Shown here: piece after piece, positions 1 to 64,000 of the stretch
How the letters are laid out: every line of letters begins with the position of its first letter
Numbering within the stretch: position 1 is the stretch's first letter
Assembly (NCBI RefSeq): GCF_000469155.1
Contig: NZ_AWXE01000004.1
Location: 124,001-188,000, forward strand
Length of the DNA stretch: 64,000 nucleotides
From: Candidatus Micropelagos thuwalensis
GTDB lineage: Bacteria; Pseudomonadota; Alphaproteobacteria; RS24
Direction of reading: 5' to 3'
The notes under the pieces: generated by a model
The model's input: only the letters and a program-made list of their open reading frames with translations
Told to the model about the DNA's origin: nothing
Databases searched by the model: none
Position numbers and translations under genes: made by a program

Positions 1-667
1 CGGGTTCGGCGTGAGTGCCAAGCGCTACCTGGCTGATAGCCTTCTTATATATCTCTTCATCTTCAAAAAGCGCACCGGCAAATTTTGTTTTGGTGAGGCC
101 TGGCAGCAGGGCATTGACCCGTACACCAAAATGCCCGCACTCCTTGGCGAAGGATTTGGTCATGGAAACCACCGCAGCCTTGGATATTGAATAAATTCCT
201 TGGAACATACCAGGCTGTAGCGCATTAACCGATGCCGTGTTGATAATGGATCCCCCACCCTGATCCCGCATCATCTTGCCAGCTTCAACTGACATATAGA
301 AATATCCGCGCAAGTTAACTTCAACCGTCTTGTCAAAGGCCCAGTCCGGCGTATCGAGGATATGGCCAAAGTAGGGATTGGCGGCAGCATTGTTGACGAG
401 AATATCAATACGACCATGCGTTTCCCTGACATGGTCAAATATCTCTTTGATGAGAGCCATATCGCCGACATTGCATCCAAAAGCTCTGGCCGAACCACCG
501 TCAGCCACAATAGACTCTACGACTGTATCGCAGTCTTCAACCTTGCGGCTGGAAACAATGACATGGGCACCCGCACCGGCCAGGGTTTTCGCGATGCTTT
601 CACCAATACCCCGGCTAGCCCCGGTTACCAAGGCAATTTTTTCACTCAAATCAAACAAATTTTTCAT
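1..667 (-). CDS. SDR-family NAD(P)-dependent oxidoreductase (3' end cut by window edge)
   Basis: A classical short-chain dehydrogenase/reductase, of which the first 222 residues are visible. The N-terminus starts MKNLFDLSEKIALVTG and continues with TGASRGIG (dinucleotide-binding glycine motif), then NNAA near residue 95 and YSISK with the catalytic Tyr and Lys near residue 160. A Shine-Dalgarno AGGAAG lies just before the ATG at 667. The family oxidises or reduces alcohol and carbonyl groups with NAD(P)H; the substrate is unknown. The gene is divergent from the sulfatase operon, and the 99-bp gap holds a palindromic operator shared with two other promoters here, so it probably belongs to the same regulon. 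The C-terminal substrate-loop region is outside the window. Confidence 0.9.
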   Translation of the reverse strand, partial: MKNLFDLSEKIALVTGASRGIGESIAKTLAGAGAHVIVSSRKVEDCDTVVESIVADGGSARAFGCNVGDMALIKEIFDHVRETHGRIDILVNNAAANPYFGHILDTPDWAFDKTVEVNLRGYFYMSVEAGKMMRDQGGGSIINTASVNALQPGMFQGIYSISKAAVVSMTKSFAKECGHFGVRVNALLPGLTKTKFAGALFEDEEIYKKAISQVALGTHAEP

Positions 668-717
668 TGTACACTTCCTACTAGCCCGTCAATATCTATG
701 GACAGAGTTTTAATATT

Positions 718-736
718 ATGGCACAAATTATGTCAA
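718..736. promoter_or_regulatory. Operator copy A, 19-bp palindrome between SDR gene and sulfatase operon
   Basis: The sequence reads ATGGCACA-AAT-TATGTCAA, an imperfect inverted repeat followed by TATA. It matches the sites at 9693 and 18039/18069. On the minus strand it contains a consensus -35 TTGACA, so a bound repressor would block transcription of the SDR gene. It lies 31-49 bp upstream of the sulfatase ATG. Binding by the TetR protein encoded at 6734 is inference. Confidence 0.6.
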
Positions 737-766
737 TATATCAAGGATGGGATGGTAGGTGCATAA

Positions 767-2413
767 ATGAGGAAGGTTTTTTATGGCATTCTGATAGCTT
801 TAATAATCAGCGGAGGTCTGGCTTGGGCCAACCGAGTCGAGCTGATGCTCTATATGGTCAAGAAAAAGTCTCAAGCCGAATACACCGTTGCGCCTAACCG
901 GAAGATTGCCTGGAAACAGGGCCCAGCCACCCCTTCTGACAGTAATAGACCAAACATTGTGATGATCGTTTTGGACGACGTTGGCTACAATGATATCTCG
1001 GCATTCGGCGGCGGCATCGCAGGCGGACGTATCCAAACCCCGAATATCGACCGATTTATATCCGAGGGCGTCGTTTTCACCAACAGTTATGCCGGAAATG
1101 CTACTTGCTCGCCGTCTCGCGGCATGATCATGACTGGCCGCTACCAGACAACAACCGGTTATGAGTTCACTCCATTTCCTGGCGGTATGGGGGCACTTAT
1201 CACAATCGGCAACTCCATGAATAATGGCTTACCTAAAACCCTGCCCGGTCTTGAGAATAATATGGACTTTAATGATCAAGGCCTCCCGGGTGAAGAGGTT
1301 ACGTTGGCAGAAATTTTAAAAGATGAAGGTTATCATACCGTCCACATTGGCAAGTGGCATATGGGGCGAACAAACGGCATGGCGCCTAACGACCAGGGTT
1401 TTGACGAAAGCCTGCTGATGCACAGTGGCATGTATCTCCCCGAGGATCATCCGGATGTGGTCAATGCCAAGATCGAGTTTGATCCGATAGACAAATTCCT
1501 TTGGGCCAGGATGAGATACTCAGCCAGTTTCAATGATGCCAGCAACGATGATACGTTTGAGCCAGGCGGATATCTAACCGACTACTGGACAAATGAAAGC
1601 GTGAAGGTAATTGAAGCCAACAGGAATCGCCCTTTCTTTCTTTACCTGGCGCACTGGGGCACCCATACCCCGCTTCAGGCCACGCGCACGGATTACGAGG
1701 CCGTTGGTGATCTGGGCTCGCACACATTGCAGGTCTATGCAGCCATGATGCGGGCTATTGACCGCAGCGTTGGTCGGGTTTTGCAGGCGCTGGAAGATAC
1801 TGGTCAGACAGAAAACACCATTGTCGTTCTGACCAGCGACAATGGCGGCGTGGGCTATATCGGGCTTAATGATTTGAACGCCCCCTACAGAGGCTGGAAA
1901 CTGACCTTTTTTGAAGGCGGCCTGAAGGTCCCTGGGTTTATCAGGTGGCCAGCGGGACTGCCGGAAGGCGTGCAAATAGATGTACCAATGAGCCATATCG
2001 ACATTATGCCAACCTTGGTTGAAGCCGCTGGTGCGGCACTCCCCGCTGATCGACAGATTGACGGTCTCAGCCTGCTGCCTGTTGCCCGAGGCCAGGCTGG
2101 CCTGCCCGAGCGCCCAATATTCTTCCACAGCGGCATCAACCACGCCGTACGGATGGGCGACTGGAAGCTGCAAGTCAATGACCTTGAAGGCGGTCCCTGG
2201 CTCTACAACCTGTCCAAAGATCCTACCGAGCAGAAAAATTTAGCGCCTGCCTACCCGGAAAAAGTTGCTGAATTGCATAACTTGATTAAAGCACACACGG
2301 CCAGCGGTCCGGGAGCGCTATACCCCTACTCCATGCTGGCACCGATTGCCATTGATAAGACCCGTGCGGAAACCGCTACGCCAGACGATGAAGTAGTCTA
2401 CTGGGCAAATTGA
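767..2413 (+). CDS. Sulfatase (arylsulfatase family, FGly-type)
   Basis: A 548-residue member of the type I sulfatases, which hydrolyse sulfate esters with a formylglycine made from Cys. Residues 1-25 form a signal peptide or signal anchor. The metal-binding segment NIVMIVLDDVGYND follows near residue 64. C114-S-P-S-R is the C-x-P-x-R motif that a formylglycine-generating enzyme would modify, with the extended MTGR after it. HIGKWHMG (near residue 195) and TSDNGG (near residue 360) complete the active site. It acts in the envelope or periplasm by its N-terminus. First gene of an operon with 4-base overlaps further down; a second sulfatase is three genes on. The substrate cannot be predicted; C-x-P-S-R alone fits aryl and glycan sulfatases. 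Confidence 0.93.
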   Translation: MRKVFYGILIALIISGGLAWANRVELMLYMVKKKSQAEYTVAPNRKIAWKQGPATPSDSNRPNIVMIVLDDVGYNDISAFGGGIAGGRIQTPNIDRFISEGVVFTNSYAGNATCSPSRGMIMTGRYQTTTGYEFTPFPGGMGALITIGNSMNNGLPKTLPGLENNMDFNDQGLPGEEVTLAEILKDEGYHTVHIGKWHMGRTNGMAPNDQGFDESLLMHSGMYLPEDHPDVVNAKIEFDPIDKFLWARMRYSASFNDASNDDTFEPGGYLTDYWTNESVKVIEANRNRPFFLYLAHWGTHTPLQATRTDYEAVGDLGSHTLQVYAAMMRAIDRSVGRVLQALEDTGQTENTIVVLTSDNGGVGYIGLNDLNAPYRGWKLTFFEGGLKVPGFIRWPAGLPEGVQIDVPMSHIDIMPTLVEAAGAALPADRQIDGLSLLPVARGQAGLPERPIFFHSGINHAVRMGDWKLQVNDLEGGPWLYNLSKDPTEQKNLAPAYPEKVAELHNLIKAHTASGPGALYPYSMLAPIAIDKTRAETATPDDEVVYWAN

Positions 2414-2426
2414 CAAGGAAACTCCG

Positions 2427-3290
2427 ATGAAAAAGAATTTAATCTACATTGCTGGTGGCATGGCTACTGTGGTTGCCCTAATTGCCCTGGCGCTACCATC
2501 CATCCTGCATGGTGCAGGGCTGCATCCTATATATATCGGTCCTGTGCATGAAGCACCTGGCAAGCGTGCACTCATCATCACGACCAGCCACGGTGTGCTG
2601 GCGCCATTAGGCGAAACTGACGGCCCGGCCACAGGTGTTTGGGCATCGGAGATGACCCACCCCTATTATGTTTTTCTAGAAGCAGGCATGAGTGTGGACG
2701 TGGCCAGCATTAAAGGCGGGGAAATCCCCATTGACCCGCAAAGCTTCTACCGCCCAATCATTTCTGCAGAAGACGAGCACTTTTTGGAAGATCCGACCTT
2801 CCAGGCGAAAGTGAAAAACTCGATCCCAATCGAGCAGGTAGACATCGGCCAGTATGACACGATCTTTCTCGCCGGCGGCTGGGGCGCAGCCTATGACATG
2901 GCCCAGTCCGACGTACTCGCTGAAAAGGTCAGCGCCGCTTGGTATGCCGACAAATCGCCGATTATTGGCGCCGTATGCCACGGCTTGCTCGGCCTTGTAC
3001 GCGCTACAGATCAGCAGGGAAATCTACTGGTGGCAGACCGCCGCATGACAGGTGTCACTGACAAGCAGCTCAGGGAGTTGGGTATAGAGGTGACGCCAAT
3101 GCACCCCGAGACAGAGCTGAGAAAAGCAGGTGCGCTTTTTGAAGCCAGCACAGGCTTCCGGGACATCTTTCAGACCCATGTGGTGGTTGATGATGAAGAG
3201 CGCTTTGTAACTGGCCAAAACCAGAATTCCGGGCTGGAAGCAGCACACAGAATTGTGGGCTTGCTGGCCAACAAGGGAAGCTCGCTGTGA
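2427..3290 (+). CDS. DJ-1/PfpI (class I glutamine amidotransferase-like) protein, membrane-anchored
   Basis: A 287-residue protein with an N-terminal hydrophobic segment (residues 5-28) followed by a DJ-1/PfpI-type alpha/beta domain. The nucleophile elbow is AVCHG with Cys184, preceded by the conserved TIFLAGGWGA strand near residue 148. The segment THPYYVFLEAG near residue 76 resembles the Hsp31-like subgroup. Relatives include chaperones, glyoxalase III-type enzymes, isonitrile hydratases and deglycase-like proteins, so the reaction is open. It follows the sulfatase by 13 bases and its TGA overlaps the GTG of the next gene, which makes it part of the operon. A periplasm-facing location is inferred from the N-terminus. 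Confidence 0.8.
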   Translation: MKKNLIYIAGGMATVVALIALALPSILHGAGLHPIYIGPVHEAPGKRALIITTSHGVLAPLGETDGPATGVWASEMTHPYYVFLEAGMSVDVASIKGGEIPIDPQSFYRPIISAEDEHFLEDPTFQAKVKNSIPIEQVDIGQYDTIFLAGGWGAAYDMAQSDVLAEKVSAAWYADKSPIIGAVCHGLLGLVRATDQQGNLLVADRRMTGVTDKQLRELGIEVTPMHPETELRKAGALFEASTGFRDIFQTHVVVDDEERFVTGQNQNSGLEAAHRIVGLLANKGSSL

Positions 3291-3673
3291 AGATCAAGAT
3301 CCTTCGCATTCTGGTAGCTCTACCTGCCATCGTCTTTGTCAGCTTTGGCGTGCGGTGGCTGGTGGCACCAGCTGGCATTGCGCCCTTTTTTGGAATGGAT
3401 CTGATGGAAGGCCTTGGTCGCAGCACCCTGATTGGCGACATGGCTGCGGCTTTCCTGACCTTGGGCATTTCTGTCCTGACTGGCCTTGTCACCGAGCGGC
3501 GGACATGGATCATTGTGCCTGCAATCTTTATGGCACTTGCTGCGCTAGGCCGTGTGTTGGCCTGGGCCTTTCACGACGCGACACTGGCGACCAGCATGAT
3601 CGGTCCGGAAATCCTGATTGCTGCCTTTTGGCTCTTTGCCTCGAAACACATCTGCGAGGGCGAAAAGGCATGA
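3287..3673 (+). CDS. Small four-helix membrane protein, DUF4345-like
   Basis: A 128-residue, strongly hydrophobic protein with about four transmembrane helices (near residues 5-24, 47-66, 72-91 and 105-120). The loop FFGMDLMEGLGRSTLIGDMAA recalls DUF4345-type membrane proteins, but I identify the family only tentatively and no function is known. The start is GTG at 3287, giving a GTGA overlap with the upstream stop; the downstream sulfatase starts with ATGA across its own stop. It is thus translationally coupled on both sides within the sulfatase operon. Confidence 0.7.
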   Translation: MKIKILRILVALPAIVFVSFGVRWLVAPAGIAPFFGMDLMEGLGRSTLIGDMAAAFLTLGISVLTGLVTERRTWIIVPAIFMALAALGRVLAWAFHDATLATSMIGPEILIAAFWLFASKHICEGEKA

Positions 3674-5448
3674 GGAGACTGCTGGCCGCTACTGCGCTGC
3701 TTGCTGGCCTGTTGGGCCAAGCTGCTTCTGCAGACGATACTTCTGTCGACTCCAAACGTCCCAATGTGCTTCTGATCCTCGCTGACGACCTGGGCTATAC
3801 CGATCTAGGTCACTACGGTAGCGAAATTAACACGCCAAACCTGGATGCTTTGGCCAGGGAAGGCATCAGTTTTTCCAATTTCCACACCGCCGCCAACTGC
3901 GCCCCAGCCCGTGCCATGCTAATGACTGGCGTCAATAATCACCTTGCTGGAGTCGCCACCATACCTGAGATGGTTCCACCGGAACTGGGTGACTACCCAG
4001 CCTATCAAGGTGTTCTCAGCCAGAATACTGTGACCATCGCGACACTATTGCAGGACGCGGGTTACCACACCTATCTATCGGGCAAATGGCATCTAGGCAG
4101 TACGCCAGAGCTAATTCCCTTCAATCGTGGGTTCGAGCGGACCTTCATGCTGGCAGACAGCGGTGCCGACAACTGGGAGCAACGTCCTTATCTGCCACTG
4201 TATAAAACCGCCAACTGGTATATGGACGGGCTACCGACATCCTTGCCGGAAGATTTCTATTCCAGCCGCAATCTCGTCGACACACTTATCAGCTTTATTA
4301 ATAGTAACCGCGGTGATGGTCAGCCATTCTTCGCCTATCTGCCCCTGCAGGCTGTGCACATGCCAGTTCAGGCACCGCAAGAGTATATCGACCGCTATAT
4401 GGACGCATACACCGATGGCTGGAACGTATTGCGTGAAAACCGTCGCCAAGCCGCTATAGAGGCTGGTCTGGTGCCAGCCGATGTACCAATGGCGCGGATG
4501 CATACCACAGAAGACTGGGACACCTTGACAAATGACGCTAAGCGCTATGAGGCCAAGCGAATGGCTGTATATGGCGGCATGGTGGAGGCGATGGATCATA
4601 ATATCGGTCGCCTGCTACAGTGGCTGAAAGATAATGGTGAATTTGAAAACACCATTATTATCTTCACATCAGATAATGGCGCCGAGGCTTCGGACATGAC
4701 CATTCCTGGCGCAGCACTTGGTATGCGGATCACCGGCCACAATATAGAATATGCCACCCTTGGCCTGAAACGATCACTCAATACTATTGGGCCCTCATTT
4801 GCCAGCGCCGCTGCTTCACCACTTTCATGGTACAAGTTCCAAGTTGGCGAGGGTGGTATGCGTGTACCCCTGATCATCAGCGGGCCGGGACTTGAGGCCC
4901 AAAAGGGATTTAACAATGCCTTCACATGGATCGCCGATTTGGCACCAACTATTTTGCAAATGACTGGCACTGATATGCCTGGCGAACGCTATGGTGGCAA
5001 ACCCGTGCATGGCATGGAAGGTAAGGACTTAACTGGCCTTCTCACCGGACATGCTGACCAAGTCTATGGTCCCAACGATTTTGTCGCCTATGAACTGGCA
5101 GGTAACAAGGTCGTATTTCACGGTGACTATAAAATTGTCTTGCACGCCCGGCCCCAAGGAGACGGCCAATGGCGACTCTACGATATTGTCCGCGATCCCG
5201 GCGAAACGGCAGACCTCGCCACAAAGCACCCTGCTCTGTTCCAGCGCATGTTGGGGGAGTGGGAGATGTTTGAGCAGCGGGCGGGCGTGCAAACGCTGCC
5301 GCCGGGTTACGAATCCAGACGACAGGTTACCATCAATGCCCTCCGCAAGATGTATCTGAACCCGATTCTGATCTTTTTGTTGACACTGCTGATCTTGACG
5401 CCTTTCGCGGTCGCCTGGAAAATGCGTGGAAAGAATAACCGCGCATGA
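3670..5448 (+). CDS. Sulfatase (second, with C-terminal membrane anchor)
   Basis: A 592-residue type I sulfatase. A signal peptide ends at about AAS-A/DD (residue 20). The metal-binding LLILADDLGYTDLG comes next, then C77-A-P-A-R (C-x-P-x-R, the formylglycine site) followed by AMLMTG. YLSGKWHLG and FTSDNGAE are the other active-site motifs. A hydrophobic helix near the C-terminus (about residues 560-582) followed by KMRGKNNRA suggests anchoring with the catalytic domain in the periplasm. I chose ATG at 3670 because it overlaps the previous stop (ATGA) and begins a proper signal peptide; an upstream in-frame extension to 3253 would run across the membrane-protein gene. It differs clearly from the first sulfatase, so this is not a recent duplication. 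Confidence 0.93.
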   Translation: MRRLLAATALLAGLLGQAASADDTSVDSKRPNVLLILADDLGYTDLGHYGSEINTPNLDALAREGISFSNFHTAANCAPARAMLMTGVNNHLAGVATIPEMVPPELGDYPAYQGVLSQNTVTIATLLQDAGYHTYLSGKWHLGSTPELIPFNRGFERTFMLADSGADNWEQRPYLPLYKTANWYMDGLPTSLPEDFYSSRNLVDTLISFINSNRGDGQPFFAYLPLQAVHMPVQAPQEYIDRYMDAYTDGWNVLRENRRQAAIEAGLVPADVPMARMHTTEDWDTLTNDAKRYEAKRMAVYGGMVEAMDHNIGRLLQWLKDNGEFENTIIIFTSDNGAEASDMTIPGAALGMRITGHNIEYATLGLKRSLNTIGPSFASAAASPLSWYKFQVGEGGMRVPLIISGPGLEAQKGFNNAFTWIADLAPTILQMTGTDMPGERYGGKPVHGMEGKDLTGLLTGHADQVYGPNDFVAYELAGNKVVFHGDYKIVLHARPQGDGQWRLYDIVRDPGETADLATKHPALFQRMLGEWEMFEQRAGVQTLPPGYESRRQVTINALRKMYLNPILIFLLTLLILTPFAVAWKMRGKNNRA

Positions 5449-6707
5449 ACGAGATAACCAAACAATCTGGCGTGGCCAGCAGTACACCTCCTGCTCTAGT
5501 ACGTTGGTTGCAATCGAAAATAATGACACGTGTTGGCAGTGCTGAAAGTCAGCAAAAGCTTTGGCAGTCGCGAGAAAAAAAGCGGCAGGCAGACGGTCGC
5601 CACCATGAGGTGCTTTACTTTCATCAGGAGAGCGATGGCTATTCGGACCTGGCTGCCCAAACGCTGGACAAGTTGGTCGCCCGCTATGACATCACGCTCG
5701 GTGTCCATCTGGTCACTGCCGAAACCGGTGCCAACACGCCGGAACTGGAAATGCTCAAGTTAATGTCCCACCGGGATGCCGCACTGATTTCACCCCATTA
5801 TGGCCTTGATCAACCAACGGTTCTCTCCCCTGAACAGGCCATGGCATTGCAGGACAAGATGGGCGGTGCTCATGGCTCCCTTCATGAGCGTCAGGCCGCC
5901 GGAAATACTCTCCGCAGCAAGCTTGGCCATTATAGCGGCGCCATGTTTTACTACGAAGGTGAGTGGTATTGGGGCATCGACCGCCTGTATCATCTGGAGG
6001 CCCGCCTTAAATCGCTTGGTGCAGACAAATCTCCTGACCGGCCACCACTTTACCCTAGGCCCAGCAATGCAGTTAGTGGTGACGCAAGCGCATTGACACT
6101 GGAATATTATCCGTCCCTGCGCAGCCCCTACACTGCTGTTTCCTGGGAACCCACCATGAAGCTGGCGCGTGAAAGTGGCATCAATCTGGTGATCAAACCA
6201 GTTTTGCCCATGGTGATGCGAGGCGTGCCTGCCACTCGTCAGAAAGGCATGTACATCTTCAAGGATGCAGCCCGCGAAGCCCGGGCCCAGGGTGTCCTAT
6301 ACGGTAAGTTTTATGACCCCATTGGTGAGCCAGTACTTAAAGGCTATGCTTTGTATGCTTGGGCAAAAACTACAGGTAAAGGAAATGACCTACTTGGGGG
6401 CTTCCTGAATGCCGCCTTTGTAGAAGGGATAAACACAAACAATTATCATGGGCTTCGCCACATCGTAGAAAAGGCCGGACTGGATTGGCAAGAAGCCCGT
6501 AACCACCTAAACGACACAGAATGGCATTCAGAACTGGAACAAAACCGCCTGAGCATGTACGGATTTGGCAGCTGGGGTGTGCCAAGCTATCACTTGCTGG
6601 ATGCTAATGGAGATTCTGTCCTTGCCGTATGGGGTCAAGACCGCCTATGGTTGGTTGCAAGAACGATTGCAGACCTGATCACTAACAAGGCGGAGCGACA
6701 GTTCTAG
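5445..6707 (+). CDS. Double DsbA/2-hydroxychromene-2-carboxylate isomerase-like protein
   Basis: A 420-residue protein that appears to contain two thioredoxin-fold DsbA/kappa-GST units. The C-terminal half (about 210-410) is a clear match to the HCCA isomerase family: YYPSLRSPYTAVSW with the catalytic-type SPY, then a helical insertion, then SWGVPSYHLL and the terminal WGQDRLWLVARTIAD. The N-terminal half (about 55-195) has a parallel plan: LYFHQESDGYSDLAAQ, then SGAMFYYEGEWYWGIDRLYHLEARL. No CxxC is present, so disulfide oxidoreductase activity is unlikely. HCCA isomerases act with glutathione in aromatic breakdown; several GST-fold genes are nearby. ATGA overlap with the sulfatase. Confidence 0.82.
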   Translation: MNEITKQSGVASSTPPALVRWLQSKIMTRVGSAESQQKLWQSREKKRQADGRHHEVLYFHQESDGYSDLAAQTLDKLVARYDITLGVHLVTAETGANTPELEMLKLMSHRDAALISPHYGLDQPTVLSPEQAMALQDKMGGAHGSLHERQAAGNTLRSKLGHYSGAMFYYEGEWYWGIDRLYHLEARLKSLGADKSPDRPPLYPRPSNAVSGDASALTLEYYPSLRSPYTAVSWEPTMKLARESGINLVIKPVLPMVMRGVPATRQKGMYIFKDAAREARAQGVLYGKFYDPIGEPVLKGYALYAWAKTTGKGNDLLGGFLNAAFVEGINTNNYHGLRHIVEKAGLDWQEARNHLNDTEWHSELEQNRLSMYGFGSWGVPSYHLLDANGDSVLAVWGQDRLWLVARTIADLITNKAERQF

Positions 6708-6733
6708 CCGTAAGAGAAGGGAAGCGAATCTAT

Positions 6734-7321
6734 ATGGTAAAGACCACGGAAAACGCGCATGCCGATGGGCGACGAGAAAGAAGCGAGCGTAGCCGTGAGG
6801 CCATCAAGAAAGCCATGATCGAACTGATGGCAGAGGGTATCCGTGAGCCTACAGCACAAATGGTATCTGAAAGAGCGGGCGTGGGTATCCGAACCGTTTT
6901 CCGCCAATTTGATGATATGGGCAGCTTGTTCCATTCACTGCACCAGGATCTAATCAATCGTGATAGTCCAATCCTGCAAACAAGCCTTACCGAAGGCACT
7001 AAGGAGGAACGTCTCGACAGCGCAATTGAGGCGCGCCACAAACTATATACCATTAATCGCGAAACCCTTCTTTCAACATATGGTCTGATGTGGAAGTATG
7101 ACGCCCTGAAACAAAACTATGCTGATTTGAACCACCGGTTAAAGAAGCGGATGCTCCTGAGCCTGTATGAACTCAAGACAGCACCCGAAGCCGACAAGAA
7201 TCTTGCAGAGATGTTGCTTTCATTTGAAACGTGGAACCGGTTGATCCGTCACCAAGGTTTAAGCCCTGACGATGCTAAAGCCATTATTCGTAGTCAAGTT
7301 CTCCCGCTTCTCAAACCCTGA
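6734..7321 (+). CDS. TetR-family transcriptional regulator
   Basis: A 195-residue TetR/AcrR-type repressor. The N-terminal HTH lies at about residues 18-65; the recognition portion includes VSERAGVGIRTVFRQF, typical of the family, and a divergent helical ligand-binding domain follows. It comes 26 bases after the sulfatase operon, behind a good Shine-Dalgarno (AAGGGAAG), and is probably cotranscribed. It is the only specific regulator in the catabolic region, so it is the natural candidate to bind the 19-bp palindromes at 718, 9693, 18039 and 18069. Its ligand would then be an imported compound or an intermediate. Binding is inferred, not shown. Confidence 0.9.
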   Translation: MVKTTENAHADGRRERSERSREAIKKAMIELMAEGIREPTAQMVSERAGVGIRTVFRQFDDMGSLFHSLHQDLINRDSPILQTSLTEGTKEERLDSAIEARHKLYTINRETLLSTYGLMWKYDALKQNYADLNHRLKKRMLLSLYELKTAPEADKNLAEMLLSFETWNRLIRHQGLSPDDAKAIIRSQVLPLLKP

Positions 7322-7363
7322 TTTCGCTTTTTCTGAACATGCACCCATGACCTTCGCAGTTAG

Positions 7364-7383
7364 AGCAGGACGCGAGACCTGCT
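7364..7383. terminator. Hairpin between convergent tetR and GST-fold genes
   Basis: An inverted repeat AGCAGG-N8-CCTGCT sits in the gap between two convergent genes. The stem is only six base pairs and no run of T follows on either strand, so this is a weak terminator candidate. I see nothing else in 7322-7470. Confidence 0.25.
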
Positions 7384-7470
7384 AGTTCAAAATATTAAGG
7401 ACTCCATTAATCGCCATGAAAGCTTCAGTTTGTAACACAGTTTTTTGAACACGAATGGAACTTTTTCCCG

Positions 7471-8508
7471 CTAGTTATCCTCAACAAGCATTTCGCAATC
7501 AGTTGCCCTGAGAATGTCCATCACCCGACCTCGATCTGACGCATTTAATTTCCCATATTCGTCCCGAACCCATCTCAGCGTCTTGGCTTGGTAAATATTG
7601 ACTGGCTGCTCCCAGACGGCGCCGTCAACCTTACATGACCAGTTTTGCTCGCCTGCCAAGGCAGCCATGCCATTTGCAATCATGGTCGGCACATAGGTGC
7701 GACCAACCTCACGTAAGACTTCAATCAGTGTCCCGGGCAAGTTTTCAGGATCATTCCAGTCAGTCTTGTCCAAATCGACGCCGCTTTGATCTTCCATGAT
7801 ATCGACCCAGGACACGGTCCGCCGTGATATGTCGTGGGCAATCTGACGAGGCGTTGAATCCTCGGCAATCAACTGGGTTAGCTGGCCATGTATTGCAAAA
7901 TCAGCCGAAGAAGGGCGCGTCCCGAGCAGAAAAGGTTGGGTCTCGATATGCTTGCCCATCAATGCCAGAAATCGCTTGTAGGACGCCTCGATCAGGGGCG
8001 CAGTCGTATCATTTGACCCGACCCTGAACAATCGATTGATCTGGCGCTGGCTAAACATTTTCGCCAACTGGCTAACCATGTCCTCAGGAACGCTGACCAT
8101 GCTGCTGTAGATTAATTTTGACCTAGCCTCAGATATATCCATCTCATTAGTCCAGCGATAATGGAACATATATTTGACTACCCATTCGTCGCCAAAGTCC
8201 TCAAGCAGATAATTGATGAACTTGATCACCGGGTCGTCCGGCAGAACAGAGCGTCCCTCATACATGCCTTCCAGCACACGAATAATGGGTGTGGAGTCGA
8301 CTGAAGCCACTTCCTGCCCGTTTTCATCCGGTATCAGGAAGACTGGATACAGAACAGGCTTAGGCTTTTCAATTCCGAGCTCGGCCAGTTTCTGGTTTAA
8401 GTCACCCCAAATGATCTGATATGGAATATGCCGATAGCGCAGCAGAGCAACCATCTTGCGAGTATAAGGAGACATGGTTCCGCCAAGGACGCGCAGTCTT
8501 TGAGGCAT
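7471..8508 (-). CDS. Glutathione S-transferase-fold protein (paralogue 1)
   Basis: A 345-residue protein with a GST-type thioredoxin domain in the first 85 residues: LRVLGGTMSPYTRKM (Ser at the usual catalytic position, SPYTRK), a cis-Pro element in VLYPVFLI, and VDSTPII in place of the glutathione-gripping E-S motif. A long helical domain follows with EDFGDEWV and MFHYRW, then TRPSSADFAIHGQL, the GST C-terminal N-capping-type element. At about 345 residues it is much longer than standard GSTs (200-230). It lies 12 bases after the MBL hydrolase gene with RBS AAGGA. Two related genes lie at 9755 and 18482. A glutathione-dependent step is likely but unproven. Confidence 0.85.
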   Translation of the reverse strand: MPQRLRVLGGTMSPYTRKMVALLRYRHIPYQIIWGDLNQKLAELGIEKPKPVLYPVFLIPDENGQEVASVDSTPIIRVLEGMYEGRSVLPDDPVIKFINYLLEDFGDEWVVKYMFHYRWTNEMDISEARSKLIYSSMVSVPEDMVSQLAKMFSQRQINRLFRVGSNDTTAPLIEASYKRFLALMGKHIETQPFLLGTRPSSADFAIHGQLTQLIAEDSTPRQIAHDISRRTVSWVDIMEDQSGVDLDKTDWNDPENLPGTLIEVLREVGRTYVPTMIANGMAALAGEQNWSCKVDGAVWEQPVNIYQAKTLRWVRDEYGKLNASDRGRVMDILRATDCEMLVEDN

Positions 8509-8520
8509 TCTGAATTCCTT

Positions 8521-9576
8521 TTACAATCGATTGTCTTTTCTGATGTCGTCCGAACCTGCTGGTAAAGAGAAGAAATCTCCGTCGCTGCCGACATGGATGG
8601 GGCCGTCAAAATATTGCCTCGCGTTGCCCAGAAATATCTTTTTCATCCCAGGCAAGGGCAGCATTGGAACAATATGATTGAATGCCAGATATCTGACGCC
8701 AGCCTCGTCAGCAAGCTTTGCAACATCTTCCGGGGACGTATGATAGTCGCGGATATCAAAGAAGATTTTTTCCATAGTTTTCTGGCCAACAAGTTTGGCT
8801 TTTTCTTCTGCCAGCTCAACCAGTTCCATTGACAGGCCTTCATGCACAAGCAGGTCGACGCCACTTGCATAACGGATCAGATTATCGGACCGAATTGTAT
8901 CGCCGCTGATTACGATTGACCGATCCTTGTATTCAATGCGGTAGCCAATGGCAGGCAATACTGGCGCGTGATCAACCAAAAAAGCACTAATACGCAGGTC
9001 TTCTTTTTCAGTGACAGTTACAAGTTCATCGCCAGAAACGTCGATCCGCCGGGCCGTACCACCCTTACCAGAAGTTGGCACGATAGCATCACCATGGTGG
9101 GCGGTGCGATAATCACTGTCTAGGCCATAAGCCATATTGAAGCCATCAACCACCCTTGTTACGCCTGCCGGGCCGTAAACCGGTAGCGGGCTTCTGTGGT
9201 TACCAGCGACCCAGCGCTGCAACATCACCTCCCCAAGATCACCGATATGATCTGAATGGAAGTGGGTTAGAAAAACACTATCCAGCATGCCAGTGATAAA
9301 TCCCATAGCCCCGATGTTGTGGCTGCTCCCCACATCAAAAAGAAACATATCCTCGCCTGCTATGACTATTGTACACGGGGCACTTCTGTCAGGATCTGGC
9401 AAGGGTGAACCCGCACCACAAAAGCCAACATGCAATCCGTCGACCAGATCTGGAGCTTGTAAGGATGTTGCCATCCTACTCTCAATCGCTTTTCCGAACA
9501 AAAAAAGGCTGGCCTGCTCGCGCATAATTAGCACAAGCCCAAGGAGCAGAATTACCAGTATGGAGATTTTTTTCAC
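8521..9576 (-). CDS. MBL-fold metallohydrolase (AtsA/RNase Z-like), membrane-anchored
   Basis: A 351-residue metallo-beta-lactamase-fold hydrolase. An N-terminal hydrophobic segment (residues 4-17) should anchor or export it. The zinc signature THFHSDHIGD places H105, H107, D109 and H110, and later ligands are visible at VISGDT and FNHIVP. The layout resembles the RNase Z/arylsulfatase AtsA branch, whose secreted members cleave sulfate or phosphate esters. In a cluster with two formylglycine sulfatases, an MBL-type sulfatase or another ester hydrolase is plausible. The start is GTG at 9576 behind AAAGGAG. First gene of a two-gene minus-strand operon with the GST-fold gene. Confidence 0.85.
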   Translation of the reverse strand: MKKISILVILLLGLVLIMREQASLFLFGKAIESRMATSLQAPDLVDGLHVGFCGAGSPLPDPDRSAPCTIVIAGEDMFLFDVGSSHNIGAMGFITGMLDSVFLTHFHSDHIGDLGEVMLQRWVAGNHRSPLPVYGPAGVTRVVDGFNMAYGLDSDYRTAHHGDAIVPTSGKGGTARRIDVSGDELVTVTEKEDLRISAFLVDHAPVLPAIGYRIEYKDRSIVISGDTIRSDNLIRYASGVDLLVHEGLSMELVELAEEKAKLVGQKTMEKIFFDIRDYHTSPEDVAKLADEAGVRYLAFNHIVPMLPLPGMKKIFLGNARQYFDGPIHVGSDGDFFSLPAGSDDIRKDNRL

Positions 9577-9692
9577 AAAGACGCTCCTTTAAATATTGAA
9601 AGCTTCAAGTTGACCGAGTTTTATTCGTAACACTAAATATTTGGATGGTCATGGCTAATTTTTCCCCATAATCTTGCGCTCTATTAAATATT

Positions 9693-9711
9693 ATGACATA
9701 AATTATGTCAA
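9693..9711. promoter_or_regulatory. Operator copy B, 19-bp palindrome between MBL and GST-fold operons
   Basis: The sequence reads ATGACATA-AAT-TATGTCAA, with a perfect TGACATAA/TTATGTCA inverted repeat at its core, followed by TATA. On the minus strand it supplies TTGACA, with TTTAAT 17 bases further on: a good promoter for the MBL operon overlapped by the operator. It lies 44-62 bp upstream of the ATG at 9755. Confidence 0.65.
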
Positions 9712-9754
9712 TATATTCCGGCTCGCCGGATAGCTTTTCTTTAGGACATATAAG

Positions 9755-10915
9755 ATGGCTGAAAAAACCTATGTTCTCTATGGCATGATGGCCTCGCTCT
9801 ATACGGCGAAGGTAAGGGCCTGGTTTCGCTTTCACAGTGTGCCATTTATCGAGGTTTGCGCAGGCTCTCAGGAATTCACCGAAACCATTGTACCTGTTAC
9901 AGGCCGTTGGATTATACCTGTCATCATGACGCCTGACGGGACTATACTACAAGATGGCACAGCCATTCTGGATTGGCTCGACAAGAAGGAAGAAAATAAA
10001 GGGTCGATCCACACGAACCAGCCTGTCCTTCAGGCGGTGGCACACCTGTTTGAGCTGTTTGGCGGTGAAGGCCTCCTGCGCCCGGCCATGCATTACCGCT
10101 GGAATTTTGACGAGGAAAACCTCAGCTTCCTTAAGCTATCCTTTCGGGACGTCCTGCCAATTGTACCTTCCGAGGAAATGTACGAAGAGCTGTTCGAGCA
10201 TGCATCTGGCCGCATGCGAAAGGCCACCCGGTTTTTCGGTGTAAATCCGGATTCGATCCCATTGATTGAAGCGGCTTATGATGAATTCATGGACCTTGCA
10301 GAAGCCCATTTCAGCGAGCATCCTTTCCTTCTGGGAAGCAGGCCAACGATTGGTGACTATGCACTTTTCGGACCGCTATTCGCCCATCTGGGTCGCGACC
10401 CAAAGCCGCTGGCTTTGATGCAGAAGCGGGCCCCTGCCCTTTTTCAGTGGCTGGAACGGATGAACGCCCCCGCAGGCATCAAAAATCACCTGATGGTGGC
10501 AGGTGAAGGCAAACTGTTTGCTGAAGATGCCCTGCCGCAAACGCTTCTCGCCCTGATGCGCTATGTGGCGGAAGAATACCTAGCCGAGATCACCGCGCAT
10601 GTGGACTTCACCAATACGTGGCTTGAGGGCAAAAGCACCAGTGAACTGAATGATGCTGGCAAGGGCGGTCTGAACCAGCGGATGATCGGTTTCGCTGAAT
10701 TCCCCTGGCGTGGGCAGACCCTGAGCACGGGTGTCATGCATTACCGCTTCTGGCTGATGCAGCGACTGACTGATCACTTGTCTGAGCAATCGCCAGAAAA
10801 TCAGGCGGACATTCGATCCCTTTTCGCCAGCACAGGCCTTGAAAAAATCCTGGATCTACGCATCACCAAGCGTGTTGGGCGCAAGAACAATCAGGAAATC
10901 TGGGAGGAAGAATAA
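9755..10915 (+). CDS. Glutathione S-transferase-fold protein (paralogue 2)
   Basis: A 386-residue protein that begins with a GST N-terminal domain: YVLYGMMASLYTAKVRAW, the cis-Pro strand RWIIPVIM, and LQDGTAILDWL at the glutathione-site position. The C-terminal helical region has GEGLLRPAMHYRW and LLGSRPTIGDYALFGPL, matching paralogues 1 and 3. The usual SPY-type catalytic Ser is shifted to ASLYT. First gene of a plus-strand operon behind operator B, with RBS AGGACA. It is the longest and most divergent of the three copies. Confidence 0.85.
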   Translation: MAEKTYVLYGMMASLYTAKVRAWFRFHSVPFIEVCAGSQEFTETIVPVTGRWIIPVIMTPDGTILQDGTAILDWLDKKEENKGSIHTNQPVLQAVAHLFELFGGEGLLRPAMHYRWNFDEENLSFLKLSFRDVLPIVPSEEMYEELFEHASGRMRKATRFFGVNPDSIPLIEAAYDEFMDLAEAHFSEHPFLLGSRPTIGDYALFGPLFAHLGRDPKPLALMQKRAPALFQWLERMNAPAGIKNHLMVAGEGKLFAEDALPQTLLALMRYVAEEYLAEITAHVDFTNTWLEGKSTSELNDAGKGGLNQRMIGFAEFPWRGQTLSTGVMHYRFWLMQRLTDHLSEQSPENQADIRSLFASTGLEKILDLRITKRVGRKNNQEIWEEE

Positions 10916-10917
10916 TC

Positions 10918-11043
10918 ATGAATTCAGCCTTATTACAGATAAAAACTATCACCGACGACGGCGATTATTTCATCTCCGTAAGTCTGGACATCATGTTGAA
11001 GAAGCATGCTGACATGCGGGCAGCGCGCCGAGTTTATTTGTGA
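10918..11043 (+). CDS. Small ORF of 41 residues, function unknown
   Basis: An ATG preceded by a strong Shine-Dalgarno (GGAGGAAG, six bases upstream) opens a 41-codon frame starting MNSALLQIKTITDDGDYF and ending in a basic ARRVYL. It fills the gap between the GST-fold gene and the oxidoreductase gene. It has no recognisable domain. It could be a small translated peptide or a gene remnant; the good RBS is the only positive evidence. Confidence 0.3.
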   Translation: MNSALLQIKTITDDGDYFISVSLDIMLKKHADMRAARRVYL

Positions 11044-11070
11044 CAGCAATTTAATCAGGAAGAAGGCTTT

Positions 11071-12069
11071 ATGGACATTACTCAGATCAGAACCACCCAG
11101 TTTCACGATGGCAGCACCGATGCCATCTTTACCACCACCCACGACCCCTTGCCAATGTTACAGGAGGGGGAAATCAGGGTGCGAACCGACTGGATATCTC
11201 TAGACCCTGCCATGCGCGGCTGGACCACCAACAAACCCAGCTATATGCCGCCGGTCCAGCCCGGTGAGGTGATGCGCTGCTTTGGTGTGGCTGAGGTGCT
11301 GGAGAGCAGGTCAAAGCACTTTGAAGCTGGTGACTGTGTTACCGGTTTTATGGGCGTCCAGACGGAAGGTGTGCTGAACCAGCGGGGCTTGCGTAAGATT
11401 GACCTGAGTTTTGCCGAGCCAAAAGACTATCTGGCTGGCCTTGGTATGACTGGCTATACAGCCTATTTCGGCATGACAGATATCGGCAAACCTCAAGAAG
11501 GTGAAACGGTCGTTGTGTCTGCTGCCAGCGGGGCTGTAGGCTCAGTGGCTGTGCAGATTGCAAAGCTTTCGCGCGCGCGGGTGATCGGTATTGCCGGTGG
11601 GCCAGAAAAGTGCGCTTACCTTAAGGATAGCCTGGGCCTCGACGGAGTCATTGATTACAAAAATGAAAGCGTTAATAAAGGCCTGAAGCGCGAATGTCCT
11701 GACGGCATCGACCTTTATTTTGATAATGTAGGTGGTGAGACACTGGAAGCTGTATTGAGTCAGATAAATTACCAGGGCCGAATTGTGGTTTGCGGTGCTA
11801 TCAGCCAATATGGCGATATCGAGAATGCTAGAGGTCCGCGCGGATTCATGTCAGTAATTACCCAGAGCGTCCGCATCCAGGGTTTTACGATGAAAGACTA
11901 TTACAACCGTATCCCCGAGGCCTTCACATATTTGCTGCAGGCCAAAATAAATGGCGACATGAAATTCCGGGAACATGTCGTGGAGGGAATCGAGAACTTT
12001 GAAGAAGCCTTGGCCATGATCTTCCGCGGCGATAACCACGGCAAGTTGCTTCTGAAGGTGAATAAATGA
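11071..12069 (+). CDS. NADP-dependent MDR oxidoreductase (prostaglandin/LTB4 reductase-like)
   Basis: A 332-residue zinc-free medium-chain dehydrogenase/reductase of the leukotriene B4 dehydrogenase/alkenal reductase type. SLDPAMRGW and MRCFGVAEVLES are in the GroES-like domain; the Rossmann domain carries VVSAASGAVGSVAVQIAK with the glycine motif AxxGxxG, and YFDNVGGE and GFTMKDY follow. Such enzymes reduce the C=C bond of alpha,beta-unsaturated ketones or aldehydes with NADPH. Full length. Its stop overlaps the next start (ATGA). It probably reduces an intermediate of the pathway encoded here. Confidence 0.9.
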   Translation: MDITQIRTTQFHDGSTDAIFTTTHDPLPMLQEGEIRVRTDWISLDPAMRGWTTNKPSYMPPVQPGEVMRCFGVAEVLESRSKHFEAGDCVTGFMGVQTEGVLNQRGLRKIDLSFAEPKDYLAGLGMTGYTAYFGMTDIGKPQEGETVVVSAASGAVGSVAVQIAKLSRARVIGIAGGPEKCAYLKDSLGLDGVIDYKNESVNKGLKRECPDGIDLYFDNVGGETLEAVLSQINYQGRIVVCGAISQYGDIENARGPRGFMSVITQSVRIQGFTMKDYYNRIPEAFTYLLQAKINGDMKFREHVVEGIENFEEALAMIFRGDNHGKLLLKVNK

Positions 12070-12683
12070 GCTGGGAAATCTGGATAACTGCACTGGTCCT
12101 CTACGGTATCTTCTGTCTATGGTATTTCAATACCAAAGGCCCACTCTCAACTGACGAAATCGATAAATATATCAAGGATGCAGAAGCGCAAACGCTGGGT
12201 GCAGACCTGAACGATCTACGGAAATTTCTGGAAGAAGATGACGGCAAGGAATTTGTCATGCAGAATATGCTCACCCTCAAGACCGGCGAAGTGCCTCATC
12301 CTGTAACTGGTGAAATGACACACCCACGCAAGCTGATCCAGCTCTATTTCCAGCCATTCATGAAATCTATCTTTAAACGGGCAGGACACCCCGTGCACCA
12401 GGCGCTGCGGCTGGGCGGGCGTATAGACGCCTGGGACTGCCCTGAGGACCCAGGTTACAGAGTTTGGGCGATGGTCAGATACCGGTCCCGCCGTGACATG
12501 ATGGTGTCATTAGCAAAACCTGAATTTGCCCACCTACATGTCTTCAAACAATCCGCTCTCTCGATGACAGAGGCCTATCCCACTAGCATGCAAATGAGCC
12601 TCTTCATGCGCCCACACAAAGCCGTTGCCCTGATCTTGCTGCTACTTGCCTCACTAGCACAGAACATTACTCTAATTGTTTAA
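12066..12683 (+). CDS. Membrane-associated protein with DUF1330-like alpha/beta-barrel region
   Basis: A 205-residue protein with a hydrophobic helix at each end (about residues 4-20 and 186-202). The middle contains VRYRSRRDMMVSLAKPEFAH and a short ferredoxin-like pattern reminiscent of dimeric alpha/beta-barrel proteins such as DUF1330. A broken DUF1330 gene lies at 18161, which makes this likeness more interesting. I do not recognise a named family with certainty and infer no reaction. ATGA overlap with the oxidoreductase; same operon. Confidence 0.6.
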   Translation: MSWEIWITALVLYGIFCLWYFNTKGPLSTDEIDKYIKDAEAQTLGADLNDLRKFLEEDDGKEFVMQNMLTLKTGEVPHPVTGEMTHPRKLIQLYFQPFMKSIFKRAGHPVHQALRLGGRIDAWDCPEDPGYRVWAMVRYRSRRDMMVSLAKPEFAHLHVFKQSALSMTEAYPTSMQMSLFMRPHKAVALILLLLASLAQNITLIV

Positions 12684-12692
12684 GGACAAAAC

Positions 12693-13793
12693 ATGATAAC
12701 TACCGAACTTTGGGTCGACATGACCAACCTCCGTAACACCAAAGTTGTGCAGACCGAGGCTCCTGAACTTTCCGAAGGAGATATCCTTGTGGCTGTCGAA
12801 AAGTTTGCCATCACTGCCAACAATGTGGGCTATGCCGTTTCCGGCAACATTATTGGTTACTGGAAGTATTTCCCGACAGATGACCAGCCCTGGGGCAAGG
12901 TCACTGTCTGGGGCATGGCAGACGTGTTAGAAAGCCGATGTGAAGGGATTCAAGCTGGTGAGCGGCTCTATGGCTTCTTCCCAATGAGCACTCACCTCAA
13001 GATGACACCCAGCCGAGTCCGCGACGATAACTTCATTGACGGCGCCGCGCACCGCCTAGAACTGCCTGCGCTTTATAACCATTACAGCCGCACAAAATCA
13101 GAGCCTATCGAACTGCAGGCCATTGAGGACGCCCGCTGTATTTTCTTCCCGCTATTCATTACTGGATATGTTATTGCGGACTTCTTGATGGATAATGAAT
13201 GGTTTGGCGCAGAACAGATTGTTGTGGGTTCTGTATCGAGCAAAACAGGCTATGGCCTCGCAGCTTTTATCAAAGCGAATGGGTTCCAAGGTAATCTGAT
13301 TGGCATGACGTCCGGACGTAATAAGGAGTTCGTGGAAAGCTTAGAGCTCTGTGACCAGATTACAACTTATGATGAGATTGAAGGTCTGAACCAAGTCCCT
13401 ACTGCCTTTATCGATATGGCCGGGGATGGCCGAATCCGGGCGCGTCTGCATCACCATCTTGGAGACAACATGAAGACCAGCCAGATTGTTGGCATCACCC
13501 ACTGGGAAAGCGAGCAAATCAACGAAAAGCTGCCGGGTAGCAAACCAACATTCTTCTTTACGCCCACCCAGATCGAAAAGCGTAGCAAGGATTGGGGGCC
13601 AGGGGTGCTAGAGCATAAGGGCTATGCTGCCAGCGCAGGGCTGGTGATGAAGCTCAAAGATCAACTGAAGCTGGAATTCCACCAGGGGGGAGAGGCCTGC
13701 GCTTCCATATGGGCGGACATGCTGGACAATAAAATCTCTGGACAACAAGGGATCATGGTTTCACTGCAAGAAAAGGACGAAGAAAATGCTTGA
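12693..13793 (+). CDS. DUF2855 family protein (MDR-like)
   Basis: A 366-residue DUF2855 protein, a family distantly related to medium-chain reductases with no assigned reaction. Recognisable pieces are FAITANNVGYAVSG, WGMADVLESRCEGI, ERLYGFFPMS and GSVSSKTGYGLAAF, the last standing where an MDR enzyme has its nucleotide-binding loop. Length is normal for the family. It follows the previous gene by nine bases and overlaps the next by eight. It may act on a carbonyl or CoA-linked intermediate, but this is inference. Confidence 0.8.
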   Translation: MITTELWVDMTNLRNTKVVQTEAPELSEGDILVAVEKFAITANNVGYAVSGNIIGYWKYFPTDDQPWGKVTVWGMADVLESRCEGIQAGERLYGFFPMSTHLKMTPSRVRDDNFIDGAAHRLELPALYNHYSRTKSEPIELQAIEDARCIFFPLFITGYVIADFLMDNEWFGAEQIVVGSVSSKTGYGLAAFIKANGFQGNLIGMTSGRNKEFVESLELCDQITTYDEIEGLNQVPTAFIDMAGDGRIRARLHHHLGDNMKTSQIVGITHWESEQINEKLPGSKPTFFFTPTQIEKRSKDWGPGVLEHKGYAASAGLVMKLKDQLKLEFHQGGEACASIWADMLDNKISGQQGIMVSLQEKDEENA

Positions 13794-14244
13794 ACTTCTT
13801 TTTCCAAAGACGATTGATAACACCTACCGTGGTCAGAAAGTCGCCCTATGGTTCTTTTATCTGATCACGACAGTCTGGCTGTGGCGCAGCCAGCATCATA
13901 TGTTTGCTGCCGACGGCGGTGCGCAATCAATTGCGACAATCCCTCTGGACCAATGGTCAGCTGGAGCCAGCCAAACTGTTGTCGGCATCTTCGCCCTGTG
14001 GGGTCTGTCGCAGCTGATTATTGCCCTGCTGCAGTTAATCGTCGCCCTTCGCTACAAGTCATTGGTACCCTTTATGTATCTGGTGCTTATTGTTGAGCAG
14101 GCAGGTCGCCTTTTTGTCTTTAATTATAAGCCGGTAATAACGGCTGGCACTGCCCCGGCTGGTGCGGCCGCTGTCCCGTTGATGATAGTGGTACTGGTAA
14201 TGTTTAGCTTGTCCATCTGGCAGCGAAAGAAAACTGCCTCGTGA
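13786..14244 (+). CDS. Four-helix integral membrane protein, function unknown
   Basis: A 152-residue hydrophobic protein with about four transmembrane helices (near 22-40, 62-90, 95-112 and 122-145). I recognise no catalytic motif and no family. It overlaps the end of the DUF2855 gene by eight bases and shares the A of its stop codon with the next start (TGATG), so it is translationally coupled within the operon. Confidence 0.7.
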   Translation: MLELLFPKTIDNTYRGQKVALWFFYLITTVWLWRSQHHMFAADGGAQSIATIPLDQWSAGASQTVVGIFALWGLSQLIIALLQLIVALRYKSLVPFMYLVLIVEQAGRLFVFNYKPVITAGTAPAGAAAVPLMIVVLVMFSLSIWQRKKTAS

Positions 14245-15143
14245 TGAAAGTTCTGCGTACACCGGACAGTCAGTTCGAAAACCTTCTGGATTATGACTTT
14301 CCCCCCACATATACCACTATCCAGGACGTTGATGGCACCCACATCCGTATCCATAGCGTGGATGTAGGACCAAAAGACGCCGACCCCATCCTCTTGATGC
14401 ATGGAAATCCGACTTGGAGCTATCTCTATCGCCACATGATCAAGGCGCTTGAAAAAACTGGGCGCCGCGTCATAGCTCTCGATCTTGTGGGATGTGGACG
14501 TTCAGATAAACCTGCCAAACGCAAATATTACACCCTGGCCCGACATCACGACTGGTACTGCAAATGGTTGGAGACCAACAATCTTGATAATATCACACTC
14601 GTCTGTCATGACTGGGGTGGCACATTGGGGCTGAAACTGGTCGCAAAATACCCGGAACGCTTTGCCCGAGTCTTTGCAACCAATACTGGGTTGCCCACCG
14701 GACAAGGGGGCAGCAAATTACTAAAATGGTGGCTACGCCTGATGAAATTCGCCATTGCTTTTCCTTGGAATGCTTTTGAGGCAAATTTCGTAAAAACAAA
14801 GCCCACACATGATGAAATGAAGGCTTTCAAGGCGCCATTTCCTTCTCGAAAGTACCAGGCTGGTATTGTGAAATTCCCTCAGCTAATAGCTATTTTTCCG
14901 GATAACCCCGGAGTTCCTGCCAATCGAGAAGCCTGGGCTAAGCTCGCAAGCTTTGACAAACCCTTCCTAACGGTCTTCGGTAACAAGGATCCTGTGACGC
15001 GAAAAATAGAAAAACGCTTGATTGATCACATACCAGGATGCCGGAAACAGTCTCACACCATTTTGGACGGTATCGGTCATTTCTCGCCCGAAGAAGCACC
15101 AGACGCGCTTCTTGAACACCTGATACCATTCCTTGATACCTGA
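14244..15143 (+). CDS. Haloalkane dehalogenase-type alpha/beta hydrolase
   Basis: A 299-residue alpha/beta hydrolase with the signature of subfamily I haloalkane dehalogenases. HGNPTWSYLYRHM (the Trp-bearing oxyanion-hole segment), LDLVGCGRSDKP, and the nucleophile elbow CHDWGG with D123 followed by the halide-stabilising W124 are visible. The catalytic acid is probably D249 in FGNKDPVT, and the base H279 in GIGHFSPEEA. Such enzymes replace halide by hydroxyl; close relatives also hydrolyse other esters, so dehalogenation is likely rather than certain. The start is ATG at 14244 within TGATG; a GTG at 14241 is an alternative. Last gene of the operon. Confidence 0.85.
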   Translation: MKVLRTPDSQFENLLDYDFPPTYTTIQDVDGTHIRIHSVDVGPKDADPILLMHGNPTWSYLYRHMIKALEKTGRRVIALDLVGCGRSDKPAKRKYYTLARHHDWYCKWLETNNLDNITLVCHDWGGTLGLKLVAKYPERFARVFATNTGLPTGQGGSKLLKWWLRLMKFAIAFPWNAFEANFVKTKPTHDEMKAFKAPFPSRKYQAGIVKFPQLIAIFPDNPGVPANREAWAKLASFDKPFLTVFGNKDPVTRKIEKRLIDHIPGCRKQSHTILDGIGHFSPEEAPDALLEHLIPFLDT

Positions 15144-15274
15144 AAGAGCCAAAAAATCTCTAACCGCGGAAGACAATAATGTCGAACGAATTTGTCAATA
15201 CTCACTGGACGAATTCTTAAAGTTCATTCAGATGAAACTATCGTCCTAACTAACATACTGGACAGGCTCGTCTG

Positions 15275-15307
15275 AAAAATGAAAGGCGGGCCCCAAAGGA
15301 GCCCGCC
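15275..15307 (-). terminator. Rho-independent terminator of the TonB-dependent receptor gene
   Basis: A G+C-rich hairpin with arms GGCGGGC and GCCCGCC at 15285-15291 and 15301-15307. On the minus strand it is followed by TTTCATTTTT, which fits termination of the receptor transcript. It also separates the convergent dehalogenase operon. Nothing else is visible in 15144-15358. Confidence 0.7.
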
Positions 15308-15358
15308 AGAGGGATTTAAGAAAAGGAAATGCGCCCCTGCTGAGTGAAACCGCCTTTC

Positions 15359-17989
15359 CTAGAAACTCTTTCGAAGACTGAGGCCATACGTTCTCGGCAC
15401 GTTGCGATATCCGTTGATGACGCCCTGTTGCAATACACCCGGAAAGGCCGAAAGCAGATGTTCATCGTTAAATAGGTTTCTGGCCCAGAGTTGAACTGAA
15501 AGCCCATTTTCCCATGAAAGGCCGGAACTCGCATTTACTGTGCTGATCTCCCGGAAGGGTTGCTCAGCCCCTGTAGACGACAGAATATTATCAACCATCA
15601 AAACGTTACTTTCATATTGCCAATCGGCTCTAACAAACGCCGCTGCACTTCCTAGTTCGAAGTTATAAGTAACTGATGAAGATATAGACCACTCGGGAAT
15701 ACCTGCAGGCTCCTCACCAGAAAGATCAATAACGCTATTATTTGGCCCCGGAGCGTTTTCGAACTGGTCATAAATTGCATCCAGATAAGTTGCCGCAAAT
15801 GTTAATCGTAACTGATCTACCGGAAGCCAGACTGCATCAACCTCAAAGCCTTCGGTAGATTGTTCTCCTGCGTTGGCAAGAACAAAACCTGACCCCTGAA
15901 ATAGATTAGACTGGAAACCTTCAATACTCTGCTCAAATATAGCAAGATTGAACGCACCTCGCTCAAATCGTGTCTTAAGACCGAGTTCATATACTGTTGC
16001 CTCCTCAGGTCCCGCAAAACGAGTTCCAAAGAATCTTGAAGTAGCTGCGCTGCTTCCCAACTCATAAACCGCCGGCAATAAACCAGCCGCCTGAAGGGCT
16101 GCACCGTCCGCGAAAACGGGAGCACTGGCCCTTGAGAGGTTCCAAGAAGTAGATTTAAAGCCAGTCGATACTCCTGCATAAACAGATACGTTTTCACCCG
16201 CCTCATATGTTGCACGAATATTCCAGGTCAGCTTATCATCATCCGATTTGCCGTCCTCAATGCTGTTGGGTAGATCAATCATGGGAGCTACGAACTGAAG
16301 TGATTTCAGCTTGGTAATGATGCCATTCTGAACCACAGGGAAAAATCCCTGCAAATAGCCTGCCTGAGCTGCTGGCCCAGCGCCGCCGCTGGCAATAAGA
16401 GTCTGGTTGGTCTGATTAAGCGGAATCCCAAATGTACTAAGGAATGACTGATAGAGTGGGTTAGTTGGATCATCCCACGCTGCAGCTATTTGCCCATTTG
16501 CCAAGGTGTCTGTTCCATTTGCGGTATTAAGATCGAGCGCAAACCAAGGGTCAACTTGATTGACGGTCGCAACAATCTTCTTCTTGTCTCTCGTATAGTT
16601 CAGCCCACCAGTGATTGTCAGCCTGTCGGAAACGTGGAAATCCATCGTACCAAATAAAGAAGTCGAGGTGTTGTCCTGCTCATAAGTCTCATTCGCTGCA
16701 ACACCCTGTCTATAAAATGTCCCTGGTGCGAAGCCATTCGCTGCTTCCACAACTCCAAAAAGTGTAGGGCCACCAGCCAATGCGTTAATATATGTTCTTG
16801 TGTTCGCCCCCCAATCTAGTCCGTCAACCGAGTCAACTTTGTCTTTGAACAGATATCCACCGATCATCCAGTCAATTCTATTTGTACCTGTTGAGGTAAG
16901 CCTGATTTCTTGAGTCCATGTATCTATATTTATATTTTCCTGCCGTTGGATCATGTCGAGGCTAGTAAAGTCTGCATCATAATCGTTGGAAGAGTCATTA
17001 GATCGATACGATGTGATCCAGGTCAAATTAGAGTGCTCGAAATCATGGCTAATATTAGCCGAAAACCCATAATCCTCCACCTTGTTGACTGGTGAAAAGT
17101 TTACAAAACTCTCATCAGCATAGACATTCTGGTCGTCGGAAAACTGCCCACCCAACAAACGAATTACATTTGCAGCACCATCATTTTGTATGTTCAAGAT
17201 TGAACAGCAAATCTCATCTAGTTCAGAATAGTCAGCAATTAAACGGATTTTCGTGTTGTCTGATGGGTTAAGTAAAAGTTGGCCGCGAAGACCGAACCGG
17301 TCACGATCATTGATATCTGCTACGCCATCAATCTGCGACTCTGTATAGCCATCTCGCTTGTTCAAATTGGCACCTAAGCTAAATGCGGCAGTATCTGTTA
17401 AGGGGCCACTGTAAAAGGCTTTGACCGTATTGTTGTCATAGTTTCCATAGCCAACTTCCATGTAACCTTCACTCTCAAATGAAGGTTCCGGAGTTACGAT
17501 GCTGATTACACCAGCTGAGGCGTTCTTTCCGAATAAGGTGCTTTGTGGGCCCCGCAGGACCTCAACACGCTCGATTTGGGGAAAATCACCTATACGTGCC
17601 GCAGAACGTGACCTGTATACTCCATCAACAAACATTCCAACCGAAGATTCAATTCCAGGGTTGTTGGCACCGTTACCAAAACCACGAATGATAAAATTGG
17701 TATTGGATGATGTTTGCAATTGAGAAACGCGTAGGCTTGGAACGACTGACTGTAGATCTTTCATGTCCATAATACGTGACTGCTCTATAGTCTGCTCGGT
17801 AGTTACCGATACCGCGACAGCAATGTCTTGCAAGGTAGTTTCACGTTTGGTTGCACTTACGATAATCTCCTCCACCAGCATTTGATTGCTGTTTTGATCT
17901 TGCGCTGCAAGCGGCATAGACCAAACCAAGGCGAGTGAAACCAAACTTGCGTTGGTAAATAGTTTTCCATAATTACGGATATCAATCAT
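15359..17989 (-). CDS. TonB-dependent outer-membrane receptor
   Basis: An 876-residue TonB-dependent receptor. It has a signal peptide ending near AAQDQ (about residue 30), a TonB-box-like EEIIVSATKRE, a plug domain with IRGFGNGANNPG, VFVDGVY-type VGMFVDGVYRS and VEVLRGPQSTLFGKNASAG, then the 22-strand barrel ending in the typical aromatic RTYGLSLRKSF. Receptors of this group in marine and sphingomonad-like bacteria import varied organic ligands as well as siderophores. Its place beside the sulfatase, GST and dehalogenase genes, behind two copies of the shared operator, suggests uptake of that pathway's substrate. It has its own terminator. Confidence 0.95.
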   Translation of the reverse strand: MIDIRNYGKLFTNASLVSLALVWSMPLAAQDQNSNQMLVEEIIVSATKRETTLQDIAVAVSVTTEQTIEQSRIMDMKDLQSVVPSLRVSQLQTSSNTNFIIRGFGNGANNPGIESSVGMFVDGVYRSRSAARIGDFPQIERVEVLRGPQSTLFGKNASAGVISIVTPEPSFESEGYMEVGYGNYDNNTVKAFYSGPLTDTAAFSLGANLNKRDGYTESQIDGVADINDRDRFGLRGQLLLNPSDNTKIRLIADYSELDEICCSILNIQNDGAANVIRLLGGQFSDDQNVYADESFVNFSPVNKVEDYGFSANISHDFEHSNLTWITSYRSNDSSNDYDADFTSLDMIQRQENINIDTWTQEIRLTSTGTNRIDWMIGGYLFKDKVDSVDGLDWGANTRTYINALAGGPTLFGVVEAANGFAPGTFYRQGVAANETYEQDNTSTSLFGTMDFHVSDRLTITGGLNYTRDKKKIVATVNQVDPWFALDLNTANGTDTLANGQIAAAWDDPTNPLYQSFLSTFGIPLNQTNQTLIASGGAGPAAQAGYLQGFFPVVQNGIITKLKSLQFVAPMIDLPNSIEDGKSDDDKLTWNIRATYEAGENVSVYAGVSTGFKSTSWNLSRASAPVFADGAALQAAGLLPAVYELGSSAATSRFFGTRFAGPEEATVYELGLKTRFERGAFNLAIFEQSIEGFQSNLFQGSGFVLANAGEQSTEGFEVDAVWLPVDQLRLTFAATYLDAIYDQFENAPGPNNSVIDLSGEEPAGIPEWSISSSVTYNFELGSAAAFVRADWQYESNVLMVDNILSSTGAEQPFREISTVNASSGLSWENGLSVQLWARNLFNDEHLLSAFPGVLQQGVINGYRNVPRTYGLSLRKSF

Positions 17990-18038
17990 GTGGATCCCCT
18001 CCTACTGACTCTTATATGACAGACTTCCCCCGCCTGTT

Positions 18039-18057
18039 TTGGCATATACTATGCCAA
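18039..18057. promoter_or_regulatory. Operator copy C1, perfect 19-bp palindrome upstream of the TonB receptor
   Basis: The sequence reads TTGGCATA-TAC-TATGCCAA, a perfect 8-bp inverted repeat with a 3-base centre. It differs from copies A and B mainly by GGC/GCC in place of GAC/GTC. It lies 50-68 bp upstream of the receptor start and is followed by TATA as in the other copies. Confidence 0.65.
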
Positions 18058-18068
18058 TATATTTACAA

Positions 18069-18087
18069 TTAGCATATATTATGCCAA
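18069..18087. promoter_or_regulatory. Operator copy C2, 30 bp from C1
   Basis: The sequence reads TTAGCATA-TAT-TATGCCAA, one mismatch from a perfect palindrome. The centre-to-centre distance from C1 is 30 bp, close to three helical turns, so two repressor dimers could sit on the same face of the DNA. Confidence 0.6.
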
Positions 18088-18160
18088 TATAACAACATTA
18101 ATTTTATCGCGACGAACTTTTTGCGCGACTGCCATATGGTGAAGCAAATAGGAGGCCGCT

Positions 18161-18454
18161 ATAACCGTTTACATTATTGCCCGTTTCAAAATTCATGACC
18201 GCGCCGGTTATGACCGCTATGAGGAAAACTTCATGCAAGTGTTTGAGCCGTTTAGCGGCACCATGCTGAGCGTCGATGAAGAGCCGACAATATTGTAGGG
18301 CGATTTCGACTTCACCCGCTCCGTACTGATTGAATTTCCTTCCGCCGAAAAGGCAATGGCATGGATGACCTCACCCGAATATCAAGAGATTGCCAAGCAC
18401 CGACTGGAAGCCAGCTTCGGCAATGCGATTATGGTGAAAAAGCTGGAAACCTAA
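18161..18454 (+). pseudogene. Inactivated DUF1330 family gene (start and stop mutations)
   Basis: In one uninterrupted register the 98 codons read as a DUF1330 protein beginning (I)TVYIIARFKIHDRAGY, later RSVLIEFPSAEKAMAW and ending AIMVKKLET, with TAA at 18452. Two lesions are visible: the codon after the good Shine-Dalgarno (GGAGG at 18151) is ATA where ATG is expected, and codon 46 is TAG (18296-18298) where GAG or a similar codon would fit. The reading register is otherwise intact, so the loss looks recent. It lies between operator C and the third GST-fold gene. Confidence 0.8.
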
Positions 18455-18481
18455 AGGCTCTTTATTATTTGAGGTTTTTTT

Positions 18482-19531
18482 ATGACGATCACGCAATCTA
18501 TACCCGACACGACACATAAATTGCACGGCATGCTAATGTCGCCGTTTTCTATGAAGTTGCGAGCTTACTTACGGTACCGCCGCATCCCCTTTCAGTGGTG
18601 CAATAATGCGCGTGCACATGAAATCGCCATGACGAAAGTCAGTACCTATATGGTGCCAGTGATTGAATACCCCGACGGTACATTCGAAAATGACTCAACG
18701 CCAATCATCGATAAGTTTGAAGAGAATATTACTGCACGTCGTACGGATCCTGAGAATGAAGCAGACGCCTTTCTCGCTTACTTGATCGAAGACTTCGCAG
18801 ACGAATGGTTGCTCTGGCCCTTCTTTATGCATCGTTGGCGTTTGGAGGCCGACCAAAAACACAACAGCCAATGGATTCTTTATGAGGCGCTGCAGGGCAA
18901 TGTCCACGATGATGATTTTGCCACTCAAAGTGAGTTTTGGGCCAATCGTCAAATACAAGGCATAAAATTGCTTTGTGGCAGTCCCGATTATGACGAGTTA
19001 CTAGACAACAGTCTGCAAGCGTTTTTGAGCATTATGGAAAAGGCGGTATCAAGAAGACTATTCTTCTTTGGTTCACGCCCATCACGTGCCGAAATCGCGA
19101 TTTACGGGATCCTCTCTCAAGAAATACAGGACCTTTCAGCTTCTTCATTTATGTATGAGAAGTACAGGTTCACCACGCGCTGGGTAAGTATTATTGACGA
19201 CATGAGTGGTGTGGAGGGAGACTGGGAGCCTCTAAGTACCGATACAGAAAAGCTCTTGACGTCACCGCTAGCAGAAATACTAAAGCTTAGCGGTAAATAT
19301 CATTTGCCGTTATTGCTTGCTAATGAAACAGCTCTCGCAAATGGCGAGGATGTATTTTCTTTTGATATCGATGGCACCGAGTTCACCCGCAGATCCCACA
19401 AACGCCATGAAACTTGTTTGCCCATGCTGCGAAAACGCTACGCTCAACTTTCGGGGGAGTCAAAGTACGCACTTAAAACCGTTCTCGAAGAAACAAACTG
19501 CTTGAAGTACCTGGCCGATGATGCCGCCTAG
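18482..19531 (+). CDS. Glutathione S-transferase-fold protein (paralogue 3)
   Basis: A 349-residue relative of the genes at 7471 and 9755. The N-terminal thioredoxin-like domain has LHGMLMSPFSMKLRAYLRYR and the cis-Pro strand TYMVPVIEYPDG with FENDSTPII. The helical domain carries LIEDFADEWLLW, FFMHRW and FGSRPSRAEIAIYGIL. It is closer to paralogue 1 than to paralogue 2 by these motifs and by length. It lies 27 bases after the dead DUF1330 gene and probably shares its promoter region with operators C1 and C2. The substrate is unknown. Confidence 0.85.
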   Translation: MTITQSIPDTTHKLHGMLMSPFSMKLRAYLRYRRIPFQWCNNARAHEIAMTKVSTYMVPVIEYPDGTFENDSTPIIDKFEENITARRTDPENEADAFLAYLIEDFADEWLLWPFFMHRWRLEADQKHNSQWILYEALQGNVHDDDFATQSEFWANRQIQGIKLLCGSPDYDELLDNSLQAFLSIMEKAVSRRLFFFGSRPSRAEIAIYGILSQEIQDLSASSFMYEKYRFTTRWVSIIDDMSGVEGDWEPLSTDTEKLLTSPLAEILKLSGKYHLPLLLANETALANGEDVFSFDIDGTEFTRRSHKRHETCLPMLRKRYAQLSGESKYALKTVLEETNCLKYLADDAA

Positions 19532-19610
19532 AGAGATCGGCCTGCAGTATAAGTTACCCTTCGGGGAAAATATGACATTCTGCAGGCATGTTCCCAAGCT
19601 GGGTATATGA

Positions 19611-19904
19611 GATGAAATTTGTGGCAAATCCATCCGTATCATCAGCGAGCGAGTCGGCGCTGTCGTCGCGCGTGGAGATGTTAAAGTAGGCTTTCAGCAA
19701 ATCAATGAAATCTTGCCGATTGACGGTATTGATTATGCCGGGCCGCTGCCTGACGCGATTCAAAAAATTACTATTTTCTCAACCGGCCTGAAGCGCGGCG
19801 GCAATAAAATGCTGGTGCAGAGGCTTATCAATTATCTGTTAGCCACCGATAAAATTGAGCTTATTGATACCACCGGGCTTGATTCGGTTGCCAAAGATTT
19901 ATAG
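19611..19904 (+). pseudogene. C-terminal remnant of a ModA-like substrate-binding protein
   Basis: From about 19611 to the TAG at 19902 one frame reads as the last ~95 residues of a molybdate-binding-protein-like (ModA/PBP II) protein: GAVVARGDVKVGFQQINEILP, then GPLPDAIQKITIFSTG and a final TGLDSVAKDL. Directly upstream in this frame there is a stop (TGA at 19608) and no usable start or N-terminal domain, so about two thirds of the gene is missing. It ends nine bases from the 3' end of the tRNA-Met gene. The family call rests on remembered motifs. Confidence 0.65.
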
Positions 19905-19912
19905 GAGAAATT

Positions 19913-19989
19913 TGGTAGCGGAGGAGGGACTTGAACCCCCGACACGCGGATTATGATTCCGCTGCTCTAACCAGCTGAGCTACTCCGCC
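19913..19989 (-). tRNA. tRNA-Met (CAU), elongator type
   Basis: Read on the minus strand, the 77 bases fold as a standard cloverleaf: acceptor 5' arm GGCGGAG pairing with CTCCGCT, a D-arm with AGCTCAGCTGGTTAGAGC, anticodon stem GCGGA/TCCGC with loop ATCATAA (anticodon CAU), T-arm GGGGGTTCAAGTCCC, discriminator A and encoded CCA. The body resembles elongator tRNA-Met of alphaproteobacteria. A tRNA-Ile2 (CAU, lysidine-modified) is the alternative but less likely by overall sequence. Confidence 0.93.
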
Positions 19990-20050
19990 CCTTCAAAACG
20001 TTGGACATATAAAACAAATCTTTGTTTCTTGCAATCGCCGTTTTGCGTGA

Positions 20051-21202
20051 CTATTGAGCTGATATGATCCAACCACCACCGAGAACACGTGCCGCTGGTC
20101 CTTCCTCAGCGCCATAAAATACACAAGCCTGACCGGGGGAAACCCCCTCTTCAGGTATATCCAAAGATACCTCAGCTCGCTGGCCTTGAAGTAGTGTCAG
20201 ATTAGCCCGTACCGGCGATCCGGTTGACCTGATTTTAACTTTTACATCTATAGGGTCAGAAAGCCTCTCACCCCCCAACCAATTGACTTCATCCAAAATA
20301 ATAGTTCGCCTTGCCAAAGCCTCTTTTGGGCCAACAATGACCTGTCTGGTGTCAGCATCGATGCGAACTACGTAAAGTGGCTCACCTATCGCCACACCGA
20401 GACCACGACGTTGGCCTACCGTGTAATGCAATACGCCCTGATGTTGCCCCAAAATATTGCCATACATGTCCACAATCTCCCCCGGTAAACTACAATCAGG
20501 TCTCAAGCGTTCAATAACTGATGCGTAGTCACCATTAGGAACAAAACAGATATCCTGACTGTCAGGCTTATCGGCTACTGGCAGGGCAAGTTTTGCAGCA
20601 AATTCTCTAATTTCATTTTTGGTGAGATGCGCCAGGGGAAAACGCAGAAACGATAATTGCTCGTGTGTGGTAGAAAAAAGAAAGTAAGATTGATCGCGCT
20701 TTTCATCAACAGGCCGACGCATTTGCCACTGACCGTCGTTAAAACTTGTCTCAATATAATGCCCAGTCACCAACGCCTCTGCCCCCAAATCTTTCGCCGT
20801 GGTAAGCAAATCTTTAAACTTCACTGTCTCGTTGCATTTAACACAGGGAATAGGCGTGTGCCCTGACAAATAAGTATCAGCAAAATTATCTATCACGCTT
20901 TCACGGAATAGGCTCTCATAATCAAGTACATAATGCGGAATATCCAACGAAGCGGCGACACTTCTCGCATCATGGATATCTTGACCTGCACAACAGGCAC
21001 CTTTACGTTTCGTTGCATCTCCGTGATCATACAGCTGAAGAGTTATACCTATAGTGTCATAACCAGCACGTTTAACAAGCGCAGCGGCGACCGAACTGTC
21101 AACGCCTCCGGACATTGCAACAACTACTCTCTGAGTAGACCGCATTTCTTTGTTTGAGCCCCCCTCGGAAAGCTCCAAGTCTATATCCGGTAAATCATTC
21201 AT
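20051..21202 (-). CDS. mnmA: tRNA-uridine 2-sulfurtransferase MnmA
   Basis: MnmA activates U34 of tRNA Lys/Glu/Gln with ATP and inserts sulfur. The PP-loop [18 protein letters not shown], the catalytic-Cys segment [12 protein letters not shown], the second Cys in [12 protein letters not shown] and the C-terminal [19 protein letters not shown] are all present; full length. The frame extends to an ATG at 21241. I prefer ATG at 21202 (MNDLPDID) because it gives an N-terminus of the usual size; neither has a clear RBS, and the next Met lies only eight residues before SGGVDSS. The neighbouring tRNA-Met gene is on the same strand downstream. Nothing is recognisable in the A+T-rich 21242-21468 gap. 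Confidence 0.95.
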
Positions 21203-21468
21203 AACCAATATTTCTAATTCTGAGTCAGTAGATATTTCCATTAGATAAATCTTTTTAAGTTACTTTCTAGTTCGCTTGCTAGACCTCTAAAAGGCTGTAG
21301 TAATCCATTTAAAAGAGCATCTTATGGTAATTTCACCATCGCACATTACCTAGATTTTCAGATGCATAAAATCATCCGCGTAACAATTCAAATGATAATT
21401 ATATTCTATATATTTGATTATAATTCTTCTATTAAATTTAAAATACTTTGGCTCAGAAAATATGTTAA

Positions 21469-22299
21469 ATGCTTTTTATGCCCGATTTTGACTCTTCGAA
21501 TCCCAATCATATCTACTTCCTGTGCTCTCTAGCTTTAAAAGCTGGCAAAAATGCAATGGTGCATTTCCATAATGATATTGATGTAGAAACTAAAAGTAAC
21601 AACTCCCCCGTCACCATTGCAGATCGCGAGGGCGAAGAAATTATTATTCGGGGAATTAAATCGCAGTTTTCCAAAATTCAAATAATTGGGGAAGAAAGTT
21701 CTGAAAACGGCTTACCCGATAGAATTGAGGATAAATTCTTCCTTCTTGACCCACTTGATGGCACTAAAGAATTCATCAATAAGCGTACAGATTTCACAGT
21801 AAATATCGGTTTTATTGATAAAAGCGCACCTGTTAGTGGCATTGTGTATGCGCCGGCATTGAACCGCTTATTTTTCACATTGGATAATAAAGCATATGAA
21901 ACAAATATCGCGCCGGATGATAAAATTATCGATGACATAGACGCGTTATTTTCCACCTTGTCAAAAGCTAAAGAGATACGTGTTCGTCCGAAGCCAGATG
22001 ATGGGCTTGTGGTTGTCGCCAGCCGGTCACATCTCTCCCCTGACACCGAAGCTTTTTTGAAGAGTTTTACAGTCAAGGAAATCGTATCCGCGGGTTCATC
22101 TTTAAAGTTTTGCCTACTGGCTACTGGCGAAGCAGATATTTACCCCCGACATGGGCGCACAATGGAGTGGGATACAGCTGCAGCCCATGCACTTTTATGC
22201 GCGGCAGGCGGCATAGTGCACGACATTGACGGTACGATTTTGAGCTATGGCAAAATCGCAAGAGGACTTGATAATCCCTACTTTATTGCAAGCACTTAA
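21469..22299 (+). CDS. cysQ: 3'(2'),5'-bisphosphate nucleotidase CysQ (inositol monophosphatase family)
   Basis: A 276-residue Mg-dependent phosphatase. Key elements are the metal-binding GEESSENG, LLDPLDGTKEFINKRTDFTVNIG (the DPLDGT motif, with KEF typical of CysQ), and the C-terminal MEWDTAAAHALLCAAGG. CysQ removes 3'-phosphoadenosine 5'-phosphate, the by-product of sulfate assimilation and sulfotransfer; an inositol phosphatase is a less likely alternative. The start may be 21469 or the in-frame ATG at 21478. Its codon use follows the A+T-rich flank and not the catabolic cluster. Confidence 0.88.
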   Translation: MLFMPDFDSSNPNHIYFLCSLALKAGKNAMVHFHNDIDVETKSNNSPVTIADREGEEIIIRGIKSQFSKIQIIGEESSENGLPDRIEDKFFLLDPLDGTKEFINKRTDFTVNIGFIDKSAPVSGIVYAPALNRLFFTLDNKAYETNIAPDDKIIDDIDALFSTLSKAKEIRVRPKPDDGLVVVASRSHLSPDTEAFLKSFTVKEIVSAGSSLKFCLLATGEADIYPRHGRTMEWDTAAAHALLCAAGGIVHDIDGTILSYGKIARGLDNPYFIAST

Positions 22300-22309
22300 T
22301 AGGTTTATT

Positions 22310-22325
22310 TGGCATAAAAAATGCA
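22310..22325 (+). promoter_or_regulatory. Candidate sigma-54 promoter for the 58-residue ORF
   Basis: The sequence TGGCATAAAAAATGCA has GG at 22311-22312 and GC at 22323-22324, exactly ten bases apart as sigma-54 promoters require. The -12 element is ATGC where TTGC is usual, so it is the weakest of the eight sites listed here. It lies 34 bases before the ATG at 22359. Confidence 0.5.
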
Positions 22326-22358
22326 CTTCCTAGGCAGTTATTGCTTGGAGGCGAAACC

Positions 22359-22535
22359 ATGGATACGAAACTAAAAACAGAAACAGCTTTTACAGAAAAG
22401 TTTGTTCTACAAGTCACTTACTACAATGAAACTGATGAAGCAGAAGGTAGCATGCTCGTTCCGTTTAAAAATAGTGATGATGGCATTGTTGCTGATTTCC
22501 CAATGGCGGAAGAGCTTTCTAATCCAGGTGAATAA
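22359..22535 (+). CDS. Small acidic protein of 58 residues, function unknown
   Basis: MDTKLKTETAFTEKFVLQVT begins a short acidic protein with no recognised domain. I place the start at ATG 22359 because GGAGG lies eight bases before it; the frame is open back to TTG at 22341. It stands alone between cysQ and rpoN behind a candidate sigma-54 promoter. A short imperfect hairpin (22548-22569) follows the stop, without a T run. Confidence 0.6.
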   Translation: MDTKLKTETAFTEKFVLQVTYYNETDEAEGSMLVPFKNSDDGIVADFPMAEELSNPGE

Positions 22536-22651
22536 GCGCGTATATCCTAGCGAAGGAATATTCCTGCTAAAGCTCCTCATCAAGCAAACAAATTATGCCC
22601 CCAATAATGGGTTGATCGTGCCCGTGCTAAAACTTTAAATAAGTGCGTAAA

Positions 22652-24181
22652 TCAGCCGAGATTAGAAATCTTCGCACGTCGTCTGCGTTCAGTAGATGAC
22701 GGAATTTTCAAAAGTTGACGATATTTTGCAACGGTGCGACGCGCCAGACTAACCCCCTGCTTACTGATAATCTCAGCAATAGCATCATCACTGAGTGGAT
22801 CGGATGGTGTTTCCTGATTAACCAATTCCTGAATTTTATTTCTTACGGCAGCCGCAGACGCATTTTCGGTAGAGTCCGACTGACTGTTTAGAGATACACT
22901 GAAAAATGATTTCAGCGGAAAGCACCCTATTGGTGTTTCAATCATAATGCCTGATGTGACACGGCTCACCGTACTTTCATGCATACTGACTGCCTTTGCC
23001 ACATCCCTTAGAAGGAGAGGTTTTAAATATGTCGGGCCTTTATCCAGAAAAGCGGTTTGTTGTTTGATAATCTCGGCACTGATAATCAGCGTGGTATTAT
23101 TACGCTGTTCCATTGCCCGTTTAAGCCACCGCGCAGAAGAAAGCGCATTTGCACTAAACTCTAGCGCTTCTTTCTCTTTGATTTTACGATTAAGTTCTTC
23201 AGCATATTTTTCGTCTATAACGATGCCTGGCAAGGTTGAACGATTAAGGTCTACAACCCAGTTGCCATCCTTTTTAAACACCACCAGATCCGGAGCGTGA
23301 ATAATTTCATTGCTATCATCAAACTTCATACCTGGTTTCGGATCAAAACTGCGAACCGTGTCAAGCATGTCACGCAAGTCGGTTTCTGTGCATTTACATT
23401 TACGTTGCAATATATCCAGTTTGCCATGCGCCAGCAATTCCAGATGATTTAAAAAAACTTCAAATTGAGGAGTTATTTTTTGCTGCTCAAGAGCCTGCAA
23501 ACGCAAACATTCCTTGAGGTCGCGAGCAAAAATACCGGTTGGCTCAAGAGACTGAAGATTCTGCAAAATTGGCATTAAATCATCAATATCAAGACCTTTT
23601 TCCTCAGCAATATCTTCAAGGGGCTTTCCAAGCCATCCGCTAGGCTCAATATAGCTGGCCAGCACATAAGCAAGAATTTTTTGAGTTTCGGACATCTGGG
23701 AAAGCTCAATTTGCTTCTCAACATGAGCCACAAGCGAAATAGCACGTTCAGAGATCCGTGTCGAAATCATGTCCCAGTCATTTTCAGCTGCCTGAGACAT
23801 TGTGCTCATTTGCGAATTAAGACGCGACTCAAAATCAAACTCTGCACTTTCATACTGATTTGTCTCCTGAACATTCTCAGCAGTCGCCGGTGTTTTGTCT
23901 TCCACCATAGCCGTGCCATCCTGTATGGCTCTGTCTAGCCCTGTATCCGATGCTGCGCCGTTGAAGGCTTCAGCTTCCGACTCCTCTTGAATAGAAGGTA
24001 ATGTGTCATTATTGGTGTCAGCCTGTTGAACTTCCATAAACGGATTTTCAAGAGCTTCGGTTTCAAGATAGGTTTGCAAATCAAGATTGTTCATTTGCAA
24101 CATACGGATGGCCTGTTGCAAACGCGGTGTCATTACCATTGACTGCTTTTGCTTGAGCCGTAAAGACTGTGATAACTGCAT
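22652..24181 (-). CDS. rpoN: RNA polymerase sigma-54 factor RpoN
   Basis: A 509-residue sigma-54. Region I starts MQLSQSLRLKQKQSMVMTPRLQQAI, typical of the Gln-rich activator-interacting segment. An acidic region II follows, then the core-binding domain, an HTH with SMHESTVSRV, and the RpoN box ARRTVAKYR at residues 480-488, which contacts the -24 element. ATG at 24181 is chosen because GGGGAAG precedes it; the frame opens at a TTG five codons earlier. With eight GG-N10-GC promoters in this window and two activators at 42600 and 44007, this is probably the sigma factor for the flagellar locus. Confidence 0.97.
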   Translation of the reverse strand: MQLSQSLRLKQKQSMVMTPRLQQAIRMLQMNNLDLQTYLETEALENPFMEVQQADTNNDTLPSIQEESEAEAFNGAASDTGLDRAIQDGTAMVEDKTPATAENVQETNQYESAEFDFESRLNSQMSTMSQAAENDWDMISTRISERAISLVAHVEKQIELSQMSETQKILAYVLASYIEPSGWLGKPLEDIAEEKGLDIDDLMPILQNLQSLEPTGIFARDLKECLRLQALEQQKITPQFEVFLNHLELLAHGKLDILQRKCKCTETDLRDMLDTVRSFDPKPGMKFDDSNEIIHAPDLVVFKKDGNWVVDLNRSTLPGIVIDEKYAEELNRKIKEKEALEFSANALSSARWLKRAMEQRNNTTLIISAEIIKQQTAFLDKGPTYLKPLLLRDVAKAVSMHESTVSRVTSGIMIETPIGCFPLKSFFSVSLNSQSDSTENASAAAVRNKIQELVNQETPSDPLSDDAIAEIISKQGVSLARRTVAKYRQLLKIPSSTERRRRAKISNLG

Positions 24182-24398
24182 AACTTCCCCAATCAACTTA
24201 ACGCTACTTAACGCGGTGTATGCGGCTAAATCTCACAGCTTCACATGTGAATGCAAAAAAACAATTTGACGGGGTCAGGCGTCAGCAAAACGACAAAAAA
24301 ATATAATATTTACAATATCTTAACTTTTTCCTGACATTCTTAAAATTTGTCATGTCAAAATCCGGACAGGCATTTTGGTCATTTAACGCTTTTCCATC

Positions 24399-24414
24399 TG
24401 GCACTTTGTTTGCA
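24399..24414 (+). promoter_or_regulatory. Sigma-54 promoter upstream of the small membrane protein gene
   Basis: TGGCACTTTGTTTGCA matches the consensus closely: GG at 24400-24401, GC at 24412-24413, ten bases between. A start near 24425 would give a leader of about 33 bases before the ATG at 24458. Confidence 0.8.
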
Positions 24415-24457
24415 TATTGGAAGGGTGATTAGCGTTTGAAAAATTTGAGAGTTATTT

Positions 24458-24688
24458 ATGAGTGAACCGGAAAAACAGCCCTGTCGTAGGTGTTTCGTTA
24501 TCAGGTTTTTTATCTTGGGTGTTGTGATGCTCGCCCTGATTGGCTTACTTGGGGGCGATAAACTTGTCTATCTGCGCCATATCACACCAGAACTTGTTGC
24601 CACCATTATTATGATTGGCGGTATGCTGGGTTTTATCGGCAAGCTCATTCTCTGGCGGTTTTTCCCCGAAGATGAGGAAAATCTCTAA
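24458..24688 (+). CDS. Small two-helix membrane protein under a sigma-54 promoter
   Basis: A 76-residue protein with a Cys-containing N-terminus (KQPCRRCFVIRF), two transmembrane helices (about 18-36 and 46-68) and an acidic tail ending EDEENL. I do not recognise the family. It is a single-gene unit with a near-consensus sigma-54 promoter, divergent from rpoN and convergent with the DUF1566 gene. Coregulation with the flagellum is the simplest reading; a role in motility or in the envelope is only inference. Confidence 0.75.
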   Translation: MSEPEKQPCRRCFVIRFFILGVVMLALIGLLGGDKLVYLRHITPELVATIIMIGGMLGFIGKLILWRFFPEDEENL

Positions 24689-24697
24689 AGCCATTTC

Positions 24698-25237
24698 TCA
24701 TAGGCGGTCGCGAACCAATCTGACAGCCATTTCTTGTGTTGGGAAAAATCGACCATAACTGTGACCTGTGAAAAAATTCACAGTCCATTGATGGCGGGGC
24801 GCAAGGCGGTTGGGATCAGATGTCCAGTAAGGGCCACCAAACGTATCCGGGAAAATTTCTTCATTAATTTTCAAACCCGGACAAGTTTCACAAACAAGGG
24901 AAGAAAGTTCTTCTTTGGTCGGCAAACGCCATCCCGCCCCAAGTTGGTCATTCGCCTGTGCAATGGCCTGATCCGCTGTCTCAACCGAGATCTGCAGAAT
25001 CTCACCAATGCAATTTTCACCATTCCAGCGTTGGCCGATACTGCAACGCAACCATTCAATGCCAATCTCAAGATCAATGACCATCTGACCACGTGTCATA
25101 AACCTTGAAGTGTCATCCTCAGCATACATATCTGAAAAAGGAGAAAAAACAAGAACAGATAAAAAGCAGATGTACGGATAAGCACGCTTTTGTTTAAACA
25201 CGTGAAAAAGCTTATTTAACCGGACTATTTGCAACAT
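24698..25237 (-). CDS. Exported DUF1566 domain protein
   Basis: A 179-residue protein with an N-terminal hydrophobic export segment (about residues 20-38, preceded by KQKRAYPY) and a DUF1566/Lcl-C-type domain: GIEWLRCSIGQRWNGENC, then AGWRLPTKEELSSLV, then the terminal PYWTSD and RLVRDRL. DUF1566 proteins are widespread secreted or surface proteins of unknown role. Five Cys suggest disulfides in the periplasm. The ATG at 25237 is preferred over the GTG one codon before it. Confidence 0.75.
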   Translation of the reverse strand: MLQIVRLNKLFHVFKQKRAYPYICFLSVLVFSPFSDMYAEDDTSRFMTRGQMVIDLEIGIEWLRCSIGQRWNGENCIGEILQISVETADQAIAQANDQLGAGWRLPTKEELSSLVCETCPGLKINEEIFPDTFGGPYWTSDPNRLAPRHQWTVNFFTGHSYGRFFPTQEMAVRLVRDRL

Positions 25238-25357
25238 CACTTACTTACCTGTCACGCCTTTAGGCAATCAACTTGGTTATCATTATATGTTAAATCGCAA
25301 AAAAATGAGATAAATATTAAACTTCAAGTAACAAATATTTCGTAAATCTGTTTAGAT

Positions 25358-25373
25358 TGGTATTGAATTTGCA
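25358..25373 (+). promoter_or_regulatory. Sigma-54 promoter of motAB
   Basis: TGGTATTGAATTTGCA has GG at 25359-25360 and GC at 25371-25372 with the ten-base spacing and a consensus TTGCA -12 box. The motA ATG is 37 bases further on. Confidence 0.7.
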
Positions 25374-25409
25374 TTTATTAGTTGAGTTTTTTTTGTACAG
25401 GACAGTTCC

Positions 25410-26171
25410 ATGGATATCGCCTCGTTAATTGGTTTCTTAGGTGCCGTAGGCATGATTATTGGTGCAATGATCTCCGGCGGCGGGGTCGGGCCATTTATTG
25501 ACATCCCCTCAATTCTTATCGTTTTTGGTGGGACATTCTTTTCCGTTATGTACACAACACCGCTACCGACTTTCCTTGGCAGTTTCGGTGCAATGGCAAA
25601 AGCTTTTATGCCACCTGTAAAAAAGCAGGAAGATGTGATAACGCGCATGATTGAGTTGGCTTCGATTGCTCGTAAGGATGGCATGATGGCGTTAGAAGGT
25701 CAGGAAGTGCCGGACAAGTTTTTTGAAAAAGGCCTACAAATGCTCGTGGATGGTGCTGATGAAACCAAACTGACCCAGCAGCTCAATCAGGAAATCAAGT
25801 CCATGAAAATGCGTCACCAGACCAATCAAGACGTAGTGAAAGCATGGATTGATATCGGCCCTGCGATGGGCATGATCGGGACGCTTATCGGCCTGGTGCT
25901 TATGCTCGGTAATATGGCCGATCCAAAGGCGATTGGTCCGGCGATGGCGGTTGCTCTTTTGACAACCATGTATGGCGCGATTATTGCCAACATTATCTTT
26001 TTGCCCATGCTGACCAAGCTTGAAGGCTATACGACCTATGAAACTGTTTATCGTGAAATGGTTCTCCTTGGCTTGAAATATATCTCCCGTGGCGAGTCCC
26101 CGCGTAATATTCAAGATCAAATGCTGGCAAATCTGCCACCGAAACTTCAAGAGCAACTTGAAGCTGCTTAG
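25410..26171 (+). CDS. motA: Flagellar motor stator protein MotA (PomA type)
   Basis: A 253-residue stator subunit with four transmembrane helices (near 5-25, 30-48, 150-172 and 180-200) and a cytoplasmic loop between helices 2 and 3 carrying charged residues that engage FliG. IDIGPAMGMIGTLIGLVLML and LLTTMYGAIIANIIFLPM hold the conserved prolines of the ion path. Length and sequence style fit PomA/MotA of polar sodium- or proton-driven motors. It is cotranscribed with motB 36 bases downstream, from a sigma-54 promoter. Confidence 0.95.
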   Translation: MDIASLIGFLGAVGMIIGAMISGGGVGPFIDIPSILIVFGGTFFSVMYTTPLPTFLGSFGAMAKAFMPPVKKQEDVITRMIELASIARKDGMMALEGQEVPDKFFEKGLQMLVDGADETKLTQQLNQEIKSMKMRHQTNQDVVKAWIDIGPAMGMIGTLIGLVLMLGNMADPKAIGPAMAVALLTTMYGAIIANIIFLPMLTKLEGYTTYETVYREMVLLGLKYISRGESPRNIQDQMLANLPPKLQEQLEAA

Positions 26172-26207
26172 TTTCCACCCGCAGATTTGAAAAAGGCAGA
26201 TTAAGTT

Positions 26208-27395
26208 ATGGTCGCTAAGGAACAGGAAGAAGAAAAGGTTGAAGAAACCGAAGAGGAGGAATGCCCCAAATGTCCTCCCGTCGGTGCGCCTGCATGGATG
26301 GCTACATTTGCTGACATGGCAACACTGCTCATGGCGTTTTTTGTTCTTATTCTTTCTTTCGCAGAATTTAACGTCCCTAAATTTAAACAAATCTCCGGTT
26401 CACTGAAAAATGCATTCGGTGTTCAGCGCATCACACCTGTTGTTGAGCCGCCCATGGGCACAACTATTCTATCTTTGAATTTTAGCCCCTCCCCGTCTCC
26501 ATCAGTCACTAATAATATGACCCAGCAGACGACGCAGGTTAATCAACCCAAACTTGAGCAACAAAATAAAACCAAGGATGACGATTTTTCAGAACAATCA
26601 AAAAGTGATGACGCCGAAGACTCTTCAAAAAATCAAAGCGCTGAAGATATTGTGAAAGCACTTGAGGATGCAATTGCTAGAGGCGAGATACAAGTTGAAA
26701 CACTTGGTGAAAAAGTTGTCGTCAATTTCACCCCTAAAGAGTCACAAGAACAAGACCTACCTCAATTATTGAGTCAGACACTTGATGCAATTGAAAAAGT
26801 TCAGTCTGCTGCTGGTAAGTCTGAGTCGGATGTTGTTTTTGGTGGTCTTGAGGAGCAACTTGCCAAGCTTGTTGACACCATGGAAGCCATGCAAAAGCAA
26901 CAAAACAAACAAGATGCTGGTCAAGGTTCACCTGAACAACAAAATGAACGCGCCGAAATTGCTGAAGATACACTCAAAGTAGCTCTTAAGCAGGAAATAG
27001 GTCAAGGGTTGGTTACTGTAGACCGCGAGGATGACCGCGTTATCGTTACAGTTGGTTCGGGTGGTGCGTTTGCTTCAGGTTCTGCAAGACTGACCGTAAA
27101 AGCTCGAGAGATTATGAATCAAATTGCTGAAGTTAATAAAGAAGGTACAAGCCGCATTAACGTCTCAGGGCATACAGACAATATGCCGCTAGTATTCGGT
27201 TCGCAATACAGAGACAATTGGGATCTTGCAGCTGCGCGTGCCTCGAGTGTCGTTCAAGAGTTACAAAGCACAGGCAAAATTGAAGGCGATCGATTACAAG
27301 CTATGAGCTTTGGTGAGGAGCGCCCTGTAGACTCAAATGACACGGCTCAAGGGCGTCGAAAGAACAGACGCATAGAGATTGAGATTAATTACTAA
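26208..27395 (+). CDS. motB: Flagellar motor stator protein MotB (PomB-like) with long Gln/Glu-rich linker
   Basis: A 395-residue protein with an acidic N-terminus (EQEEEKVEETEEEE), then a single membrane helix APAWMATFADMATLLMAFF with the ion-binding Asp at D36. A long hydrophilic Gln/Ser/Glu-rich linker (about residues 95-270) follows, and a C-terminal OmpA-type peptidoglycan-binding domain (about 275-395) with NVSGHTDNMP and RRKNRRIEIEI. Usual MotB/PomB proteins are about 250-320 residues, so the linker is some 80-100 residues longer than normal. Sodium versus proton use cannot be decided from this alone. Confidence 0.94.
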   Translation: MVAKEQEEEKVEETEEEECPKCPPVGAPAWMATFADMATLLMAFFVLILSFAEFNVPKFKQISGSLKNAFGVQRITPVVEPPMGTTILSLNFSPSPSPSVTNNMTQQTTQVNQPKLEQQNKTKDDDFSEQSKSDDAEDSSKNQSAEDIVKALEDAIARGEIQVETLGEKVVVNFTPKESQEQDLPQLLSQTLDAIEKVQSAAGKSESDVVFGGLEEQLAKLVDTMEAMQKQQNKQDAGQGSPEQQNERAEIAEDTLKVALKQEIGQGLVTVDREDDRVIVTVGSGGAFASGSARLTVKAREIMNQIAEVNKEGTSRINVSGHTDNMPLVFGSQYRDNWDLAAARASSVVQELQSTGKIEGDRLQAMSFGEERPVDSNDTAQGRRKNRRIEIEINY

Positions 27396-27405
27396 GATTA
27401 ATTTA

Positions 27406-28209
27406 TCAGGTATTTTCGTTTGTTAACATGTCTTCGGGGTCTGGCATGGGCTCAGGAGGCGGAACATGACTGAAAGCAAACTTGCAATATGGATCCAGCT
27501 TTCGGCAAAGCATTTGCGCTTCCTGAATTGTCCGAGCCGCAACCACAATCCACATTTGTTTCTCTTGGAACTGTGCATAGCTCCTCATGACATGTATTTG
27601 CCCGCGATTAAAATAAAAAGCTGACAACAAATATGTGAGCGCAAACATAGCCAAGCTGACACCATAGCTGATAAAATAAGCCAACGATATTGCCATTAAC
27701 GGCTCCCATAACCTGTTTTGGATCAACCATAGAGGTGGGAAAGTTCCAGCAAGAGGTGTCGGAGTAGTATCATATATTGTGCAATTTCGGCGAATATCTC
27801 TTAGAACTTCAAAATTTCTATAATCAGATTTTTTGTGAATAGTATGTCCATCAAACGCTGAACGAATTTCTTCAAACTTCTCGACTTCCATAAACTCAAG
27901 CGAGCATCTTAAAGCGCCCTCCACAAGAACTTCAAAGAAAAATCCCTCACGAAAGACAGTAAGCAAGCTATACTGATTATCTTCCTTATCGAGAGCAGTT
28001 TCAAAGTCTTCGGCATTACCGAAAAAAAACTCTCCTTCAAGGCAAACAATCACATCGCCTGGCTTTAGACGGTAGCTGGTAGCTACTGATCGCATGCCAA
28101 GACTGGCAATACGCAAAAAGGTTTTGGCCACAGGTCCAGCTGCATCCCCTTGATTATTTAATGGGGCTTGAGTATTTTCTGAAATGTCATCAGATAAATG
28201 ATCTGACAT
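27406..28209 (-). CDS. PDZ-like N-terminus plus membrane helices, last gene of the flhB operon
   Basis: A 267-residue protein of unknown function. Residues 30-100 contain RLKPGDVIVCLEGEFFFGN and LLTVFREGFFFEVLVEG, which read like a PDZ-type domain. Two close hydrophobic helices follow near 165-200, then a soluble tail ending in a Pro-rich acidic segment. The frame opens at GTG 28221; I prefer ATG 28209. It lies a few bases behind the coiled-coil gene and ends eleven bases from the convergent motB stop. Its place at the end of a fliOPQR-flhB transcription unit suggests a flagellar or polar role. Confidence 0.7.
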   Translation of the reverse strand: MSDHLSDDISENTQAPLNNQGDAAGPVAKTFLRIASLGMRSVATSYRLKPGDVIVCLEGEFFFGNAEDFETALDKEDNQYSLLTVFREGFFFEVLVEGALRCSLEFMEVEKFEEIRSAFDGHTIHKKSDYRNFEVLRDIRRNCTIYDTTPTPLAGTFPPLWLIQNRLWEPLMAISLAYFISYGVSLAMFALTYLLSAFYFNRGQIHVMRSYAQFQEKQMWIVVAARTIQEAQMLCRKLDPYCKFAFSHVPPPEPMPDPEDMLTNENT

Positions 28210-28224
28210 AAACACCACCACTTA

Positions 28225-28956
28225 TTAAGGATACTGAATCTGTCTGGAAGACAGGCGAACCTCTTTTAGTAGTTTAGAGTTACTGTCAGCCAATTCGATT
28301 AATTTTTTATTAATATTCTGCTGTAATAACAAGACTTCTTGTAAAGATTTAATCACAGGGTCGTTATTAGCGCCTTTTTTGGATTTACTGCTATTCAAAA
28401 CAACTTTCTCAATGGACTTAGAAGACCTTTCTTGAGCAATACGTAGCGTCTTAAGAGCAGACTCCAGTTCTTTTTGAACTTTGATCTGGGTTTGAAGAAT
28501 GCTTTGGGCATTTGTTGTAATGAGCGCGTCGAGGGCTTCACGGGATTTCTTGTCTTCATCTGAAAGATTTTGAATGGCAACCATCATCTCCTTATTGGCA
28601 TTGATAATTTCTACCTGACGGTCAAATACACCCTTAGCCTCGGTAATAGTCTTATTAATACTCTCAACATTTTCAGCAAAAACAACAAGCGCTTGACGGT
28701 TTGTTTTTGACAAGGTTTCTAGTTCAGATACTGAACCGAAATACAAAAACAATGACATGCCGAAGGCGCTAATTGCACTGAAAATAGCAAAAATAGCAAT
28801 AATCCAGGAGTTCTTATAAAATCTGGAAACTCGATTTACGAGTTCGAGATTTTGAGTTTTAACCTTATTAAATTCAGCGGTAACATCGGCAGCTGCATCG
28901 GCAGCATCGAGAGCCAGTTTAACCCCTTCTTGAACTAATTTAAGCTTGTTACTCAT
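28225..28956 (-). CDS. Membrane-anchored coiled-coil protein in the flhB operon
   Basis: A 243-residue protein with a helical N-terminal part (VQEGVKLALDAADAAADV), one transmembrane segment near residues 50-74 (NSWIIAIFAIFSAISAFGM), and then about 160 residues of heptad-rich helix (ETLSKTNRQALVVFAENVESI onward). The shape resembles chemoreceptor-like or scaffold coiled coils, but no HAMP or signalling tip is visible. ATGA overlap with the gene before it. Unknown family. Confidence 0.72.
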   Translation of the reverse strand: MSNKLKLVQEGVKLALDAADAAADVTAEFNKVKTQNLELVNRVSRFYKNSWIIAIFAIFSAISAFGMSLFLYFGSVSELETLSKTNRQALVVFAENVESINKTITEAKGVFDRQVEIINANKEMMVAIQNLSDEDKKSREALDALITTNAQSILQTQIKVQKELESALKTLRIAQERSSKSIEKVVLNSSKSKKGANNDPVIKSLQEVLLLQQNINKKLIELADSNSKLLKEVRLSSRQIQYP

Positions 28957-29174
28957 GCAAATCTACCTTTACTTCGTACATTGGCGGTTTTGTTGACTGA
29001 AAATCTACTCTGAAAACTTGCACATTTCATGCCACTTGTCGATAAAACCACACGAGCAGGTAAAATGCCTGATTTAAAACCAAATTTCCGGCATCCCCAT
29101 CGTCTATTTTTATCATGGGTGACGAACAAATGACGACACTGAAAGCAGCTCTTATCGGCTTCAATTTCTGTCAT
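28953..29174 (-). CDS. Small Cys-motif protein in the flhB operon
   Basis: A 73-residue protein with SCFQCRHLF, then WGCRKFGFKS and MKCASFQ: four Cys in the order CxxC-C-C, likely to bind zinc. I have seen the pattern C-x-x-C-R-H ... C-R-x-x-G-F-K-S ... C in small conserved proteins that databases sometimes label loosely; no activity is established. It starts with ATGA across the previous stop and is coupled to the next gene the same way. Confidence 0.68.
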   Translation of the reverse strand: MTEIEADKSCFQCRHLFVTHDKNRRWGCRKFGFKSGILPARVVLSTSGMKCASFQSRFSVNKTANVRSKGRFA

Positions 29175-29392
29175 TTTCTTAACCGCTCTAGCCTGTCGTA
29201 AACTTTCGCAATCGGATATCGAATGCTACCGGCAAAACAAAGTCCGCCAGCCATCCAAACACCAATGGCAGAAATGAGACGCCCATCATCCTTCAATTCA
29301 AAGCCGGCAAGAAAGAGATATAGTGACATACCCAAAAAGGCGGCTGTGCTAACCATATCACCCAGGCTCGAATGTTGGCGGCGTTTGGTCAT
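29171..29392 (-). CDS. Small two-helix membrane protein directly behind flhB
   Basis: A 73-residue protein with a basic start MTKRRQHSS, two hydrophobic helices (about 13-30 and 39-58) and a basic tail DRLERLRK. Its ATG overlaps the flhB stop (ATGA) and its own stop overlaps the next start, so it is the first link between the export genes and the unknown tail of the operon. No family is recognised. Confidence 0.65.
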   Translation of the reverse strand: MTKRRQHSSLGDMVSTAAFLGMSLYLFLAGFELKDDGRLISAIGVWMAGGLCFAGSIRYPIAKVYDRLERLRK

Positions 29393-30552
29393 AATCTATC
29401 CTCACTCAACAACTTACCAAATTCATTGAACTGCATATCTTCTGGCACATCGACATCAGGTAATTGCAGGGTTTCCCCCTTCTCAAGCCGGTAAAGGTAG
29501 GCCAGAACAACCGCGACAGCATTATACAAACTTTGTGAAATCTCTGCACCAATATCACCGGTAAAATAAAGCGCTCTTGCTAGAATAGGACTGCGGAAAA
29601 CACTGACTTGGGCTGTTTCGGCACGCTCAATAATTTGTTGCGCTATAATACCGCGGCCCATAGCCAGAATAATTGGGGCTGCTTGATCACCCACCTCATA
29701 TTTAAGGGCTACAGCAAAATGTGTCGGGTTGGTAATCACCGCAGTCGCATCGGCAACATCATCCAGCGCTTCTCTTTGACGGGCACTACGGCTTGCAGTT
29801 TCGGACTGCAGGCGTCTAATTTTAGCCTTTACCTCTGGTGAGCCTTCCGTTTGCTTAAATTCATCCTTCAAATCCTGACGTGACATTCGCAGTTGTTTGA
29901 TGTGCGTATGGCGTTGCCAGAAATAATCTATGACAGCAATAATAGCCAACACCACAAGTAGAGCCCCAATAAGCAATGGAATAACATAGCGCATGACCTC
30001 AAGCATTCGGGTTAGCGTTAAAGACGGGAAATTGATCACTCCAGGCATAATTTGAAGAATAATGGCCGTTGCAATACCAAATAACAAAACAACTTTCAGA
30101 ATTGATTTACCCAATTCTACTAAAGCTTTCATGGAGAACATTCGCTTGAGGCCGGAAATAGGATTAATTCTGTTACCCTTGAATTTCATTGCTTTGGGCG
30201 CGAAGTTTAATCCACCCACGGCTGCTTGGGTCAATAAATTAACAATTACAATCGGCACACCGACAAGCAGAGCAGATTGAAATAACAGCCAGAGACTATC
30301 CATCAATTTGTTGTTAATCAAATCGTCCAGATTATCAATTGAACCCAATCTGAACAGTGTTGACCAATTTGAAAGCCCGGCCCCGCCGTAGCTTAAAGTT
30401 ACCAACATTACCAGCAATCCTATTGAGATATTAGCAAACACAAAAACCTCTTTAGAGGTCAAAATCTGACCGTCCTCCTTAGCCTTATCTATCCGCCGCT
30501 GGGTCGGTTCCTCAGTTTTCTCCTGGGCATCATCTGAATTATTTTCAGCCAT
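29389..30552 (-). CDS. flhB: Flagellar export switch protein FlhB
   Basis: A 387-residue FlhB. The N-terminus NSDDAQEKTEEPTQRRIDKAKEDGQ is the family hallmark. Four membrane helices follow, then the cytoplasmic domain with the self-cleavage site TNPTHFAVALKYE (cut between Asn and Pro), which switches export from hook to filament substrates. Slightly longer at the C-terminus than most. It overlaps fliR by eight bases. flhA, which often follows flhB, is absent here; four small unknown genes take its place. Confidence 0.97.
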   Translation of the reverse strand: MAENNSDDAQEKTEEPTQRRIDKAKEDGQILTSKEVFVFANISIGLLVMLVTLSYGGAGLSNWSTLFRLGSIDNLDDLINNKLMDSLWLLFQSALLVGVPIVIVNLLTQAAVGGLNFAPKAMKFKGNRINPISGLKRMFSMKALVELGKSILKVVLLFGIATAIILQIMPGVINFPSLTLTRMLEVMRYVIPLLIGALLVVLAIIAVIDYFWQRHTHIKQLRMSRQDLKDEFKQTEGSPEVKAKIRRLQSETASRSARQREALDDVADATAVITNPTHFAVALKYEVGDQAAPIILAMGRGIIAQQIIERAETAQVSVFRSPILARALYFTGDIGAEISQSLYNAVAVVLAYLYRLEKGETLQLPDVDVPEDMQFNEFGKLLSEDRL

Positions 30553-31363
30553 TCACGCCCTCCATTATAATTTCAAAATGGTTCAATATTTCTTGCACCA
30601 GGTCGGAAAGCGCGTAGCCAAGATTACTCGTAGATAAAAATAAGATAACAAACACACCCAGAAGCGAAATTGGGAAACCAAAAGAAAACAAATTCAATTG
30701 AGGTGCCGAGCGCGTGATAATACCAATAGTTATATTAATCATCAGCAAGAGCGTGACGACCGGAAGCATAATCATGGTCGCTGTCAAAAACATATAACCA
30801 GCGGCGGCTATCCCCCCCTCTATTAGTACGGAAATGTCTCCCATGGCCCCAACAGGTAAATGTTGATAGGACTCAAGCATCATCCCAATCACCACTAAAT
30901 GACCGTTCAGAGATAAAAAGATGACCGTCAAAAATAGAGTTAAAATCTGGGACACAACCGGCGTCTGACCACTGGAATTAGGATCCATTTGTGTTGCAAA
31001 ACCAAGCCCTGCACTTGTGGCAATTTTTTCACCTGCCAAGGCAGCCGCCGTGAACCATATATAAAGAATTAACCCACAGCCAACGCCAAACACCAGCTCA
31101 GCCAAAATCATTATCAGGCCATAGCCGGAAATAATCACCTCAGCGGATGGTACATCTACTCTTGGGAATACAAACATCGCCACCACCATTGCCAACACGA
31201 TTCGAATAGTCGGCGAGATATAACGTGCGCCAAAAAACGGGGCGGCAAGAAAAAAGGAAGCCATGCGAATACTGACGATGAAATAGCGGGCAAGCCATCC
31301 CATCAAATTTTGCAGATCAACACCGGGCATGCCCGGCAGATTTGAAGCTACCAGCGTATCCAT
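30545..31363 (-). CDS. fliR: Flagellar export gate protein FliR
   Basis: A 272-residue integral membrane protein of the type III export gate with about six hydrophobic helices. WLARYFIVSIRMASFFLAAPFFG and GEKIATSAGLGFATQMDPNS are typical of FliR. It forms the gate core with FliP and FliQ in the inner-membrane ring. It sits between fliQ (three-base gap) and flhB (overlap). Confidence 0.95.
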   Translation of the reverse strand: MDTLVASNLPGMPGVDLQNLMGWLARYFIVSIRMASFFLAAPFFGARYISPTIRIVLAMVVAMFVFPRVDVPSAEVIISGYGLIMILAELVFGVGCGLILYIWFTAAALAGEKIATSAGLGFATQMDPNSSGQTPVVSQILTLFLTVIFLSLNGHLVVIGMMLESYQHLPVGAMGDISVLIEGGIAAAGYMFLTATMIMLPVVTLLLMINITIGIITRSAPQLNLFSFGFPISLLGVFVILFLSTSNLGYALSDLVQEILNHFEIIMEGVNG

Positions 31364-31366
31364 GAC

Positions 31367-31633
31367 TTAACCAAGCGAACTGATCCGATCAAAAATAAAG
31401 GCAAAATAATTGCTGAGGTGCATAAACATAAAATTCGCGAGCAGAGCAAAACTTACAATCACGATAATTAGTTTAGGTACAAAACTAAGGGTCATTTCAT
31501 TTATCGAGGTCGCGGCTTGGATAATACCGATAACCAGACCCACAGCCAGAGCAATTGCCAGAACAGGACCCGCTGCCAAAATTATTTGCCAGAAGGCCAT
31601 ACGCAGAATCTCTACATTTGCATCAAATCCCAT
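31367..31633 (-). CDS. fliQ: Flagellar export gate protein FliQ
   Basis: An 88-residue, two-helix protein: QIILAAGPVLAIALAVGLVIG and the conserved IIQAATSINEMTLSFVPK. It packs around FliP/FliR in the export gate. I place the start at ATG 31633, preceded by AGGAG and matching the usual 89-residue length; the open frame upstream to 31690 overlaps fliP and is not needed. Confidence 0.95.
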   Translation of the reverse strand: MGFDANVEILRMAFWQIILAAGPVLAIALAVGLVIGIIQAATSINEMTLSFVPKLIIVIVSFALLANFMFMHLSNYFAFIFDRISSLG

Positions 31634-31641
31634 AATAACTC

Positions 31642-32421
31642 CTAAACCCCTGAATAGGCGGCAACTAACGCTTCGACTGTCATGGACCACCCATCCACCA
31701 GAACAAAAAGCAATAATTTAAATGGTAAAGCCACAAGCATAGGACTCAACATCATCATACCCAGCGACATAAGAATGGAAGCAATGACCATATCAATGAC
31801 CAGAAATGGAAGGAAAAGTAGAAAGCCAATTTGGAAAGCCGTCTTTAATTCCGAGGTGATAAAGGCAGGTAAAACGATTGAAAAAGGCACATCCGCTTGC
31901 GTCTCATACCCTGACTCACCCGCCATTTCAGCAAACATAGTCAAATCGTCTTTACGCGTATTCCGCACCATGAATTTTTTCATAATGGCCGAACCGTCTT
32001 CAAGCGCGGTCTCAGCAGGCATCTGACCATCCAGATAAGGCGTAAGCACCTGCTCATTCATCATATTGAATGTCGGCGTCATAATGAAGAAACTCAAAAA
32101 CATGGCAATGGCAATGAGAACCTGATTGGGCGGTGTTTGTTGTGTACCCATCGCCTGACGCAATATGGAAAGCACAATAATAATACGCGTGAAAGACGTC
32201 ATGCCTAGCACGAGGGACGGCAGAACCGTCAATGCAGTCATCAGTGCAAGAATTTGCAACGACAGAGAATAAGTTGTCTGTCCGTCCTGATCGGAACTAA
32301 CACTCAGAGCTGGCAAGCCCTCTACAAGCGCGGCTGCACCCTGCGCCAGAACCGGCGACGGGATTAACAAGACACAAAGGAATACAAAAATATTAAATGA
32401 TAGATGAGTTATTTGGCGCAT
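31642..32421 (-). CDS. fliP: Flagellar export gate protein FliP
   Basis: A 259-residue FliP with a cleaved signal sequence (residues 1-25, ending near VLAQG). The family blocks TSFTRIIIVLSILRQAMGTQQTPPNQVLIAIAMFL, MTPTF and AFITSELKTAFQIGFLLFLPFLVIDMVIAS are all intact. Five FliP subunits form the main part of the export gate. Its start overlaps the fliO stop. Confidence 0.97.
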   Translation of the reverse strand: MRQITHLSFNIFVFLCVLLIPSPVLAQGAAALVEGLPALSVSSDQDGQTTYSLSLQILALMTALTVLPSLVLGMTSFTRIIIVLSILRQAMGTQQTPPNQVLIAIAMFLSFFIMTPTFNMMNEQVLTPYLDGQMPAETALEDGSAIMKKFMVRNTRKDDLTMFAEMAGESGYETQADVPFSIVLPAFITSELKTAFQIGFLLFLPFLVIDMVIASILMSLGMMMLSPMLVALPFKLLLFVLVDGWSMTVEALVAAYSGV

Positions 32422-32810
32422 TACCTGCCTCTCATTTTCTTTTTAAGCAGAAAGGCAGGAATGTCTTCCTCCTGGGCAGGTCTCGGCCCATTAGCGGATG
32501 ACAGGATACTTTCAATACTGGTTTGTTGGGGCTGGGGGTGAGCTACAGCATCACTATTTAACGGGTGAAGGCTGGCTGGACCATTTTTTGAAACGTGAAG
32601 AACAAACTCTTGATTATCAACACGAATAATACGCAGACTTTCATTCGTACCGAGCGACATTTCCTGCATGACCTCAATACGACGATCAGCATGAAGTTTG
32701 TTGCGAATACGCCCACTATATTGCTTAACAATAAACCAAATGGTGACCAGCGTGGCTAAAAACACCACCATGATAAACATTTGAAACGGTTGAACACCTT
32801 GAACTGCCAT
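32421..32810 (-). CDS. fliO: Flagellar biosynthesis protein FliO
   Basis: A 129-residue protein with one membrane helix (about residues 10-28) and a FliO domain: DRRIEVMQEMSLGTNESLRIIRVDNQEFVLHVS. It assists FliP ring assembly. First gene of the fliOPQR-flhB unit, 32 bases downstream of a near-perfect sigma-54 promoter. Confidence 0.9.
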   Translation of the reverse strand: MAVQGVQPFQMFIMVVFLATLVTIWFIVKQYSGRIRNKLHADRRIEVMQEMSLGTNESLRIIRVDNQEFVLHVSKNGPASLHPLNSDAVAHPQPQQTSIESILSSANGPRPAQEEDIPAFLLKKKMRGR

Positions 32811-32841
32811 AAACGCCTCCTGCCTGAGTTAACAACTAATA

Positions 32842-32857
32842 GGCAAAAGACGTGCCA
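32842..32857 (-). promoter_or_regulatory. Sigma-54 promoter of fliOPQR-flhB
   Basis: On the minus strand the sequence reads TGGCACGTCTTTTGCC: a consensus -24 TGGCACG and -12 TTGC with ten bases between GG and GC. The fliO ATG is about 32 bases downstream. Confidence 0.85.
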
Positions 32858-32927
32858 AACTGTCTCGCAAAGAGGCTTCCCAACCCTTTGTATTTACTGG
32901 ATTTTTTAAAAAGTTTTAAAGCTGTTA

Positions 32928-32966
32928 TTTGACACCGGGCTTAATAAAGCCTTTCAGTGTGTCAAA
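32928..32966 (-). terminator. Long hairpin just after fliN
   Basis: Outer arms TTTGACAC and GTGTCAAA enclose a second stem GGCTT/AAGCC. It starts eleven bases after the fliN stop and precedes the next promoter, so it may end or attenuate the long fliE-N transcript. No T run follows, so a processing or attenuation structure is equally possible. Confidence 0.4.
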
Positions 32967-32976
32967 TTACCGACGA

Positions 32977-33363
32977 TTAGAGGTTTTCGACACGTTTTTC
33001 AGGGTCAACAATCTCCGTAAAGCGGATACCAAAACGCTCACCAATCATTACCACTTCACCTTTGGCAATAACAATACCATTGGCAAGAATATCAAGCGGG
33101 TCACCTGCAAGGCGGTCAAGCTCAATAACAGAGCCTTCATTCAGGCGCAACAAATCGCGGATTTTAAGCTCCGTACCACCGACAACAACTGTCAGATTGA
33201 CCTCAATATTTTCCAGAACCCGCAAATTCTCGACACTCACCTTTTCATTTTTTGGTGCTGCCGCCTGTTCGTTCACAGCCTGACTTTCATCGGCGGCTGC
33301 CTCCACATTTTCAGTGGCATCTGCGTCCTGCTCTTCGATTGTATCTTGATCTGTTTCTGACAT
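32977..33363 (-). CDS. fliN: Flagellar motor switch protein FliN
   Basis: A 128-residue FliN. An acidic N-terminus (about 45 residues) is followed by the SpoA domain: VLENIEVNLTVVVGGTELKIRDLL, GSVIELDRLAGDPLDILANG and GEVVMIGERFGIRFTEIV. It forms the bottom of the C-ring with FliM and binds FliH. Twelve bases separate it from fliM. Confidence 0.95.
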   Translation of the reverse strand: MSETDQDTIEEQDADATENVEAAADESQAVNEQAAAPKNEKVSVENLRVLENIEVNLTVVVGGTELKIRDLLRLNEGSVIELDRLAGDPLDILANGIVIAKGEVVMIGERFGIRFTEIVDPEKRVENL

Positions 33364-33375
33364 TTTTCTGCCTTT

Positions 33376-34365
33376 CTAAACGCTGTGACTATCTAGACGT
33401 TTCGTCAGATTTACGGCCAACTGGCCTGCAACATCTCCCATTTCTCCCTCGAAAAATGGGTTTTCTTCAAGCCGAATATCAACAGACTCGGCAAGTTGGA
33501 CGGGTAAAACATCACCCGGCTTAATATGAATTAAATTGCTCAGAGCAATCTTAGGCTCAGCCAATAGAACATCCACAAGAAGCGGAATATCCAGAACGGC
33601 ACGTTCCAGCCTATCGCGCCATGTAACATCATCATCAATAATCTCTGACTGGATACGCGACCGCAATTGCGATGCAATCGGCTTGAGCGTCTGGAGCGGA
33701 TAAATAATCTGGAATGTTGCCGGGTCAATATTAGGAAGTTGTACGACAAAACTACAAATAATGACTGTATCGGTGCCGTCAACAAAAGAAGCAAATTGCG
33801 GGTTAACTTCGCGGGCTTGCTCCTTAAAAGTGACAGGCATCAAATCGCGCCAAGAGTTTTCAAGCACCTCATTCAAACCGCGCGACAATATTTCAATCAA
33901 ACGATCTTCAGTAGCGGTGAATTCAGCTTTTGCATTGACGGTTTTTGTCAGCGTGCCACCATAATATGAGTCGGTCAGTTTCGAGATGAAGCTCGGATCA
34001 AACACCATTAACATTGAGCCGCGTAATTCCTCAATGCGGACTGTTGTAAGGCTCATAAAATTATCGATCTCTGATGTGTATTCATCAAAAGTTTTCACTT
34101 CTGGTGGAAAAGAAGAAACACGCGGCTGGATGCGGAGCATTGGCAAGAAAACAGCACGCGAAAAACGTGCAAAACGTTCATTTATCATTCGAAGCGCATG
34201 ATAATCGCCCAGGACAGATAAATCGTCTGACCCAAAAGAAAAATGGCGCACGTCACTGCTCTCAGCAAGGTCAATACCAGCTCCACCTTGCGAGCTTGTA
34301 GAAGCTTCCAGCCCTTCTAGCAGGGCGTTTACTTCATCCGTTGAGAGTTTACGCGACGCAACCAT
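33376..34365 (-). CDS. fliM: Flagellar motor switch protein FliM
   Basis: A 329-residue FliM. The N-terminal LSTDEVNALLEGL is the CheY-P-binding element. The CheC-like middle domain (about residues 45-240) and a C-terminal SpoA domain (about 250-320, LDIPLLVDVLLAEPKIALSNL) follow. It links FliG to FliN in the rotor and receives the CheY signal; no che genes are in this window. Confidence 0.96.
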   Translation of the reverse strand: MVASRKLSTDEVNALLEGLEASTSSQGGAGIDLAESSDVRHFSFGSDDLSVLGDYHALRMINERFARFSRAVFLPMLRIQPRVSSFPPEVKTFDEYTSEIDNFMSLTTVRIEELRGSMLMVFDPSFISKLTDSYYGGTLTKTVNAKAEFTATEDRLIEILSRGLNEVLENSWRDLMPVTFKEQAREVNPQFASFVDGTDTVIICSFVVQLPNIDPATFQIIYPLQTLKPIASQLRSRIQSEIIDDDVTWRDRLERAVLDIPLLVDVLLAEPKIALSNLIHIKPGDVLPVQLAESVDIRLEENPFFEGEMGDVAGQLAVNLTKRLDSHSV

Positions 34366-34380
34366 TACAATACCTAATCC

Positions 34381-34998
34381 TTATTGCACCACAAAGGATG
34401 TAAAATGAACACCCTCAACGCCACCAAAGCCTTCAAGTTCTTCCAACTTGGCATTCATGGCATCACGAAGCTGGTCTAGCAGAGCTTGTCGACCTTCTTT
34501 ATCCTGCAGTTGCTCGGCTGAGTAATCGGAGAGAACGCTCAGCATTTCAGACCTGAGGGCAAGCTGATGCGAGTCGACATTTTCCATCACTGTTTCGTCA
34601 TATTGTGTTGAAACACCAATTCCGACCTGCAGGAATTTACGAGAGTTCTTCAAGTTCGTTGTCAATGTTCCGGTGAATTCGTAATAAGTTGTCTGGAAGA
34701 TTTCCACATCTGGAGAAATTTTAACAACCTTTTGCGGTGGACCTAACAACTCTCCATCTTCACCCACTTCCGCATCTGCAGCCGCCGCAGCTTCCGCTTC
34801 GGCCTTCGCCCGTGCAGCAGCTTCAGGGTCGGAACGTTCAATAATGCGTTCGATTTCCTCAGAAGGGTCAGCTGGCTGACCGCCAAAAACAAGAAAGCCA
34901 ATGCCCAAACCGATTAGGAGTAATAGCACCCCGCCACCAGCAAAAAGCAAAATCTTGACCAGGCCACCGCCTTGTTCTTCAGAATTTTCTTCAGACAT
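34381..34998 (-). CDS. fliL: Flagellar basal body-associated protein FliL
   Basis: A 205-residue FliL: a short cytoplasmic N-terminus, one membrane helix (about 12-33), an Ala/Glu-rich linker (RAKAEAEAAAAADAEVGEDG) and the periplasmic domain with YYEFTGTLTTNL, FLQVGIGVST and GVEGVHFTSFVVQ at the end. FliL rings surround stators and increase torque. The Ala/Glu linker is longer than usual. Confidence 0.92.
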   Translation of the reverse strand: MSEENSEEQGGGLVKILLFAGGGVLLLLIGLGIGFLVFGGQPADPSEEIERIIERSDPEAAARAKAEAEAAAAADAEVGEDGELLGPPQKVVKISPDVEIFQTTYYEFTGTLTTNLKNSRKFLQVGIGVSTQYDETVMENVDSHQLALRSEMLSVLSDYSAEQLQDKEGRQALLDQLRDAMNAKLEELEGFGGVEGVHFTSFVVQ

Positions 34999-35019
34999 AG
35001 TTTTATCCTCAACTCAACA

Positions 35020-36582
35020 TCAGGCGACGACATCAACGCCTGTTTTAACATGATCCGATGACCGGCTTTCTGCTCCGACCATTATATTTTCCTCGGATGA
35101 TTTGGCCAGCCCGTTTTGGGACGTAATGGCATTTCTTTCATCCTGTTGTTGTGACTGATTTTGTCGTTTACCAAAACCGGGAGCATCACCAAAACCAGAC
35201 GTAAAGGCAAGATGAGCACCTTTAAAACCGTTCCCATCCAGCATTTGCACCAAACGGGTCTCCGACTCCTGAAGCAGTGACACCACATGCTGATTATCGG
35301 CATGAATTTGTATATTCAATGATTGATTATTCATTGCAAGACGTAAATTTAGTTTGCCAAGATTTTTAGGCTTTAGAACTAAATCAATTTCTTGCTGACC
35401 ATCTCGGAGAGATTTTTCAATCCTTTCGGCGAGGTTCTTGGTCCATTTATCCTGCATCAAATCCAATTCGCCTTTGGCGGAAACCGCCCCACCCGTGGCC
35501 AGAAAGGCATTTTGCTGAGCCAAACTCCCCTGTCCGGAGCTACCCCCTGAAAAGCTTCCAGATGCATTCCCACCTGTTTGGCCTGAGAGGCCACTTGCTT
35601 GGGCAGAGGAACCGTCCCTCAAAACTGATCGCCCTTCATCAGTGGTTTCAATCTGACCAATCGAAGTCATTTGTGAGGCGGCTTGAAGCAACTGATTTTG
35701 CAACATCATCTGGCCCGACTGATTAGCTATCGGCGAAGTGCCGCGCATCAGCATATTTTGCAAATCGCCGACATCATTTTTTACGCCAGCTTTTTTTCCA
35801 TAAGCCTCAACTTCAAACTCGATATTATTCTTCATACCATCCATGACACGGCGAATAAGAATATCTGGATTTTCATCATCCGAAAATGCCGCCATATCTG
35901 AAGCAGAAAATGGTTTAAGAACATTTTCCTTAAGAAGAGTTTGAGGTTTATCGGGATGTATAGGCTTATCATTCAACGTCACATTACCGCCTAGCAATCC
36001 AGCAAAAGAAGATGGGGCAGAGCCTAATTGGTTACCTGAAAAATTATTCAGTCCATCATGGCTTAAAACCGGCACATTAAAAGTACCGGATAGGAGACCT
36101 GAAGAATGACCTTTGGGGGAGACCAAAACCTGTTGAAGACCACTTACTTTAACCCCGTCAGATTGTATGCCCTGTCCTGCAGTTGTAAGCGGGGCAATTA
36201 TATGAGCCAAACCAGCGAGTGGTTCCTCATTTTTGCCTGTCAAAGAAAGTTCCAACGTATCCAGATCGAGACCGAAAAGCGGTATCTTCTCAGAAATTTC
36301 AGATGATAAAAATTCTGTCTCGACATCTAAAATCTCTTCTGAGACTGTCTTCTCAACAAGACCTTTGACGCTGTTTAAATATCCCATACCCGTTAAAACG
36401 GAAAAACTATGCAAATCCTCTTCGGATAAATGCAAAATCTCACCGGCTTCACTCTCCGGGATTGAAAGTCCTGAAAAAAGCATTTCAAACAGCCCACCAG
36501 ACGACGAATGCACAGATTTCTGGGCATCACCGACAAGATTGTTTTCAGCCCCTACAGGGATTTTGGTGTCAATTTGAACCAC
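35020..36582 (-). CDS. fliK: Flagellar hook-length control protein FliK
   Basis: A 520-residue FliK. The large N-terminal ruler region is low in conserved motifs and rich in Ser, Gly and Gln (a Gly/Ser block near residues 335-352). The C-terminal switch domain (about 385-475) has DLVLKPKNLGKLNLRLAMNN and QESETRLVQMLDGNGF. It measures the hook and triggers FlhB switching. The start is a GTG at 36582 with ACGAGG six bases before it. Confidence 0.9.
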   Translation of the reverse strand: MVQIDTKIPVGAENNLVGDAQKSVHSSSGGLFEMLFSGLSIPESEAGEILHLSEEDLHSFSVLTGMGYLNSVKGLVEKTVSEEILDVETEFLSSEISEKIPLFGLDLDTLELSLTGKNEEPLAGLAHIIAPLTTAGQGIQSDGVKVSGLQQVLVSPKGHSSGLLSGTFNVPVLSHDGLNNFSGNQLGSAPSSFAGLLGGNVTLNDKPIHPDKPQTLLKENVLKPFSASDMAAFSDDENPDILIRRVMDGMKNNIEFEVEAYGKKAGVKNDVGDLQNMLMRGTSPIANQSGQMMLQNQLLQAASQMTSIGQIETTDEGRSVLRDGSSAQASGLSGQTGGNASGSFSGGSSGQGSLAQQNAFLATGGAVSAKGELDLMQDKWTKNLAERIEKSLRDGQQEIDLVLKPKNLGKLNLRLAMNNQSLNIQIHADNQHVVSLLQESETRLVQMLDGNGFKGAHLAFTSGFGDAPGFGKRQNQSQQQDERNAITSQNGLAKSSEENIMVGAESRSSDHVKTGVDVVA

Positions 36583-36634
36583 GAAAGCCTCGTCATTAGT
36601 TCTTCACGGAGCTTTGGTTGCAAAAATAATGCCA

Positions 36635-37054
36635 TTAAACGTTACGAATAATATTTCTTTTCGGTAAATCAGCTTCTCTTTTATTTTCTTTTTCAAGCAT
36701 GATTTCTCTCCGACGTGCGGACGCCTTATCCGAAGCTTTAGCATGACGCCGACGCGCCGCAGATAATTTTTCCTGTGCCGTGGTCGCTTCATTTTGCAAA
36801 AAATCACATTTATTTTGGATGGTAACGCGCTGCTCGAGGATTTTTTCGACAAACCAGTTACCAGACTTCAGCTCGTTTCCTGTTGTCGCTGCCGTATTCT
36901 TTGGGGTCTGCGCCAAAGCATCATCAATTTGCTGTTTCATCAATTCGCTGTTTTTCAGCTCTTCATGGAGAAGTTTTACATCGCGCGCTTTTTTTGTCAT
37001 CTCAATTTGTTCTTTGAGTGCCAACCTTTCAAAAGGATTTTTCTTACTTGGCAT
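36635..37054 (-). CDS. fliJ: Flagellar export chaperone FliJ-like protein
   Basis: A 139-residue, highly charged helical protein (PFERLALKEQIEMTKKARDV, later LSAARRRHAKASDKASARRRE) with the antiparallel coiled-coil shape of FliJ. Sequence identity to FliJ is weak by eye, but size and position directly behind fliI support the call. FliJ docks in the FliI hexamer and contacts FlhA. ATG 37054 shares its A with the fliI stop. Confidence 0.78.
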   Translation of the reverse strand: MPSKKNPFERLALKEQIEMTKKARDVKLLHEELKNSELMKQQIDDALAQTPKNTAATTGNELKSGNWFVEKILEQRVTIQNKCDFLQNEATTAQEKLSAARRRHAKASDKASARRREIMLEKENKREADLPKRNIIRNV

Positions 37055-38382
37055 CACATATTCCCGACGACATTAATTAAGGCCTGGCGGCTTTCCTCGA
37101 AATTAGCTTTCTCTGATGCGTTTTGACTGATGAGGCCCACAATATCTGGCCATAATTTGATCGCAACATCCAGCTCAGGGTCTTGTCCTTGCACATAGCC
37201 GCCCATTAAGAACAAATCTCTGTTTTCAGTATAAAGCGATACCAATCGTCTGAATTGCCGAGCGGCCTGCTGATGTTCATCATTAACCATATCATTCATG
37301 ACCCGACTGATTGAAGACGGAATATCCACTGCGGGGTAAATCCCTAGCTGGGCATTATCACGGGATAATAGAATGTGACCGTCAAGAATAGCGCGGGATG
37401 TATCTACTACTGGATCATTGGCATCATCGCCATCAGCCAGAACAGTATAGAAAGACGTAATTGACCCCTGCCCCGGCATACCGGTACCGGTTCGCTCAAT
37501 CAGTCGCGGTAAAAGCGAAATAACTGATGGCGGATAACCTTTTGAGGTAGGCTGCTCACCTAAAGCCAGGCCAATCTCTCTTTGGGCATGCGCAACACGC
37601 GTTAAGGAGTCCATAATGAGCAATACATCCTTGCCTTGATCACGGAAATATTCGGCAATCGCCGTCGCCCGGCATGCCCCCCGAATCCGAAGCAAAGGCG
37701 AATGGTTTGCGGGAACAGCTACAACAGTCGTGCGCTTACGGGTTTCATCGGTCATGACAGTTCTGACAAATTCGCCAACCTCTCGCCCACGTTCGCCAAT
37801 CAGACCGACAACAACAACATCTGCAGAAGTAAAGCGTGTCATCATGCCCAATAAAACAGATTTACCGACACCTGAACCAGCGATAATACCAAGACGCTGA
37901 CCACGCCCGACAGAAAGAAGACTGTTAATCGCGCGCACTCCAACATCCATCGGCCTATCAATTGCCGCACGGGATAATGGATTAAGTTTCTTACCCAGTA
38001 GTGGCCAACTATCGCTTAATACCGGATCAGGCAGATTATCAATCGGATTACCGAGCGCATCAAATACTCGCCCCATCAGAGCATTCCCTGCCATTAGGCT
38101 GTCGCCTTCATCGACCAGAGTGACCCGCGATCCGACCTTGATACGCGCTCCCAGCTCATGCAAAGACAAAATATTTTTGCTGTTTTCAAAACCGATAATT
38201 TCTGCAACAGCGTTTTCCCCGCCATCTGTTTCAACATGGCACAATGCGCCAATACCGGCTGGAAATCCGTCACAATAAATCATAGAGCCATCAAAACGGC
38301 TAACACGACCTGATAACATGACAGGTTTGCGTAGCGTAAGACTTTGCAAATCTTCGGACAGTATCGACATGAGCTTACTCAT
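37054..38382 (-). CDS. fliI: Flagellum-specific ATPase FliI
   Basis: A 442-residue export ATPase. P-loop IAGSGVGKSVLLGMM, GLIGERGREVGEFV, Walker B VLLIMDSLTRVAHAQREI and GEQPTSKGYPPSV are the FliI/InvC hallmarks. The start ATG 38382 (MSKLMSILSEDLQ) overlaps fliH by eight bases; an open frame extends eight codons further. It energises substrate unfolding with FliH and FliJ. Confidence 0.97.
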   Translation of the reverse strand: MSKLMSILSEDLQSLTLRKPVMLSGRVSRFDGSMIYCDGFPAGIGALCHVETDGGENAVAEIIGFENSKNILSLHELGARIKVGSRVTLVDEGDSLMAGNALMGRVFDALGNPIDNLPDPVLSDSWPLLGKKLNPLSRAAIDRPMDVGVRAINSLLSVGRGQRLGIIAGSGVGKSVLLGMMTRFTSADVVVVGLIGERGREVGEFVRTVMTDETRKRTTVVAVPANHSPLLRIRGACRATAIAEYFRDQGKDVLLIMDSLTRVAHAQREIGLALGEQPTSKGYPPSVISLLPRLIERTGTGMPGQGSITSFYTVLADGDDANDPVVDTSRAILDGHILLSRDNAQLGIYPAVDIPSSISRVMNDMVNDEHQQAARQFRRLVSLYTENRDLFLMGGYVQGQDPELDVAIKLWPDIVGLISQNASEKANFEESRQALINVVGNM

Positions 38383-39421
38383 CTGAGCTTGCCTCACCTG
38401 CATCATTATCTTGTTGGTCTTGTTCAGACTCTATATCGATTTGCGCCTCAACTTGGCTGGAATCATCATCCAGGAGTTTTTGGAGTGTTTCGCCTATTTC
38501 AACAAGCTTCTCTTCAGCTTTGGGTTCGGCCTCACTTGCTCGTAAACCAAGGCGCTCGGCTAATCTGTCTTCCAAACCGATATGCCCGATTTGAATCCGC
38601 AAATCTCCTGGCTGTAAGGTTGTGTCGATTTGGATAGAGGCTTTTTTGAGGCTATCCCGCGTAATTAACAAATGAGCAACAGATTGATAATCTGTGCCAT
38701 TGAGAAAGATAAGCGGGGTTTCCGTTACATGGCTCACCGTATCCAGAAGCTTTTCAATTTTTTCTGAAAACCCTTCTGGTGCAATGGCAATTTCATTCCC
38801 TGCACGCTCAGAAGCAAGTTCGGCAATCTTTTGACCCAGCAGATTCCGCAAATATCCGGCATCTAGTGTCTCGGAGTTTATCGTATTCGTTATAAGTTTT
38901 TCCAGCGCGGAAACCTGCGCGGACAAACGTTCTTCGGCCTCATTGCCCCCTTCGATCTTCCCTTCAACCATTCCTTCTGTCCGGCCTTCTTCTTTGCCAA
39001 GCTCTTTTCCTTCTGCTCGCCCTGCCGAAAGTCCTTCTTCATAACCACGAGATTTCCCATCCTCGAAAGCTTTATCCAAAGCCTCTTCATGCGTCATCTC
39101 CACTTCTTCAACCTCAACAGATGAGCTGTCCGCTACATTGGACAGACCTTCGTCATTGGAAGAGGTCGATGGATTGACCGAGGTCTCATTATTCTCAGCC
39201 GTTGCCTCTGTTGAGGCTTCTGCATCAGATGAAGCCGTATCCATTATTTCATCAGAAACTGCACGGGCAATTTCAATCAGATTACTTTTCTTAAAATCCC
39301 CTCGCTGTTTTCGTGGGGCGTTTTCATTAGGATGAAACCCCGCATCACGCGTCTGCTTTAGCAACCGCTCAATCTCTTGAGGTGCTAAGGGAGCTAGATC
39401 TTGTTCAAAAAGTTCACTCAT
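38375..39421 (-). CDS. fliH: Flagellar assembly protein FliH with long GxxxG array
   Basis: A 348-residue FliH, longer than most (220-280). Residues 1-55 carry APLAPQEIERLLKQTRDAGF, and a Ser/Glu-rich acidic stretch runs to about 118. Ten consecutive tetrads led by Gly occupy 122-161 (GKSR, GYEE, GLSA, GRAE, GKEL and so on). The C-terminal domain (about 165-300) has the FliI/FliN-regulating fold with DYQSVAHLLITRDSL and RIQIGHIGLEDRLAERL, and an acidic tail ends the protein. ATG 39421 is chosen over TTG 39424. It inhibits and positions FliI. Confidence 0.9.
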   Translation of the reverse strand: MSELFEQDLAPLAPQEIERLLKQTRDAGFHPNENAPRKQRGDFKKSNLIEIARAVSDEIMDTASSDAEASTEATAENNETSVNPSTSSNDEGLSNVADSSSVEVEEVEMTHEEALDKAFEDGKSRGYEEGLSAGRAEGKELGKEEGRTEGMVEGKIEGGNEAEERLSAQVSALEKLITNTINSETLDAGYLRNLLGQKIAELASERAGNEIAIAPEGFSEKIEKLLDTVSHVTETPLIFLNGTDYQSVAHLLITRDSLKKASIQIDTTLQPGDLRIQIGHIGLEDRLAERLGLRASEAEPKAEEKLVEIGETLQKLLDDDSSQVEAQIDIESEQDQQDNDAGEASSDE

Positions 39422-39459
39422 CAAAAAACTCAGTCAGATATATTTACCAACAGCTTGAA

Positions 39460-40500
39460 TTAAACAAAATCATCTCCGCCACGGCCAGCAAGGACAATGG
39501 TTCCTTCATCAGAAAGTCGTCTCGCGACAGCGATTATTTGTTTTTGGGCTTCTTGCACTTCCGCCAATCTCACAGGGCCAAGCGCTTCCATCTCGTCCAT
39601 AATATTTGCGGCCGCCCGACTGGACATGCATGAAAACAGCTTATCTCTCAAGGCTTCATCCGCGCCTTTAAGTGCTAATACAATAAGTTCCGTCTCAACA
39701 TTACGCAGTAAGGTCTGAAGTGACTTATCATCGGACAGGATTAGCGTTTCAAATACAAACATGCTTTCCTGAATGGACTGCATCAGAATCTTATCATCCT
39801 TACCAATATGTTTCATAATACGGGCTTCCATATTCTGATTGGTGAAGTTCATAATTTTTGCTGCTGCTTTCACTCCTCCCACCTGCGAAGCCCGTAAAGT
39901 CGTATTAGCCTTAAACTTTCTCTGCATAACATCTTCAAGTTCACTCAACGCGTCCGGTTGAACCGTTTCAAGCGTTGCAATACGGCGGATAATTTCTGGC
40001 TGAAGATCATCCGGCAAAAGATTGAGCACATCTGCACCCATAGAGAAATCAAGATAAGAAATTATCAACGCAATAATCTGAGGATGCTCATCAACAATAA
40101 GTTCAGAGATCGCACGTGCATCCATCCAATCTAAAATTTCTATCGGACGATCGCTACTAGATGGGGTGATCCGGCTCAATACAGATTGCGCCTTATCTTC
40201 ACCTAACGCTTTCATCAACACATTTCGAATATAATTACCTGCACCCAAACCAAGACTGGTCTGCTCTTTGATAATGTCAAGAAACTCGTCGAGCACTTTA
40301 TTCACAGTATCTTGGTCAAGCCCTTGAACAGAATACATGGCACTTCCAAGATGCTGAACTTCTTTTGGCCCAAGATTTTTCAGGATTTCGGATGCCTCTT
40401 CCTCTCCTAAAAGCATCATCAGAATTGCAGATTTCTGAGTTCCTGTGAGCTGTGAATAAATGTCATCAGCATCAATTTCTGTTTGCGCAATTTCTGACAT
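39460..40500 (-). CDS. fliG: Flagellar motor switch protein FliG
   Basis: A 346-residue FliG. N-terminal FliF-binding domain with TGTQKSAILMMLLGEEEAS, a middle domain with EHPQIIALIISYLD (the EHPQ motif), and the C-terminal torque helix domain FVFETLILSDDKSLQTLLRNV with the charged residues facing MotA. A short tail GRGGDDFV follows. The start is ATG 40500 behind AAGGAG. Confidence 0.97.
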   Translation of the reverse strand: MSEIAQTEIDADDIYSQLTGTQKSAILMMLLGEEEASEILKNLGPKEVQHLGSAMYSVQGLDQDTVNKVLDEFLDIIKEQTSLGLGAGNYIRNVLMKALGEDKAQSVLSRITPSSSDRPIEILDWMDARAISELIVDEHPQIIALIISYLDFSMGADVLNLLPDDLQPEIIRRIATLETVQPDALSELEDVMQRKFKANTTLRASQVGGVKAAAKIMNFTNQNMEARIMKHIGKDDKILMQSIQESMFVFETLILSDDKSLQTLLRNVETELIVLALKGADEALRDKLFSCMSSRAAANIMDEMEALGPVRLAEVQEAQKQIIAVARRLSDEGTIVLAGRGGDDFV

Positions 40501-40531
40501 AATTTTCACTCCTTATTTCATGCGGCCAATC

Positions 40532-42253
40532 TTATAGATTATCCATATCTTCGCGCATCATGTTCTTGAATACATTGGACACGCGCCCAGCTTCATCAGA
40601 AACAATCATTCGAATAACAGCTACCTTGTCATCATAGGTGTTGGCTGTATCCAGCATTTCAGCAGAGACTGCCGCTTTTTTGGGCTTAAGCTTAGCTTTG
40701 ATGTCTTCTAAACTTTCACCCTCACCAACTTCTACAGTATCTATATCCAAATCCTCATCGCCAACTGACGCAGCCATTCCAGGTGGTACAGCACCAACCG
40801 GCACCAAAATTCTGGACAGAAGTGGGCGCATCACACCAAGAGCAACAATAGATAGTATTAATATTGTTGTAATTTGACGTGAAACCTCCTCAAACCAAGA
40901 TTTTTCATACCATGGTACAGCAGCAGCCATCAATGTATCAACAAACTCAGCACTTTTGACAGTCACACTGTCACCGCGTTCTTCGTCAAAACCAATGGAG
41001 TCCTTGACCAGTGTTTCAATCCGCTCAATCTCTTCCTGAGAAAGTGGTTGCCTGACTTCCAAATTGGTTTCTTGGTCAACTACCATCTTATCACTAACAA
41101 GAACTGAGGCAAAAAGACGGTCAATCTGCACACGCGGACTCTGGGTTGTTGAAACCGTACGGCTAACTTCAAAGTTACGTACTTCACTGGAAGAACGTGT
41201 TTGCAATTGTCCACCAGCTCCATCAGGACCTTGGCCCTCTTCAATTTCAAGCTCGGCTTTGGTTGGAGGTGTATTGGTTACTGCACCCGGAATACCTTTA
41301 GCAGTCAAATCTGCAGTCTGATCGAGAGTTTTCTGTTCACTCCGCAAAGCATTACCATTTGGGTCAACAATTTCTTCAGTTCTATCTATTCTGGTAAAAT
41401 CAAAGTCAATGTTAATTTGTGCGTTAACATTTCCGGCACCCACAATTGGTGTCAAAATTGAGACAACTCGGTTACGGTAGATGCCTTCAAGGCGCATCTT
41501 ATACTCAAGTTGAGAGTCAGACAGAATTGAATCCGGGTCATCTGCCGTACGTGACAAAAGAGCCCCATTCTGATCAATAACAGTCACATTTTCTTTGTTA
41601 AGCCCAGGTACTGATGATGAAACAAGATGAATAATAGCTTCAACTTGAGTTCTTCCAAGTGAGCGCCCATTAGCAAGTTGCAAAAAAACTGATGCTGTAG
41701 GGTCTGGATTACTTCTTACAAAAACAGATTTTTCAGGCAATGCTAAATGGACACGGGCAGCCAAAACAGTATCAATTTCACTGATAGAACGCGCTAATTC
41801 TAGTTCCTGCGCTTGTTTAATATGCATACTTTCTACGGAACGGCTTGTGCCCATTGGCATGTCATTCAAACCAGAATATCCTTCTGGCACTGAGGCAGGG
41901 AGGCCTTGTGCAGCAAGCATGATACGGGAATTGTGATAATCTGAAGTCGGCACCAAAACTTCGCCAGTTGTCGGGTCTAAAATCACGTCCACTCCAGCAT
42001 TTTTCAAAGCTTCAACTACTCGCATTTTTTCGGCTTCTGGCAAGGAGCTATATAGTGTCGTACGTGCAGGCTTCTGGAGCATCAAATAAGCCATCAAGCC
42101 CACAAAACAAACTATAACCGCCATTAGTGTCGGTAAGGATCTTTGCACACTCGGTTCATTGAAAAAATTTTGAGCTTTAGCAAGCAATTGCTTGACCTGC
42201 CCTTGTGACGAATCAACGTTTGTTTGAACGGATGTGATTGTTGTCTCTGACAT
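40532..42253 (-). CDS. fliF: Flagellar MS-ring protein FliF
   Basis: A 573-residue FliF with two membrane helices (about 42-60 and 455-478). The RBM1/RBM2 part has GVDVILDPTTGEVLVP, QAQELELARSISEIDTVLAARVHLALPE and GLNKENVTVIDQNG; the C-terminal FliG-binding segment is VIRMIVSDEAGRVSNVFKNMM. It forms the MS ring that houses the export gate. Located between fliE and fliG as usual. Confidence 0.97.
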   Translation of the reverse strand: MSETTITSVQTNVDSSQGQVKQLLAKAQNFFNEPSVQRSLPTLMAVIVCFVGLMAYLMLQKPARTTLYSSLPEAEKMRVVEALKNAGVDVILDPTTGEVLVPTSDYHNSRIMLAAQGLPASVPEGYSGLNDMPMGTSRSVESMHIKQAQELELARSISEIDTVLAARVHLALPEKSVFVRSNPDPTASVFLQLANGRSLGRTQVEAIIHLVSSSVPGLNKENVTVIDQNGALLSRTADDPDSILSDSQLEYKMRLEGIYRNRVVSILTPIVGAGNVNAQINIDFDFTRIDRTEEIVDPNGNALRSEQKTLDQTADLTAKGIPGAVTNTPPTKAELEIEEGQGPDGAGGQLQTRSSSEVRNFEVSRTVSTTQSPRVQIDRLFASVLVSDKMVVDQETNLEVRQPLSQEEIERIETLVKDSIGFDEERGDSVTVKSAEFVDTLMAAAVPWYEKSWFEEVSRQITTILILSIVALGVMRPLLSRILVPVGAVPPGMAASVGDEDLDIDTVEVGEGESLEDIKAKLKPKKAAVSAEMLDTANTYDDKVAVIRMIVSDEAGRVSNVFKNMMREDMDNL

Positions 42254-42278
42254 AACTTTCCCCTAACGAAACCCCAGT

Positions 42279-42590
42279 TTAAACTGGCATGTTCATAATA
42301 TCCTTATATGCACTTAAAACCTTATTACGAACATTGAGGGTCATTTGAAAACCCAAAGAGGATACCTGTTGCGTAACCATGACTTTAGCCAGGTCTGTTT
42401 CCTCACCAAGCTCATATGCTTTCGTAATATCTCCACTAATATTTTGTGCCTCAGCAACATCCTTAATTGCATCTCCGACACGGCTTACAAATGAAGGTGC
42501 ATTATCATCTGTATTTAGTGACTGACTGGTGCGCTCCAGAACTTTTTGATGAAGCGACGAAGATGAACCAACTGACTTTACCTCTATCAT
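42279..42590 (-). CDS. fliE: Flagellar hook-basal body protein FliE
   Basis: A 103-residue FliE, which joins the MS ring/export gate to the rod. Matching blocks are the middle VGDAIKDVAEAQNISGDITKAYELGE and the C-terminal VMVTQQVSSLGFQMTLNVRNKVLSAYKDIMNMPV. It follows the FleT-like regulator gene by nine bases. Confidence 0.94.
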   Translation of the reverse strand: MIEVKSVGSSSSLHQKVLERTSQSLNTDDNAPSFVSRVGDAIKDVAEAQNISGDITKAYELGEETDLAKVMVTQQVSSLGFQMTLNVRNKVLSAYKDIMNMPV

Positions 42591-42599
42591 TATTCTCTC

Positions 42600-43778
42600 C
42601 TAACCAACTTCTGAAAGTCTGGTATCTTGACTGACCCGTGATTGAATTGTGTTGGACAGGATATCGGTCAGGATATCAGATTTAGTAATACAACCGTTTT
42701 CATTTATGACTAGCGCGCGTTGGAGAACGTTTTCCAATTCGCGAACATTTCCTGGCCATTCATATTCTGTGAGAGCTTTTACAGCACTTTCGTCTAGCCA
42801 AGGTAATTCCTCAGCCGTTTTACAGTGGCGTTGCAAAAGAACAGTGCTGATTGGAATAATATCATCTGCTCTTTCACAAAGACCTATGGTGTTCAATGGA
42901 AACACATTTAAACGATAGAAAAGATCCTCACGGAAATTACCCGCACGAACTTCCTCAGGAATATCGCGGTTAGTTGTTGCCAACACACGAACATCTACCG
43001 CAACATCTTCATTTGATCCTATTGGGGTGACCGATTTTTCCTGTAAAGCTCGTAAAAGCTTTGCCTGTAAAGAAAGAGGCATCTCAGAAATTTCATCTAA
43101 TAACAATGTTCCTGTATCAGCAGCACGGAAAATACCTTTATTCGCTGTAGACGCCCCAGTAAAAGCTCCTTTTTCATGACCAAATAGAATAGCTTCCAGC
43201 ATATTTTCAGGAATAGCCGCGCAATTGATTGCGATAAACGGGTTTGCACTGCGGCTTGAATGATTATGAACAAAGCGGGCAAGAACCTCCTTACCGGTTC
43301 CTGTAGGACCATTAATAAATACGGTCACATCAGTTTCAGCGACCTTCTTAGCAAGTCGCAGCATAGTGAGGGAACTATCATCTCCTACGGCGACATGGTT
43401 TTCAGAAGCAATCATGCTGACTAAAATTTGCAAACCGTAGTTTCTAGCTGGAATGTTATCGAGATTGCTTTTAGGCAAAGAAACTTGGACCAATTTTCCT
43501 CCAAGTTCTGTATTTACCGAAAAAATTTCTGCTTTCTCTTCAACGACAGTTATGTTTTTGATTTTTAAACCTCGGCATATTTCTACAAATTTATCGAGAC
43601 CACCAATGGCATCTAAATATTTACTAGAGCAGACTAGATGCTCACAAGAAGAAAGCTCTTCAGGTAAATCAGTATTTTTGGCTTCAAATTCTAAAAACGT
43701 TATATTACGTGTGGCTAAAACTTCGCTAATCGGTTGCGCCAATTTGAAGCCAAAAGAATTGATTGCTAAGAGAGTCAT
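42600..43778 (-). CDS. Sigma-54 activator without DNA-binding domain (FleT-like), first gene of the fliE-N operon
   Basis: A 392-residue protein with a divergent N-terminal domain of about 130 residues, then a complete AAA+ sigma-54 activator domain: Walker A GPTGTGKEVLARF, GAFTGA, Walker B GTLLLDEISEMPL and sensor segments [12 protein letters not shown]. It stops soon after the AAA+ domain (ILTDILSNTIQSRVSQ...), with no Fis-type HTH. In C. sphaeroides the activator FleT likewise lacks an HTH and works with FleQ, and lies in an operon with fliE; this gene has both properties. ATG 43778 is chosen because AGGAGAT precedes it and the sigma-54 promoter overlaps the upstream open frame. Confidence 0.88.
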   Translation of the reverse strand: MTLLAINSFGFKLAQPISEVLATRNITFLEFEAKNTDLPEELSSCEHLVCSSKYLDAIGGLDKFVEICRGLKIKNITVVEEKAEIFSVNTELGGKLVQVSLPKSNLDNIPARNYGLQILVSMIASENHVAVGDDSSLTMLRLAKKVAETDVTVFINGPTGTGKEVLARFVHNHSSRSANPFIAINCAAIPENMLEAILFGHEKGAFTGASTANKGIFRAADTGTLLLDEISEMPLSLQAKLLRALQEKSVTPIGSNEDVAVDVRVLATTNRDIPEEVRAGNFREDLFYRLNVFPLNTIGLCERADDIIPISTVLLQRHCKTAEELPWLDESAVKALTEYEWPGNVRELENVLQRALVINENGCITKSDILTDILSNTIQSRVSQDTRLSEVG

Positions 43779-43809
43779 TTGGATCTCCTTTCCCTCTGGC
43801 ATGGGTAAA

Positions 43810-43825
43810 GGCAAAAATCGCGCCA
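43810..43825 (-). promoter_or_regulatory. Sigma-54 promoter of the FleT-like gene and fliE-N operon
   Basis: On the minus strand: TGGCGCGATTTTTGCC, with GG and GC ten bases apart and a consensus TTGC. It lies about 33 bases before ATG 43778. An activator gene driven by its own kind of sigma factor implies a cascade or autoregulation. Confidence 0.75.
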
Positions 43826-44006
43826 AACTGGTAACTGCTGTAAAAAAAAATTAAATATTGTTATTCTTCAATGCCTTAGGTAGTTAGACAAAACTTTTAG
43901 CATGCTTTTTCTGGACGAAAGTTCAATTTTCTGACACATTCTATGATATTTAGGATCTGAGTGTCGTCAGTTTGACACCTCTTTGATTACAGGTTTGATT
44001 AAAATT

Positions 44007-45095
44007 ATGGCGGAATCGACGAGCGTAGATGAATTTATTGTTGGTCAGTCCGCTGCAACTAAAGAACTTCGTCGTCTCGTAGACATTCTTGCCCCAGCAG
44101 ATAGTACAGTGCTCATTCAGGGACAAACTGGATCAGGCAAGGATGTGGTTGCAAGGGCTATCCATGCCCTTTCTGGTCGAAAAGGACCACTTATCTCCAT
44201 AAATTGTGCGGCTATTCCTACTGAATTATTGGAATCGGAGCTGTTTGGGCATGAAAAAGGGGCATTTACAGGTGCAGAAACGGACCGAAAGGGACGCTTT
44301 GAATTGGCTGATGAAGGTACATTATTCTTGGATGAAATTGGCGACATGAACTTGTCGCTTCAAACAAAACTTCTTCGCGCAATTGAAAACCGAACCATTC
44401 AAAGAGTTGGTGGAAGTAAAGATATTGAAGTTAATTTTAGGCTTATTTGCGCGACCCATCAAAACCTACAAGCTCATGTAGATGAAGGAAAGTTTCGCGC
44501 TGATTTGTTCTTCAGAATTAATGTTTTTCCCGTACAAGTACCTTCACTTGCAGAGAGAAGCGTAGATATTCCCGATTTAATTGACACCATTTGTGCATCT
44601 ATTAGTGAAAGTCAAAATAGTAAACCTCCGCTTTTTGATGAGACAGCATTATCGGAATTATCACGATATAATTGGCCAGGTAATGTTCGTGAACTTAGAA
44701 ATGTTCTTGAACGTGCTATTGTGCTTTTCCCACAAAAAGAAATTACGAGCAAAGAAGTGCGTGAAAACTTGCTGCGCCTCAAAGTTCCAGACGAAAATGA
44801 AGAATTAGAAGCCCTATGGGAAGAAACTGGCAATCTGAATAGTATTGATCTTGACGGATTAATCTCAGACAAACCACCGTTACCTGTCCCCTCCAGCTAC
44901 CAAGACTGGTTTTCCTATTTTGATACAATTGACTTAAGGAAGCATCTGCAGGAGGTAGAGATTGTTTTGATTGAAGCTGCACTCAGAAAAAAAGAAGGGC
45001 AAATTACCGGTGCTGCAGAAGCATTAAAACTACGCCGAACAACGCTTATCGAAAAAATGAAAAAGCTGATGATAGAAAGGCCAAATGCAAACTAG
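44007..45095 (+). CDS. Sigma-54-dependent activator with Fis HTH but no receiver domain (FleQ-like)
   Basis: A 362-residue enhancer-binding protein that starts directly at the AAA+ domain: [16 protein letters not shown], Walker [21 protein letters not shown], Walker [14 protein letters not shown] and [16 protein letters not shown]. The C-terminus carries a Fis-type HTH ([24 protein letters not shown]). No N-terminal receiver or FleQ-type c-di-GMP domain is present. It is divergent from the FleT-like gene and has no sigma-54 box of its own in the 228-bp gap, so it is probably the upstream regulator. ATG 44007 is preferred to TTG 43983. Confidence 0.88.
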
Positions 45096-45383
45096 CTATA
45101 TGTTATAGCCCTTCATCATTTGACCTGTTTTATGCGTCGCTGAAGATAGTTTTACAATTCTGTTCTCTAACTCTGAAACCAGTTCTGCATTTTCCTTCGC
45201 GCAATTTTCCAAAAATTCTACAAATTCGTCATCAGGTGTAAAAGCATCATCCTTCATTGCCGTGATTATGAAATATTGTCTTTCATTATCTAGGGCCTGA
45301 GCTTTTTCAAAATCAGCAGATCTAATAGCCTCACGAATATCTCTATTCATATTTGTAAGTTTTTCTTTGAATTTATTTAGCAT
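45096..45383 (-). CDS. Small helical protein behind fliS, possibly a FliT-like chaperone
   Basis: A 95-residue, all-helical, charged protein (LTNMNRDIREAIRSADFEKA, ENAELVSELENRIVKLSSA). It overlaps fliS by eleven bases. FliT, the chaperone of FliD and a small helical protein, often follows fliS, and fliD is nearby; sequence resemblance is too weak to be sure. Its stop abuts the convergent FleQ-like gene with no gap. Confidence 0.6.
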   Translation of the reverse strand: MLNKFKEKLTNMNRDIREAIRSADFEKAQALDNERQYFIITAMKDDAFTPDDEFVEFLENCAKENAELVSELENRIVKLSSATHKTGQMMKGYNI

Positions 45384-45771
45384 TCGTCTGCCCTATTTCT
45401 TCCCAAGCCTCAGTAATATCTATCAATGAAAGTTTGGCATTATTTGTTTTTTCAATTTTGCCATTTTTCATATCTTTGAGTAATTGCTGGCGGCAATATT
45501 CGTAAAGTTGGAACAACCCTCTTGCGATTTCTCCACCTTTTTCAAAGTCTAAGCTGGACTGCAAAGCATAAATAATCGTCAATGAACGGGAAAAATGCTT
45601 GGACTTAATTTGCTGGTCGCCCTCTTTTAAATCAATATTCGCTTCAAATAATTCAATCGATCTGATTAGTTCTTTGAGCATTGTAAGAACAATAGTGTGC
45701 GTATCCTCTGGCTCCACAAAGGACTGTTCCTCAACTTTTTGGTAGGTTTGAGAGGCTTTTTTGAGGTTCAT
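45373..45771 (-). CDS. fliS: Flagellin export chaperone FliS
   Basis: A 132-residue four-helix FliS: the N-terminal ASQTYQKVEEQSF, LTMLKELIRSIELFEANID, HFSRSLTIIYALQSSLDFEKGGEIARGLFQLYEYCRQQL and the tail LSLIDITEAWEEI. It binds the C-terminal D0 segment of flagellin to prevent early polymerisation. No sigma-54 site is visible upstream. Confidence 0.92.
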   Translation of the reverse strand: MNLKKASQTYQKVEEQSFVEPEDTHTIVLTMLKELIRSIELFEANIDLKEGDQQIKSKHFSRSLTIIYALQSSLDFEKGGEIARGLFQLYEYCRQQLLKDMKNGKIEKTNNAKLSLIDITEAWEEIGQTNAK

Positions 45772-45831
45772 AAGTCTTCCTAAATGCTTACTAAATGTTG
45801 TAATCAGAAAAAAAATTGCTAAAGTCTTTGA

Positions 45832-46266
45832 ATGGTTTATGCAAATCCTGTTTCAAATACCTTAACTGCCAATCAATCGCTGAGCGGCAAGGCTTCAATG
45901 TTTTCTGGAAAAACTCAAACGAATTTTTCTAACTCTTCATTTGCAATACCCATGCCAAGCGATGTCTCTTCTCCAACAAGTACATCAATAGCGACACTAC
46001 CAGTCAATAACCCTGCATCTAACAGCAAGTTATCTCCTGTTTATCAAGGAGAAAAGACTGAACCCACTGGCAACAATAGCCGAGAATATGTAATCCGTTC
46101 ACCGCGGCTTGCGCCTTCAGCAGTGGTAAGTGAAAATATAGTGTTAGCAAAGGCACTTCTTAGTGAAAATTTTAGTCACAATATCGCTGCTGTTAAGCGT
46201 TTATATACTTCTTCTCAAATCAATGAGATGCCACGCTTTAAATCAACCACAGATTTAATTGCCTGA
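45832..46266 (+). CDS. Ser/Asn/Thr-rich protein of unknown function in the flagellar locus
   Basis: A 144-residue protein. The first ~85 residues are a low-complexity Ser/Asn/Thr/Pro segment (SLSGKASMFSGKTQTNFSNS). The last ~55 residues, from REYVIRSPRLAPSAVVSENI to FKSTTDLIA, look ordered and probably hold the function. A disordered head with a short ordered tail could suit an export substrate or anti-sigma-like protein, but I see no FlgM signature. Divergent from fliS; convergent with the ClC gene four bases away. Confidence 0.6.
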   Translation: MVYANPVSNTLTANQSLSGKASMFSGKTQTNFSNSSFAIPMPSDVSSPTSTSIATLPVNNPASNSKLSPVYQGEKTEPTGNNSREYVIRSPRLAPSAVVSENIVLAKALLSENFSHNIAAVKRLYTSSQINEMPRFKSTTDLIA

Positions 46267-46269
46267 GAC

Positions 46270-47967
46270 TTATTTTGTTTCCAAATCTATCACGTTATTT
46301 TGAAGTTTAAGATAAGCCTGAAAAATATCAGCCTCACTAACAACACCCTGTAGCACATTTGTCTGTCTATCAATTACTGGGATTGTTTCCCCCACAAATT
46401 CACTCGCAGCTTCAATACATTGCTGCAAAGAAGCATCACTCTTGATTGACAATGGATTATCTATACAAAAATTCTTTGCGAGCTGATCGGGATTTTGCTT
46501 AACGATATCTGTAATAATTATCTTACCAAGGAAGGATTTCTTATTATCCAACAAATATGCCTCTGTAACACCTGCAGACACCATTTTATCAATTGCAATG
46601 GAATTTTTCTCCTCTGCCTCTAGTCTTAAAAATTCATCGCTAACAATTGTTTCCACAGATGTTTCAGTTAACCCAATATGCCCGCGCCCACGCCTTATAT
46701 CTATTCCACGATCAAGAAGCTGTTTGTCAAAAAAAGAATAACCAAATAGTATCGATACTGTTAGAGATGATGTAACAACAGATCCTAGCGATACAAGTGC
46801 CATATCATATGATGCAGTAAGCTCAAGAATGACTGCAACAATCGCAATTGGAGCACCAACGACTGGGGAGGTTACTGCCGCCATTCCTGCAATAGTGAAA
46901 ACCAATATTAGATTGTTTCCAGTAAGGTAAGTTAAAATTGATCCAATTATCGCTCCTGAAACTGAACCAATAAAAATAGCAGGGGAAAAAACTCCCCCAA
47001 ACATTCCAAGCCCAATGCAAAAAGCTGTGGCAATTATTTTAAATATCAAAAGAACAATAAGGTATTCAGTTTCTATTTCATTATTCAATAAAGCTTTTAC
47101 CGTTTCGGTTCCTAATCCAAGAACTTCTGGGACGAAAATACCAATCATTCCGCATAGTGAGGCACCAATTAGTGTTAATTTAATGTGTCCGAGCTTGCTG
47201 TTTGCACCCCACATACTTGTAAAGCGAATTGAATTCATGAAGACAATAGATATCAAACCGAAAATTGGCCCCATCACTAACGCCAACGGGATAACAGATA
47301 TTAGATTTGGTGGCAGACTAGAAATTTCAAAAGCAACATTGTTGCCAAAAAAATATTGACTAAAAGATGCGGCAACAAGACTTGAAACGGCTATTGGGGC
47401 AACAGCTTTAAGAGAAAAATGTCGAATAATGGCGCTATGTGCAAATAAAATACCCGCTATAGGGGCGTTAAAGCCTGCTGAAATAGCACCAGCAACACCA
47501 CAGCCAAGAAAAATATCAGTCGGAATATTACTTTTAGATATTTGCTTTAAATAACTTCCCATAGTAGCGCCAAAATGAACAAGCGGACCATATTGACCAA
47601 CAGATGCGCCACCTGAAGCAGATATGAATGCGCTGAGAGTTGAGCCAAGCCCTTTGCGGACATCTAATTCATTGTCAGAGCGGTGGGCAGCATAAATACT
47701 ATCAGCGGGGCCATAAAATCTATCTAGGCCGAAAATTTTTCTTACATAAATAATTGAGAGAGCTGCAAAAATAATCACAACAAGCGGCATTAAGCTGAAT
47801 TGATGCTCTTGAAGAGTAAAAGTAAGCAGGTGGTTAGATTTATAAGTACTTGTTAAAAATATAACACCCTTCACAAATGCATTGGAAACCACAGCCATAG
47901 TTATTCCAACCCCAACACCGAGAATAACCAAAGTTACAAGTGGTACTATTAAAGCCAAACCAAACAA
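46270..47967 (-). CDS. ClC-family chloride channel/transporter with CBS pair, lacking both exchanger glutamates
   Basis: A 565-residue ClC protein: about ten membrane helices, then two C-terminal CBS domains (about residues 435-560). The filter segments align with CLC-ec1: SGGASVGQYGPLVHFG in place of GREGPTV, so the gating glutamate E148 is a Tyr; FNAPIAGILFAHSAI in place of FNAPLAGILFIIEEM, so proton-path E203 is absent; GGVFSPAIFIG keeps GxFxP. This predicts a channel or an uncoupled carrier. The start is a TTG at 47967 behind GGGAGGGG; an in-frame stop lies just upstream. It is an unexpected guest between fliS and fliD. Confidence 0.85.
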   Translation of the reverse strand: MFGLALIVPLVTLVILGVGVGITMAVVSNAFVKGVIFLTSTYKSNHLLTFTLQEHQFSLMPLVVIIFAALSIIYVRKIFGLDRFYGPADSIYAAHRSDNELDVRKGLGSTLSAFISASGGASVGQYGPLVHFGATMGSYLKQISKSNIPTDIFLGCGVAGAISAGFNAPIAGILFAHSAIIRHFSLKAVAPIAVSSLVAASFSQYFFGNNVAFEISSLPPNLISVIPLALVMGPIFGLISIVFMNSIRFTSMWGANSKLGHIKLTLIGASLCGMIGIFVPEVLGLGTETVKALLNNEIETEYLIVLLIFKIIATAFCIGLGMFGGVFSPAIFIGSVSGAIIGSILTYLTGNNLILVFTIAGMAAVTSPVVGAPIAIVAVILELTASYDMALVSLGSVVTSSLTVSILFGYSFFDKQLLDRGIDIRRGRGHIGLTETSVETIVSDEFLRLEAEEKNSIAIDKMVSAGVTEAYLLDNKKSFLGKIIITDIVKQNPDQLAKNFCIDNPLSIKSDASLQQCIEAASEFVGETIPVIDRQTNVLQGVVSEADIFQAYLKLQNNVIDLETK

Positions 47968-48021
47968 TAAACCCCTCCCTTAAGGTCAATGCATTTAAAA
48001 AAACAAAATAAACAATGACCT

Positions 48022-48037
48022 AGGCATAAATATTGCA
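48022..48037 (+). promoter_or_regulatory. Sigma-54 promoter of fliD
   Basis: AGGCATAAATATTGCA has GG at 48023-48024 and GC at 48035-48036 with ten bases between, and a consensus TTGCA. The fliD ATG is 33 bases downstream. Confidence 0.7.
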
Positions 48038-48069
48038 CATTTCAGTCGTTAAAATAATAGGGAATTTTA

Positions 48070-49698
48070 ATGGCTGTTGATTATTTAAGTGCTTTGAATG
48101 CCGGCAGTGGTCTTAACACTACGCAAATTGTTGATGCGTTGGTTGAGGCTAGTCGTGCGCCAAAAGAGCAAGCAATCAACAAAAAAGTCGAGGAAAATAA
48201 TGTCAAAATTTCTGGTTTTGGAACATTAAAACAACAGTTTGAGACATTCAAAACCTCCATGACCAGCCTTGATGGTGAAATCGGGCTTTCAGTTGCAAGT
48301 GGTTCTTCTAACATTGAAACCACCATTACAGATAAAACTAAAATTTCTGATTTTAGTCACAGTATTGCAGTTTCCCAACTTGCTCAAAATCACACACTCG
48401 TATTCGCTAATAACTTTACTGCCGAAAATGCGTCCATTGGACAAGGAACCTTATTGTTTGAATTTGGTAGTTGGGACAGAGACAACAAAATATTTACGGA
48501 AGACTCATCAATAACAAATGTTACCCTTACAATTGACAGTACAAACAACACACTTACTGGCCTAAGAGACACGATTAACGACTCGTCAATGGGTGTTACA
48601 GCTTCAATCATTCAGACAGCTGAGTCTGCTTATTCATTAGTTGTTAAATCAAATTCAGGGTCCGGTAATGAAATGAAAATTACTGCAACTGAGGACTCCT
48701 CGAATACAGGCCTCTCAACATTTGGATTTTCTACCTATTCATCAAGTAAAGAAACCATAATCGGTCAGGATGCAAATCTAACAGTCGACGGTGTTTCAGT
48801 CACAAGATCGTCAAATACCATCACTGATCTCATTGATGGTGTTCAATTAAAACTAAAAGGCACGGTTTCGTCTGCTGTCACGGTCAATGCTAGTTATGAT
48901 GAGACAAAAGCACTAGCTAACATGAATAGTTTCGTTACTTCTCTTAACACACTCAACACTAAACTTGCAGAATTAACCAATCGTGGATTAAACGGCGAAG
49001 CAGCTGGGGCACTTGCTGGTGATAGTGTCGCGAGAAGCATTCAATCAAGAATAAGGTCTATGACTACGAGGCCAATCGAAGGGTATTCAACTGAGAGTAT
49101 CTACTTAACAAATTATGGTATTTCCACTCAACTAGACGGCTCAATTACCTTTGATGAAGAAAAGTTTCTAAACGCATACAGGTCAAATCCAACTGATTTA
49201 GCTGCAATTTTTGCGAGCCAGGTAAAAACTGACTCATCAAGTGTAACAGCTCAAGTTGCAGGTGATGATTATGTTGCCGGTGTCTACAGTTTTGCATTGT
49301 CTAGTGGGACAGCAACAATTTCGTCCAGTTCAATGACCGCTGCATCAGGGAAATATTATACATTATCTGGAAACACTGCGGGTTTGACAGTTACCACTAG
49401 CTTAAGCTCAACTACGAATTCTATTTTTCTTGGGCGGAGCCTATTAGATACTCTGTCAAGTTATGCAGACACAATATTATCTTCCTCTGGAACAGTCACT
49501 ACTCAAATAAATAGCAAAAATGACAATATAACCGAACTAAATCAGGACTTAGCTGACCTAGATACAAAAATGATTGAATTAAGAGAGAGATACGTAACTC
49601 AATTCTCGTCAATGGAGCGAGTTGTTAGAAACTTAAAAGATACTGGCGACTATATTAAGAATTTTACTGACACAATGCGCGCAGCAAAAGAAAATTAG
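48070..49698 (+). CDS. fliD: Flagellar filament cap protein FliD
   Basis: A 542-residue FliD. The N-terminal LSALNAGSGLNTTQIVDALVEASRAPKE and a first D-domain with HSIAVSQLAQNHTLVFANN are typical, as is the C-terminal coiled segment ITELNQDLADLDTKMIELRERYVTQFSSMERVV. Five copies cap the filament and fold incoming flagellin. Its chaperone candidate (FliT-like) and FliS lie 2-3 kb away on the other strand. Confidence 0.95.
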   Translation: MAVDYLSALNAGSGLNTTQIVDALVEASRAPKEQAINKKVEENNVKISGFGTLKQQFETFKTSMTSLDGEIGLSVASGSSNIETTITDKTKISDFSHSIAVSQLAQNHTLVFANNFTAENASIGQGTLLFEFGSWDRDNKIFTEDSSITNVTLTIDSTNNTLTGLRDTINDSSMGVTASIIQTAESAYSLVVKSNSGSGNEMKITATEDSSNTGLSTFGFSTYSSSKETIIGQDANLTVDGVSVTRSSNTITDLIDGVQLKLKGTVSSAVTVNASYDETKALANMNSFVTSLNTLNTKLAELTNRGLNGEAAGALAGDSVARSIQSRIRSMTTRPIEGYSTESIYLTNYGISTQLDGSITFDEEKFLNAYRSNPTDLAAIFASQVKTDSSSVTAQVAGDDYVAGVYSFALSSGTATISSSSMTAASGKYYTLSGNTAGLTVTTSLSSTTNSIFLGRSLLDTLSSYADTILSSSGTVTTQINSKNDNITELNQDLADLDTKMIELRERYVTQFSSMERVVRNLKDTGDYIKNFTDTMRAAKEN

Positions 49699-49732
49699 GT
49701 TAAAAGTTAGTATTTATTTATTAGGCTAAGAA

Positions 49733-50221
49733 TTATAAACCATCCAATACTGAAACTGTTTTTTCAAACAATTCTTTAAACTTTTCTAAATGTTCTTCCT
49801 CAGTTATTTCCCATCCAGTTGGTGCTTTCTTTCCAGGATCTGAGCGAAGATTAAAAACAAATGCCTTAAAATTCTTTACAGTGATATCAGCCTTATATTC
49901 TTCCTCTTTATCTGGGTCCAAGATTGAACCAAACATAGGCTTCATTTTTCTTTCGACATTCATATTACTAAAATATAGACGATTATATGCGAAGCAATCG
50001 AGATAGTAGACTGCATCTTCCCCTGCCTCTATTTCGGAGAGAAATTGAACTATTTCAGTAGCCGCACCTACATATAAGGCCTCTGAGACTGGTGAATATT
50101 CATCACCTACTTCTTCAGAATATTTTTTCGCATAGGTATCAGGTGAAGATAGAGAACCAGTAATAAATTCTCTAGCTACTCGTGAACAGAAGATATCAAA
50201 TAAAAAAGCTGGTAAATACAT
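49733..50221 (-). CDS. Hypothetical protein downstream of a flagellin gene
   Basis: A 162-residue, acidic, mixed alpha/beta protein (MYLPAFLFDIFCSRVAREF at the start; TVKNFKAFVFNLRSDPGKKA later). I recognise no family. It lies 95 bases after the flagellin stop and beyond a strong terminator, so it needs its own promoter. No RBS is obvious before the ATG. Base composition resembles the flagellar neighbours. Confidence 0.6.
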   Translation of the reverse strand: MYLPAFLFDIFCSRVAREFITGSLSSPDTYAKKYSEEVGDEYSPVSEALYVGAATEIVQFLSEIEAGEDAVYYLDCFAYNRLYFSNMNVERKMKPMFGSILDPDKEEEYKADITVKNFKAFVFNLRSDPGKKAPTGWEITEEEHLEKFKELFEKTVSVLDGL

Positions 50222-50257
50222 AGTCTAATTATATATCTAAAAACTATTTTCAAATAT

Positions 50258-50292
50258 ATAAAAAAAGAGGGGCTGTCAATTAACAGCCCCTC
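50258..50292 (-). terminator. Rho-independent terminator of flagellin 1
   Basis: A perfect ten-base stem, GAGGGGCTGT with ACAGCCCCTC, and a six-base loop lies just after the flagellin stop. On the minus strand it is followed by seven T. A textbook intrinsic terminator. Confidence 0.9.
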
Positions 50293-50316
50293 CAAATTTA
50301 AAGTCCTAAGTTAGAA

Positions 50317-52329
50317 CTACTGAAGCAGTGCCAGCAGATTTTGCTTAGAAGCATTAGCTTGAGCAAGCATAGAAGTTGCAGCTTGATTAAGAATTTGTGA
50401 CTTAGTCAATGCTGCTGTTTCAGAAGCAAAGTCAGCATCCTCAATTCTGCCTTTAGCAGCCTCAAGATTAACCTTATATGTAGTGAGGTTATTGATAGCT
50501 TTCTCAAAACGGTTTTCATAAGCACCGAATGAAGCTCGGAAATCACCAACTTTATTGATAGCAGCATCAACAGCTGTCAGAGCTGCACCAGCAGAAGCAG
50601 AAGTGGCTACATTTACGCCAGTTCCTGTGACTTCTTCTGCAACGCTTGCCCCTTGCAGACCAAGCTTAGCAAGACCATCACCAGGTGTTGATGTGGCATC
50701 CTCAAGTTTGATATTGCCACCAGATTGGTGAGTTAGTATCACGGAACCTAGCGCAGTATAGACATGAGACGCCTCTGTATAGGTTGAACCATGTAGATCC
50801 TCACCAGCAGTGAAGAATGCCTGATGATTTGCATCTTCAGTAACTGAGATAGTCGCACCACTATTAGATGTTAGTACGAGCTTACCTGATGAGTCACTGC
50901 TAGCAACAATGTCACCGCCGAGATTAGCTGTATCATTAATTGCACTAACAGCTCCAGCGGTGTCATTAGCATTTTGTAGATCTACAGCAACACCATTAAT
51001 TAATACTGCATCGTTAGTTGCGCCGTTAGTTGAGAAGTCAACTGTCAGTCTCAACTCTGTTTTAGCAGTTGCTACAACACCATGAAGAGAAGTAGTCTCA
51101 TTAATTTTAGCGGCTTTAACAGCTGCACTACCTGCACTTGTACCACCAATGGCAACGCCATTGATTTTAACACCATCTGTGTCGAGCAAGTCTGCGTTAG
51201 TTACTGAAGCACCTGTCACGACGCCATTTCTGACTGTGTTGAATCCCAACAGACTTAAATCAGTTCCAATACCTGTGTCGCCAACATAACCGTTTTCAAC
51301 GTTACCAATTTCAATTGAAACTGCTGAACCATCAACATTCTCAAGAGCAATCATACCTAAATATGTTTTATTTGCTGTGAAACCAACATCAGTAGCACCC
51401 TGAGTATTACCTATAGCTATGTCAGCACCATCATCGTTGAATAGTGTGATTGAGTTATCACCATTAAGAACAGCGGTAACACCAGTGGCTTCTTGGTTAA
51501 TTTCATCAACTAACTCTTGGTAACTATTAACAACGTCAATTGTGGCAGAGTTAATAGTAAAAGAAGTTGTCATATTAAAATCACCAACAGGAGCTGAAGT
51601 TACGCTGTTAAAAGCTGAAGCTTTAGCACCATGGACAGCTGTATTGTTGTTGATCAAAATTGTAAGAGCAGCAGCAGCACCACCACCAGAATAGTCACCA
51701 CCATTCGCAGCGGACCAGTTTTGTCCATTGATTTTGACGTCTGTAGTTACAACAGCTTGCATGTCTGAGTCTGTAAGACGCTCAGAAGTCAAACGATTAA
51801 CACCACCGATGCTTCCAGCAAGACCAAGAGCTGCAGCAGAAGCTTTCTCTAATGCAACTGATACATTTGAGTCAGCGTTGATACCTGTTTGGAAAGAAAC
51901 TGAAGTATTAGTTCCATCTAGTAGCTTAACATTGTTGAAATTGGTTTTATCAGCAATTTCGTCAATTTCAGCAGCAAGCTGATCGAGTTCAATTTGAATT
52001 TGTGCACGATCTGAAGCGTTCAATGTGCTGTTACCGCCCTGAACTGCCAACTCACGCATACGCTGAAGAATGTCTTCAACTTCACCAAGGGCACCCTCAG
52101 CAGTTTGTGTAAGTGAAATTGCATCGTTTGCATTACGAATAGCAACACCTAAACTTCTTGTTTGAGCTTCCATTTTTGATGCAATAGCTGAACCAGCAGC
52201 ATCATCAGCCGCTGAATTAATGCGAAGACCAGTAGAAAGACGCTCCATTGCATCTCCCATTGCGCTCTCCGCCTGACGCATTGCTTCTCCAGAGCGAAGC
52301 GCCGCAATATTGGTATTAACTACAACCAT
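50317..52329 (-). CDS. Flagellin (670 residues, large variable domain)
   Basis: N-terminal D0/D1: NTNIAALRSGEAMRQAESAM, ERLSTGLRINSAADDAAGSAIA and DAISLTQTAEGALGEVEDILQRMRELAVQ. C-terminal D1/D0: ASETAALTKSQILNQAATSMLAQANASKQNLLALLQ. Between them lie about 440 residues of variable surface region containing Flagellin_IN-like units (YQELVDEINQEATGVTAVLNG). Typical flagellins are 280-550 residues. AGGAG precedes the ATG. No sigma-54 box lies upstream, unlike flagellin 2; a weak sigma-28-like element is present. No flaF/flbT genes accompany it. Confidence 0.96.
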   Translation of the reverse strand: MVVVNTNIAALRSGEAMRQAESAMGDAMERLSTGLRINSAADDAAGSAIASKMEAQTRSLGVAIRNANDAISLTQTAEGALGEVEDILQRMRELAVQGGNSTLNASDRAQIQIELDQLAAEIDEIADKTNFNNVKLLDGTNTSVSFQTGINADSNVSVALEKASAAALGLAGSIGGVNRLTSERLTDSDMQAVVTTDVKINGQNWSAANGGDYSGGGAAAALTILINNNTAVHGAKASAFNSVTSAPVGDFNMTTSFTINSATIDVVNSYQELVDEINQEATGVTAVLNGDNSITLFNDDGADIAIGNTQGATDVGFTANKTYLGMIALENVDGSAVSIEIGNVENGYVGDTGIGTDLSLLGFNTVRNGVVTGASVTNADLLDTDGVKINGVAIGGTSAGSAAVKAAKINETTSLHGVVATAKTELRLTVDFSTNGATNDAVLINGVAVDLQNANDTAGAVSAINDTANLGGDIVASSDSSGKLVLTSNSGATISVTEDANHQAFFTAGEDLHGSTYTEASHVYTALGSVILTHQSGGNIKLEDATSTPGDGLAKLGLQGASVAEEVTGTGVNVATSASAGAALTAVDAAINKVGDFRASFGAYENRFEKAINNLTTYKVNLEAAKGRIEDADFASETAALTKSQILNQAATSMLAQANASKQNLLALLQ

Positions 52330-52349
52330 TTTAGACTCCTAAATAAATC

Positions 52350-52398
52350 AGCAGTTAATTCTGCTAAATATAGAAACGACGGAGACAGCAAAAGTTTA
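52350..52398 (-). promoter_or_regulatory. Flagellin 1 upstream region: weak sigma-28-like element and leader hairpin
   Basis: On the minus strand TAAACTTT (52398-52391) matches seven of eight bases of a sigma-28 -35 box. After ten bases comes GTCGTTTC, a poor match to the -10 GCCGATAA. The leader then has AGCAG-N6-CTGCT (52350-52365), a small hairpin 20 bases before the ATG. The promoter call is tentative. Confidence 0.25.
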
Positions 52399-52455
52399 GT
52401 CAAAAAAATGAATGTTTTTTATCAAGAAATTCAACAGCTTAGATACTTTTTAACT

Positions 52456-52471
52456 TGGCACGGCAATTGCA
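52456..52471 (+). promoter_or_regulatory. Sigma-54 promoter of flagellin 2
   Basis: TGGCACGGCAATTGCA is a consensus-perfect site: -24 TGGCACG and -12 TTGCA, GG at 52457-52458 and GC at 52469-52470. The flagellin ATG is 43 bases further on. Confidence 0.9.
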
Positions 52472-52513
52472 TAAAGTTGGTAGGTAATTGTTTAATTTGT
52501 TTGGGAAAAAGAA

Positions 52514-54421
52514 ATGAGCAAAATCAATACTCATATGCCAGCCGTGAATACTCTGTATCATCTTGATCAGAACATGCGTGGCATGGAAAAAGCTATGGAA
52601 CGGATTGCTTCGGGCAAGCGTATCAATAACGCAGGCGATGATGCAGCAGGCGCTGCCATTGTGAACCGGATGACCTCTCAAATACGTGGCCTTGAAAATG
52701 CCATAAGAAATGCCGCTGATGCAATTTCAATGTCCCAAACAGCTGAAGGCGCGTTAAATGAGGTTACAGATATACTCCAACGTATGCGTGAATTGTCAGT
52801 TCAAGGCGCAAGTGGTTCTTACTCTGGCGCAGACAGACAAAGTTTGAATGCCGAAATTGTTGAACTCCAAAAAGAACTACAAAGAATTGCTGAAACAACA
52901 TATTTTAATGACACTCTACTTCTAAATGGCACATTTCAAGATACTAATTTCCAAATTGGTCACCAAGATGAGCACTCTCATACCCTGACAATTGAGGATG
53001 TAAGGCCAACAGCACTAGGGCAATATGAAATTTTCACATCACAGACAGGTTTTTCTGCTGCTGAGCCAGTAACTTCCACAACTGCTTTTGGTTCTAATTC
53101 AAGCAGAATTGCAGATGCTGAAAACATAACTATTTATGGACATGTCGGCTCAACAACAATTGATATCAAAGCTGGTCAATCTGCAAAAAGCATAGCAGAA
53201 ACCGTTACAGCTACATTCGATGAAACTGGTGTTAAGGCCAATGCTGAGACACGCGTTAGGTTATCATTGAATAAAATTACTGCTGCAATGAGTGGTACAA
53301 TGACCTTCAAGCTGCTTGGCATGAATTCTGTTGCTGAGGATGTGACTGCAATTGTTGATTTTGGTTCAACTACTACTATTTCAAACTTAACTGAGCTAAG
53401 AAACTCTATCAATGCAAAGACTGGCAAGACTGGTATACACGCCACAATCTCTAACGATTTAGAGTCAATAGACCTATTCTCACCTGATGGATATACAATA
53501 GGTATTAATGAATTTGATATAGTAACAGTTGGTGATGGTGTCGCTCACCCTTCATTAAGTGTGCAGGCACTGGACAAAGATCTTAATGTTGTAGGCGCTC
53601 CGGCAGTTGTTGGTGACAAAAGTTCACAAGAAACTAGAATGGTCATCACCCTGAGTGATCCATTAGCATATACCGGAACAGATGATGCTGAAATTATGGG
53701 TGTAACTGTAGACTTAAGCGGAAATACGAGTTTAGAAGATACTATTGCTTCAATTAATACTGCGATGGCGGCTGCTGGTTTAGATGTTTTTGCCTCTAAT
53801 GATGGATCAGACCCTGCAAACCTATTAATTCGATCTTTATCGGGTGCGAATATTACTGCGAATGATGGTGCTACTGGGAACCTCTTTGATACAGTTAAAG
53901 ATGGCGGAGGAAATGCATTAACAGCCGCTTCAAACGTGTTTACAGCAACTGCTAAAACAGCTTCAAATGATAGCTGTCAGGTTGCAGGTGTCATTAAATT
54001 TACATCTTCACAAATATTTTCAGTTCACACAGCCACACCTATTAGTAGTGCTGGCGTTGGAAATGCCGGACTATTTATTGACTCTCCAGGTGCCGCAAGC
54101 ATTAATAAGCTCTCTGATGGTGATATTTTAACAATCAGAAATGCTCAAGACTTTTTGGGTGTAATTGATGCCTCCTTAAAACGTATCGACGCTGAAAGAG
54201 GAGATCTTGGCGCAACAATCAATCGGATGGAATATACAATTAACAACCTTTCGAATGTTGTTATGAATAGTAAGGCCGCCAAAAGCCGCATTTACGATTC
54301 AGATATTGCCCAAGAAACCTCAAATTTAACTAAATCACAAATTCTTCAGCAAGCTGCTCAGGCGATGCTCGCGCAAGCTAATTCTACAGCTCAAAACATC
54401 TTGAGCCTGCTTAGAAACTAA
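52514..54421 (+). CDS. Flagellin (second, 635 residues, sigma-54 promoter)
   Basis: N-terminal D0/D1: TLYHLDQNMRGMEKAMERIASGKRINNAGDDAAGAAIVN and DAISMSQTAEGALNEVTDILQRMRELSVQ; C-terminal SNLTKSQILQQAAQAMLAQANSTAQNILSLLRN. About 410 variable residues lie between. The middle includes units such as ISNLTELRNSINAKTGKTGI, also seen in FlgK and FlgL. It diverges from flagellin 1 in the first helix (NTHMPAVNTLYHL), so it is an old paralogue and not a fresh copy. Two differently controlled large flagellins suggest a composite filament. Confidence 0.96.
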   Translation: MSKINTHMPAVNTLYHLDQNMRGMEKAMERIASGKRINNAGDDAAGAAIVNRMTSQIRGLENAIRNAADAISMSQTAEGALNEVTDILQRMRELSVQGASGSYSGADRQSLNAEIVELQKELQRIAETTYFNDTLLLNGTFQDTNFQIGHQDEHSHTLTIEDVRPTALGQYEIFTSQTGFSAAEPVTSTTAFGSNSSRIADAENITIYGHVGSTTIDIKAGQSAKSIAETVTATFDETGVKANAETRVRLSLNKITAAMSGTMTFKLLGMNSVAEDVTAIVDFGSTTTISNLTELRNSINAKTGKTGIHATISNDLESIDLFSPDGYTIGINEFDIVTVGDGVAHPSLSVQALDKDLNVVGAPAVVGDKSSQETRMVITLSDPLAYTGTDDAEIMGVTVDLSGNTSLEDTIASINTAMAAAGLDVFASNDGSDPANLLIRSLSGANITANDGATGNLFDTVKDGGGNALTAASNVFTATAKTASNDSCQVAGVIKFTSSQIFSVHTATPISSAGVGNAGLFIDSPGAASINKLSDGDILTIRNAQDFLGVIDASLKRIDAERGDLGATINRMEYTINNLSNVVMNSKAAKSRIYDSDIAQETSNLTKSQILQQAAQAMLAQANSTAQNILSLLRN

Positions 54422-54444
54422 ATCAGTTTTCCCTCCAAACTGAT

Positions 54445-54475
54445 AAAACCCCGACTTAAAAGTCGGGGTTTTTTT
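54445..54475. terminator. Bidirectional intrinsic terminator between flagellin 2 and flgL
   Basis: Arms AAAACCCCGACTT and AAGTCGGGGTTTT (54445-54457 and 54460-54472) form a long stem with a tiny loop, followed by T residues on both strands. It can end both the plus-strand flagellin and the convergent minus-strand flgL transcript. Confidence 0.9.
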
Positions 54476-54512
54476 ATGGCTAACGTTAATTTTGTAATAT
54501 AAATTTCTAACT

Positions 54513-55799
54513 TTATCTTAAATAATCAAAGAGGCTTTGCTGGCCAATTTTTGCAAAGGCTTGTTGTGAGGCATCTCTATTTAGCAATAGAGTTTGCAAC
54601 CTAGTCACAAGTGCCGCTAAGTCAGCATCTCCTAATTCAGAGACTTCCTCTGAAACGGAAATTTTTCTTTCGCCTAAGACACTGATCTGTTGGTCAGCTT
54701 TATTTAATTGAGATCCAATCAAGGCCTGCTGATTGCTAATGTGATTTATGGCACTGTTTATATCGCTAGTGATATTTGATAAGAGCAAATCATCGTCAGT
54801 TAGCCTTCTAGCTACCCCAACTTGTTGCCCCTCTCCATCAATACTATAAAAGTCAATAAAAGCTGACATATGATCACTTGAGGTTTCAATATTCTCAATT
54901 TCCATGTCGTCAAACCTTATGTTCTTATTTCCCGCATCAGTAAGTCTAACTCTATCTTTTGTAGCATCATATACAGCCGTAATACCGGTCTTGTTGGTAT
55001 CAGCATTAATTGCATTTACCAAATCTGTGTGCTTACCTTCAGCCATACTAGTTGTAATTCTTGTCGTGCCAGCTGAACCGGTTAATGAAAAAGTAATTTC
55101 CAGCGGGTCTCTCGGCAGACTAAATTCTAATTCAGCAACACCTGTGGCATTACCCTCAGTATTCAAAATACTCCCATTAAGTATAGCCCGCTTCATGCCT
55201 TCAAGCATTGTGAAGATACTTTTCGGACCGCCATCGGTTTGAACTCTGCCAAATACACTCTCACCGTCTAGGCCGTTTAGGACTTGCATATTTTCTGAAA
55301 CCTGAAGATAGGTTTGCCCCCTATCGCCATTATAATTAATTTGACCATCTTTAGTGAGTTCAAAGGCTTTTTTATCTGTTTTATAACCAGAAAAGATACT
55401 TTGCCCCTGAGCATCTTGAGTATTTGCAATTTCAACCATATGTATAATTAGTTGTTCGGCTTCCATGGCAATTGCTTCCCGCTCACCAGGGCCGTAGGAA
55501 CCATTAGCAGCCTGAACTGCTAATTCTCCTATTCTTGTAATGGTATTTATTGATTGAGTGAGTGCATTCTCTGCCATGTTTAATCTTCTGTAGGCTGCAT
55601 CCGCATTTTTCTCAAAACGATCAAGAATATTTTTTTGCTCTTTGGCAGCAGATAATTTTACTGCCGTAACGGGATCGTCAGATGCACGAACAATGTTTCG
55701 CCCACTGGCAATTCTTTCTTGAACTTTTTGAATTTCTTTGTTCATTTTACCAAAGGTGTCGATTTGGTTTTGATTGAAATATTTTGTACTTACCTTCAT
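54513..55799 (-). CDS. flgL: Flagellar hook-filament junction protein FlgL
   Basis: A 428-residue FlgL (HAP3). N-terminal MKVSTKYFNQNQIDTFGKMNKEIQ, ASDDPVTAVKLS and the C-terminal helix ADLAALVTRLQTLLLNRDASQQAFAKIGQQSLFDYL are characteristic. The insert near residues 215-300 includes an IN-type unit (LVNAINADTNKTGITAVYDA). It joins the filament to FlgK at the hook tip. 21 bases follow flgK; AAGG precedes its ATG. Confidence 0.95.
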   Translation of the reverse strand: MKVSTKYFNQNQIDTFGKMNKEIQKVQERIASGRNIVRASDDPVTAVKLSAAKEQKNILDRFEKNADAAYRRLNMAENALTQSINTITRIGELAVQAANGSYGPGEREAIAMEAEQLIIHMVEIANTQDAQGQSIFSGYKTDKKAFELTKDGQINYNGDRGQTYLQVSENMQVLNGLDGESVFGRVQTDGGPKSIFTMLEGMKRAILNGSILNTEGNATGVAELEFSLPRDPLEITFSLTGSAGTTRITTSMAEGKHTDLVNAINADTNKTGITAVYDATKDRVRLTDAGNKNIRFDDMEIENIETSSDHMSAFIDFYSIDGEGQQVGVARRLTDDDLLLSNITSDINSAINHISNQQALIGSQLNKADQQISVLGERKISVSEEVSELGDADLAALVTRLQTLLLNRDASQQAFAKIGQQSLFDYLR

Positions 55800-55820
55800 G
55801 ACTAAACCTTGAAAACTAAA

Positions 55821-58800
55821 TTAAATAACATCCAATAATGAGTTAAACATTTCACGCGCAGTAGATAATATTCTTGCTGAGGCCTGATAAGCCTGTTGAA
55901 ATTCCATAAGGGATGCGGCTTCTTCATCTAGGTTTACCCCAGAATAAGATAGCTCGCCCTCTATTGCAGCATCGCGCATACCTTCAGCAGCATTTTTAGT
56001 AATTTCAGATGACCGAACAGAGGAGCCCACACTGGTGACAATCTCAGAGAATATATCTTTGAAACTTCCAGAGTTTGAATTGATAAGATTCTTCTCCTGC
56101 AATCTAATAATTGCATCAATATTCCTTGCATCACCAATGCCTTCGGCATTACTTTCCAAGAAAAATAAATCTCCAAACTCTGGTTCACCCGAAAAATTAA
56201 TTTCATAACCTGCTGCAATTGCCTGCCCTTGTCTGTTTAGAACGCGGGAAGCAATTGAGTGCCCTGTGGATGTATCAAGTATTTCAATGCTCTGCCCATC
56301 TTCGCTTGTCACTTCAACACTAAGGGGTTCAAAATCATCTAATGGAGGTGCTAAATCATATGAAGCTGAGATACTCCTAGCACCCGCTCCATTGATGATC
56401 ACTATTAAGTCTTCATTAGGAAGATTACTCATAGTCATTGATTTTTCGGCAATGCTTGTCGCATTTGCTGTCATTTCAACCATATTGCCAAGACTTGAGG
56501 TGACTTGAATTTTATCAGCTAGGAGTTTCAGACCATATTCTGATACTGGAAAACCAAAACTCTTAAGTGAATTATTTGTTGGAAAATTTATAGGACCAGT
56601 TGCAAGAGTGTGTTCTAAAGTTAATCGTCCAGTAGTGCCAGATGTAATATTAAAGGAAGCAGAAAACCCTGTGGTGCTTGGTGTGTGTGAAATAGACCCA
56701 TCTGCTGCCAAATTAACTGCTATTGTTACTCCGTTAAAGTCAACATTAAAACTTCCATTATTTGTTGCAGCGTTAATTGGTTGGCCTGTAAATTTTGTAG
56801 TAGCGACCGCAAGATTTGAAATACCAAAACGACCAGCTGCCGTCGAATTCCCTGTAACAGTGCTATCGGAGACTAAAGTAATGGCTGATGCTTGGAGTGA
56901 ACCACCACCAATAATGTTGAGGTGATTATTACTATCATAAAATGCTAAAACCCTACCAGTCTCTCCACCAATAACATCAATCTCACCTTCATTCATAACT
57001 AGAGTGTATTGATCTCCGTCAAATTCAATAACCACTTTGTCACCAGTTTCGGGTCTTGATGAAACAGCAACTGCAGTATTATTTGACAAAGAAATAGAGG
57101 TGCCTTGTGAGCGTATGTCTTTAATTAGGGCTTCAGCCACTGTTTTTGAATTTAGAGTGGCTAATTGTGAAGAATTTACACTTGCAGAATATTGTTGACT
57201 GTTTGCCTCTGATGGAAGTGTTAATGAATACGTTGCGGAAGCAGCAAATGCGCGTTTATCTGTTCCGCCAAAATTACTATCGACCTCATCATTAGCTAGA
57301 AAAGTAAAAGTCTTAACATCGCCATAATTTGAACTCTCAACTTCAACTAATCCGCCATTCATTGGTGAACTTGTAGAGTTTGATGTTACTCCATTGACTG
57401 TAAGAGAAAAATCTTCAGATGAATCTATCAGGACCTCACCTGTAAATCGACCAGCATCAACTGTGCCATTAGCATTACTAGAATTAAAGCTTAATAAAGA
57501 TGAAATGGCTTTCCCTGCATCATGTGATGGGAAAGAGGATATGACCTGCCCATCAAACATTGGACTCGTATCTGACAGAGAAGACACCATAATGTCGTTA
57601 CCGTCCTCACTAATCAGAGTTATTGCATCATTATTATTATTCGCCTGGGCTATTACTCCCGTTAAATTACTGATATTATTAATTGCATCTACCAGATTTG
57701 AAACATTTGTAGGTGACACACTTGCAGAGACTGATAGTGGCTCTTGATTTTCAGACTCTAGGTTAAATGAAACAGTACCTGTTGAATTAAAATTATTTAG
57801 ACGTACAACAGTCTTAGATTTTGCAACTAATCCAAAGTCATTGAATGTTTCATTAATTTTGTTTGAAACGAAACCAGCTGACGCGCCCGCTGGAATGGAT
57901 AATGAGGGTGTCGCACCATTAGAAATGCTTGCAGAAATTGAGTAGCTGCTGGTAGGGCTATCAGGTAAGGCTCCATATCCAGCAATAGCGTCAGAACTTG
58001 CTCCAAATGGCCCAAGTCGAATAGTTTCCAAACCATCAACATTAGAAATGTTCAAATCCATACCACGATAGGCGTTTGTCTCCTGATTGAGGTAAGAACC
58101 GTAATATTTAGCATTTGCGCTGAAACCGTTTTCTTCGCTCAAAAAATTAACAATTTCAGTTTCAGACATAGGCGATCCGGCTATATGCCTACCTTCACGT
58201 GTAAATATTTGAATATCTGAGGCGTCCTGCCTATTCGTCACAGACCCACTGATTGTTTTAGAGGAAGTGGTAATGCTGGCAGAAGTAAATGATGCACTTG
58301 ATGAAGCAATGTTTAAGCTTGAGCTAGTACTACTTGGAAATAATCCTAAATCACCCAAACTAAATCCGGTGTCGCTGGTAACAACCCCTGCAGCTAAAGC
58401 TTTTTGAAACTCAGCTTCATCTGTCCAATTGTCTGTTGCACTTGCATTTGAAAACAGCCCACCATAACCAAGGGCAAAATTATGTGTGCCGGCATTAGCA
58501 CCATCCGCTAAAACAATTTGTAAATTATTAGCATCAACTAAGTCATCTAGGGTTAAGACAATATTAACATTTGGTTGTTGTATGTAAGAATTAATAGAGA
58601 AATTTTGAGCACCTGCGGGAATAGATGCAACTACACCATCTCTCAAGAATTCTGTGGCACTAATAGGAATATTACCATTCTCAAAAATGGTGTCCACACT
58701 AGGGGGCTGAGCAAAAACTGCTGGTTCAGTTTTATTAATTTCCATAACAGCATCGCTATTATTGAGACTGTTCTGCGTAACAATTGTGGGAGATGCTGCG

Positions 58801-60092
58801 GCTAACTCTTGAGGTTTTTTTAACAAAAAACTCATATTTTTTGCCGCACCACTAACATTATCAAGGGTTATAGTGTCACCATTCTCTGGCGATCCAAAAA
58901 TTTTAAAGTCAAAACCATCTGCAGAAATCCTGTTAGATGATGTTGAGAGGCCATTGAAGTTAATTTCTGAATTTGTAACCCAAGTTTGCTTTTCTTCGTT
59001 AAAAACGAATTCAACAGAATTAGGCGGGATTAAATCAACATTATCTATATTTAATTCTGCAGAAAGACTGCCTCTGTTTGTTCGACCAAATCCAAATTCT
59101 AAATCTGAAAGTGTAAACATTTTGCCACCGGCTTTACCATCAAGAGTAATGCCATTTTCATGAACATTATTTACTTCCCGAGAAAATAAATAAGCCAATG
59201 TGTTAATCTGTTTCTCTATTTCCCCAATAAATTCATATGACAAAGTAAAACCTGCAAGAGATCCTTTTGTAATTTGACTTGTAGGTGTAATTGAACCCGC
59301 AGAAATAAGTGCAGGCTGGATAGCACCTTGATTTTCTATGATACCCAACTTTCTAGATGTCGCCCCTTCAACAAGCTTAGGTCCGGCAATAGTTCCACCT
59401 AAAATTATTGATGCAACGCCTCTTTGATCATAGGTCACAGTCAATTCTACACGTTCTGATATTTCTGATATCAGCTTATCTCTATTGTCTAGAACAGAAT
59501 TTGGAACTTGCCCGCTTTGTCCAGATGACAATAATCTTTGGTTTACTTTTACAAGTTCATTTACAAGAAGATTTACTGTCTCTGCGGTTTCTTCAGCTTG
59601 TGCTTTGGCATCAAATTTTAAACCTTCAACTGTGCTTGCAGTTTGTCTAAAAGCTCCAGCAAGACTAAGCCCTTCTTCAATTGCAACTAATCTGCCAGGA
59701 ATATCTCCTGGGGCGGTTGCAACTTCCATTAATGCGCCGAAGAAGTTTCCCATAAAATTCCCAAGATCAGAGTCACTGGGTAAAAGAAAATTTTCTAAAT
59801 CACGTACATTTTCATAAAATACATTTGATTTCTCAAAGTCTGCTTTTGTGGAGTAGACACGGTTAGTCATAAATTCATTAAATGATCGACGGATTTCAGA
59901 AACTCGAGCACCTAACCCCACTTGACTAGCAACAGCGGTGAGTCCGCCTTGACTGGCAGATATTTCTTCTATACTGGCCTCACGTCTGTGATAGCCTTCA
60001 GTATTAATATTTGCGATATTCTGACCAGTCACCGTCAGAGCCTGACGATAGGCTTGAACACCACTTTTACCAATATCAAATAGGCTGGCCAT
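55821..60092 (-). CDS. flgK: Giant flagellar hook-associated protein FlgK (1423 residues)
   Basis: The N-terminus (FDIGKSGVQAYRQALTVTGQNIANINTEGYHRR, VGLGARVSEIRRSFNEFMTNRVYS) and the C-terminus (ASLMEFQQAYQASARILSTAREMFNSLLDVI) are ordinary FlgK. The usual length is about 450-650 residues, so some 800 extra residues are inserted between the D1 parts. The insert is Ser/Asn/Thr-rich, beta-prone and contains IN-type units (VSNLVDAINNISNLTGVIAQ) and several repeated SIPAG-type motifs. One frame runs unbroken for 4.3 kb. It lies four bases behind flgJ; RBS GAGG. The insert probably forms a large outward domain at the hook tip. Confidence 0.95.
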   Translation of the reverse strand: MASLFDIGKSGVQAYRQALTVTGQNIANINTEGYHRREASIEEISASQGGLTAVASQVGLGARVSEIRRSFNEFMTNRVYSTKADFEKSNVFYENVRDLENFLLPSDSDLGNFMGNFFGALMEVATAPGDIPGRLVAIEEGLSLAGAFRQTASTVEGLKFDAKAQAEETAETVNLLVNELVKVNQRLLSSGQSGQVPNSVLDNRDKLISEISERVELTVTYDQRGVASIILGGTIAGPKLVEGATSRKLGIIENQGAIQPALISAGSITPTSQITKGSLAGFTLSYEFIGEIEKQINTLAYLFSREVNNVHENGITLDGKAGGKMFTLSDLEFGFGRTNRGSLSAELNIDNVDLIPPNSVEFVFNEEKQTWVTNSEINFNGLSTSSNRISADGFDFKIFGSPENGDTITLDNVSGAAKNMSFLLKKPQELAAASPTIVTQNSLNNSDAVMEINKTEPAVFAQPPSVDTIFENGNIPISATEFLRDGVVASIPAGAQNFSINSYIQQPNVNIVLTLDDLVDANNLQIVLADGANAGTHNFALGYGGLFSNASATDNWTDEAEFQKALAAGVVTSDTGFSLGDLGLFPSSTSSSLNIASSSASFTSASITTSSKTISGSVTNRQDASDIQIFTREGRHIAGSPMSETEIVNFLSEENGFSANAKYYGSYLNQETNAYRGMDLNISNVDGLETIRLGPFGASSDAIAGYGALPDSPTSSYSISASISNGATPSLSIPAGASAGFVSNKINETFNDFGLVAKSKTVVRLNNFNSTGTVSFNLESENQEPLSVSASVSPTNVSNLVDAINNISNLTGVIAQANNNNDAITLISEDGNDIMVSSLSDTSPMFDGQVISSFPSHDAGKAISSLLSFNSSNANGTVDAGRFTGEVLIDSSEDFSLTVNGVTSNSTSSPMNGGLVEVESSNYGDVKTFTFLANDEVDSNFGGTDKRAFAASATYSLTLPSEANSQQYSASVNSSQLATLNSKTVAEALIKDIRSQGTSISLSNNTAVAVSSRPETGDKVVIEFDGDQYTLVMNEGEIDVIGGETGRVLAFYDSNNHLNIIGGGSLQASAITLVSDSTVTGNSTAAGRFGISNLAVATTKFTGQPINAATNNGSFNVDFNGVTIAVNLAADGSISHTPSTTGFSASFNITSGTTGRLTLEHTLATGPINFPTNNSLKSFGFPVSEYGLKLLADKIQVTSSLGNMVEMTANATSIAEKSMTMSNLPNEDLIVIINGAGARSISASYDLAPPLDDFEPLSVEVTSEDGQSIEILDTSTGHSIASRVLNRQGQAIAAGYEINFSGEPEFGDLFFLESNAEGIGDARNIDAIIRLQEKNLINSNSGSFKDIFSEIVTSVGSSVRSSEITKNAAEGMRDAAIEGELSYSGVNLDEEAASLMEFQQAYQASARILSTAREMFNSLLDVI

Positions 60093-60095
60093 GGA

Positions 60096-60398
60096 CTATT
60101 CCTCGCCTCCTACATGATCCTTAAATTGCTTATAAAGCGCCTCGGCTATACCCAAGCCAGTTTTTTGCGACATAAGCTTGGAATATTCTTGATCCAACAT
60201 TGACTGAAAAGTGTCAGAAGCCTGATTTGAAAAAAGTGTATCTGCTAATTCTGTTTTCCTAGCTTCTTTCAAATACATATCAACAAAGATAGCCTCAAAT
60301 TGCTCAGCAACTTGCTTCAAATCCTCTTTTGATTTGTTATTGCTTTGCCCCAGCATCATGCTGGTTTGCAAGTCAATTGCTGTTGGCTTAATATCCAT
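60096..60398 (-). CDS. flgJ: Rod-binding protein FlgJ, N-terminal domain only
   Basis: A 100-residue protein matching the rod-cap half of FlgJ: QVAEQFEAIFVDMYLKEARKT and YSKLMSQKTGLGIAEALYKQF. The peptidoglycan hydrolase domain of enterobacterial FlgJ is absent, as is common in other classes. It caps the growing rod; a separate lytic enzyme elsewhere is expected. Nine bases after flgI. Confidence 0.9.
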   Translation of the reverse strand: MDIKPTAIDLQTSMMLGQSNNKSKEDLKQVAEQFEAIFVDMYLKEARKTELADTLFSNQASDTFQSMLDQEYSKLMSQKTGLGIAEALYKQFKDHVGGEE

Positions 60399-60406
60399 AT
60401 TAGCCC

Positions 60407-61543
60407 CTAAATCACAATTAACTCTGCCCGAAGAGCGCCTGCTTGCCTTAAAGCTTCAAGAATCGCAACCAAGTCCGCAGGGCTAGCCCCTACTGCATTT
60501 ATAGACTCAACAATACTCGAAAGATCGACACCTGGATTAAACACAAAGGCAGGATTATTTTCTTGCTCAACGGTTAATTCAGTATCTTCCTCAATAACTG
60601 GCTCACCTGCCACTGCTGCAGCCTGATTTTCATTGAGCACAACATTCTGGACAGCAGTAACATTCTGTGACTCATCAACCTTTACAGTAAGAGAACCATG
60701 AGAAACTGCAGCAGGTGTTACTCTGACATCCCCGTTAATTACTACTGTTCCTGTGCGGGCGTTTACAATTACTTTTGCTGCTGGACGAGCGGGATCAACT
60801 TCAATGTTTTCCAGCATACTTAAAAAGGAAACTCTCTGTGCTGGATCAACTGGAGCACGAACTTTAACAGATGTGTGGTCAAGAGGAACTGCCACCAATT
60901 CGTTAACAAATTCATTGATTGCATCTGCAACATTCATTGCGGTGCTGAAATCGCCTTGATGCAAATTTAAAACTATATCTTGATTAGCTAGTAAGGGACT
61001 TTCTACAAGTCGTTCAACCGTCGCCCCGCCAGGTATGCGACCCACTGTAGGAACATTCACAATAAGTTGGGACCCGTCATTACCCTCAACACCGAGACCC
61101 CCCACCAGAAGATTGCCCTGCGCAATAGCATAAACCTGACCATCAGCACCCAACATTGGCGTCATGAGTAGGGTCCCGCCGCGCAAAGACTTAGCCTCGC
61201 CCAATGTAGAGACTGTGACATCTAATCCCTGCCCGGGTTTTGAAAATGGCCTTAGATCTGCAGTCACCATTACAGAAGCAACATTTTTTCCTTTGATTCC
61301 AGATGTAGGTACTGACTGACCAAACTGGGAGACCATTGATTGTATTGTTTGTAAAGTTAGCAGTGTATTACCATCACCTGATCCATTAAGACCCACAACG
61401 AGCCCGTAACCAACAAGTTGGTTTCCACGCACGCCTGCAACCTCAGTAATATCCTTCAAACGATCGGCATGGGCTGGCAATATTATTACCAATCCCATAA
61501 TAAATTTTAGCGCCAATAAACGAATAGACAGAAAATTCTGCAT
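60407..61543 (-). CDS. flgI: Flagellar P-ring protein FlgI
   Basis: A 378-residue FlgI with a signal peptide (about residues 1-26, ending PAHA). The conserved [62 protein letters not shown] and the C-terminal [15 protein letters not shown] are intact. It forms the periplasmic P ring around the rod. Confidence 0.97.
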
Positions 61544-61557
61544 CTTATTATTCCTAA

Positions 61558-62259
61558 TTAAAATGGTGAAAATACCCGTAAACCTCTAGTTAACCAGCCC
61601 ATACGCGCAGAGTCGTGTGTCTGACCGGCACCAGTATAAGTAATCTCTGCATCCACAATTTTTGAAGATTGAATTATGTTATTTGCCGAAATATCTTCTG
61701 GACGAATTATTCCACGCAATCTTACATGTTCATTCCCATTATTCAGAGTAAGTTTTTTCTGACCCATTATTTCCATGTTACCGTTATTGAATACGCGGAC
61801 GACTGTGGCGGAAAGCTGACCTCTCAATGAATTTGATTGAGCGGCAGATCCACTACCGGAAAAAGACTCCCCGGTTTCTAGTTTATATTCAGTGTCTTTG
61901 GTAATTTCTGATAAACCAAAAGTGAAAGGGAATGAAAAAGAAAGCTCATCTTCTTTATCAGAGCTAGTGCTCTGGGACTTAGAAGCGGAGAAGGTTTCAC
62001 TTAATGCAACTGTTACAATATCTCCAATAGACCTAGCTCGTTGGTCTGTTGTAAACAATCCTGTATTAGCTGAGGTTTTAAAAATACTCCCACTGCTAAT
62101 TGTAGGCGCATTATTTGCAACCACTTCATCATAACGTGGCATGAAATTTTCGGAAATTCTATTTTCTTTATATGTTGAACATCCGCTTACAAACCCAGTT
62201 GAAATTAACGAAGTTAAAATCACAAGATATTTAAAATATAAACTTTTTTTGTGAGTCAT
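61558..62259 (-). CDS. flgH: Flagellar L-ring lipoprotein FlgH
   Basis: A 233-residue outer-membrane lipoprotein: a lipobox VSGC near residue 27, then [61 protein letters not shown] and the C-terminal [13 protein letters not shown]. It builds the L ring. RBS GAGGA precedes the ATG; gap to flgI of 14 bases. Confidence 0.97.
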
Positions 62260-62273
62260 CTTAAATCCTCAAT

Positions 62274-63062
62274 TTAGAGGTTATTTGAGATGAAGCGGAG
62301 CATATCATCAACTGATGTGATCGCTTTCGAGCTAACTTCGTAAGCTCTCTGAGTTTCGATCATATCTACCAATTCTTGCACAACATTTACATTTGAACTT
62401 TCAAGTGCGCCTTGGACAAGCTTGCCAAATCCTTGCTCTAGCGGGTTTGAGAGAATTGGCGCACCACTGGCTTCTGTTTCAACTAAAAAATTTTCACCTA
62501 TTGGCTGTAGACCAGTTAAATTTGAGAAATCTGCAAGAGTGAGCTGCCCAACTTCCTGCGCACCAACCTGACCAGGAACAGTCACAGATACAGTTCCGTT
62601 TGATGATACACTTATTGAAGTCGCTTCATCGGGAATCTGAACTTCAGGCTGAACAATATATCCGCTTGAAGTCACCAATGTTCCTTCCGAGTTTCTTGAG
62701 AATGCACCGTTACGCGTATATGCAATTCTGTCATCTGGCAAAAGGACTTGGAAGAAACCTGTACCTTCTATAGCCAGATCAAGAGCATTATCTGTCATCA
62801 TGAGACTGCCCTGCGAATGCATTTTTTCTGTATTGGTAATCTTTACTCCAGTTCCTATTGCGAACGATGAATTTAACCTTGTATTTTCAGAAGTAAGGTC
62901 ACCAGCGTAACGTCGAACTTGATAGAGCAATGACTCAAAATTAGCACGATCTTTTTTAAAACCTGTTGTATTTACATTAGAGAGGTTGTTGGCAATCACT
63001 TGCATTCGGATTTGCTGGGCGTTTAAACCACTTTTAGCAACGTGCATAGCATTGGCAGTCAT
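62274..63062 (-). CDS. flgG: Distal rod protein FlgG
   Basis: A 262-residue FlgG. AKSGLNAQQIRMQVIANNLSNVNTTGFKKDRANFESLLYQ, then ALDLAIEGTGFFQVLLPDD, and the C-terminal LESSNVNVVQELVDMIETQRAYEVSSKAI are family hallmarks. It forms the distal rod. It has its own sigma-54 promoter in the 92-bp gap after flgF. Confidence 0.97.
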   Translation of the reverse strand: MTANAMHVAKSGLNAQQIRMQVIANNLSNVNTTGFKKDRANFESLLYQVRRYAGDLTSENTRLNSSFAIGTGVKITNTEKMHSQGSLMMTDNALDLAIEGTGFFQVLLPDDRIAYTRNGAFSRNSEGTLVTSSGYIVQPEVQIPDEATSISVSSNGTVSVTVPGQVGAQEVGQLTLADFSNLTGLQPIGENFLVETEASGAPILSNPLEQGFGKLVQGALESSNVNVVQELVDMIETQRAYEVSSKAITSVDDMLRFISNNL

Positions 63063-63097
63063 TGGAAATCTCCTTCAAAATCAGTCTGAAGAATAAT

Positions 63098-63113
63098 TGC
63101 AAACCCTGTGCCA
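63098..63113 (-). promoter_or_regulatory. Sigma-54 promoter of flgG-flgL
   Basis: On the minus strand TGGCACAGGGTTTGCA: consensus -24 and -12 elements with ten bases between GG and GC. It separates flgG and the following genes from flgF as an internal or independent unit. Confidence 0.85.
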
Positions 63114-63154
63114 AACCATTTTACAGGCGTTTTTTGTTAGAAATTTTAGATTAT

Positions 63155-63913
63155 TTATCTCGGAAGGCGCATTATGGAAGCGCCACTTTCATCAAGCTCT
63201 CTAGCTATAGACATTAATCTTACATTTAACTCGTAATGACGCTGCCGGTGAAGCATTTCAACAAGTTCTTCGGTAGGGTTCACATTGCTAGTTTCAAGAT
63301 ACCCTTGCGCAATTTCAGCTAATTGATCCGGCTGAATATCCCTATTGTCAATAAATCTGATATTGCCATCTCCAGACTTTTTCAAATCTTTTACTTCAGC
63401 CTGAATTGTTCCTATGAAACCAATCTCGTCTCTTTGTCCAGGCTCACCGTCAAGTGGTTCAATAGTAATTCTTCCATCATTACCTATAACTAACTGTCTG
63501 TAGGGAGGGAGAACGATAGGTTGCAAGCCTTGATTTAATATTTTATTGCCTGCCCCATCAACTAAGAATCCGTCTTGATCTACCCTAAAATCACCCCGTC
63601 TAGACAATGCTGGTTCATTATTTTCAGGCATCATCAGAAAGTAGCCACTTCCGTTAATGGCAACATCTTTTTCGTTTTCGGTAAAATCTAATCGACCTTG
63701 ATTATCATCAAATCTATTCTTACCTTCTCTTAAACTAAATGCTCTTGTCTCCAATGACTCAAGAGTTTTAAGGAAACTACTCTCAATCATAGGTGGTTCA
63801 ATATCCTTGCGAAATCCAGGGACATTAACATTCGCAAGATTATTTGACCTTATGGAACTATCTTCCTTGGAATGCTTAATAGCATTTAAAGATAAATGAA
63901 GCAGCCGATCCAT
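63155..63913 (-). CDS. flgF: Proximal rod protein FlgF
   Basis: A 252-residue FlgF. RSNNLANVNVPGFRKDIEPP at the N-terminus, KDVAINGSGYFLMMPEN in the middle and YLETSNVNPTEELVEMLHRQRHYELNVRLM at the C-terminus follow the FlgF/FlgG plan. It belongs to the rod. Fourteen bases after the flgE stop. Confidence 0.94.
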   Translation of the reverse strand: MDRLLHLSLNAIKHSKEDSSIRSNNLANVNVPGFRKDIEPPMIESSFLKTLESLETRAFSLREGKNRFDDNQGRLDFTENEKDVAINGSGYFLMMPENNEPALSRRGDFRVDQDGFLVDGAGNKILNQGLQPIVLPPYRQLVIGNDGRITIEPLDGEPGQRDEIGFIGTIQAEVKDLKKSGDGNIRFIDNRDIQPDQLAEIAQGYLETSNVNPTEELVEMLHRQRHYELNVRLMSIARELDESGASIMRLPR

Positions 63914-63927
63914 TTGCTATCTCTCAG

Positions 63928-64000
63928 TTACATTCTAATATTAATAATAGATTGTGTAAGGGTAGTTGTAGTTTCAATAGCTTTTGCTGAAGCTTGGAAG
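63928..64000 (-). CDS. flgE: Flagellar hook protein FlgE, last 23 codons
   Basis: The minus strand entering from the window edge reads FQASAKAIETTTTLTQSIINIR before TAA at 63930-63928. This matches the C-terminal helix of hook-family proteins (F/Y-x-A-N/S-A-K-x-I-x-T ... L-I-N-I/L-K/R), and its place directly before flgF makes flgE the natural call. FlgE forms the hook. The rest lies outside the window. Confidence 0.75.
   Translation of the reverse strand, partial: FQASAKAIETTTTLTQSIINIRM

What the first reader, a model, noticed from the sequence alone, without database searches (positions are those of the whole stretch)
27406..29392. Four unknown, translationally coupled genes fused to the end of the fliOPQR-flhB operon
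ATGA overlaps or very short gaps join flhB to a two-helix protein, a four-Cys protein, a membrane coiled-coil protein and a PDZ-like membrane protein. flhA, flhF and fleN, which follow flhB in many polar systems, are not there. Tight coupling to export genes suggests a flagellar, polar-positioning or motor accessory module without a described role.
Basis: partly seen in the sequence, partly recalled or inferred. Interest (0 to 1): 0.55.

Follow-up and report, generated by a model that had tools for sequence, protein, structure and literature searches.

The report
Unknown four-gene flagellar accessory block
Four small uncharacterised genes sit together directly behind a flagellum-building gene in two groups of ocean bacteria; as a set they were found only beside that one type of flagellum and are missing where it is missing, so they probably make an undescribed membrane part of the swimming motor.

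Summary
Behind flhB, minus strand, lie A (73 aa, membrane hairpin), B (73 aa, four invariant Cys), C (243 aa, one membrane span plus coiled coil) and D (271 aa, PDZ domain plus membrane hairpin). Three ATGA overlaps join flhB-A-B-C; D follows after 3-15 nt and ends 10 bp from the convergent motB. The genome is of the PS1-clade genus of IMCC14465. The block recurs in PS1, SAR116 and two further alphaproteobacterial families, D down to 24% identity, directly behind one distinct FlhB type. The marker gene and FlhB share the same genomes: 10 of 28 (PS1 family, marker D) and 75 of 101 (SAR116 order, marker B). Ten of the next eleven FlhB loci were fetched and lack it. flhA, flhF and fleN are not missing; they lie about 44 kb away, which weakens a polar-placement reading. 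D has a real PDZ fold. C has a near-invariant cytoplasmic helix, nearly constant length and a conserved end ([IV]-x-[YF]-P in 37 of 38). I read the block as a lineage-specific inner-membrane accessory complex of the motor or basal body. The flagellar link is well supported; the exact role is inferred. B relatives elsewhere are common and mostly unlinked to flagella.

The parts
29389..30552 (-). flhB, end of the fliLMNOPQR-flhB run
   Evidence: Pfam Bac_export_2, 1.3e-102
29171..29392 (-). gene A, 73 aa, predicted membrane hairpin, both ends cytoplasmic by charge
   Evidence: ATGA overlap with flhB; two hydrophobic stretches above threshold in the window protein and in L011, one in L024 and L007; more K+R at the ends than in the loop in 36 of 36 sequences; no Pfam or NCBIfam family above cut-off
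28953..29174 (-). gene B, 73 aa, no membrane span, four invariant Cys (10, 13, 28, 51)
   Evidence: ATGA overlap with A; all four Cys fully conserved in 38 sequences; no Pfam or NCBIfam hit; relatives in 81 other genomes of the 378 of the phylum sample
28225..28956 (-). gene C, 243 aa, bitopic membrane protein, coiled coil predicted on the periplasmic side
   Evidence: ATGA overlap with B; one span at aa 52-70; more K+R on the N-terminal flank in 38 of 38; periodicity 3.46, reached by 0 of 200 shuffles
28873..28932 (-). C: near-invariant amphipathic helix on the cytoplasmic side, aa 9-28
   Evidence: highest conservation of the protein, 0.93 and 0.89 of maximum for columns 11-20 and 21-30 of 38 sequences
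28747..28803 (-). C: membrane span, aa 52-70
   Evidence: hydropathy
28228..28239 (-). C: conserved carboxyl tail IQYP, aa 240-243
   Evidence: [IV]-x-[YF]-P at the end in 37 of 38 distinct sequences; tails of A, D and FlhB vary
27406..28221 (-). gene D, 271 aa (267 from the ATG at 28209), PDZ domain plus membrane hairpin
27874..28131 (-). D: PDZ domain, about model residues 27-112
   Evidence: AlphaFold2 model, pLDDT 76-90 by blocks of ten over residues 31-110; RseP PDZ2 (3id4) Z 8.7, 2.2 A over 77 residues
27598..27708 (-). D: short membrane hairpin, about residues 168-204, DUF2628-like
   Evidence: model helices 168-184 and 186-214; hydropathy alone shows one stretch in the window protein; DUF2628 matched at E <= 1 by 11 of 11 members, best 8.2e-4, below cut-off in the window protein; no K or R in the hairpin turn in 23 of 23
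26208..27395 (+). motB, convergent with D (context)
   Evidence: MotB_plug and OmpA; convergent within 1.6 kb of D in 17 of 21 distinct loci with at least 1.5 kb of room
25410..26171 (+). motA (context)
   Evidence: MotA_ExbB 3.9e-28

Best explanation
A-B-C-D encode a lineage-specific accessory complex of the inner membrane that belongs to one distinct type of alphaproteobacterial flagellum (PS1, SAR116 and two further families). Shown: the four genes in one order directly behind flhB of that type in every inspected locus not cut by a contig end, and marker genes present and absent together with FlhB. Inferred: C is the structural element. Its near-invariant N-terminal helix docks on the cytoplasmic face, its coiled coil of nearly fixed length projects into the periplasm, and its conserved carboxyl tail docks at the far end. 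D is a membrane-anchored PDZ adaptor on the cytoplasmic side that gathers partners by their peptide tails. A is a membrane hairpin and B a small metal- or disulfide-stabilised subunit, made in step with C through coupled translation. The most likely job is a scaffold around the basal body that holds or organises stator or motor parts. An assembly role at the export gate is the main alternative.
For: PS1 family: D and FlhB mark the same 10 of 28 genomes; 18 lack both, 11 of them at least 90% complete. SAR116 order: B and FlhB mark the same 75 of 101 genomes, with B 215-421 bp past the FlhB match on the same strand in 76 of 77 B places, the 77th being a weak stray in G371. Class sample of 289: FlhB in 172, and the seven best FlhB matches (294.5-825 bits, next 228) are exactly the seven genomes with a true B. 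All four genes stand behind flhB in 19 of the 20 best-scoring SAR116 loci, the other cut by a contig end, and in 6 of 6 longer ones, three of which are genomes already among the 20; also in the distant G130. PDZ in D; ends and length of C conserved; topology by charge. motB converges on D in 17 of 21 distinct loci.
Against: Joint absence in draft genomes is inflated because flhB and the block share a contig; the cleanest cases are few (G320, one contig, and G008, three contigs). Only B (SAR116) or D (PS1) was the marker; A and C were not searched genome-wide in those sets. No interaction, localisation or phenotype was tested. By charge, the PDZ of D faces the cytoplasm and the tail of C the periplasm, so the tempting contact of C tail and D PDZ does not fit the predicted topology. 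In G130 the tail of C differs, B and C are 43 nt apart and motB is not beside D; three SAR116 loci (L026, L105, L106) also lack motB beside D. Relatives of B outside the class lie mostly away from flagellar genes. The second half of the C coil has no significant periodicity on its own, 34 of 200 shuffles.
Confidence: 0.5

Rival explanations
1. An assembly or export accessory: A-D help insert or stabilise the FliPQR-FlhB export gate or regulate FlhB, as FliO and other dedicated assembly factors do, and are not part of the finished motor.
For: Translational coupling to flhB itself and position at the end of the fliOPQR-flhB run; overlaps within flhB-A-B-C recur in most distant relatives looked at, for example L024 and L011, though not all: a gap of some tens of nt follows flhB in L026 and 43 nt separate B and C in G130.
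Against: A FliO-like gene is already present (named by sequence and place). A coiled coil of nearly constant length on the periplasmic side with a conserved end is more than an assembly factor at the gate would seem to need (inference).
Confidence: 0.27
2. A polar positioning or cell-pole landmark module that places the flagellum.
For: Membrane, PDZ and coiled-coil parts are usual in landmark systems (recalled); the block stands where many polar systems carry flhA-flhF-fleN (recalled).
Against: flhA, flhF and fleN are present together elsewhere in this genome, although flhF is divergent (SRP54 24.1 bits against a cut-off of 22.7).
Confidence: 0.13
3. Passenger genes: an envelope operon unrelated to motility, kept behind flhB by inheritance of the whole cluster only.
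For: B relatives outside the class are mostly unlinked to flagella: one flagellar neighbourhood in 20 inspected of 81. The block evolves faster than FlhB.
Against: The order is held while D diverges to 24% identity; absence goes with absence of FlhB, also in a one-contig genome, G320; among true D matches in 289 genomes (seven) and 398 genomes (the own one only), none lies away from flhB except G135, where the contig ends at D.
Confidence: 0.07

Closest known systems
PflC/PflD medial-disk proteins of the Campylobacter jejuni motor (PMC12222027; passages seen by term search)
   Same: Lineage-specific flagellar accessory proteins, one of them with PDZ-like domains, added to the core motor.
   Different: PflC is periplasmic with a protease-like domain and two PDZ-like domains. 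D has one PDZ and a membrane hairpin, no protease domain in its model, and by charge lies on the cytoplasmic side.
CP1-CP4 of the Rhodobacterales fla1 cluster (PMC11974857, preprint; section 9 and passages seen)
   Same: Four uncharacterised genes of an alphaproteobacterial flagellar cluster, reported as essential for motility from transposon mutants.
   Different: They are spread out (CP2, CP3 and CP4 near motA, CP1 elsewhere), not a run behind flhB. In 289 unnamed alphaproteobacteria no true D or B match was seen outside this flagellar type. The CP sequences were not at hand for direct comparison.
PDZ domains of RseP and DegP/DegQ (PDB)
   Same: Fold of D, about residues 27-112.
   Different: No protease part in D.
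DUF2628 (PF10947)
   Same: Weak resemblance of the membrane part of D, matched at E <= 1 by 11 of 11 members.
   Different: Below the family cut-off in the window protein (13.4 against 23 bits).
Unnamed four-Cys small proteins of other Pseudomonadota classes
   Same: Same profile as B, in 81 genomes beyond the own one of 378.
   Different: No A, C, D or FlhB found nearby in 20 inspected, and flagellar neighbours in only 1 of those 20.

Membership tests
PDZ domain (for D) | PDZ fold | tested here: met
   Model m262132ea9da7 residues 29-106 against RseP PDZ2 (3id4): Z 8.7, rmsd 2.2 over 77; profile against DegQ 6z05 E 3.1e-6; Pfam PDZ_6 matched at E <= 1 by 7 of 11 members, best 0.011
PDZ domain (for D) | binding of a carboxyl-terminal peptide | not testable with these tools
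   no complex prediction offered
DUF2628 (for D) | Pfam gathering score 23 bits | tested here: not met
   13.4 bits for the window protein; other members' bit scores were not shown (best E 8.2e-4)
[quoted passage not shown]
   D has one PDZ and then a membrane hairpin; K and R lie on the outer flanks, none in the hairpin turn, in 23 of 23
Rhodobacterales CP1-CP4 | sequence homology | tested here: inconclusive
   CP sequences not at hand; true D and B matches limited to this flagellar type in 289 unnamed alphaproteobacteria; no true C in 27 other FlhB-bearing ones, one weak coiled-coil match (G063) set aside; A not searched
FlhA-FlhF-FleN polar placement genes | FHIPEP, SRP54-type GTPase or ParA domains in the block | tested here: not met
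   No such domain in A-D; the genes themselves lie at L099 12737-16966
Four-Cys small protein family (for B) | profile match and conserved Cys | tested here: met
   81 further genomes at E <= 1e-4; four Cys fully conserved in the flagellar set of 38
Flagellar-system companion | present and absent with the flagellar genes | tested here: met
   same 10 of 28 (marker D) and same 75 of 101 genomes (marker B); FlhB stands for the flagellar genes; shared contigs inflate joint absence in drafts

The most novel reading that the evidence does not exclude
A-D build a new envelope-spanning scaffold of the flagellar motor. C is a stalk of nearly fixed length whose cytoplasmic helix grips the C-ring or export gate and whose [IV]-x-[YF]-P carboxyl tail docks at the far end of the periplasm, or, if the predicted topology is wrong, into the PDZ domain of D. 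D is a membrane-anchored PDZ adaptor of the motor on the cytoplasmic side, unlike the periplasmic PDZ protein PflC of Campylobacter.
Probability: 0.3. Interest if true: 0.66.

Novelty: new variant of a known kind. Interest (0 to 1): 0.5.

Why it matters
SAR116 and PS1 are widespread marine bacterioplankton (recalled), and I found no description of their flagellar parts beyond the core genes in the papers I could search. The block gives four candidates that are genetically linked to one flagellar type. It adds a case of lineage-specific motor additions, with an unusual PDZ-membrane hairpin protein and a coiled-coil protein that carries a strikingly conserved tail, which makes concrete binding tests possible.

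Tried and rejected
Pfam and NCBIfam gave no family above cut-off for the window's A-D. Weak coiled-coil hits for C (HpHbR, apolipoprotein A-IV, FlgK_D1 and others) were taken as composition. B and C member scans gave nothing convincing.

The structure of B failed (pLDDT 46), so its fold is not claimed; the best sequence match to a solved structure was E 0.67.

PDZ ligand idea: the tail of C looks like a ligand for the PDZ of D, but predicted topologies put them on opposite sides, so it is kept only in the novel case. The tail of B is not uniform.

Rows dropped before counts. G016, G022, G023 and three class genomes, G030, G038, G040 (weak partial matches, E 6e-4 to 0.08); 31 of 38 genomes, partial matches at E 1.6e-6 to 0.009, most over the PDZ positions in longer frames, a few over the hairpin. 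G061, G220, G268 and G311 (E 0.0025-0.0047). G371 (E 7.7e-4, no FlhB); 19 of 20 genomes, matching PDZ positions only. G063 (E 0.0019, in a 2000-aa frame). L035 and L116 (PDZ-only matches) and repeat places of one genome or contig (L027, L031, L101, L107). and 83 left out the B relatives of L119-L157 from the flagellar set.

The idea that the block replaces flhF-fleN was dropped as first choice after finding flhA-flhF-fleN. Promoter- and terminator-like counts in the block were near those of shuffles (7 against 6.8; 6 against 3.7) and were not used.

Literature: searches listed no paper that, by title and start of abstract, deals with this block; several lists were capped (for example 8 of 145), and subscription journals are mostly not held.

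Full report
What is there. The window lies in an alphaproteobacterial genome of 1.96 Mb. Its genus also holds IMCC14465 and other PS1-clade records: contig lengths of G001 and G005 equal those of ALYF01000003.1 (IMCC14465) and QOQK01000003.1 (PS1 clade MED-G50). On the minus strand the run fliL-M-N-O-P-Q-R-flhB is followed by A, B, C and D. flhB/A, A/B and B/C overlap by ATGA; C and D are 3 nt apart (GTG) or 15 nt (ATG at 28209). motB and motA converge on D.

Conservation. flhB-A-B-C-D recurs in the PS1 genus, in a second genus of the same family (L007-L010), in a further family (L011/L064 and L062; L061 is cut by its contig end within C), in SAR116 (L023-L026, L059, L079-L106) and in the distant G130 (L060), with D at 83 to 24% identity to the window protein. 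A is hard to see by BLAST in far relatives but is found as a frame or by profile at the expected place. That G238 and its order are SAR116 is inferred: G348 contig 66 has the length of SHBD01000009.1, a SAR116 record. The overlaps within flhB-A-B-C recur in most relatives looked at, not in all. The D-motB convergence holds in 17 of 21 distinct loci with room. An Lcl_C-domain gene and rpoN lie beyond motA in many of them.

Companion of one flagellar type. In the PS1 family D and FlhB mark the same 10 of 28 genomes. In the SAR116 order B and FlhB mark the same 75 of 101 genomes; 76 of 77 B places lie 215-421 bp beyond the FlhB match on the same strand, the 77th being a weak stray in G371. In an even sample of 289 of the class, 172 have FlhB, and the seven best FlhB matches are exactly the seven genomes with a true B. 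D is truly matched in seven: six of those, and G135, whose contig ends at D; in G168 the contig ends before D. Ten of the next eleven FlhB loci by score were fetched and carry none of A-D, and no true C was seen in 27 other FlhB-bearing alphaproteobacteria tested. In the 398-genome phylum sample the own genome is the only full D match. Caveat: flhB and the block share a contig, so draft gaps remove both. The cleanest absences are G320 (one contig) and G008 (three contigs).

B is different. Its profile matches 81 other genomes of 378 in the phylum, none of them of this class. In 20 of those 81 inspected, no A, C, D or FlhB is near, and only one (G621, L142) has flagellar genes nearby. So B was probably recruited from a broader family of small four-Cys proteins (inference).

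The proteins. A: predicted membrane hairpin, K and R mostly at the ends in 36 of 36. B: four Cys fully conserved in 38 sequences; its model is too poor to use. C: one span, N-in by charge in 38 of 38; 237-249 residues, 24 of 38 exactly 245 (starts chosen by the nearest ATG). Conservation is highest in the cytoplasmic helix (aa 9-28), high again just past the membrane, low in the coiled coil, and high in the last residues, which are [IV]-x-[YF]-P in 37 of 38. These sequences are related, so the count overstates independent evidence. The stretch after the membrane shows 3.46-residue periodicity, reached by 0 of 200 shuffles; its second half alone is not significant, 34 of 200. D: model pLDDT 77, with a PDZ domain at about 27-112, a hairpin at about 168-204 and a small beta-alpha end. 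PDZ identity is backed by sequence (weakly) and fold. Charge puts both ends of D in the cytoplasm in 23 of 23.

How it most likely works. I commit to an inner-membrane accessory complex of the motor or basal body, with C as stalk and D as adaptor. The flagellar tie is shown by distribution and position; the complex, the contacts and the role are inferred. Export-gate assembly is the main rival. Polar placement is less likely because flhA, a divergent flhF, fleN and fliA lie together elsewhere. The attractive contact between the conserved tail of C and the PDZ of D conflicts with predicted topology and is therefore not my main claim.

Known relatives. PflC of Campylobacter shows that PDZ proteins can become motor parts, but it is periplasmic with a protease-like domain (PMC12222027, passages). 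CP1-CP4 of Rhodobacterales show that unknown genes of alphaproteobacterial flagellar clusters can be essential for motility (PMC11974857, section 9 and passages), but their arrangement differs and their sequences were not compared here. The listings showed no paper on this block.

Noticed in passing
L099 1929-5732 (G000 contig 4, just past the window end) and window 55821-60092: Very large hook-type proteins: a FlgE-like frame of 1267 aa and a FlgK-like frame of 1423 aa (named from sequence, no family scan). A FlgE-like frame of similar size is in G130 (L060 1340-5101).
   Followed up: no
window 24698-25240 (-) and 24458-24688 (+): A conserved Lcl_C-domain protein, probably exported, and a small two-helix protein weakly like DsbB (21.5 against a cut-off of 22.1 bits) lie between rpoN and motA; both keep this place in several SAR116 and PS1 loci and may belong to the same motor set.
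   Followed up: partly
L099 14945-16153: The flhF between flhA and fleN is divergent: it just passes the SRP54 cut-off (24.1 against 22.7 bits).
   Followed up: partly
L142 8110-8385 (G621): A B relative outside the class stands inside a flagellar cluster, between flagellin-like genes and fliF-fliG, without A, C or D.
   Followed up: partly
L138-L157: B belongs to an unnamed, widespread family of small four-Cys proteins in other Pseudomonadota classes; the two such relatives scanned have no Pfam match.
   Followed up: partly
window 42600-43826 (-) and 43983-45095 (+): Two sigma-54 activator-like genes stand side by side near fliF, with rpoN at 22652-24196 (named from sequence, no family scan), which suggests a sigma-54 flagellar hierarchy.
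   Followed up: no
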